Positions 1 through 32,683 of a DNA stretch of 32,683 nucleotides are shown here, piece by piece. How positions within the stretch are numbered: position 1 is the stretch's first letter; each line of letters starts with the position of its first letter. The notes beneath the pieces are model-generated. The model was not told the origin of the DNA. It was given only the letters and a program-made list of their open reading frames with translations, and did not search any database. The position numbers were made by a program, and so were the translations under genes. The DNA lies in contig JALEVB010000019.1 in NCBI GenBank assembly GCA_022780745.1, positions 1-32,683 on the forward strand, given 5' to 3'. The stretch is from Erysipelotrichaceae bacterium (GTDB lineage: Bacteria > Bacillota_I > Bacilli_A > Erysipelotrichales > Erysipelotrichaceae).

Positions 1-1149
1 GGCGGTTCGTCGACAAGCGAAACTACAACAACTACAACTGATGAAACAACAGAGACTGCTGGAGCAATCAAGATTGGTAACTCTGGTCCATTGACTGGTG
101 GTGCTGCTGTTTATGGTATAGCTGTTAAGAACGCTATTGAATTAGCTGTTGAAGAAATTAATGCTATGGGTGGTCTTCAATTTGAATATAATCCTCAGGA
201 TGACGCTCATGATGCTGAAAAAGCAGTTACTGCTTATGGTGTATTAACTGACTGGGGTATGCAGATTTCATTAGGTAATGTTACTTCTACTCCAATGGCT
301 GCAGTTGCTCCTATGTATTCAGAAGATCATATTTTTGCATTAACTCCAAGTGCAAGTTCTTTAGCTTCTATTTATAGCGATACTCAAAATATGAGTGGAA
401 GTTATGGTACAGTATTCCAGATGTGCTTTACTGATCCTAACCAAGGTACAGCTAGTGCTCAATATATCAAAGCTCACAGTGATTTAGGAACTAAGATTGC
501 TATTATCTATAAGAATGATGATAACTATTCTAGTGGTGTTCGTGATAAATTTGTTGCTACTGCTGCTACAGAAGGTTTGGAAGTTGTTTATGAAGGTACA
601 TTTGATGATTCTAATGCTACTGACTTTACAGTTCAATTGAATCAAGCTCAATCTAGTGGTGCTGATTTAGTATTCTTACCTATTTATTATGATCCTGCTT
701 CATTAATATTAACTCAAGCTAATGCTATGAACTATACTCCAACATTCTTTGGTGTTGATGGTATGGATGGTATCCTTTCTCTTGAAGGATTTGATACTTC
801 TTTGGCTGAAGGCGTTTATTTATTAACACCATTCTCAGCTGATGCTACTGATGATAAGACAGTTAATTTCGTTACTAAATATCAGGAAAAATATGGTGAA
901 ACTCCTAACCAATTTGCTGCTGATGCTTATGACTGTGTATATGCAGTTTATCAGGCTTGTACAAATGGTAATGTTACAGCTGATATGAGTGCTAGTGAAA
1001 TTGCTGATATCTTAGTTGATCAGTTTACATCTATGACATTTAATGGTATTACAGGTACTGATGTTACTTGGGCTGCTACTGGTGAAGTTAGTAAGTCTCC
1101 TAAAGCTGTAGTTATCACTGATGGCGTTTACGTTGGCGTTGAAGACTAA
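1..1149 (+). CDS. livJ: Branched-chain amino acid ABC transporter, substrate-binding lipoprotein (5' partial)
   Basis: The reading frame is open from the first base, so the start codon and the lipoprotein signal lie upstream of the window. The visible N-terminus is a Ser/Thr/Glu-rich linker (residues 1-20 of the visible part), typical of the flexible tether after a lipidated cysteine. It is followed by a periplasmic-binding-protein type I fold beginning IKIGNSGPLTGGAAVYG, the usual opening of LivJ/LivK-type receptors. The protein binds the amino acid outside the membrane and delivers it to the LivHM-LivGF importer encoded directly downstream. Ligand specificity (Leu/Ile/Val or another amino acid) cannot be fixed from sequence. 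Codon use is strongly biased to GCT and GTT, as expected for a highly expressed receptor. An internal ATG- or TTG-type start would remove the conserved first strand and is not credible. Confidence 0.93.
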   Translation, partial: GGSSTSETTTTTTDETTETAGAIKIGNSGPLTGGAAVYGIAVKNAIELAVEEINAMGGLQFEYNPQDDAHDAEKAVTAYGVLTDWGMQISLGNVTSTPMAAVAPMYSEDHIFALTPSASSLASIYSDTQNMSGSYGTVFQMCFTDPNQGTASAQYIKAHSDLGTKIAIIYKNDDNYSSGVRDKFVATAATEGLEVVYEGTFDDSNATDFTVQLNQAQSSGADLVFLPIYYDPASLILTQANAMNYTPTFFGVDGMDGILSLEGFDTSLAEGVYLLTPFSADATDDKTVNFVTKYQEKYGETPNQFAADAYDCVYAVYQACTNGNVTADMSASEIADILVDQFTSMTFNGITGTDVTWAATGEVSKSPKAVVITDGVYVGVED

Positions 1150-1173
1150 TTAGTAATAAAGTTATAGTTTTTA

Positions 1174-1202
1174 AAAGGTTGCCAATTTTATTGGTAACCT
1201 TT
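1174..1202 (+). terminator. Intercistronic hairpin between livJ and livH
   Basis: A 12-bp stem (AAAGGTTGCCAA with TTGGTAACCTTT, one G-U pair) around the 5-base loop TTTTA lies in the 92-base gap after livJ. It is not followed by a clean U-run; the next bases are ACTATATTTATAG. It is therefore probably a partial terminator or a 3' stabiliser that keeps receptor mRNA in excess over permease mRNA, a usual arrangement in ABC importer operons. Confidence 0.6.
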
Positions 1203-1241
1203 ACTATATTTATAGTTATAATTTATAAGGAGGTAAATTAT

Positions 1242-2117
1242 ATGGCCTTTCTATCGTATCTTATTAATGGATTGGGTCTTGGTAGTGTTTATGCTATTAT
1301 TGCATTAGGATATACAATGGTTTATGGTATTGCAAAGATGCTTAATTTTGCTCATGGTGATATTATCATGATTGGTGCTTATGTGGCATTTTTTGCCTTA
1401 AGCAGATTTCAGCTGCCTTTGTTTGTTAGTGTTATTTTATCAATTGTGGTTTGTACGATCTTAGGTGTCGTTATTGAAAGATTAGCTTATAAACCATTGA
1501 GACAGGCTAGCAGTTTATCTGTTTTGATTACTGCTATTGGTGTTAGTTATTTTTTGCAAAATGCTGCGCAATTACTTTGGACTTCTAATACTAAAGTATT
1601 TCCTTCTATTGTTTCTAATGCCTATTTGAAAATAGGTGACCTTTCAATATCTTATTTGACAATTATTACGATTGCAGTTTGTATTGCTATTATGATCGTT
1701 TTGACTTTATTTATTAATAAGACTAAAACTGGTATGGCAATGCGTGCCTGTAGTGAGGATAAGGGTGCAGCAATGTTGATGGGTATTAATGTTAATACTA
1801 CAATTTCTATTACCTTTGCTATTGGTTCTGGTTTGGCTGCTATTGCTTCAATATTATTGTGTGCTACATATCCGTCAGTTTATCCAACATTGGGGTCTAT
1901 GCCTGGTATTAAGGCTTTTACTGCTGCTGTTTTTGGTGGTATTGGTTCTATTCCTGGTGCTTTCTTGGGTGGACTTATGCTTGGTGTTATTGAAACATTG
2001 ACTAAAGCTTATATTTCTACACAATTATCAGATGCTATCGTGTTTGCTGTTTTGATTGTCGTTTTATTGATCAAGCCTACTGGTTTGTTGGGTAAGAAGA
2101 TATCAGAAAAAGTGTAG
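1242..2117 (+). CDS. livH: Branched-chain amino acid ABC transporter permease LivH
   Basis: This is one of the two membrane permeases of the Liv importer, 291 residues and hydrophobic throughout, with about eight predicted membrane segments. The early stretch GLGSVYAIIALGYTMVYGI and the following LNFAHGDIIMIGAY are hallmarks of LivH. A GGIGSIPGAFLGG loop in the last third matches the family's cytoplasmic contact region. I take ATG 1242 as the start because AAGGAGG sits 8 bases upstream (1227-1233); longer versions of the frame run back into the intergenic hairpin. It is followed by livM after 13 bases and is co-transcribed with it. Confidence 0.94.
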   Translation: MAFLSYLINGLGLGSVYAIIALGYTMVYGIAKMLNFAHGDIIMIGAYVAFFALSRFQLPLFVSVILSIVVCTILGVVIERLAYKPLRQASSLSVLITAIGVSYFLQNAAQLLWTSNTKVFPSIVSNAYLKIGDLSISYLTIITIAVCIAIMIVLTLFINKTKTGMAMRACSEDKGAAMLMGINVNTTISITFAIGSGLAAIASILLCATYPSVYPTLGSMPGIKAFTAAVFGGIGSIPGAFLGGLMLGVIETLTKAYISTQLSDAIVFAVLIVVLLIKPTGLLGKKISEKV

Positions 2118-2130
2118 GGGGATAGGTATT

Positions 2131-3198
2131 ATGAAAAATATAATTAATAAAATATTTGATGCTAAGCATCGTAGTCGTACTTTTTCTTATATATTAGTTA
2201 TTGCTTGTTATATTCTTGTTGAAGTCTTAATGAGTACTGGTAATATTACTAGTTTGTTAAAGGGATTATTAGTTCCATTATGTTGTTATATCGTTGCAGC
2301 ATTGGCTTTGAACCTTGTTGTTGGGGTAAGCGGTGAGCTTAGCTTGGGACAAGCTGGTTTTATGAGTATTGGTGCTTTTAGTGCTGTATGTGTAGCTGGT
2401 TATTTAGGTAATATTGTTGCGAATGATATTGTTAGACTGATCATTGCGATGATCGTTGGGGCAATAGTTGCTGCTGTTTTTGGCTTTATTATTGGTATAC
2501 CAGTATTAAAACTGCAGGGTGATTATCTGGCTATTGTTACTTTGGCTTTTGGTCAGATCATTAAGAGTGTTATTAATAATATGTATGTTGGTTTTGATAA
2601 TAATGGTTTTCAGTTTAGTTTTGTTACTAATAATCTGAAGCTTGGTGAGGGTGCTAAGATCTTATTAAATGGACCAATGGGAGCTACTGGTACCAGTCGT
2701 ATTTCGACTTTTACAGTTGGTGTTATTTTGATTATTATTAGTTTAATTGTTATTTATAATTTAATGTATAGTAAAAATGGTAGAGCTATTATGGCTTGCC
2801 GTGATAATCGTATTGCTGCTAGTACTGTTGGTATTAATATTGCGAATACTAAGATGTTGGCTTTTGTTATTAGTGCTGCTTTAGCAGGGGCTGCAGGTGC
2901 TTTATATGCACTTAATTATGCTACTTTAGTTCCAGCTAAGTTTGATTTTAATACTTCGATCTTAATTCTGGTATATGTAGTATTAGGTGGTTTAGGTAAT
3001 ATGAATGGTACGATCATTTCTACGGTTGTTTTATTGTTACTACCTGAATTATTAAGATCTCTACGTGATTATCGTATGTTGATTTATGCTATCGTCTTGA
3101 TCGTTATTATGATCGTTACGAATAATAGTCGTATGAAAACGATTATTGAATCATTTAAGAAAAAAATAAGTGGAAAAGGAGTAAAGGCTCATGACTAA
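2131..3198 (+). CDS. livM: Branched-chain amino acid ABC transporter permease LivM
   Basis: The second membrane permease of the Liv importer has 355 residues. After a basic N-terminus come several membrane helices. Characteristic LivM motifs are seen: NLVVGVSGELSLGQAGFMSI near residues 60-80, KLQGDYLAIVTLAFGQI around residue 130, and LGGLGNMNGTI near the C-terminal third. It pairs with LivH to form the channel. The start is supported by a GGGGGAT purine run just upstream. The 3' end overlaps livG by 8 bases, which indicates translational coupling to the ATPase. Confidence 0.94.
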   Translation: MKNIINKIFDAKHRSRTFSYILVIACYILVEVLMSTGNITSLLKGLLVPLCCYIVAALALNLVVGVSGELSLGQAGFMSIGAFSAVCVAGYLGNIVANDIVRLIIAMIVGAIVAAVFGFIIGIPVLKLQGDYLAIVTLAFGQIIKSVINNMYVGFDNNGFQFSFVTNNLKLGEGAKILLNGPMGATGTSRISTFTVGVILIIISLIVIYNLMYSKNGRAIMACRDNRIAASTVGINIANTKMLAFVISAALAGAAGALYALNYATLVPAKFDFNTSILILVYVVLGGLGNMNGTIISTVVLLLLPELLRSLRDYRMLIYAIVLIVIMIVTNNSRMKTIIESFKKKISGKGVKAHD

Positions 3199-3961
3199 TA
3201 AGACTCCAGTGTTAGAAGTAAAAGATCTTGGTATTGATTTTGGTGGTTTAACTGCTGTTAATAATTTTAATATGGAGATCTATCCTCATGAGATCGTAGG
3301 TTTGATTGGACCTAATGGTGCAGGTAAGACTACGGTATTTAATATGTTAACAAAGGTTTATGAACCTACGCGTGGTAAAATTATTTTGTGTGGTAAAGAT
3401 ATGGATAAAATGGATACGGTGGCTGCTAATAAGGCTGGCATTGCTCGTACTTTCCAGAATATTCGTTTGTTTACTAATTTGAGTGTTATTGATAATGTTA
3501 AAATAGGTATGCATAATTCTATTAAGTATTCGACTCTTGATAGTATTTTAAGATTGCCTAAGTATTATAAAGAAGAAGCTAGGATCCATAAAGAAGCTAT
3601 GGAGCTTTTGAAGATCTTTAATATGGATAAGGAAGCTGATGTACTGGCTGGTAATTTGCCTTATGGTGCTCAAAGAAGATTGGAGATTGCTAGAGCTTTA
3701 GCTACTGATCCTAAGTTATTATTATTGGATGAACCGGCAGCTGGTATGAATCCTCAGGAAACAGAAGAACTGATGGAGACAATCAGATTTGTTCGTGATC
3801 ATTTTGATATTTCCATATTATTGATTGAGCATGATATGAATCTGGTTATGGGTATTTGTGAGCGTATTACCGTATTGAATTATGGTATGGTACTGGCACA
3901 TGGCTTACCTGAAGAAATACAGTCTAATCCTGCTGTTATTAAGGCTTATTTAGGAGATTAG
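3191..3961 (+). CDS. livG: Branched-chain amino acid ABC transporter ATP-binding protein LivG
   Basis: This cytoplasmic ATPase of the Liv importer has 256 residues. Walker A is GPNGAGKTT (residues 40-48). The long insert typical of LivG follows the Q-loop (ARTFQNIRLFTNLSV). The signature motif is the LivG variant YGAQRRLEIARAL instead of LSGGQ, Walker B is LLLLDEPAAGMNP, and the switch histidine is in LLIEHDM. The C-terminal tail ending in IKAYLGD is conserved in the family. The start ATG overlaps livM by 8 bases and has GGAAAAGGAG upstream. It should form a heterodimer with the LivF encoded 3 bases downstream. Confidence 0.95.
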   Translation: MTNKTPVLEVKDLGIDFGGLTAVNNFNMEIYPHEIVGLIGPNGAGKTTVFNMLTKVYEPTRGKIILCGKDMDKMDTVAANKAGIARTFQNIRLFTNLSVIDNVKIGMHNSIKYSTLDSILRLPKYYKEEARIHKEAMELLKIFNMDKEADVLAGNLPYGAQRRLEIARALATDPKLLLLDEPAAGMNPQETEELMETIRFVRDHFDISILLIEHDMNLVMGICERITVLNYGMVLAHGLPEEIQSNPAVIKAYLGD

Positions 3962-3964
3962 TTT

Positions 3965-4669
3965 ATGTTAAAAGTAGAGAATTTAGTAGTTCATTATGGC
4001 ATGATTGAGGCCATTAAAGGTATTTCTTTTACTATCAATGATGGGGAAATCGTTGCACTTATTGGTGCTAATGGAGCTGGCAAGACAACTACGATGCATA
4101 CTATTAGTGGTTTGATTCGTCCAACTAAGGGTTCAATTACTTTAGATGGTAAGGAATTGACAAAAGTCAATGCGGATAAGATCGTTACTTTGGGTATTGC
4201 ACAGGTACCTGAAAGAAGAAGAGTTTTTGCGAGTCAGACGGTTGAAGAGAATCTGATGTTAGGTGCTTATACTAGAAAAGATAAGGATGGTATTAAAGCT
4301 GATCTGGAGATGGTTTTTGAGCGTTTTCCACGTTTAAAGGAAAGAAGAAAGCAGCCTGCTGGTACTTTATCTGGTGGTGAACAGCAGATGTTAGCTATGG
4401 GTAGAGCATTAATGGCTAGACCTAAGATCTTATTGATGGATGAGCCTAGTATGGGTTTGTCACCATTGCTAGTTAAGGAAATTTTTAGTATCATTGAAAG
4501 TATAAATAAGCAAGGTACAACTATTCTGCTAGTAGAACAAAATGCTAAGATGGCTTTAGCAATTGCGAATAGAGCATATGTTTTAGAGACTGGAAAGATC
4601 GTTGTTAGTGGAACAGGAGAAGAGCTTGCTAATAGTGAGTCTATTAAGAAGGCTTATCTAGGAGGATAA
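3965..4669 (+). CDS. livF: Branched-chain amino acid ABC transporter ATP-binding protein LivF
   Basis: The second ATPase of the importer has 234 residues, the normal LivF length. Walker A is GANGAGKTT, the signature is the canonical LSGGEQQMLAMGRAL, Walker B is ILLMDEPSMGLSP, and the H-loop position reads LVEQNAK (Gln in place of His, as usual in LivF). The conserved PERRRVFASQTVEENL segment typical of LivF is present. It follows livG after 3 bases and precedes the CBS-ACT gene by 4 bases, so all belong to one transcript. Confidence 0.95.
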   Translation: MLKVENLVVHYGMIEAIKGISFTINDGEIVALIGANGAGKTTTMHTISGLIRPTKGSITLDGKELTKVNADKIVTLGIAQVPERRRVFASQTVEENLMLGAYTRKDKDGIKADLEMVFERFPRLKERRKQPAGTLSGGEQQMLAMGRALMARPKILLMDEPSMGLSPLLVKEIFSIIESINKQGTTILLVEQNAKMALAIANRAYVLETGKIVVSGTGEELANSESIKKAYLGG

Positions 4670-4673
4670 TACT

Positions 4674-5330
4674 ATGTATGTTAAAGATCAAATGAACAAC
4701 AAACCTTATTGTGTTACTAAGGAAACTTCCATTTCTAAGGCTTTGGAAATCATGTCGATGCATAATTTTCATCGTTTGCCTGTTGTTGATAAAGATAATA
4801 ATCTTGTTGGTTTAATTACTGAAGGACTAATTAGCGAAGCTACTCCAGGTAAAGCGACCTCTTTGTCTATTTATGAAATCAATTATTTGTTAAATAAGAG
4901 TAATGTTGGTGATATCATGATCAAAGATGTTGTTACTATTGATCCTGATGCTTTATTGGAAGAAGCTGCAGTTAAGATGCGTACTAATGATATTGGCTGC
5001 TTGATTGCTTGTAGAGATAATAAAGTGACTGGTATTATTACGCAAAATGATATCTTTAGAGCTTTTATTGATTTATTGGGTTATAATCGTAAAGGTACCA
5101 GATATGTTATTAATGTTAAAGAGGATAAAGTTGGTATTTTAGCTGATGTTGCAATGTTATTTAAGCAATTGGATATTAATATTACTAATCTGGCTGTTTA
5201 TAATACTTCTCGTGGTATTGAAGTTGTTGTTATTGCTACGGGTGATAAGTGTAATGAGGCTGCTAAGGCTTTAACTGATAGTGGCTATAATTTAACTGAT
5301 GTTTTAACAAAAGAGGAAGGAACTAATTAA
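4674..5330 (+). CDS. CBS-CBS-ACT domain protein (AcuB-like) of the liv operon
   Basis: This is a 218-residue soluble protein with two CBS motifs (about residues 5-60 and 78-135) and a C-terminal ACT domain (about 143-212, beginning YVINVKEDKVGILADVAMLF). CBS pairs bind adenine nucleotides and ACT domains often bind amino acids, so a ligand-sensing role is plausible. The position as last gene of the liv operon suggests it senses branched-chain amino acids or tunes the importer; this is inference. The same type of gene follows livF in streptococci, from memory, so the association looks conserved. It resembles AcuB, but there is no acetoin gene here and the acuB name would mislead. AGGAGG overlaps the livF end at proper spacing to the ATG. 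Confidence 0.88.
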   Translation: MYVKDQMNNKPYCVTKETSISKALEIMSMHNFHRLPVVDKDNNLVGLITEGLISEATPGKATSLSIYEINYLLNKSNVGDIMIKDVVTIDPDALLEEAAVKMRTNDIGCLIACRDNKVTGIITQNDIFRAFIDLLGYNRKGTRYVINVKEDKVGILADVAMLFKQLDINITNLAVYNTSRGIEVVVIATGDKCNEAAKALTDSGYNLTDVLTKEEGTN

Positions 5331-5343
5331 AAGTTCCTTTTTG
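5317..5343 (+). terminator. Intrinsic terminator of the liv operon
   Basis: The 8-bp stem AAGGAACT / AGTTCCTT with a 7-base loop is followed by TTTTTG. The left arm and the stop codon of the CBS-ACT gene overlap, so the hairpin begins inside the coding region. It closes the liv transcript before nadE. Confidence 0.85.
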
Positions 5344-5346
5344 TTA

Positions 5347-5355
5347 TGCTAAAAT
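5347..5355 (+). promoter_or_regulatory. Extended -10 promoter for nadE
   Basis: TATGCTAAAAT contains TGnTAAAAT, an extended -10 element, 20 bases upstream of the nadE ATG and just after the liv terminator. A convincing -35 is not seen, which fits an extended -10 promoter. CGGAGG follows as ribosome binding site. Confidence 0.55.
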
Positions 5356-5374
5356 AAATACGGAGGCTTAAAAT

Positions 5375-7291
5375 ATGAAGCGTTATAGTTATTATAAAGT
5401 AGCTAGTGTTACTAGTGATGTTTATATAGGTGATCCTTTTAAAAATGAACAAGCAATATTAGATGCCTGTAAACAGCTGGATGATGATGTACAGCTGGTG
5501 GTTTTTCCTGAGCTTTGCTTAACTGGTTATACCTGTCAGGATCTTTTTTATGAAAATCTGTTATTAGATAATGCTTTAGCTGCATTGGAAGATATGCTGG
5601 TAAAAATGAAAGAGAATCTGGTAATGGTTGTTTCTTTGCCATTGAGGATAAAGAATAAATTATATAATTGTGCTGCTGTTTGTTTTGATCATGAAGTGTT
5701 GGGTATACAGGCTAAGACTTATATTCCTTCTTATAATGAATTTTATGAGACTAGATGGTTTAGCAGTGGAAAAGGTTTATGTGAGAAGGTTATTATTGCT
5801 GGTAAAGAAGTAGTGGTTTGTAATGATCTTGTCGTTAAAGATCTTACGACTAATGCTTGTATAGGTGTTGAGATATGTGAAGATCTTTGGGTTGCAGATC
5901 CTGTTAGTACTTCATTATGTTTAGCTGGAGCTAATATTATTTGTAATCCTAGTGCTTCTAATGAAGTAATTGCTAAGAGTGCTTATCGTTTGGATCTGGT
6001 TAAGATGCAAAGTGCTAAGAATTATTGTGCTTATATTTATAGTAGTGCTGGTAATGATGAGAGCAGTAGTGATCTGGTATTTAGTGGTCATGATATAATC
6101 TGTGAAAATGGCAGTGTCTTAAATGTTCGTAAGATGAATGATGAGCATAATTTTATCATGGCAGAAATTGATTTGGATCGTCTTACTAATGATCGCTTAC
6201 GTTTTAAGACTAGTTTATGGGAAGATAGAGATGCGACATATGTTACTTTTAGTTCTAGAGCATATGATGATATTGAATTAAGCAGAAAAGTTGATGCTTA
6301 TCCTTTTGTTTTACAGGATGATAAGTTGAGAATTGAAAGATGTCAGGATATTATTAATATTCAGGCTCATGGTTTAGCTACGCGTTTAAAGAAGATCAAT
6401 GGTCAAAATGTGGTTATTGGTATTAGTGGCGGTTTAGATTCGACATTGGCTTTATTGGTGTGTGAGAAGGCTTTTAGATTGAATCATCTGGATCCTAAAG
6501 GTATTCATGCGATTACGATGCCTGGTTTTGGAACGACATCAAGAACAAAGAATAATGCTGATAAATTAATGGAATTGCTTCATGTTTCAAGTGAAGAGAT
6601 ATCGATCGTTGATAGTGCTATTTTGCATCTAAAGGATATTGGTCATGATATTAATATTCATGATATTACTTATGAGAATGCTCAGGCTCGTGAAAGAACA
6701 CAGATCTTAATGGATCTAGCTAATAAATATAATGGTTTTGTGGTTGGTACTGGAGATTTGAGTGAGCTGGCTTTGGGATGGTGTACTTATAATGGGGATC
6801 ATATGAGTATGTATGCTGTGAATGTTTCTGTTCCTAAGACTTTGGTTAGATATATTGTTGAAAGTGAGGCTATTAGTGCTTTAAATAACAATAATAAAGA
6901 ATTGCATGATGTTTTGATCGATATTTGTGATACTCCGGTTTCTCCTGAGTTATTACCTCCTGATGCTAGCGGTAAGATTACTCAAAAAACCGAAGAGGTA
7001 TTGGGTTCATATGATCTGCATGATTTCTTTATGTATTATATGCTGAGATTTCATAAACGTCCTAAAGAGATATATGATCTATGCTGTATCGCTTTTAAGG
7101 ATGTTGATAAAGAGGTTATTAAGAAGGCTATTAATACTTTCTATAATCGTTTCTTTTCGCAGCAGTTCAAGCGTAATTGTATGCCTGATGGTGTAAAGGT
7201 TGGTTCAATCTGTTTTAGTCCTAGAGGTGACTGGCGTATGCCTAGTGATGCTTCTAGAAATATGTGGTTAAATGATTTAAAAGAGATTTAA
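5375..7291 (+). CDS. nadE: Glutamine-dependent NAD(+) synthetase
   Basis: This protein makes NAD+ from deamido-NAD+, ATP and glutamine in the last step of NAD synthesis. It has 638 residues and two domains. The N-terminal nitrilase-like glutaminase domain has the full Glu-Lys-Cys triad at E46 (FPELCLTGY), K114 (QAKTYIP) and C168 (IGVEICEDLW). The C-terminal synthetase domain has the pyrophosphate loop GISGGLDSTLALL and the later STGDLSELALGW-like segment (GTGDLSELALGW). The length agrees with the long glutamine-using class rather than the short ammonia-only enzyme. It is monocistronic, with its own promoter and a bidirectional terminator. Confidence 0.96.
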   Translation: MKRYSYYKVASVTSDVYIGDPFKNEQAILDACKQLDDDVQLVVFPELCLTGYTCQDLFYENLLLDNALAALEDMLVKMKENLVMVVSLPLRIKNKLYNCAAVCFDHEVLGIQAKTYIPSYNEFYETRWFSSGKGLCEKVIIAGKEVVVCNDLVVKDLTTNACIGVEICEDLWVADPVSTSLCLAGANIICNPSASNEVIAKSAYRLDLVKMQSAKNYCAYIYSSAGNDESSSDLVFSGHDIICENGSVLNVRKMNDEHNFIMAEIDLDRLTNDRLRFKTSLWEDRDATYVTFSSRAYDDIELSRKVDAYPFVLQDDKLRIERCQDIINIQAHGLATRLKKINGQNVVIGISGGLDSTLALLVCEKAFRLNHLDPKGIHAITMPGFGTTSRTKNNADKLMELLHVSSEEISIVDSAILHLKDIGHDINIHDITYENAQARERTQILMDLANKYNGFVVGTGDLSELALGWCTYNGDHMSMYAVNVSVPKTLVRYIVESEAISALNNNNKELHDVLIDICDTPVSPELLPPDASGKITQKTEEVLGSYDLHDFFMYYMLRFHKRPKEIYDLCCIAFKDVDKEVIKKAINTFYNRFFSQQFKRNCMPDGVKVGSICFSPRGDWRMPSDASRNMWLNDLKEI

Positions 7292-7317
7292 AAAAGCTGT
7301 TATAAACAGCTTTTTTT
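7290..7317. terminator. Bidirectional terminator between nadE and the GNAT gene
   Basis: AAAAAAGCTGTT and AACAGCTTTTTT form a 12-bp perfect stem with the 3-base loop ATA. U-runs are produced on both strands, so the element can end nadE and also the convergent minus-strand pair. It overlaps both stop codons. Confidence 0.9.
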
Positions 7318-7716
7318 CATCATGATATGGGGACAGTGTTCATCCATATATTCATCACCATAGGCTAGATATCCTAGTTTTTCATAGAAGCCTTTGGCTT
7401 GTAACTGAGCGCTTAGATATATCGTATCTGTTTGTTTAAAGCCTATTTCTTCTAAGGTTTTCATGACTTTTGATGCTAAATGGTTTTTACGATAGGTTTG
7501 TAATACACATATTCTTCCAATATGATATTCACCATTTTCTTGATATATTCTACCTGTTGCAATAGGTTTATCATTATCATATAAAATAACATGGGTAGCT
7601 ATCTTATCTGTTTCATCTAATTCAGTACTAAAGCCTTGTTCATCCATGAAGACTTGTTTTCTTACAGCATAGGCATCATTAAAGTAAATGTCAGTATTGC
7701 CATTAATTATTTTCAT
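7300..7716 (-). CDS. GNAT family N-acetyltransferase
   Basis: A 138-residue single-domain acetyltransferase. It opens with the pattern AVRKQVFMDEQGFSTELD followed by DKIATHVILY, which is characteristic of the YjcF/ElaA branch of the GNAT superfamily. The acetyl-CoA binding region is IGRICVLQTYRKNHLASKVM (an R-x-x-x-x-A variant of the Q/RxxGxG/A motif), and the C-terminal AKGFYEKLGYLAYGDEYMDE is typical. The acceptor substrate is unknown. The gene overlaps the upstream membrane protein gene by 14 bases and is co-transcribed with it. The ATG at 7716 has AGGATGAT just upstream. Confidence 0.9.
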   Translation of the reverse strand: MKIINGNTDIYFNDAYAVRKQVFMDEQGFSTELDETDKIATHVILYDNDKPIATGRIYQENGEYHIGRICVLQTYRKNHLASKVMKTLEEIGFKQTDTIYLSAQLQAKGFYEKLGYLAYGDEYMDEHCPHIMMKKSCL

Positions 7717-8968
7717 ATATCATCCTCTTGACTACGATCGTGTCTTTTCTTAGGTATTCTTCGTTTAAATATTTTAAATAAGAACCTGGTATTATAATAC
7801 CACTAATGTTAATTAAGTTTAATTCTTTACATCTAATTAAGTGGTCTGTTAATAGTACACAGTTGGTAGTAGCAACAAAATAGGTTTTGAATTTACCGTT
7901 GGTAAATTTATACATTTTACAATGGGTTGCTTTATATACTCTTGATGCATAATCGTTGATATTTGTGGCATCATTTCCATTGTCTATTGCTTCTTTTGCT
8001 TCGCATGACCATGGGGTTGTCCTGTTAAGTAATTCTTTGATTCTTTTGTCTAGAATATTTTTTTCTTTATCATTTAGTTTTAAGCCATAGCCAATGATTC
8101 TTTTATGATCGCTCATTGCCTGTTTTAAAAAGAGATTACGATCTGCTTCAATCAGTACGCCATCGCCAAAGGTTCCCATTAGTTTACGATGTTTGGGATC
8201 ATGACAGCCATAGGAGTAGATAGTGCCGTTATAGGCTATATCAATGTGTCCTAGGCTTTCTGGACCTTTTTCTTTTAGGTAGATGTATACTTCGATGTCT
8301 AGTGGTTTATCTTTACTAGGATCATTGGTGTATTCTAATTTACTGATATTATTGAAGTAGTCTAATGATAGATAGAATGATTTGGGTATTAGAATATCAA
8401 TGATTATTGGTAATGATATGGCTTTATGGTATTTAATGGTATCTTGAACATGATTTGGTAAGATATCGATAATATTGTTAATTATATATACTAAGCCATA
8501 GATGACTAGATATATGCCTATGATATAGGAAAATAGTTTGAATTTGCCACTAGGTTCAAATAATAAAATAATGAATATGATAATATTGATCACTGCTGAT
8601 AAAAAATTAGTAATGGTTCCATGTATCATATCGATCTTGCAGCGATAGCCATCAATTAGCTTTACAATGGCACGTAATAAGATCCAATAGGCAATGATAA
8701 TGTGGATCATGGTTTCAAAGTTTTGTTTACTAATGACAATAGCTAGTAAGATGATGATATCAAATATCAGAAAGAGAATATTAAGCTTTTGTTGATGTTT
8801 GAAGATATTTAGTATATGGCTTATATTGAAGAAGACCATGGTTATGATGGCTATATAATAGATAATATTCCAGATATATTCATAGCTGATGAAAAATAGT
8901 ATTCCTAAGATAGTTAATAGAATACCGGTGAAGATGTTGGTTGTTTGGTTTAATATTGTTTGTTTCAT
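7703..8968 (-). CDS. HdeD-like (DUF308-type) membrane domain fused to a probable permuted papain-like hydrolase domain
   Basis: The protein has 421 residues. The first ~170 consist of about six hydrophobic segments resembling the HdeD/DUF308 membrane family. The rest is soluble. Two parts of it stand out: LGHIDIAYNGTIYSYGCHD with H241, and TTNCVLLTDHLI with C370. A His-containing GH(I/V)xI strand preceding a buried NC(V/T) helix is the order seen in circularly permuted papain-like folds (NlpC/P60 relatives), so H241 and C370 are candidate catalytic residues. Substrate is unknown. I start at ATG 8968, not the in-frame TTG at 9004, because that TTG is part of a good -35 box and no ribosome binding site precedes either codon. 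Domain naming is from pattern recognition and has not been tested by a search. Confidence 0.7.
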   Translation of the reverse strand: MKQTILNQTTNIFTGILLTILGILFFISYEYIWNIIYYIAIITMVFFNISHILNIFKHQQKLNILFLIFDIIILLAIVISKQNFETMIHIIIAYWILLRAIVKLIDGYRCKIDMIHGTITNFLSAVINIIIFIILLFEPSGKFKLFSYIIGIYLVIYGLVYIINNIIDILPNHVQDTIKYHKAISLPIIIDILIPKSFYLSLDYFNNISKLEYTNDPSKDKPLDIEVYIYLKEKGPESLGHIDIAYNGTIYSYGCHDPKHRKLMGTFGDGVLIEADRNLFLKQAMSDHKRIIGYGLKLNDKEKNILDKRIKELLNRTTPWSCEAKEAIDNGNDATNINDYASRVYKATHCKMYKFTNGKFKTYFVATTNCVLLTDHLIRCKELNLINISGIIIPGSYLKYLNEEYLRKDTIVVKRMIYENN

Positions 8969-8975
8969 ATGCTTA

Positions 8976-9004
8976 ATAGTAGTTTTATATATATTATTAG
9001 TCAA
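8976..9004 (-). promoter_or_regulatory. Candidate promoter for the HdeD-papain/GNAT pair
   Basis: On the minus strand TTGACT (9004-8999) and TACTAT (8981-8976) are separated by 17 bases. Transcription would start at about 8969, at or next to the ATG at 8968, giving a nearly leaderless mRNA. This agrees with the missing Shine-Dalgarno sequence. Confidence 0.45.
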
Positions 9005-9038
9005 GATGACAAAATGGGTTTTTTGTTTTATTTTGAAG

Positions 9039-9044
9039 TATAAT
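9039..9044 (+). promoter_or_regulatory. -10 element for the yaaA operon
   Basis: A perfect TATAAT lies 22 bases before the yaaA ATG, with AGGAG (9052-9056) as ribosome binding site. The -35 region is weak (T-rich, no clear TTGACA at 16-18 bases). Confidence 0.5.
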
Positions 9045-9066
9045 ATCTAATAGGAGTATAAATTTT

Positions 9067-9747
9067 ATGATTATTGTTTGTTCAAGTGCTAAGACTTTTA
9101 GAAAAGCTAAAAAGGGTAGTAGTGTTCCTTTGTTTATAGATGATGCGAAACATATGGTTTCTAAGCTTGTTTTTATGGATCTTAAGTCGTATTTTAAGCT
9201 TAGTGATAGTTTGGATGTAAAGGTTAGAAGTATTTATGATAAGTGGTCTTTTGAGGGCTTATATAATGTTTTGGATTGTTTTTATGGTTTGCAGTTTAAG
9301 CAGATCGATAGTACAAACTTATCGGTTGAACAACGAGAATATGCTGATAAGCATTTATATGTATTAAGTGGTTTATATGGTATATTGCGATGTAGTGATA
9401 GTATTTGTGAATATCGTTTGGATGGATATGATAAGATCGATGGTATAAGTATGAATGATCATTATCATCATAAAGTTAATGATTATTTGAAGAGTTTAAA
9501 TGAAGAAATATTGGATCTTAGTTCCCAAGAGTATTCTATGATGTTAGATGATTATGTTAAGGTTAATTTTCTAGTCGGTAATAAGAGTAAGGGTACGATC
9601 AATAAGATTCAAAGAGGTAAGATGATAAGATATTGTATTGAGCATAATATTGATAAAATATCGGATATTAAACAATATGCTCAGGATGGGTTTAAATATG
9701 ATGAGAAGTTATCTAATGATAAATTATTAGTATTTAGTAAGGAGTGA
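9067..9747 (+). CDS. yaaA: YaaA-family (DUF328) peroxide stress protein
   Basis: This 226-residue cytoplasmic protein has the family's characteristic N-terminus (IIVCSSAKTF), a central HLYVLSGLYGILRCSDSICEYRL-type block (shown in part), and the C-terminal QRGKMIRYCIEHNI segment (the aRGxmaRy motif). In Escherichia coli YaaA limits iron-driven oxidative damage after peroxide stress and binds DNA. The protein here is about 30 residues shorter than that one. The next gene, 5 bases downstream, encodes a peroxide-reducing BCP peroxiredoxin, which supports a role in peroxide defence. Confidence 0.88.
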   Translation: MIIVCSSAKTFRKAKKGSSVPLFIDDAKHMVSKLVFMDLKSYFKLSDSLDVKVRSIYDKWSFEGLYNVLDCFYGLQFKQIDSTNLSVEQREYADKHLYVLSGLYGILRCSDSICEYRLDGYDKIDGISMNDHYHHKVNDYLKSLNEEILDLSSQEYSMMLDDYVKVNFLVGNKSKGTINKIQRGKMIRYCIEHNIDKISDIKQYAQDGFKYDEKLSNDKLLVFSKE

Positions 9748-9752
9748 AGAAG

Positions 9753-10205
9753 ATGTTGAAAGAAAAAGATTTAGCAATTGATTTTAGTTTACCTGATGCT
9801 AGTGGTAAGATGGTAAAACTAAGTGATTTTAAGGGTAAGAAGATCGTTTTATATTTTTATCCTAAGGATAATACGCCAGGATGTACTAAGCAGGCATGTA
9901 GCTTTAGAGATAATTATCATGAATATCTAAATAAGGATGTTATCGTTATTGGAATTAGTAAGGATAGTGTTAGATCACATAGTAATTTTGCACAGAAATA
10001 TGAATTACCTTTTATTTTATTAAGTGATGAGAATCAGGATGTTATTAAGGCTTATGATGTTTTAAAGGAAAAGAAATTGTATGGTAAAACTTATATGGGA
10101 GTGGTTAGAACTACTTTTTTGATCAGTGAAGACTTTCATATTATGAAAGTATTTGAAAAGGTTAAACCAGAAGAGAATGCTTTGGAGATCTTGGCATGCT
10201 TGTAA
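9753..10205 (+). CDS. bcp: Thioredoxin-dependent peroxiredoxin, BCP/PrxQ type
   Basis: This 150-residue peroxiredoxin reduces hydrogen peroxide and organic peroxides with electrons from thioredoxin. The active-site block YFYPKDNTPGCTKQACSFRD contains the peroxidatic C44 and the resolving C49 in the C-x4-C spacing of the atypical 2-Cys BCP group. The catalytic Pro and Thr (T41, P42 before C44) are present. I start at ATG 9753 because AAGGAG (9739-9744) lies 8 bases upstream; the in-frame GTG at 9744 overlaps that site. The 3' end overlaps the next gene by 10 bases. Confidence 0.93.
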   Translation: MLKEKDLAIDFSLPDASGKMVKLSDFKGKKIVLYFYPKDNTPGCTKQACSFRDNYHEYLNKDVIVIGISKDSVRSHSNFAQKYELPFILLSDENQDVIKAYDVLKEKKLYGKTYMGVVRTTFLISEDFHIMKVFEKVKPEENALEILACL

Positions 10206-11290
10206 AATATAATAATTCGATTCTTAATTTAGCTAATAGTATTAGAGAGTATTATGGTCTTGATACTTATTATGATACTGATAAAGATGTTAGTGAGTGG
10301 TTAAATACTAATAAGTTTAAGCATTTGTTTCTTATTTTAATTGATGGTATGGGATCAAGGATCTTAGATGAGAAGTTAGATCGTCATTCTTTTTTGATCA
10401 AGAATAGAATTAAGGAGGTTGCAACGGTTTATCCGACGACAACAACGGCAGCTACAACTAGTATATTGACTGGTAAGAGTCCTAAGGAGAATGCTTATTT
10501 GGGATGGAGTCAGTATTTTAATGAAGCTGATGATCAGATCATTCTTTTTAGGGAGCAGGGTTTGTATTCTAAAAAAGATTATCAGGGTTTTATTAATGAA
10601 GTATTGCCTTGTAAAAAGATATTTGATGATTTGGATGAAAAGGGTATTAGTAATGATTCTATCTGGCCTATATGGGGACATAATGGGGTTGATGGTATTG
10701 AAGAGCTTGTAGATAAGATCTTTGATTTTAGTAAGAAGGATATATCATTTTGTTATGCTTATTATGATGCTTTAGATACTTTGGAACATCTAGAGGGTGT
10801 TAAAAGTGATAAGGTTACTGTGCTTATCAAACAGATAGATCAACAATTGTCGCGTTTATCAAAGCTGGATGATGATTGTGGGGTAATTGTAGTGGCAGAT
10901 CATGGACAGATCGATTGTGTTAATGTTGATCTTGAGGATTATCCTGACATTATGGAATGTTTGAAGGTATTGCCTTCGATCGAGCCTCGATGTATGGCTT
11001 TTAGTATTAAAGATGGTATGCATGAAAGATTTGAAAAGGCTTTTAGAAAGCATTTTAATGAGACTTTTGCATTATTGACTAAGCAAGAGGCTATACATAT
11101 GAATCTATTTGGATTAAATGATGCTCATGAGCGTTTTGAAGAGTTTATTTTAGATTATCTGGCTATTGGTACTAGTAATGTTTGTTTATATGTTGGAAAA
11201 TCAAAGATGAAGGGTCAGCATAGTGGTACTAAGGAAAAGGAATTTATGGTGCCTATTATTACGATTCCTAAATTTGTTAGAAAGAATTAG
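10196..11290 (+). CDS. Type I phosphodiesterase / nucleotide pyrophosphatase family protein (alkaline phosphatase superfamily)
   Basis: This 364-residue soluble enzyme belongs to the alkaline phosphatase superfamily. Visible metal and catalytic motifs are LILIDGMGSRIL (first metal Asp), the nucleophile region YPTTTTAATTSILTGK followed by NAYLGW, the second-site YYDALDTLEH, VVADHGQ (third metal site) and QHSGT near the C-terminus. There is no signal peptide, so it should act in the cytoplasm. The substrate is unknown; phosphodiester or pyrophosphate bonds are likely from the family. GGAG ~8 bases before the ATG inside bcp serves as ribosome binding site. It is tightly coupled to bcp and to the tRNA-modification gene after it. 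Confidence 0.85.
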   Translation: MLVKYNNSILNLANSIREYYGLDTYYDTDKDVSEWLNTNKFKHLFLILIDGMGSRILDEKLDRHSFLIKNRIKEVATVYPTTTTAATTSILTGKSPKENAYLGWSQYFNEADDQIILFREQGLYSKKDYQGFINEVLPCKKIFDDLDEKGISNDSIWPIWGHNGVDGIEELVDKIFDFSKKDISFCYAYYDALDTLEHLEGVKSDKVTVLIKQIDQQLSRLSKLDDDCGVIVVADHGQIDCVNVDLEDYPDIMECLKVLPSIEPRCMAFSIKDGMHERFEKAFRKHFNETFALLTKQEAIHMNLFGLNDAHERFEEFILDYLAIGTSNVCLYVGKSKMKGQHSGTKEKEFMVPIITIPKFVRKN

Positions 11291-11299
11291 GTGATAGTT

Positions 11300-11869
11300 A
11301 TGGATTTTGTAACTTGTTTAAAAAATGATGGGGTTATTGCTTATCCTACAGATACGGTTTATGGTTTGTGTTGTCGTTTTGATTCGATCAAAGCGATGGA
11401 GCATTTAAGGGAAATTAAGAATAGGCCTTTAGAAAAGTCTTTTCCTATTATGGTTGCCAATGTTGAGCAATTAGAGAAAATTGCATATGTTAATGAAGAT
11501 ATTTTAAAGCTTGTTGATAGGTTTATGCCTGGTCCTATTACATTAATATTGAAGAAGAAAGATATTATTGAACCATGGATGAATGATAATAGAGATACGG
11601 TAGCGATCAGGATGGCTTGTGATGAAAAGCTAAAGAGTATTATTAATGATCTTGGGGTTCCTGTTTTTATGACAAGTGCTAATAAAAGCGGAGAAAAGGT
11701 TTGTATAAGCAGTGATGAGATAAAAGAAAAACTATCTGTTGATATGATATATGTTGGTAAGCCTAAAGGTGAGTTAGCTAGCAGTATCGTGGATTGTACT
11801 AATAATTATCGTATTATAAGATTGGGAGTTATTACTCAGGATATGATTGATGAAACAATTAAGAAATAA
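11300..11869 (+). CDS. tsaC: L-threonylcarbamoyladenylate synthase (YrdC/Sua5 domain)
   Basis: This enzyme makes threonylcarbamoyl-AMP from threonine, bicarbonate and ATP for the t6A37 modification of ANN-decoding tRNAs. It has 189 residues, the short YrdC-only form without the C-terminal Sua5 domain. Motifs are GVIAYPTDTVYGLCC (residues 10-25), the KxR...K-S-P-like KNRPLEKSFPIMV, PGPITLIL and the nucleotide-binding TSANKSGE. ATG 11300 has AGGTGA 5 bases upstream (11289-11294); the GTG at 11291 lies within that site and is less likely. Confidence 0.92.
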   Translation: MDFVTCLKNDGVIAYPTDTVYGLCCRFDSIKAMEHLREIKNRPLEKSFPIMVANVEQLEKIAYVNEDILKLVDRFMPGPITLILKKKDIIEPWMNDNRDTVAIRMACDEKLKSIINDLGVPVFMTSANKSGEKVCISSDEIKEKLSVDMIYVGKPKGELASSIVDCTNNYRIIRLGVITQDMIDETIKK

Positions 11870-11880
11870 TGTGCTAAAAT
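11870..11880 (+). promoter_or_regulatory. Extended -10 promoter for the glyA operon
   Basis: TGTGCTAAAAT starts immediately after the tsaC stop codon. It contains the TRTG extension and TAAAAT, 28 bases before the glyA ATG. It matches the nadE promoter almost letter for letter. Confidence 0.55.
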
Positions 11881-11908
11881 GATAACAATAAAAAAGGGGT
11901 AAATAGTT

Positions 11909-13135
11909 ATGAAAGATTTAGAGTTATACCAGATCATGAATAAAGAACTTGATAGACAGGAAAGTAATATTGAGCTTATTGCGTCTGAGAACTTTGTTTC
12001 TAGTGATGTTCTTGAGGCTTGTGGTAGTGTTTTAACTAATAAATATGCTGAAGGTTATCCTCATAAAAGATATTATGGTGGCTGTGAATATATTGATCAG
12101 GTTGAAGAATTGGCAGTAGAAAGATGTAAAGAATTGTTTCATTGTGATCATGTTAATGTTCAGCCTCATAGCGGCTCTTCTGCAAATATGGCTGTTTATA
12201 TGGCGGTATTAGAGCCAAATGATGTAGTCTTGGGAATGGATCTTAGCTGTGGTGGACATTTGACTCATGGCCATGATTTGAGTTTCTCTGGTAAATTATA
12301 TAAGTTCTATGCTTATGGTGTAGATAAGGAAACAGGCTGTATCGATTATGATGAAGTATTAAGAATTGCCAAAGAAGTAAAACCTAAGATGATCGTTGCG
12401 GGTGCTAGTGCTTATGCCAGATTTATTGATTTTAAGCGTTTTAGAGAGATCTGTGATGAAGTTGGTGCGATGTTAATGGTTGATATGGCCCACATTGCTG
12501 GATTGGTTGCAACGGGTTTGCATCCATCTCCTGTTCCTTATGCTGATTTTGTTACAAGTACGACACATAAGACTTTAAGGGGTCCTCGTGGTGGTTTGAT
12601 CTTATGTAAAGAAAAATATGCTAAGGCTATTGATCGTAGTGTTTTCCCTGGCTGTCAGGGTGGTCCTTTAATGCATATCATTGCTGGTAAAGCTGTTTGT
12701 TTTAAAGAAGCATTACAACCGGAGTTTACTACTTATTGTAAACAGTTATTGGCTAATGTTCAGTCAATGGCTAAGGCATTAACTGAAGAGGGTTTTAGAT
12801 TGATTACTGGTGGTTCTGATAATCATTTATTATTAGTCGATGTTAAGTCTAGCTGTGGTAAGACAGGTAAAGAGGCAGAGAAACTGCTTGGGGAAGTTAA
12901 TATTACAGTCAATAAGAATGCAATTCCTTATGATAGTGAAAAACCATTTACGACTAGTGGTATTAGACTTGGTAGTGCTGCTATGACTACTAAGGGTTAT
13001 AATGAAGATGATTTCTATAAAATTGGCAAATTGATCGCTAGTGTTTTAAAAGATGATAGTGAAGCTAATGTTTTAAGAGTAAAACAGGAAGTTAAGGCTT
13101 TGACTAGTGTTCATCCTTTCTATGAAAAAGCTTAA
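11909..13135 (+). CDS. glyA: Serine hydroxymethyltransferase
   Basis: This PLP enzyme interconverts serine and glycine with tetrahydrofolate and supplies one-carbon units for purines, thymidylate and methionine. It has 408 residues, the usual bacterial size. The N-terminal [11 protein letters not shown] is diagnostic, and the PLP lysine is K221 in [14 protein letters not shown]. The [13 protein letters not shown] and [15 protein letters not shown] segments (PLP and folate pocket) are also complete. An AAAAAAGGGG run precedes the ATG. It leads an operon with a putative vitamin importer subunit, whose start overlaps its end by 14 bases. Confidence 0.97.
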
Positions 13136-13625
13136 TGTTTATGATTTTTGTTTAATAGCTTTATTGGCTAGTGTTCAATATGCTATCTTTGTCTTCTTTT
13201 CTAATATTTTATATTTAGAAATGATTACCTTTACTATTGTTTTATTTGCCATGACTTTTGATAGATATCAGTGTGTATGGGGCTCAATAGTATTTGGTTT
13301 ATTGATGTTGTGTTTAAATGGGGTAAATTTCTGGAATATGATGTATGTTTTTATTTATCCTATCTATAGTTTAATTATTAATATATTAAAAGATCATCTG
13401 GTTAAGCATAAACTGGTTTTATCTTTTGTTTGTGGTTTTTTGTCTTTTTTGACTGGACAGTTGTTGCAATTGCCATTTATGCTATTTTCAAAGAAAGTAA
13501 CGCTGATATATATTATCATGGGTTTAAAGACATCGATCATTCAGGGTGTATTGAGTTTTCTGGTTTGCTGGCTATTATTTGAAAGAGTAAATAGCGTTTT
13601 GGAAAAATTGAGGAGAAGTAAATGA
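13122..13625 (+). CDS. Probable ECF transporter S component
   Basis: This is a 167-residue integral membrane protein with five to six hydrophobic helices and a basic C-terminus. The small size, early loop pattern ([19 protein letters not shown]) and overall layout match substrate-capture (S) subunits of energy-coupling-factor vitamin importers. The shared EcfA, EcfA' and EcfT subunits are not in the window. The next gene encodes a DUF4430 lipoprotein, a domain related to the cobalamin-binding part of transcobalamin, so a corrinoid substrate is a reasonable guess. The ATG at 13122 lies in the end of glyA and has no clear Shine-Dalgarno sequence, so translation may depend on glyA. The stop overlaps the next start (ATGA). 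Confidence 0.65.
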
Positions 13626-14017
13626 AGAAGTTTTTAGTTGGTTTATTATGTATTTTGTGTTTATTTGGTTGTAGTCGTAATAAGGCTAATGATAAGGATA
13701 TTAGTATTAATATTAAGATCGTTGATGAAATTAGCGATGAAGAGTTATTTAATGGTACTCTTACTACTAAAGCTGAAACTTTAGCTGATGCTTTGGAAGC
13801 AGCTAAAGGTGTTATTGATGTTACGATGGAAGATAGTGAATATGGCAAGTATATTACTGGTATGTTAGGACTTGAACAGACAGATAGTATCTTCTGGGTT
13901 TATGAGTCTGATAATAATAAATCTTGTATAGATGCTGGTATGTGTATGGGTATTAGTGATACTATCATCGAAGATGGAGATAATTTTGTTTTTAAATATA
14001 CAGATACTTTTGAATAA
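13622..14017 (+). CDS. DUF4430 (transcobalamin-like) lipoprotein
   Basis: This 131-residue secreted lipoprotein has an N-terminal signal ending in the lipobox LFGC with C17 as the lipidated residue. The mature part has the DUF4430 pattern: a TLADALEA helix, YGKYITGMLG, a FWVYES strand with an inserted disulphide-capable CIDAGMC pair, and a final GDNFVFKYTD strand. DUF4430 resembles the C-terminal domain of transcobalamin. Coupled to an S component by a 4-base overlap, it is likely an extracellular ligand-binding helper for that importer (inference). GAGGAG precedes the start. Confidence 0.75.
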   Translation: MKKFLVGLLCILCLFGCSRNKANDKDISINIKIVDEISDEELFNGTLTTKAETLADALEAAKGVIDVTMEDSEYGKYITGMLGLEQTDSIFWVYESDNNKSCIDAGMCMGISDTIIEDGDNFVFKYTDTFE

Positions 14018-14025
14018 GGAGAATT

Positions 14026-15837
14026 ATGTTTTTACCTGTTAATCGTCAAGAAATGTTAGATAGAGGATGGAGTCAGTGTGATTTTGTCTATATCGTTGGG
14101 GATGCTTATGTTGATCATCCTTCTTTTGGTCATGCTATTATTTCGCGTTGTTTGGAGGCTAAGGGTTATAAGGTTGGTATTATTTCTCAACCTGATTGGC
14201 ATGATTTGAATAGTTTTCAAGAGTTTGGTTTGCCTAGATTAGCTTTTCTGGTTACAGCTGGTAATATTGATTCAATGGTTAATCATTATTCGGTTAATAA
14301 AAGAAGAAGAGATAAGGATAATTATACTGATAATGGCGAAATGGGTAAAAGGCCTGATAGGGCGACAATTGTTTATTGTCAAAAACTAAGAGAAATATAT
14401 GGCAATGATGTTCCTATTGTTATTGGGGGTATTGAGGCTAGTTTAAGACGATTTGCTCATTATGATTATTGGGATGATAAGGTTAGAAAGAGTATTCTGA
14501 TTGATTCGGGTGCTGATATCTTGTTATATGGAATGGGTGAAAATAGTATTATTGAAACTGCTGATGCTTTGGCATCTGGTTTAAATGTTAAAGATATTAC
14601 TTATATTCGAGGCAGTGCATATAAGACAAAGAATATTGATTATTTATATGACTATAAGATGTTACCATCATATGAAGAAATATGTAGTGATAAAGAAAAG
14701 TATTGTGATAGCTTTGTTACACAGTTTCAAAATACTGATGCTATTAATGCGGATGTTCTGGTTGAGCCATATAAAGGATGGTTTGTAGTATGTAATCCGC
14801 CAGCTTTTCCATTGACACAAGAAGAGATGGATGCAACATATTCTTTGCCATATGAAAGAACATTCCATCCAATGTATCATCATATTCCTGCTATTGATGA
14901 AGTGCAGTTTAGTATTATTAGTAATCGTGGCTGTTTTGGAGCTTGCAGTTTTTGTGCTTTAGCAAGTCATCAGGGTAGAAGGATCTCTTCCCGTAGTAAA
15001 GAGTCAATAGTTGAAGAGGCTAAAAAGATTACTGAACATAAAGATTTTAAGGGTTATATTCATGATATTGGTGGTCCTACAGCTAATTTCTATCGTCCTA
15101 GCTGTGATCGTCAGTTAGAATATGGTACCTGTAAGACTAGACAGTGTTTAGATCCTAAACCATGTCCTAATATTGTTGTTACGCATAAGCAGTATCTGGA
15201 GATCTTAAGGGCGGTTAGAAGTTTACCACGTGTTAAGAAGGTATTTGTTAGAAGTGGTGTTCGATATGATTATCTGATGTACGATCCTGATGATGAGTTC
15301 TTTAGAGAGCTTGTGCAGCATCATATTTCTGGTCAGTTGAAGGTTGCGCCTGAGCATGTTAGTAATTCCGTACTTCGTTATATGGGTAAATGTAATCATG
15401 AATTATATGAAAAGTTTAGAAGCAAGTATATTAAGTTAAATGAAGAATATGGCAAGAATCAGTTTCTGGTACCATATCTGATGAGTTCTCATCCTGGCTG
15501 TGATCTGGATGATGCGATTGAATTAGCGTTATATCTAAAGAGTATTCATCATATACCACAGCAGGTACAGGATTTTTATCCAACGCCTATGACTTTATCG
15601 ACATGTATGTATTATACGGAAATGGATCCATATACCAAAAAACCAGTATATGTGGCTAAGAATAAACATGATAAATTATTACAAAGAGTACTGATGCAAT
15701 ATAGTTATCCTAAAAATCAGGCTTTGGTCATTGAGGCTTTAAAAAAGGCTGGCAGAGAAGATCTGATTGGTTATTCTGATAAGTGTCTGGTTAAGCCAAT
15801 GAAGTATCAAAAGCCTAAGAATCAGGTAAGAAGATGA
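14026..15837 (+). CDS. YgiQ-family radical SAM protein (UPF0313)
   Basis: This 603-residue protein has an N-terminal domain (about 1-290) containing YVDHPSFGHAIISRCLEAKG and IGGIEASLRRFAHYDYW, both typical of YgiQ. A radical SAM core follows, whose cluster motif is GCFGACSFCA with C303, C307 and C310. A C-terminal region holds extra cysteines (CKTRQC, CLDPKPC). The reaction of this family is not established as far as I know. An AAGGAG site precedes the ATG, and the last bases overlap the next gene by 4. Confidence 0.92.
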   Translation: MFLPVNRQEMLDRGWSQCDFVYIVGDAYVDHPSFGHAIISRCLEAKGYKVGIISQPDWHDLNSFQEFGLPRLAFLVTAGNIDSMVNHYSVNKRRRDKDNYTDNGEMGKRPDRATIVYCQKLREIYGNDVPIVIGGIEASLRRFAHYDYWDDKVRKSILIDSGADILLYGMGENSIIETADALASGLNVKDITYIRGSAYKTKNIDYLYDYKMLPSYEEICSDKEKYCDSFVTQFQNTDAINADVLVEPYKGWFVVCNPPAFPLTQEEMDATYSLPYERTFHPMYHHIPAIDEVQFSIISNRGCFGACSFCALASHQGRRISSRSKESIVEEAKKITEHKDFKGYIHDIGGPTANFYRPSCDRQLEYGTCKTRQCLDPKPCPNIVVTHKQYLEILRAVRSLPRVKKVFVRSGVRYDYLMYDPDDEFFRELVQHHISGQLKVAPEHVSNSVLRYMGKCNHELYEKFRSKYIKLNEEYGKNQFLVPYLMSSHPGCDLDDAIELALYLKSIHHIPQQVQDFYPTPMTLSTCMYYTEMDPYTKKPVYVAKNKHDKLLQRVLMQYSYPKNQALVIEALKKAGREDLIGYSDKCLVKPMKYQKPKNQVRR

Positions 15838-16241
15838 TAAAGAAAATCGTTAGAGATCAGATGTTTCTATCGTTAAAAGCTACATTGGCAACCAAGAAAG
15901 ATCTAGATATTGCTAATGATCTTAGCGATACGATAAATGTCCATGATAATTGTATTGGTATGGCTGCTAATATGATTGGTATTAATAAAAGGATCATTAT
16001 TATCAAATTGGGTATGATGAAGATGATCATGTTTAATCCTGTACTTATTAATAAGGCATATCCTTATGAAACATATGAAGGATGCTTAAGTTTAGATGGT
16101 GTAAGAAAAACGGTTAGATATAAAAATATTGAAGTTGAGTATTATGATGCTAAATGGCATAAACAGAAAATAAAACTAAGTGGTCTATCGGCACAGATTT
16201 GTCTGCACGAAATGGACCACTTAGAGGGTATAATTATTTAG
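15834..16241 (+). CDS. Peptide deformylase-like protein, divergent subfamily
   Basis: This is a 135-residue protein with the deformylase fold motifs. Motif II is EGCLS (C84, metal ligand) and motif III is HEMDH (H125, E126, H129). Motif I is altered: the usual GxGxAAxQ reads CIGMAANM, so the oxyanion-stabilising Gln is Met (M47) and the first Gly is Cys (C40). The length is shorter than housekeeping Def (about 150-185 residues). Metal binding should be intact, but true deformylase activity is uncertain. Similar short CxGMAANMIG proteins occur beside a normal deformylase in other Firmicutes, from memory. It is translationally coupled to the radical SAM gene. The 3' end overlaps the convergent glycosidase gene by 8 bases. 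Confidence 0.82.
   Translation: MIKKIVRDQMFLSLKATLATKKDLDIANDLSDTINVHDNCIGMAANMIGINKRIIIIKLGMMKMIMFNPVLINKAYPYETYEGCLSLDGVRKTVRYKNIEVEYYDAKWHKQKIKLSGLSAQICLHEMDHLEGIII
16167..16224 (-). terminator. Terminator of the GH43-like gene, inside the deformylase-like coding region
   Basis: CTAAGTGGTC (16176-16185) and GACCACTTAG (16215-16224) form a perfect 10-bp stem with a 29-base loop that can itself fold (GCAGA/TCTG core). Read on the minus strand, the stem starts 10 bases after the glycosidase stop and is followed by TTTTATTTT. On the plus strand there is no U-run, so the element is directed to the minus-strand transcript. Confidence 0.65.
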
Positions 16242-17568
16242 TTATGATTTTATTTAGTGTGATCTTATCAGCATGTTCAATGATGATAGTGATTGAAAAT
16301 GGTTTATTGACAGCTAATAGTGAAATATTAGCTGTTTTATTTTGGACTTGTTTATCAAATATTAGATGATCATCCTGATAGATCATAAGATGACAATTAG
16401 TCTTATCAAAATCTAATATTAGTTCATGAATATTTTGAAAGTAACGATAAACGATCGTAGTATTAGTGATATTGGTTATTTTATCATCGCATCTTAAAGC
16501 ACGATCAATACCATTTTCAAAGAAATCTATATAAATGCCACTATTGTTATCATATAGTTCACAGGCAATAGATGCATCATAACATCCTTGTGATAATGGA
16601 TATAAGCTAGAGCTGGTTATTTCTTGGGTAATAAAGTGACCATCTATCATTTTGATCTTTTCCATACATACCTGCCTTGAATATTGTTTAGCATAGGTAT
16701 GACGATGATAGAAGATATAATAATCATCATTGATTTGTAATAAAGAGCCATGGTTATTGGCGTAATTATTTTTATAAATATCATCATCACTTGTCTTAGA
16801 AGCATTGGAAATAAGTATTCCTTGGTATTCATAACCATGATCAAAATATTTGCTGGTAGCGTAGCATAGTTCATGCTGGTGCTTAGATGAATATAATAAA
16901 TAATAAGTGTCATTATATTTTCTTAAACTGGCTGCTTCTAAGAATTCATGATCTTCAAAGGAAGTATTCTTACCGTATTTATAGCCAGGTATTACTAGTT
17001 TTGGTAAGGTTTTCATCGTTTGCATATCATCTTCTAGTTCAACGATAAATAAACCATGATCATTATGTTCATTGATATCCATGGCTGGAATATTGGCATC
17101 AACACTAAAGCCAAGACTTAGGATGATCTTACCGTTGTCATTAATAACACTAGGATCGAAATGATATGGTCTGATATCCAGAGTTTTAAAATCGATATTG
17201 TTAGGATATCTGATGGTTCCATAGTATTCAAAAGGACCATTAGGTTTATCACTTCTGGCAATGGATATCATGTCAATATTTGATAGACCATAATATAAAT
17301 AATACTTGCCATCATTGCCACATACGACATCAGGAGCATATAGATCATGCTTATTATCATGATTTAATGGATCTTGATCTTTACGATAAATAACGCCTTC
17401 ATAATGCCAATTGCTTAGATCATTTAGATTCGCACTGTAGCATATATAGTCTAGTGGACAGTAGCGATCAGAGTTTCTTGCATCATGGGAGCCATATAAG
17501 TAGATTTTATTGTTGAATATATGGGATTCAACATCACAAAAGTAGTTATCTTTGATAATTGGGTTCAT
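16234..17568 (-). CDS. Glycoside hydrolase family 43-like protein
   Basis: This 444-residue protein without a signal peptide probably acts in the cytoplasm on short imported oligosaccharides. The five-bladed propeller motifs of GH43 are visible: CDVESHIFNNKIYLYGSHD (candidate general base D12), LYAPDV (residues 77-81), HFDPSVI (D138, pKa-modulating Asp) and FLEAAS (E211, general acid). A NNHGSL segment follows later. The C-terminal ~120 residues look like a beta-sandwich accessory domain. Family members are xylosidases, arabinofuranosidases or galactosidases; the linkage here cannot be assigned. AAGGAT lies upstream of the ATG. There is no sugar transporter beside it. Confidence 0.82.
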   Translation of the reverse strand: MNPIIKDNYFCDVESHIFNNKIYLYGSHDARNSDRYCPLDYICYSANLNDLSNWHYEGVIYRKDQDPLNHDNKHDLYAPDVVCGNDGKYYLYYGLSNIDMISIARSDKPNGPFEYYGTIRYPNNIDFKTLDIRPYHFDPSVINDNGKIILSLGFSVDANIPAMDINEHNDHGLFIVELEDDMQTMKTLPKLVIPGYKYGKNTSFEDHEFLEAASLRKYNDTYYLLYSSKHQHELCYATSKYFDHGYEYQGILISNASKTSDDDIYKNNYANNHGSLLQINDDYYIFYHRHTYAKQYSRQVCMEKIKMIDGHFITQEITSSSLYPLSQGCYDASIACELYDNNSGIYIDFFENGIDRALRCDDKITNITNTTIVYRYFQNIHELILDFDKTNCHLMIYQDDHLIFDKQVQNKTANISLLAVNKPFSITIIIEHADKITLNKIITK

Positions 17569-17584
17569 TTTATGTTACCATCCT

Positions 17585-17593
17585 TGTTATAAT
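17585..17593. promoter_or_regulatory. Overlapping divergent -10 elements (GH43-like gene / HAD operon)
   Basis: The near-palindrome GTTATAATAATAAC (17587-17600) lies in the 48-base gap between divergent genes. On the plus strand TGTTATAAT (17585-17593) is a perfect extended -10. On the minus strand the same bases give TATTAT. Polymerase binding for one direction should exclude the other. Confidence 0.5.
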
Positions 17594-17616
17594 AATAACA
17601 TAAAGAAGGAAGAATT

Positions 17617-18225
17617 ATGAAAAAAGCTATTATTTTTGATTTGGATGGGACATTGATCAATTCCTATGGCAAGATCGTTAAGGTATTACAGATATTATGT
17701 ACTAAGCATCATCTTCATATGGATGAACAAAAAATATATAATTATGTTATGACTTATTCGGTAGCTGATTTTCTTAATGCTTATTTTGATGATTATGATC
17801 TTGTTTTAAGTGAATATCATAGTATTGGTGAAAGATATGATTATGAATATCAGTTAATGCCTAATATTTATGATACATTAAATGAATTAGCTAAAAGGGA
17901 TATTGGTTTATTTGTTTATACACATTCTAGCAATAAGTGTTTAAAAATATTAGCTGATTTGAAAGTAGTTGATTTATTTAAAGAAATCGTTACTAGTGAT
18001 TATCATTTTAAAAGAAAACCAGATAGCGAAGCTATTGATTATTTAGTTAATAAATATCAGATCACTGACGCTTATTATGTAGGTGATCGTAATATTGATA
18101 TTCAAGCTGCTAATAATGCGAATATCAAAGGAATATTGTATTTGCCATATGATAGTGTAGTTGTTCCATGTGGCAAAGAAGATTATGTAGTAGATGATAT
18201 AGGAAAGATTTTAAATATAGTATGA
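17617..18225 (+). CDS. HAD-superfamily hydrolase (phosphoglycolate phosphatase-like)
   Basis: A 202-residue HAD hydrolase. Motif I is IIFDLDGTL with nucleophile D8 and D10. An alpha-helical cap follows, motif II is FVYTHSS, motif III lysine is in FKRKPDSEAIDYLV, and motif IV is YVGDRNIDIQAA. This is the Gph/PGMB (HAD-IA) layout; the substrate is likely a small phosphorylated metabolite and is not identifiable. AGAAGGAAG precedes the ATG. Its end overlaps the next gene by 4 bases, so it heads a four-gene operon. Confidence 0.87.
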   Translation: MKKAIIFDLDGTLINSYGKIVKVLQILCTKHHLHMDEQKIYNYVMTYSVADFLNAYFDDYDLVLSEYHSIGERYDYEYQLMPNIYDTLNELAKRDIGLFVYTHSSNKCLKILADLKVVDLFKEIVTSDYHFKRKPDSEAIDYLVNKYQITDAYYVGDRNIDIQAANNANIKGILYLPYDSVVVPCGKEDYVVDDIGKILNIV

Positions 18226-19451
18226 AAAAGTTATTAGTTATATTATTTGTGATTTGTCTATTTGCTTGCGATGCTAGAGATGATAGACATATTGTCGAAG
18301 ATGGTATCAGTAAGATCATGTTGGTTAGTGATTTACATTATCTATCTAGTGATTTATATGATAATGGTGAAAAGTTTAATGCATATATGGCTACTAGTGA
18401 TGCTAAACTGACAAAGTATTCAGATGTTTTAGTAGATGGCATTATTGATACGGTATTAGATGAGAATGCTGATGTTTTGATCATTAGCGGTGATCTGACT
18501 TTTAATGGTGAAAAACTATCACATGAACAGTTAAGTAAAAGATTAGCTTATTTGCAGGATAGAGGAGTAGATGTTTTAATTATTCCTGGTAATCATGATA
18601 TCAATAATATGTTTGCTTATAAATTTGAAAAAGATAATATTTATTATACTGATAATGTCAATGAAGAGGATTTTAAAACGATATATGCTTCTTTAGGTTA
18701 TCAGAATGCTTTATATTATGATGATAACAGCTATTCTTATGTTTATGAGTTGGATGATGAACATTGGCTATTATTTGTTGATGTAAATAGTTATAGTCAA
18801 AATCGTGTTCTAACATCGACTCTAGATTGGGTCAAAGAAGTGCTAGAAAAGGCTAAAGCTGATGATATCAAAGTTATTGGTATTACGCATCAGAATGTTT
18901 TAGGACATAGTGATCAGTTTGGTTTTGATTATATTATTCAAAATGGTTATGCTTTGAATAATTTATATAAGGAATATGGAGTTAAGCTTAATTTAAGTGG
19001 GCATATGCATATTCAGCATTATACGAATAATAAATATGTTTATGATGTTGCGACTAATGCCATTAGTGTTTATCCTAATTTGTATGCAATTATTACTTTT
19101 GATAATGGTTATATCAATTATGATACATATGGATTAGAAATTAGTGACTTTAATTATGAAGGCTATGATGATTTTAGAGCATATAGTCAGGATTATTTTG
19201 ATCAGGTTACCTATCGTTCATTTGATAAGCGTTATAATATCTTTGAAGATGAAGATGAGCTAGATATGGCTTTAGATTTTTATTATGAATTAAATCGTAG
19301 TTTTTTTGGTGGGGATATTATTGATAATTATGATAAACTAATAGGCAGTGATGGTTATAAGTTATTTGAAAAATATCAGCTAACTAATGCAAGATTAGAT
19401 GATATGTTAAATGTTAAATATAACTATCAGCATTTGATTTTGGAGGAATAA
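18222..19451 (+). CDS. Metallophosphoesterase lipoprotein
   Basis: A 409-residue secreted protein with a lipobox LFAC (lipidated C16) at the end of a short hydrophobic signal. The calcineurin-like core has all metal motifs: VSDLHYLS, ISGDLTFNGE, IPGNHDIN, GITHQN and LSGHMHIQH. A ~130-residue acidic, aromatic-rich C-terminal extension follows the core. It should therefore act at the outer face of the membrane on a phosphoester. The substrate is unknown. The coupling to a cytoplasmic HAD hydrolase on each side is consistent with a phosphate-salvage or envelope-polymer role, but nothing proves it. Confidence 0.86.
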   Translation: MKKLLVILFVICLFACDARDDRHIVEDGISKIMLVSDLHYLSSDLYDNGEKFNAYMATSDAKLTKYSDVLVDGIIDTVLDENADVLIISGDLTFNGEKLSHEQLSKRLAYLQDRGVDVLIIPGNHDINNMFAYKFEKDNIYYTDNVNEEDFKTIYASLGYQNALYYDDNSYSYVYELDDEHWLLFVDVNSYSQNRVLTSTLDWVKEVLEKAKADDIKVIGITHQNVLGHSDQFGFDYIIQNGYALNNLYKEYGVKLNLSGHMHIQHYTNNKYVYDVATNAISVYPNLYAIITFDNGYINYDTYGLEISDFNYEGYDDFRAYSQDYFDQVTYRSFDKRYNIFEDEDELDMALDFYYELNRSFFGGDIIDNYDKLIGSDGYKLFEKYQLTNARLDDMLNVKYNYQHLILEE

Positions 19452-19452
19452 A

Positions 19453-20199
19453 ATGATCTTAGGTGCCGATTGGGATAATACGATTAAAATAAATCATGAT
19501 GTTAGAAAAGAAGATATTGAAGCAATAAATAATTTTCGAAAGCATAATAAGTTTGGGGTTGTAACCGGGAGAACTTTATCAATGATCAAGCCAGAACTTG
19601 AAAAATATCATTTGGGTTATGATTTTTTGGTATGTAGTAATGGAACAGTTGTTTTTGGTGAAGATGATAATCTTATTTCGCGTATAGATATGGATCATGA
19701 TGAAGCTTCAGAATTGCTTTCTTATCTGATTAGTAAAGAAATGGTATTTTGTTTAAGTGATGGTATTGATTTTGGTTATCATCGTTTAAATGATTCGTCT
19801 AGAAATTTTATTAAGGGTTTTAATGTTAAGACTTATGAAGAGATGTTAGGTAGACCATATAATGGGATCTTTGTGCGTAGTGATGATCATGATGTTTTAT
19901 GTAAGTTAAAATCTTATATCGAAAATAAATATCATATGAATGCTGCAATTAATCGTGGTAATCTGGATATATATGCTAATAGTACTAATAAAGCTATTGG
20001 TTTAGCTATTATTGGTAAGTATTATCATGATGATAAGATATATGCCATTGGTGATGGCGGTAATGATATTGATATGATAAATGCCTATGGTAAAATGGCA
20101 ATGAAGGATTGTAGTGATGATGTTAAAAAGTATGCAACATCTTATTTTGACTATGTTAAGGATTGTATAGCATATATTGAAGGTAAAGATAATGGCTAA
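19453..20199 (+). CDS. Cof-type HAD-IIB hydrolase
   Basis: This 248-residue cytoplasmic phosphatase has motif I GADWDNT with D6 and D8 (the usual DxDGT reads DWDNT), motif II FGVVTGRT, a C2 cap in the middle, the motif III lysine near STNKAIGLA, and motif IV IGDGGNDIDMI. The order and the C2 cap are those of the Cof/YbiV group of sugar-phosphate and cofactor phosphatases. GGAGG lies 8 bases before the ATG. It starts 1 base after the metallophosphoesterase stop and overlaps the next gene. Confidence 0.88.
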   Translation: MILGADWDNTIKINHDVRKEDIEAINNFRKHNKFGVVTGRTLSMIKPELEKYHLGYDFLVCSNGTVVFGEDDNLISRIDMDHDEASELLSYLISKEMVFCLSDGIDFGYHRLNDSSRNFIKGFNVKTYEEMLGRPYNGIFVRSDDHDVLCKLKSYIENKYHMNAAINRGNLDIYANSTNKAIGLAIIGKYYHDDKIYAIGDGGNDIDMINAYGKMAMKDCSDDVKKYATSYFDYVKDCIAYIEGKDNG

Positions 20200-21907
20200 T
20201 GTTTGTCTGGTTGGTTTAAATTCTAAATATGTTCATAGCTGCCTGGCAGTATATTGTCTGGAAGCTGGTATCAAAGAGTATGCTAAAGAGGGTATTAAGC
20301 CTATTGTTATTGAAAGAACGATTCATAATGATATGCATATGGTAGCGGATGAAATTATGGCACATCATCCTTTTTTAGTTGGTATTAGTACCTATATCTG
20401 GAATGTTGAAAAGGTATTTGAACTAGTAGATATTATCAAAAGTAAAGATCATGATGTAAAGATCTGTTTAGGTGGACCTGAGGTTAGCTATAATCAGTAT
20501 GATGTATTAGCTAAGCATGACAATGTTGATTTTATTAGCGCTGGGGAAGGAGAATATCCTTTTGCCTTGTTGTGTGATACTTTGATTAGCAATAGTGATC
20601 TTGACAGGGTCATGGGATTATCATATCGTGACAATGGTAGTATCGTAGTTAAGGAAGCATATGTTGGGTTGGATGATCCTGTTAGTCCTTATACTGATAC
20701 TTTTATGAATAATGTTAATAAGCGTATTGTTTATATAGAAACGACCAGAGGATGTCCGTATAGTTGTGATTATTGCTTATCTGGAAGATGTGGCAAGGTT
20801 AGATATTTTGATCTAGATAAGACTTTTGAAAATATTATTAAGTTAGCTAATAGTTCTTGTAAGACAATTAAATTTGTTGATCGAACATTTAATGCGAATA
20901 AGAAAAGAAGTAAGGCTATTATTAGTTTTATTATTAATAATAGTGGTAAAAGCTTTCCTGATGATGTTTGTTTTCATTTTGAAGTAGCTGGGGATATACT
21001 TGATGATGAAACGATTGAATTATTAGGTAGTGCTCCTAAAGGTTTATTTCAATTAGAAATAGGCATGCAGTCTTTTAATGAGAAAACTTTGGCTTATATT
21101 AATCGTAAGACTAATACTGATATCTTAAAGAATAATATTCGTAAACTGCTGTCTTATAATAATATGCATATTCATATCGATCTGATCGTTGGTTTGCCTT
21201 ATGAAGATATGAATAGTTTAAAAGATAGTTTTAATACGGGGTATTATCTGAATGCGCATATGCTACAGCTTGGCTTTTTGAAGATACTTCATGGGGCAAC
21301 GATGGATACTGATAAGAATAAGTATCATTATCATTATGATGATAAACCACCATATGAGATCATAGATACTGATTGGCTGACCAAAGAAGAAATGGCAGAT
21401 ATTCATGCTTTGGAAGATGTATTGGATAGAATGAATAATAGTGGTAGATTTTTGAATACGCTTAATTATTTATTAGATGTTACTAAGTCTGATCCTTTTG
21501 ATCTTTTGATGGGTTTTGGTTTATATGCTAAGGATAGAATGGATTATAAGATTGATTTAGATCATTATACAGCTTTGATCTATGATTATTTTAAAACATT
21601 GGATAATGTTGATAGTATAGCTTTAAGAGATCAGATGGTCATTGATCGTTTAAGCACTAATGCTAGTGGAAAATTGTGTGATTGTTTAAAGATAGCTGAT
21701 AAGAATATTAAGCCTTATCGTATGGCTTTAGATTTTGTTGATAAGCCTATTAAGAATATTAAAAGAGGACTAGAAATTTTATATAGTTTAAATAAAGTAG
21801 TATATGTTGATTATCAAGATAGAGATGTTATCACTAATCAATATGTCTTAAAGTATCAGGATCCTGATTTTTTAATGAATGTATATCGTAAAACTCAGCA
21901 TTTATAA
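20192..21907 (+). CDS. B12-binding-domain radical SAM protein (DUF4080-containing type)
   Basis: This 571-residue protein opens with NVCLVGLNSKYVHSCLAVY and a Rossmann-like cobalamin-binding-type domain (about 1-150, with PFLVGISTYIWN and ICLGGPEVSY). The radical SAM core has TTRGCPYSCDYCLSG with C188, C192 and C195. The C-terminal third resembles DUF4080. These proteins are presumed methylases or rearrangement enzymes; the substrate is unknown. The N-terminal domain lacks an obvious DxHxxG motif, so base-off B12 binding is doubtful. I use ATG 20192 (AAGGT 7 bases upstream) instead of the upstream TTG 20177. It overlaps the previous gene by 8 bases. Confidence 0.87.
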   Translation: MANVCLVGLNSKYVHSCLAVYCLEAGIKEYAKEGIKPIVIERTIHNDMHMVADEIMAHHPFLVGISTYIWNVEKVFELVDIIKSKDHDVKICLGGPEVSYNQYDVLAKHDNVDFISAGEGEYPFALLCDTLISNSDLDRVMGLSYRDNGSIVVKEAYVGLDDPVSPYTDTFMNNVNKRIVYIETTRGCPYSCDYCLSGRCGKVRYFDLDKTFENIIKLANSSCKTIKFVDRTFNANKKRSKAIISFIINNSGKSFPDDVCFHFEVAGDILDDETIELLGSAPKGLFQLEIGMQSFNEKTLAYINRKTNTDILKNNIRKLLSYNNMHIHIDLIVGLPYEDMNSLKDSFNTGYYLNAHMLQLGFLKILHGATMDTDKNKYHYHYDDKPPYEIIDTDWLTKEEMADIHALEDVLDRMNNSGRFLNTLNYLLDVTKSDPFDLLMGFGLYAKDRMDYKIDLDHYTALIYDYFKTLDNVDSIALRDQMVIDRLSTNASGKLCDCLKIADKNIKPYRMALDFVDKPIKNIKRGLEILYSLNKVVYVDYQDRDVITNQYVLKYQDPDFLMNVYRKTQHL

Positions 21908-21936
21908 AAGATGAGCATTTGCTCATCTTTTATAAA
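21901..21936 (+). terminator. Strong hairpin terminator of the HAD/radical SAM operon
   Basis: This is a perfect inverted repeat with 17-base arms (left arm from 21901, containing AAAAGATGAGCA; right arm to 21936, containing TGCTCATCTTTT) and a 2-base centre. It overlaps the stop codon of the radical SAM gene. The U-run falls within the right arm, as in symmetrical terminators that work on both strands. Confidence 0.85.
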
Positions 21937-21942
21937 ATATAT

Positions 21943-22062
21943 TTAGCTGAAAAAATCAAAAATCGTTGAATAATAAAGATCAGGATCGATGTCACTTCTG
22001 GCACCATGTCCGGCATTATCTAATAATAACTGTTTATTGCCTGAATAGCTTTCATTTGTATT
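21943..22062 (-). pseudogene. 3' remnant of an alpha/beta hydrolase gene
   Basis: The gap between the hairpin and the macrodomain gene holds about 40 minus-strand codons ending in TAA at 21943. They translate to GNKQLLLLDNAGHGARSDID, followed by PDLYYSTIFDFFS. This matches the C-terminal end of serine alpha/beta hydrolases, with the catalytic His in NAGHG. Upstream the frame stays open to about 22179 but reads as low-complexity AT-rich sequence without hydrolase features, and there is no start codon or ribosome binding site. The rest of the gene has been lost, so this is a decayed fragment. Assignment to the superfamily rests on this motif only. Confidence 0.6.
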
Positions 22063-22210
22063 CACATTGTCAGTTGTTCTAAAGTTTTTTATTACTATTA
22101 GGTTTTTAAAATATATTGTTATGATATTATATGCTGTATGTAATTTTTTATATGATATGAGAAAAGATATCTTTGATGATCAAGATTTTAGATAAGGAAG
22201 GAAAAGTATT

Positions 22211-22753
22211 ATGAGTAGTATTGAAATTAAGAAAGTTGGTATTACTAATACTGATTGTGAGTGTGTTGTTAATGCGGCTAATGAATATCTTTTGGAAGGT
22301 GGAGGAGTTTGTGGAGCTATTTTTAAGGCTGCAGGACCTTTATTGACTGATGCCTGTAATAAAATAGGTCATTGTGATTGTGGAAGTGCAGTGCTTACGG
22401 ATGCTTATAATATGAATGCTAGATATATCATCCATGCAGTTGGACCTGTATATCATGATGGAAAACATCATGAAGATCAATTATTATATTCTGCCTATAA
22501 GCAGTCTTTAAAGCTTGCTAAGGATAATAATTGTCATTCAATAGCTTTTTGTATGATATCAGCTGGTATTTTTGGCTATCCTGTTGTTGAAGCATGGCGT
22601 AAAGCTTTGCAAGCTTGTATGGATTTTTTCTTGGATCATCCTGATTATGACCTTCGTATTGTTTTTGCCTGTATTGATGATAATGTAATAAATATGGGAA
22701 ATGATGTATTAACTGAACTAAAAAAGAGTAGAAAATATTCTACTCTTGAATAG
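22211..22753 (+). CDS. Macrodomain protein (ADP-ribose-binding / hydrolase type)
   Basis: A 180-residue single macrodomain. The ligand loop VVNAANEYLLEGGGVCGAIF contains N21, N24 and the Gly run 30-32, and the second loop is CMISAGIFGYP. These are the adenine-diphosphoribose contacts of the MacroD/YmdB group that removes acetyl or ADP-ribose groups. There is no adjacent sirtuin, ADP-ribosyltransferase or DarT-type toxin gene, so the target is open. AGGAAGGAAAAG precedes the ATG. The last 14 bases overlap the convergent htrA and carry its terminator. Confidence 0.9.
   Translation: MSSIEIKKVGITNTDCECVVNAANEYLLEGGGVCGAIFKAAGPLLTDACNKIGHCDCGSAVLTDAYNMNARYIIHAVGPVYHDGKHHEDQLLYSAYKQSLKLAKDNNCHSIAFCMISAGIFGYPVVEAWRKALQACMDFFLDHPDYDLRIVFACIDDNVINMGNDVLTELKKSRKYSTLE
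22720..22747 (-). terminator. htrA terminator inside the macrodomain gene 3' end
   Basis: AAGAGTAGAA (22724-22733) and TTCTACTCTT (22738-22747) form a perfect 10-bp stem with a 4-base loop. On the minus strand it is followed by TTTT then AG; on the plus strand the next bases are GAATAGG. It therefore acts on htrA, whose stop (22740-22742) is within the stem. It also encodes part of the macrodomain C-terminus. Confidence 0.75.
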
Positions 22754-23897
22754 GTCCAGTTAGTGTTACATCAACATCCATTTGTTGACCATCTCTAACG
22801 ATGGTTATTTTTACGGTATCACCAACGTTGTAATTTTGTAACTGGGAACTTAGATCAGTATATGATGATATTTCTGTATCGTTGATAGCGATAATACGAT
22901 CATATGGTTTTAATCCAGCTTTTTGGGCACCTGATCCATCAATGGTACTTTGGATATATAGTCCAGCTTTATATCCTTTAGTATCTTGAGCTAGCTCAGT
23001 TACTTTTACTCCTAATGTAGCACGATCTGTTACATAACCATTTTCAATTAGCTGATCGACTACTTTCATAACATCATTGATAGGAATAGCAAATCCTAAG
23101 CCTTCAACGGAAGATCCTACAGATTTGGCGTTGACAATGCCTATCAGTTCACCAGCTGCATTGAATAAGCCTCCTCCAGAGTTTCCAGAGTTGATGGCAG
23201 CATTGGTTTGAATTAAGTTCATCTTCTCATTATTGACTGTTACTTCACGATTTAATGAGCTGATGATACCATCAGTAGCTGTTCCTCCAAGTGATCCTAA
23301 GGGATTGCCTATAGCAATAACACTGTCTCCTACTAATAGATTATCAGAGTTGCCTACCGTAGCACATGTTAGATCCTTGGCATCAATTTTAATAACCGCA
23401 ACATCAGATTTACTATCAGTAGCGATCAATGCGGCATCATATACTTCGCCGTTTGTTAATCTTACTTTGATCGTATTAGCTGAATCGATTACATGGTTAT
23501 TTGTTACAATATAACCATCTTTAGAAATAATTACACCTGATCCGGCTCCTTCTACTAAATTGTTACCTGATATTCCAAAAAATGAATAGAAATCATTGGT
23601 TTCAATCGTTTCGGTATTGATTTCTACTACGCTGTCTTTGACTGATGCAATAACACTTTGAATGCTTCCATCGGTAGCAAAGCTGGGGTTTACATTCTGA
23701 CTGTCTGATTTATATATCACTGTTTGAGGGGTAGTGTATCTAGCTGCTACATAACCTCCAGCTAAGCCACAACTTAAACTAATAATTGCAACAAGGACTA
23801 AATATAACACGGGATGTTGCTTAGAAGTTTTTGCTGGTTTAGCATTGTTTATAACCTGACCTGTTTGATTGTCGATGACAATTTTTTCTTCATCCAT
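22740..23897 (-). CDS. htrA: HtrA/DegP-like serine protease, membrane-anchored
   Basis: This envelope quality-control protease has 385 residues: a cytoplasmic N-terminus, one membrane anchor (about 29-52), a trypsin-like domain with the triad H135 (TNNHVI), D165 (SDVAVI) and S240 (NSGNSGGGLF), and one C-terminal PDZ domain (about 285-378). Single-PDZ membrane-tethered forms are the rule in Firmicutes. The start has an excellent AAAGGAGG site. A 7-4-7 direct repeat upstream is positioned as an activator site (separate entry). Confidence 0.95.
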   Translation of the reverse strand: MDEEKIVIDNQTGQVINNAKPAKTSKQHPVLYLVLVAIISLSCGLAGGYVAARYTTPQTVIYKSDSQNVNPSFATDGSIQSVIASVKDSVVEINTETIETNDFYSFFGISGNNLVEGAGSGVIISKDGYIVTNNHVIDSANTIKVRLTNGEVYDAALIATDSKSDVAVIKIDAKDLTCATVGNSDNLLVGDSVIAIGNPLGSLGGTATDGIISSLNREVTVNNEKMNLIQTNAAINSGNSGGGLFNAAGELIGIVNAKSVGSSVEGLGFAIPINDVMKVVDQLIENGYVTDRATLGVKVTELAQDTKGYKAGLYIQSTIDGSGAQKAGLKPYDRIIAINDTEISSYTDLSSQLQNYNVGDTVKITIVRDGQQMDVDVTLTGPIQE

Positions 23898-23960
23898 ATT
23901 TTATTTCCTCCTTTTACGAAGATAACTATAATATTTATATATGAAATATGGTAGAATAAA

Positions 23961-23978
23961 AAGTGAAATCTAAGTGAA
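23961..23978 (-). promoter_or_regulatory. Direct-repeat operator candidate upstream of htrA
   Basis: On the minus strand TTCACTT-AGAT-TTCACTT is a perfect heptamer repeat with an 11-base period. The likely htrA -10 (TATTAT, 23933-23928) has no recognisable -35, and the repeat covers about -41 to -58 relative to transcription start. This spacing is standard for OmpR-family response regulators. It could also act on malQ, which starts 27 bases away on the other strand. Confidence 0.5.
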
Positions 23979-24005
23979 TTTTTAAAATAATAAGGGAGAT
24001 TAATT

Positions 24006-25421
24006 ATGAAAAAAGCGGGAGTTTTAATGCCTATAGCTTCTTTACCTAGTAATCATGGTATTGGTGATTTTGGTAAGAATAGCTACAATTTTGTTGACAT
24101 GATCAGTAAAGCTGGTTTTAAGATCTGGCAGATATTGCCTTTAAATCCTTTGGGTTATGGTAATTCTCCTTATCAGCCTTATTCTTCTTATGCTATGGAT
24201 GAGCTTTATATTTCTTTGGATATGTTGAAGAAGAAAAAACTTATTAAGCATTTGTCTGATTTTTATGATCGTAAAGATAGAATTTTATATAATGAAGTTA
24301 GAGATTTTAAGAAACCTTTTTTAATTGAAGCTTTTAATAATTTTAAAGAAGATGACAATTATCATAATTTTATTAATAATAATGCATGGGTCAAGGCTTA
24401 TGCTGAGTTTATTACTTTGAAAAAGAAGAATAATTTAAAATGCTGGGTTGAGTGGGATAATAAAGAATTGACTGGCGATGATGATGAGCATATTAGATAT
24501 GAAATGTTTATTCAATATGTTTTATATATGCAATGGAATGAATTAAAGAAATATGCTAATGATAAGGGAATAGAGATCATGGGGGATATTCCTTTCTATG
24601 TAGGTTTAGATAGTGAGGATGTTTATGATCATAAAGAATGTTTCTTATTGGATAGTGATGGAAGGCCTAGTTTTATTGCGGGTGTTCCGCCTGATTATTT
24701 TAGTGCTACTGGTCAAAGATGGGGTAATCCTATATATGACTGGGATCATTTGATGAAACATGATTTTGATTTTTGGATCAATAGGATAGCTTATACTGCT
24801 AAGATGTTTGATATTATTCGTATTGATCATTTTAGAGCTTTTGATACTTACTGGAAGATCAATGCTTCTTGTCCTACTGCTATTGATGGTAAGTGGGTAG
24901 AGGCTCCTGGTTATGCTTTTTTTGATACTTTGTTTGCTAAGTATAAGGATATTCATATTGTGGCTGAAGATTTGGGTGATCTTAGACCAGAAGTTCTTGT
25001 TTTAAGAGATCATTATCATTTTAAGGGTATGAATGTTATTGAGTTTACTTTTGATCCTAAAAATGTTAAACCTATTGCGGAAAATATGATCGTTTATACG
25101 GGTACTCATGATAATCAGACTTTAAGAGGATGGTATAAGGGTAATAGTTTGAAGTATAAAAGGGCTTGTACGAAGTATTTTAAGGAAAATGGCTATAATT
25201 ATGATTTAGTTAATGATAACTTTATTAGTTATGCTTTTAATAGTGATGCTAAGATGGCTATTATTCCTTTATTTGATCTATTAAATAAGGATGATAAGTA
25301 TCGTTTGAATACTCCTGGTACTATTGGTGATCCTAACTGGCAAGCTAAGATCAATAGTTTTGATGAGTTTAAGAAAGTGTTGCCTAAATATAAGAAGATG
25401 ATCAAGAATAGTGGAAGATAA
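24006..25421 (+). CDS. malQ: 4-alpha-glucanotransferase (amylomaltase, GH77)
   Basis: This cytoplasmic enzyme transfers alpha-1,4-glucan chains in maltodextrin or glycogen use. It has 471 residues, near the lower end for the family. The catalytic residues are present: nucleophile D274 in IRIDHFRAFD, acid/base E321 in VAEDLGDL and D369 in GTHDNQT. The N-terminal SLPSNHGIGDFG and the PLNPLGYGNSPYQPYSS block are typical. AGGGAGA precedes the ATG. No phosphorylase or maltose transporter accompanies it here; the next gene overlaps by one base. Confidence 0.95.
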   Translation: MKKAGVLMPIASLPSNHGIGDFGKNSYNFVDMISKAGFKIWQILPLNPLGYGNSPYQPYSSYAMDELYISLDMLKKKKLIKHLSDFYDRKDRILYNEVRDFKKPFLIEAFNNFKEDDNYHNFINNNAWVKAYAEFITLKKKNNLKCWVEWDNKELTGDDDEHIRYEMFIQYVLYMQWNELKKYANDKGIEIMGDIPFYVGLDSEDVYDHKECFLLDSDGRPSFIAGVPPDYFSATGQRWGNPIYDWDHLMKHDFDFWINRIAYTAKMFDIIRIDHFRAFDTYWKINASCPTAIDGKWVEAPGYAFFDTLFAKYKDIHIVAEDLGDLRPEVLVLRDHYHFKGMNVIEFTFDPKNVKPIAENMIVYTGTHDNQTLRGWYKGNSLKYKRACTKYFKENGYNYDLVNDNFISYAFNSDAKMAIIPLFDLLNKDDKYRLNTPGTIGDPNWQAKINSFDEFKKVLPKYKKMIKNSGR

Positions 25422-25885
25422 TGGTTATTGAAAGTAATAGACTGGATTTTGTGAGTAATTATCTTTGTATAGTCTTATTGGTAATAGCTAGTTGTTGTGT
25501 ATTTTTGTTGTGGGAGGATATTCCTGAGTTTGTGGCTATTTCTTATAGTTTTAGTGGGCTTATTAGTGCTTATGGCAGTAAGTATATGCTTGTGGTTATT
25601 TTGGGGCTGGATTGGCTTGTTTATGGGCTTATCACGATATTGCAGCGTTATCCTAAAGCTTGGAATATGGGTTTTAAGCTTACTAAAAATAATGAAAAAA
25701 GATTGTATCGTTTAATGAAAGATATGATGAATGTTATTAAGGTTTATATTTGTTTTGTACTATTGTTGATGATGATCAATATGATCTTAAATATCAATAT
25801 GAATATATTTATTAATATTATCTTAATTATTATTCTGGCTTTTGTTGTTGGGTATTATTTAACTCAAATGTATTTTTGTAAATAA
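25421..25885 (+). CDS. DUF1648-like membrane protein
   Basis: A 154-residue membrane protein with about four hydrophobic helices. The first helix is followed by the pattern DIPEFVAISYSFSGLISAYGSK, which resembles the LPxxIPxHxxxxGxxDxxGSK loop of DUF1648/SdpI-related proteins, although the conserved His is replaced. The function is unknown. It begins in the malQ stop codon (TAATG) and is presumably expressed with it. Confidence in the family is moderate. Confidence 0.6.
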   Translation: MVIESNRLDFVSNYLCIVLLVIASCCVFLLWEDIPEFVAISYSFSGLISAYGSKYMLVVILGLDWLVYGLITILQRYPKAWNMGFKLTKNNEKRLYRLMKDMMNVIKVYICFVLLLMMINMILNINMNIFINIILIIILAFVVGYYLTQMYFCK

Positions 25886-25890
25886 ATTTG

Positions 25891-25899
25891 TGTTATCAT
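25891..25899 (+). promoter_or_regulatory. Extended -10 promoter for uppP-ccdA
   Basis: TGTTATCAT (TGn plus a 5/6 -10) lies 25 bases before the uppP ATG in the short gap after the DUF1648-like gene. No terminator separates the two, so read-through is also likely. Confidence 0.4.
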
Positions 25900-25923
25900 A
25901 TTAGGCATGAAAGGATTGTTGTT

Positions 25924-26763
25924 ATGTTTTTATTAGAAATTATTAAAACGATTATTTTAGGTGTTGTTCAGGGTATTACGGAATGGTTACCTATTAGTTC
26001 TACAGGACATATGATATTAGTGGATGCTTTTATGCCTTTAAAAGTATATGCTGATGAAGTAGTTAATAAAGAATTTGTTGATATGTTTATGGTTGTAATT
26101 CAGTTTGGAAGTATCTTGGCTGTATTATTACTTTATTTTCATAAATTGAATCCTTTTAGTCCTAAAAAGGATAATATTCAAAAAAGAGATACTTGGGTAT
26201 TATGGTCTAAAGTTTTAGTGGCTAGTGTTCCGGCTGCGGTTATTGGCTTATTGTTTGATGATATCATTGATGCCTTATTATATAATCCATTAACAGTTGC
26301 GATTGCTTTAATTGTTTATGGTATCTTATTTATTATCATCGAAAAGAAGAAGAAAAAGCCTCTTGTTACTAATTTGAATGATCTGGATTATAAGACAGCA
26401 TTTAAGATTGGGGCTTTTCAGATGTTAGCACTTATTCCAGGTACTTCCAGAAGTGGTTCTACGATCTTAGGAGCTACGATCGTTGGATGTTCAAGAAAGG
26501 TTGCTAGTGAGTTTTCTTTCTTCATGGCTATTCCGGTAATGTTTGGGGCTAGTTTGCTTAAGATCATTAAACTGGATATGGCTTTAGATCTTAGTGGCAT
26601 TATCATTTTATTACTAGGAATGGTTGTTGCGTTTGTTGTTAGTGTTATAGTAATTAAATCATTGATGAGATATATTAGAAAACATGACTTTACGATTTTT
26701 GGTTACTATCGTATTGTTCTAGGTATTATTGTTATTGCTTGTGTCCTATTTAAGGTAATCTAG
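25924..26763 (+). CDS. uppP: Undecaprenyl-diphosphatase (BacA/UppP)
   Basis: This integral membrane phosphatase recycles undecaprenyl diphosphate to the monophosphate carrier used for peptidoglycan and other wall polymers; overexpression gives bacitracin resistance in several species. It has 279 residues. Motif 1 is GVVQGITEWLPISSTGH with E20 and H29, and motif 2 is PGTSRSGSTILGA. Both are complete. I choose ATG 25924 with AAAGGA 8 bases upstream; the longer frame from 25888 runs through the promoter. It is followed after 1 base by the CcdA-TlpA gene. Confidence 0.96.
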   Translation: MFLLEIIKTIILGVVQGITEWLPISSTGHMILVDAFMPLKVYADEVVNKEFVDMFMVVIQFGSILAVLLLYFHKLNPFSPKKDNIQKRDTWVLWSKVLVASVPAAVIGLLFDDIIDALLYNPLTVAIALIVYGILFIIIEKKKKKPLVTNLNDLDYKTAFKIGAFQMLALIPGTSRSGSTILGATIVGCSRKVASEFSFFMAIPVMFGASLLKIIKLDMALDLSGIIILLLGMVVAFVVSVIVIKSLMRYIRKHDFTIFGYYRIVLGIIVIACVLFKVI

Positions 26764-26764
26764 G

Positions 26765-27928
26765 ATGAGTATTTATATTAGTATGTTTGTAGAAGGAGCA
26801 TTATCCTTCTTTTCTCCTTGTATTATACCGGTTTTACCTGTTTATTTTGGTTATTTGGCATCTGGTAGTAAAAAGGTGGATGCTGATGGAAATGTCTATT
26901 ATGATCGCTTAAAAGTATTTATTACGACCTGTTTTTTTGTTCTTGGTATTTCTTTTGCAATATTGTTATTGGGAATATCAGTTAGTGTTTTTAATGACTT
27001 TTTTAGTGATTATCGCTTAATACTCAGTTATGTTGGATCTTTTGTTTTAATTATCTTTGGTTTATATCAGTTAAATATTATTAATATCCCTTTTTTATTA
27101 AAGGAAAGAAAATTGAATATCAAGCTTGATCTTAATAAGATGAATTTTTTGACAGCTTATTTATTTGGCTTTTTATTTAGTTTCTGCTGGACGCCTTGTA
27201 TAGGTCCATATCTTACTAGTGCTATTGTTTTAGCTGGTACTAGTGGCAGTATTATTAGTGGTATCATTCATATATTGGTTTATATTTTAGGTTTTATTAT
27301 TCCTTTTTTACTAGTCGGTTTATTTACGGAAGAGATTTTAAATCTTATTAATAATAAGAAGAATATCTTGAAATATACAACAGTTATTGGTGGCATTATA
27401 ATTTTATTAATGGGTTTCTATATGTTTTATAATACTAGCAAGGAAGTTGTTTCTATGCAAAAACAGATAGTTAATACTCAAACAAGTACTGATAATAGTA
27501 ATATGAGTGATATGGAAAGATTTGGTTTTACTTTGAAGACTAATAAGGGTAATACAGTTACTTTAAGTGATATAGATGAGGATCATGTAGTATTAACTTT
27601 CTTTAGGACATGGTGTACATATTGTAAACAGGAGATCAATGATCTGACATTATTAGCCAAAGAATATCCAGATATTAAGTTTTATCTGATTACTTCTCCA
27701 AATATGAATGATGAATTGGATGAAGCTGGTATCGATGCTTTCATGAAAGAAAATAACTGGGATATTGAAGTTATTTATGATGAAAATAATATGGTACATA
27801 ATATGTATGGTATTAGTGGTTTCCCTAGTACTTTCTTCTTTGATGATGATCAAAGCATTTATGGTTATGTTCCAGGTTATGTTAGTTATGATCAGATGCA
27901 AAATATTTTATTAGATTTACAAAATTAG
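26765..27928 (+). CDS. CcdA-TlpA fusion: thiol-redox membrane transporter with thioredoxin-like domain
   Basis: A 387-residue protein. Residues 1-225 are a CcdA/DsbD-beta membrane domain with its paired cysteines at C19 (FFSPCIIPVLPVY) and C145 (CWTPCIGP). After a short linker comes an extracytoplasmic thioredoxin-like domain (about 255-387) with the WCTYC active site at C284 and C287 and a later GFPSTFFF cis-Pro segment. The fusion moves electrons from the cytoplasm and delivers them outside in a single chain. No cytochrome c genes are seen, so general protein thiol or methionine-sulfoxide repair is more likely (inference). Confidence 0.9.
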   Translation: MSIYISMFVEGALSFFSPCIIPVLPVYFGYLASGSKKVDADGNVYYDRLKVFITTCFFVLGISFAILLLGISVSVFNDFFSDYRLILSYVGSFVLIIFGLYQLNIINIPFLLKERKLNIKLDLNKMNFLTAYLFGFLFSFCWTPCIGPYLTSAIVLAGTSGSIISGIIHILVYILGFIIPFLLVGLFTEEILNLINNKKNILKYTTVIGGIIILLMGFYMFYNTSKEVVSMQKQIVNTQTSTDNSNMSDMERFGFTLKTNKGNTVTLSDIDEDHVVLTFFRTWCTYCKQEINDLTLLAKEYPDIKFYLITSPNMNDELDEAGIDAFMKENNWDIEVIYDENNMVHNMYGISGFPSTFFFDDDQSIYGYVPGYVSYDQMQNILLDLQN

Positions 27929-27938
27929 TAAAAATTAA

Positions 27939-27967
27939 TTGCAAATATTATAAATGTTTGCTATGAT
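27939..27967 (+). promoter_or_regulatory. Promoter upstream of the pyrG leader
   Basis: TTGCAA (27939-27944) and TATGAT (27962-27967) are 17 bases apart, with TGC before the -10 (extended -10). It lies after the CcdA-TlpA stop and before the leader hairpin, so transcription would start near 27973-27975 and run into that hairpin. Confidence 0.6.
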
Positions 27968-27993
27968 TATCTACGTTAAAAAAGAAAAACAAG

Positions 27994-29668
<1,675 letters not shown>

Positions 29669-29677
29669 AGGAGATTT

Positions 29678-31000
29678 ATGTTAGAGAGAATTTTTAAATT
29701 AAATGCCAAGAAGACTAATGTTAAAACAGAAGTATTGGCAGGAATTACAACTTTTTTGGCTATGGCTTATATTTTAGGTGTTAACCCTAGTATCTTAGCT
29801 GGTGATATTACTGGTATGGATATGTCTAGTGTTTTCTTGGCTACAGCTATTAGTAGTGCTATTGCCTGTATATTAATGGGAGTGCTTGCCAATTATCCTA
29901 TTGGGTTAGCTCCTGGTATGGGTGTTAATGCTTTGTTTACTTATACAGTTTGTTTGATATATGGATATACGTATCAGGAAGCTTTATGTTCAGTACTTAT
30001 TTCTGGTTTGATATTTTTGGTAATTTCGATTACAGGTATTAGAAAACTGATCATTGATTCTATTCCTAAGAATATGAAATTAGCTATTGGTGCTGGTATT
30101 GGTTTCTTTATTGCTTTTATTGCGTTAAAGAATGCAGGTATAATCGTTGCTAGTGATGCGACATTTGTTGCTTTAGGCAATTTTAAAGATCCTGCAGTAT
30201 TATTAGCAATATTTGGTATTGTTGTTACAATGTGTCTAATGGTAAAAAAAGTTAATGCTGCACCATTTTATGGCTTGATTATTACAGCAATTGTTGGTAT
30301 CGTTTTAGGTATGATGGGCATTAGTAATATGCCTAGTTTACCTAATCAGATATTAACTACAGATTATACAATTTCAACTCTTGGTTCTTGTTTTAGTGGT
30401 TTTAAAACAATATTTACACATAGTAACTGGTTTATTGTTGTCTTTAGTTTCTTATTTGTAGACTTTTTTGATACTGCTGGTACACTAGTAGCTGTTGGAA
30501 ATAGTATTGGTTTAGTAGATGAAAATGGTAAAATGGAGAATATTGAAAAAGCTTTATTAGCTGATTCTGTTGGAACAGTTGTAGGAGCTATCATGGGTAC
30601 AAGTACTGTTACATCATTTGTTGAAAGTGGTGCTGGAGTTGCTGCTGGTGGTAGAACTGGTTTAACAGCTGTTACTTGCGGTATATGTTTTATTCTATCA
30701 ATATTTATTTCTCCGGTTATTTTAAGTGTTGCAGTTAATGCTGTAACAGCTCCTGCAATCTTTGTTGTTGGTATATTGATGGCTCAACAGTTAAAAGATA
30801 TCGAATGGCAGGATGTTGCTAGTGCTGCAAGTGCTTTTGTTACTATAATCTTTATGGTTTTGGCTTATTCTATTTCTGATGGTTTAGCATTAGGTTTTAT
30901 TGTCTATGGTATTACTATGGCTGTATCAGGTAAAGCAAAACAGGTAAGTCCTATCTGCTGGGTGTTAATTATTGTATTTATCTTATATTTTTGCAAGTAA
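29678..31000 (+). CDS. NCS2-family guanine/hypoxanthine permease (AzgA/PbuG-like)
   Basis: This 440-residue membrane protein with 12-14 predicted helices imports purine bases by proton symport. The AzgA-branch signature [20 protein letters not shown] is at the N-terminus. [19 protein letters not shown] and the later [12 protein letters not shown] and [20 protein letters not shown] segments, which form the base-binding site, are complete. GAGGAG precedes the ATG. Placement between pyrG and guaA matches a nucleotide-supply operon: imported guanine or hypoxanthine and de novo GMP are alternative purine sources. Confidence 0.93.
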
Positions 31001-31023
31001 TAGAGAGGAAAAAAGGTGCATGT

Positions 31024-32562
31024 ATGAGTGATAAGATCGTTGTTTTAGATTTTGGCAGTCAGTATAATCAGTTAATTGCACGTAGAATTCGTGAATTTGG
31101 TGTTTATAGTGAATTACGTTCAAATAAAATGACAATTGAAGAAATTGAAGCATTAGGTGATGTTAAAGGTATTATTTTCTCTGGAGGACCAAATAGTGTC
31201 TATGATGATAATGCTCCAAAGTGTGATCCAAGAATATTTGATGCTGGTATTCCTATTTTAGGTATATGCTATGGTATGCAAATGACTCATTATATGAATA
31301 ATGGAGATGTCAAAGCATGTGAAAAGAAAGAATATGGTCGTGCTGAGATCGTTTGTGAAGATTCATTATTATTTAAGGGTTTAGATACTAAACAGATCGT
31401 TTGGATGTCACATGGTGATCAGGTTAGTCATTTAGCACCTGGATTTAGAAAGATTGCAAGCAGTGATACTTGTGAGTTTGCTGCTAGTGAAAATATTGAA
31501 AAGAAAATATATACTGTTCAATTCCATCCTGAAGTTAGAAATAGTGAACATGGATTAGCTATGTTAAGAAACTTTGTGTTTGAAGTTTGTAAAGCTAATG
31601 CTAACTGGTCTATGGCTAGCTTTATTGATATGAAGGTTGAAGAAATTAGAAAACAGGTTAAAGATGATAAAGTATTATTAGCTTTAAGTGGTGGTGTTGA
31701 TAGCAGTGTTGTAGCTGCATTATTGAATAAAGCCATTGGTAAACAGTTATATTGTATGTTTATTGATCATGGTTTATTAAGAAAAGGTGAAGCTGAGAGT
31801 GTTATGGAAATGTTTGGTAAAAACATGGAACTTAATTTAACTAAAATTGATGCTTCTAAGAAATTCTTAAGTAAATTAGCTGGAGTAACAGATCCTGAAG
31901 CTAAGCGTAAGATCATTGGTAATGAGTTTGTATATACTTTTGATGAAGAAGTTAAGAAACTTGTTGAGGGTGAAAATATTAAATGGTTAGCCCAAGGTAC
32001 TTTATATACTGATGTAATTGAGAGTGGTACAAATACTGCTCAAACTATCAAGTCTCATCATAATGTTGGTGGTTTACCAAAAGATATGCAGTTTAGCTTG
32101 ATTGAACCTTTAAATACCTTATTTAAAGATGAAGTTAGAGAATTAGGTAAACAGTTAGGTTTACCAGAAGATATGGTATGGAGACAACCATTCCCAGGAC
32201 CAGGATTAGGTATTAGAGTAATTGGTGAAATTACTGAAGAAAAACTAGAAATCGTAAGAGAAAGTGATGCTATCTTAAGAGAAGAAATAGCTAAAGCTGG
32301 TTTACAAAGAGATATCTGGCAATACTTTACAGCATTAACTAATATGAAATCTGTAGGTGTTATGGGTGATCAAAGAACATATGCTTATGCAGTAGCTATT
32401 AGAGCTGTAACTTCTATTGATGGTATGACAGCAGACTGGGCTAAAATACCTTATGATGTCTTAGCAGTAATATCAAATAGAATCGTAAATGAAGTAAAAC
32501 ATGTAAACAGAGTACTATTAGATATTACTTCAAAACCTCCAGGAACTATTGAATTCGAATAG
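31024..32562 (+). CDS. guaA: GMP synthase (glutamine-hydrolysing)
   Basis: This enzyme converts XMP to GMP with ATP and glutamine. It has 512 residues. The class I glutaminase domain (about 1-190) has the GICYGMQ cysteine and QFHPEV. The ATP-pyrophosphatase domain has the SGGVDSSV loop. The C-terminal dimerisation domain ends KPPGTIEFE, as usual. ATG 31024 has AAGGTG 5 bases upstream; the in-frame TTG at 30991 is within the permease end. The last ~135 codons (from about 32150) use GTA, AAA, CAA and CCA almost exclusively, unlike the first part, which prefers GTT, AAG/AAA mixed and CAG. This suggests a replaced 3' part. Confidence 0.96.
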
Positions 32563-32566
32563 TTCC
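32542..32566 (+). repeat. Inverted repeat across the guaA stop codon
   Basis: GGAACTATT (32542-32550) and AATAGTTCC (32558-32566) are perfect 9-base arms around GAATTCG, and the right arm contains the stop. It may help termination with the following hairpin, or be a recombinase core, since guaA 3' ends are used as island insertion sites. Confidence 0.5.
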
Positions 32567-32576
32567 CAAAGTGCTC

Positions 32577-32603
32577 AAAACCGCTAATATTAGCGGTTTT
32601 TTT
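32577..32603 (+). terminator. Intrinsic terminator of the pyrG-guaA operon
   Basis: AAAACCGCTAAT / ATTAGCGGTTTT is a perfect 24-base palindrome, followed by TTT, giving a seven-base T-run at the 3' side. The GC-rich CCGC/GCGG core stands out against the AT-rich background. Confidence 0.9.
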
Positions 32604-32620
32604 GATTTCTATAGCTTCCG

Positions 32621-32668
32621 TGAAAACATTTTGAAAACATTTGACTGAATTTCTGATTGTGAAAACAT
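32621..32668. repeat. Three copies of TGAAAACAT downstream of guaA
   Basis: TGAAAACAT occurs at 32621-32629, 32632-32640 and 32660-32668 (offsets 11 and 28). The last copy lies between CTGATT (32653) and AATCAG (32673), which form an inverted repeat. No gene is visible before the window ends. These may be binding sites of a promoter region or recombinase arm sites. Confidence 0.45.
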
Positions 32669-32683
32669 CGAAAATCAGTAAAA

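Follow-up and report, generated by a model that had tools for sequence, protein, structure and literature searches.

The window, a 32,683-nucleotide stretch of contig JALEVB010000019.1 from an Erysipelotrichaceae bacterium, encodes a 421-residue protein, here called P0001, in which a DUF308/HdeD-type membrane part precedes a predicted permuted papain-like domain. The first-pass annotation had placed this gene at 7703–8968. Checking of the codons confirmed these coordinates on the minus strand, with the ATG at 8966–8968 and the stop at 7703–7705. An alternative TTG start at 9004 is possible, but the alignments with homologues begin at the ATG. The gene is present as a single copy in the window's genome. 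The features of the locus are as follows.

7703–8968, minus strand: coding sequence of P0001, 421 residues, DUF308/HdeD-type membrane part and predicted permuted papain-like domain (open reading frame call, homologues)
8459–8968, minus strand: residues 1–170, six predicted transmembrane helices, DUF308/HdeD-like (model helices, DUF308 matches, charge pattern)
8348–8413, minus strand: residues 186–207, short hydrophobic helix in which Pro187 and Pro195 are conserved (helix 188–207 of the model)
7706–8350, minus strand: residues 207–421, predicted permuted NlpC/P60 (papain-like) domain (domain model, fold matches)
8246–8248, minus strand: codon of His241, predicted general base (kept in 106/107 members)
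8198–8200, minus strand: codon of Asp257, which may be the third polar residue that orients the histidine (kept in 106/107 members)
7880–7882, minus strand: codon of Tyr363, seven residues before the cysteine, matching the NlpC/P60 signature tyrosine (Tyr in 99/107, Phe in 8/107)
7859–7861, minus strand: codon of Cys370, predicted nucleophile, after the invariant Asn369 (kept in 107/107 members)
7300–7716, minus strand: overlapping downstream neighbour, a GNAT acetyltransferase of 138 residues (Acetyltransf_10, E 2.4e-14)
7290–7316, minus strand: terminator-like hairpin 3' of the GNAT gene (one found, 0.6 expected in shuffles)

The GNAT open reading frame overlaps the 3' end of the P0001 gene by 14 bases, and an SD-like GAGGAT for the GNAT gene lies inside the P0001 gene. 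Co-transcription of the two genes in the window's genome appears plausible from the sequence.

Predicted fold and conserved residues of the C-terminal domain

Pfam returned only a sub-threshold DUF308 match for P0001 (E 6.6e-4, 20.3 bits against a cut-off of 25); Lnb_N, C92 and LRAT gave nothing at E ≤ 10. NCBIfam and PDB sequence searches with this protein also returned nothing. Across 66 family members, DUF308 was matched in 57 at E ≤ 1 (best 1e-16) and HdeD (NCBIfam PRK10209) in 22 (best 1.6e-7). HdeD is a six-helix protein that is not known to carry a papain-like domain. The family shares with HdeD/DUF308 proteins the six membrane helices and the DUF308 matches, whereas its papain-like domain is additional.

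For the domain itself, sequence profiles returned no convincing solved relative, the best rows being membrane or repeat proteins at E 0.018–0.021; as a control, a C92 profile recovered 2if6 at 6e-16. Peptidase_C92 was absent among the 25 listed of the 45 Pfam families that match the 66 members. A profile comparison against 20 C92 proteins gave a weak result, with a probability of 36% and an alignment that included the histidine region but not the cysteine.

Structure prediction and fold searching, which the first-pass annotation had proposed as a check, ranked permuted papain-type enzymes highest. The AlphaFold2 model of the whole protein, built with 60 sequences, reached a pLDDT of 89.1 and a pTM of 0.84, and that of residues 207–421 alone reached 90.8 and 0.89. 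Membrane-length helices span residues 2–27, 29–58, 61–79, 81–112, 118–137 and 143–167 of the predicted model, in which His241 is the first residue of strand 241–246 and Cys370 the second residue of helix 369–378. Aligned with VIA-align, the domain-only model matched the Bacillus cereus structure 3kw0 (Z 9.7, 150 residues aligned, rmsd 3.7), YiiX (2if6; Z 8.3, 132 aligned, rmsd 3.2) and, third, the MARTX RID domain (Z 5.6), with an HRASLS3/LRAT chimera (4q95) at Z 2.4; the first unrelated row stood at Z 2.9, with only 14 of 1000 chains at Z 2 or above. With the full-length model, 3kw0 again ranked first (Z 9.4) and 2if6 scored 8.0. With Foldseek alone, neither model had a PDB match at E ≤ 0.001, and the best row in its viral set was a PPPDE-domain protein (probability 0.94, E 0.032). 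The YiiX scores of 8.0–8.3 are weak evidence alone because, by the aligner's own caveat, top Z values of 7 to 8 often occur when no true match exists. Nevertheless, given the gap to unrelated rows and the agreement with the residue order, we accept the fold assignment, and residues 207–421 very likely adopt a permuted NlpC/P60 fold.

Conservation was assessed in 107 distinct family proteins from two alignments (A1 and A3), the window's protein included. Open reading frames of fewer than 330 residues were left out (the broken genes of L084 and L114 and fragments in L070). Alignment A1 used 65 of 69 open reading frames from other genomes, with the contig-edge genes of L088, L051, L066 and L074 also left out, and A3 used 59 of 79, each of at least 330 residues. 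Gly240, Gly254, Gly270, Asn369, Cys370, Pro394 and Gly395 are invariant, and Pro195, like His241 and Asp257, is kept in all but one protein. Since His241 and Cys370 are retained in 106 and 107 of the 107 proteins, their presence is not due to chance. The first-pass annotation had noted H241 in a GHIDIA strand and C370 in a TTNC helix, and both motifs were confirmed in P0001; none of the 107 proteins lacks both residues, and one lacks the histidine only. Its broader description, an HdeD-like membrane part followed by a permuted papain-like domain with histidine before cysteine, is borne out by the Pfam and NCBIfam matches, the fold matches and this conservation. It had left the pairing without a name, and the order can be named as that of permuted NlpC/P60 proteins (LRAT, YiiX, PPPDE, Lnb).

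In an Erysipelothrix MAG (L117, 3542–4828), leucine replaces His241 and the cysteine is kept; this homologue is a possible pseudo-enzyme, judged by its residues. It is the kind of member that would be expected if the family were non-catalytic and kept its fold for binding, a reading that we regard as very unlikely because both residues are kept in 106 of the 107 proteins.

The closest fold matches, YiiX and BcPPNE (Peptidase_C92, PF05708), share the residue order of the family domain but differ around the cysteine. Twenty aligned C92 proteins have a Tyr-Cys-Ser motif, with the tyrosine directly before the cysteine in at least 90% of them, whereas the family has Asn-Cys in 107 of 107; their invariant tyrosine lies 15 residues before the cysteine, whereas Tyr363 lies seven before. 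According to PMC3142127, the corresponding pairs are Tyr115/Cys128 in YiiX, Tyr127/Cys154 in BcPPNE and Tyr101/Cys108 in PPPDE1, the last with a spacing of seven equal to that of Tyr363/Cys370; the same spacing holds for Tyr154/Cys161 of LRAT, as given in the title of a reference cited there. PPPDE1 has phenylalanine at the position of the third polar residue (PMC3142127). The family resembles LRAT and HRASLS (PLAAT) proteins in its Asn-Cys motif, in the tyrosine seven residues before the cysteine in LRAT, and in being membrane-anchored. However, only Asn-Cys of the LRAT/HRASLS NCEHFV motif is kept, P0001 continuing with Val-Leu-Leu, and most HRASLS proteins have a single membrane helix at the C-terminus, where the family has six at the N-terminus.

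Distribution and gene neighbourhood of the family

The fusion of a DUF308/HdeD part with a papain-like domain defines a genuine family. Of 145 related genomes, 66 gave a match in a protein search; one of these (G067, E 0.004, membrane part only) was excluded, leaving 65, the window's own included. In a phylum-wide domain-profile search, 19 of 295 genomes matched and 18 carried a full-length frame, the match in the remaining genome (G245) lying in a 103-residue frame. Nineteen of the 21 matches in this search fell in frames of 409–468 residues, which is the fusion length, and the other two frames had 62 and 103 residues. Comparison of 65/145 related genomes with 19/295 across the phylum indicates that the family is common in genomes close to the genus of the window, whereas its occurrence elsewhere is patchy. 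Among named genomes, an alignment-based scan confirmed 157 relatives out of 158 candidate stretches, and the best 80 of the 157 were kept. These 80 loci belong mainly to Erysipelotrichaceae (including Holdemania), Oscillospiraceae and other Clostridia, Aerococcaceae, Granulicatella and Streptococcus, the last accounting for 26. Among the literature matches listed, no title or abstract opening described a DUF308/HdeD–papain fusion, and many of the matches to DUF308 at the start of a word are probably to DUF3080–3089.

Several individual loci were also recorded. A family gene (L218, 5743–7056) is carried by a 286-kb replicon recorded as a Monoglobus plasmid (NZ_OY725741.1), where its product is annotated only as 'DUF308 domain-containing'. 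Two loci carry two family copies in tandem and in the same orientation (L057, 4046–6928; L059, 3955–6598). In an Erysipelothrix MAG, the gene is split into two open reading frames (L084, 1754–3040; the same gene in L114).

Two other affiliations were considered and rejected. Assignment as a phage protein was set aside, as the best PHROGs match had an E value of 0.0092 and occurred in 1 of 60 members, and of the 191 candidate stretches in a viral-contig scan, none was confirmed. One record filed as 'Bacteriophage sp.' (MT835480.1; L217, 5353–6681) carries the full-length fusion. The gene is adjoined there by an open reading frame that we take to be FolC-like and by two that are presumably of the DHHW type; because the full-length fusion sits beside the FolC-like frame, this record looks bacterial. 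Assignment as a defence-system protein was likewise dropped, P0001 having no PADLOC match.

The first-pass annotation had suggested that P0001 and the GNAT enzyme act on the same amine-containing compound, and had proposed surveying whether this neighbour is conserved. Such a peptidase or amidase, sharing one amine compound with the acetyltransferase, would suit the overlapping genes and the terminator-like hairpin of the window's genome, as well as the adjacency of a GNAT of the same type in four genera, downstream in the window, L105 and L138 and upstream in L116. However, these are the only 4 of 124 distinct loci, some of them cut by contig ends, that have such a gene on the same strand at a distance of less than 100 bp; it is non-adjacent in the other 120. 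Within the genus of the window, none of the loci L100–L104 has it, including all four informative ones, whose downstream sequence exceeds 3 kb (L101, which ends 0.2 kb after the gene, was not counted). In three Holdemania loci (L106, L107 and L110), a GNAT gene of this type lies about 5 kb downstream. The survey thus leaves the shared amine substrate unsupported, and we consider this reading extremely improbable.

No family-wide operon partner was found among the 40 largest neighbour clusters listed, the largest of which, an ABC-transporter-like group, occurs in 17 loci at mixed positions. In 12 loci (L042, L046, L048, L052, L053, L056–L061 and L063), the gene lies downstream of a run that we take to be RsgA-, Rpe- and ThiN-like, preceded in 10 of the 12 by what is presumably a protein-kinase gene.

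Membrane side, candidate chemistry and significance

In both alignments, the mean number of lysines and arginines is 1.8–5.0 at the N-terminus, in loops 2–3 and 4–5 and after helix 6, and 0.6–0.8 in the remaining loops. This charge pattern would place the N-terminus inside, and with six helices the C-terminal domain would then also lie inside. The topology depends on the hydrophobic segment at residues 186–207. Its median charge-free run in the 107 members is 13 residues, against 19–23 for TM1–TM6, and runs of at least 17 residues occur there in 29 of 107 members, compared with 67–99 of 107 at TM1–TM6. To judge from these runs, the helix probably lies at the inner membrane surface. It could form a seventh membrane span in some members, in which case the domain would be outside. 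Cysteine content was also compared. Non-catalytic cysteines per 100 residues of the domain number 1.37 in 50 non-Streptococcus members, where soluble open reading frames have 1.65 (n = 100) and lipoproteins 0.65 (n = 14), and 1.11 in 10 Streptococcus members, where the values are 0.68 (n = 37) and 0.00 (n = 4); the comparison rests on small samples of 4 Streptococcus and 14 other lipoproteins. Taken as sequence-based indications, these data make it likely that the papain-like domain faces the cytosol.

The permuted relatives LRAT, HRASLS, YiiX, Tox-Act1 and Lnb act on or bind acyl lipids, and by analogy we lean towards an acyl-lipid as the substrate of the family enzyme. LRAT and HRASLS act on phospholipid acyl groups, and LRAT forms an acyl-thioester, HRASLS enzymes being described likewise (PMC4624172). 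A fatty acid was found with YiiX, and three permuted members have hydrophobic pockets (PMC3142127); Tox-Act1 cleaves PG and PE, and DUF4105 is the domain of Lnb (PMC12994826). Our best guess for the activity, again by analogy, is a thiol acyltransferase or acyl hydrolase. Building on the predicted model, we favour, with some reserve, a membrane-anchored permuted NlpC/P60 thiol enzyme that acts on an acyl-lipid at the cytosolic side. The six helices would hold the C-terminal domain against the inner membrane face, with the Pro-kinked hydrophobic helix 186–207 lying at the surface beside it. His241 would deprotonate Cys370, whose thiolate would attack a substrate that contains lipid, at an acyl ester or amide, and so form an acyl-enzyme. 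The acyl group would then pass to water or to a second acceptor, so that the protein would behave as a phospholipase A or a transacylase, as in PLAAT/LRAT and Lnb. Of this picture, the gene, its conservation, the residue order and the resemblance of the predicted model to known folds were observed, whereas we infer the cytosolic side, the lipid substrate and the acyl-enzyme chemistry alike.

A related possibility, which we rate as unlikely, is a one-piece Bacillota lipoprotein N-acyltransferase resembling Lnb or LnsAB, with the membrane part in the role of LnsB and the papain-like domain outside. Lnb, the Bacteroides lipoprotein N-acyltransferase (PF13387 Lnb_N, formerly DUF4105), is a permuted NlpC/P60 protein with histidine then cysteine, as in the family (PMC12994826), and DUF4105 has a branch rich in Firmicutes (PMC12994826). 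The available text of PMC10318531 groups DUF4105 as papain-like and leaves DUF308 unmentioned. The similarity to Lnb_N is weak but repeated. At E ≤ 1, 13 of 66 members show it, with a best value of 7.3e-5, and in L068 it spans profile positions 6–126 of 175. A single member (G133) attains the Pfam cut-off once its frame neighbours are counted, although the same protein scored 21.0 against 22.2 in another search. In a phylum survey, Lnb_N matched in 7 of 295 genomes at E ≤ 0.01; two of the seven matches lie in the fusion family (G133 and G045) and one in a protein that weakly matches C92 (G130). We treat this similarity as a lead, not as membership, because shortened domains matched in 3 of 60 cases at E ≤ 10 and P0001 has no match.

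The staphylococcal LnsAB system provides a further precedent, as LnsA is an NlpC/P60 protein whose best matches are permuted and which is paired with a membrane protein (PMC7387801), and helix 186–207 crossing the membrane in some members would allow an outside domain. However, LnsAB comprises two separate genes, LnsB is remotely CPBP-like and not DUF308, and LnsA has a predicted signal peptide; the Lnb domain is periplasmic according to Pfam, whereas the family has a six-helix N-terminal part and a probably cytosolic domain. Moreover, Lit itself acylates the lipoprotein amine (PMC12345273), and it is present in 122 of the 145 related genomes, the window's own included: 59 of the 65 that carry the family and 63 of the 80 others. 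Three Lit-negative genomes in this count were assigned by elimination (G141, G143 and G144), and of the six family-positive genomes without Lit, three are 72–79% complete (G004, G053 and G126). Since Lit and the family do not exclude each other, the family does not appear to substitute for Lit, and there is no sign of replacement. This co-occurrence, together with sequence features that favour the cytosol (charge pattern and cysteine content), argues against lipoprotein N-acylation of the Lnb type.

A probable location at the inner face would also suit a RID- or PPPDE-like protein modifier, which would remove or add fatty acyl groups, or cleave peptide or isopeptide bonds, on membrane-associated proteins. 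The RID domain and a PPPDE protein are among the fold matches, and enzymes of both folds work on proteins as well, but among the clusters listed the family shares no neighbouring gene for a substrate or partner, and the Lnb_N similarity points to lipid acyl transfer instead. We consider a protein modifier unlikely.

What is new here is the architecture, an HdeD-type anchor joined to a permuted NlpC/P60 domain; the kind of enzyme is already known and its chemistry is not new. Returning to the favoured acyl-lipid enzyme, we suggest more tentatively that these proteins may form an undescribed class of inner-leaflet phospholipid transacylases or phospholipases in Bacillota, from gut Erysipelotrichaceae to oral streptococci, which would be a one-polypeptide bacterial counterpart of vertebrate PLAAT. 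The 'DUF308 domain-containing' label, seen in one annotated record, hides a likely catalytic domain in many gut and oral Bacillota. Should the family move acyl groups in the inner leaflet, it would represent a lipid-remodelling enzyme not recognised so far and would place an Lnb/LRAT-type fold on the other side of the membrane. Some HdeD-type membrane proteins would thereby gain a testable function, and the conserved Cys-His pair is well suited to a mutational test.
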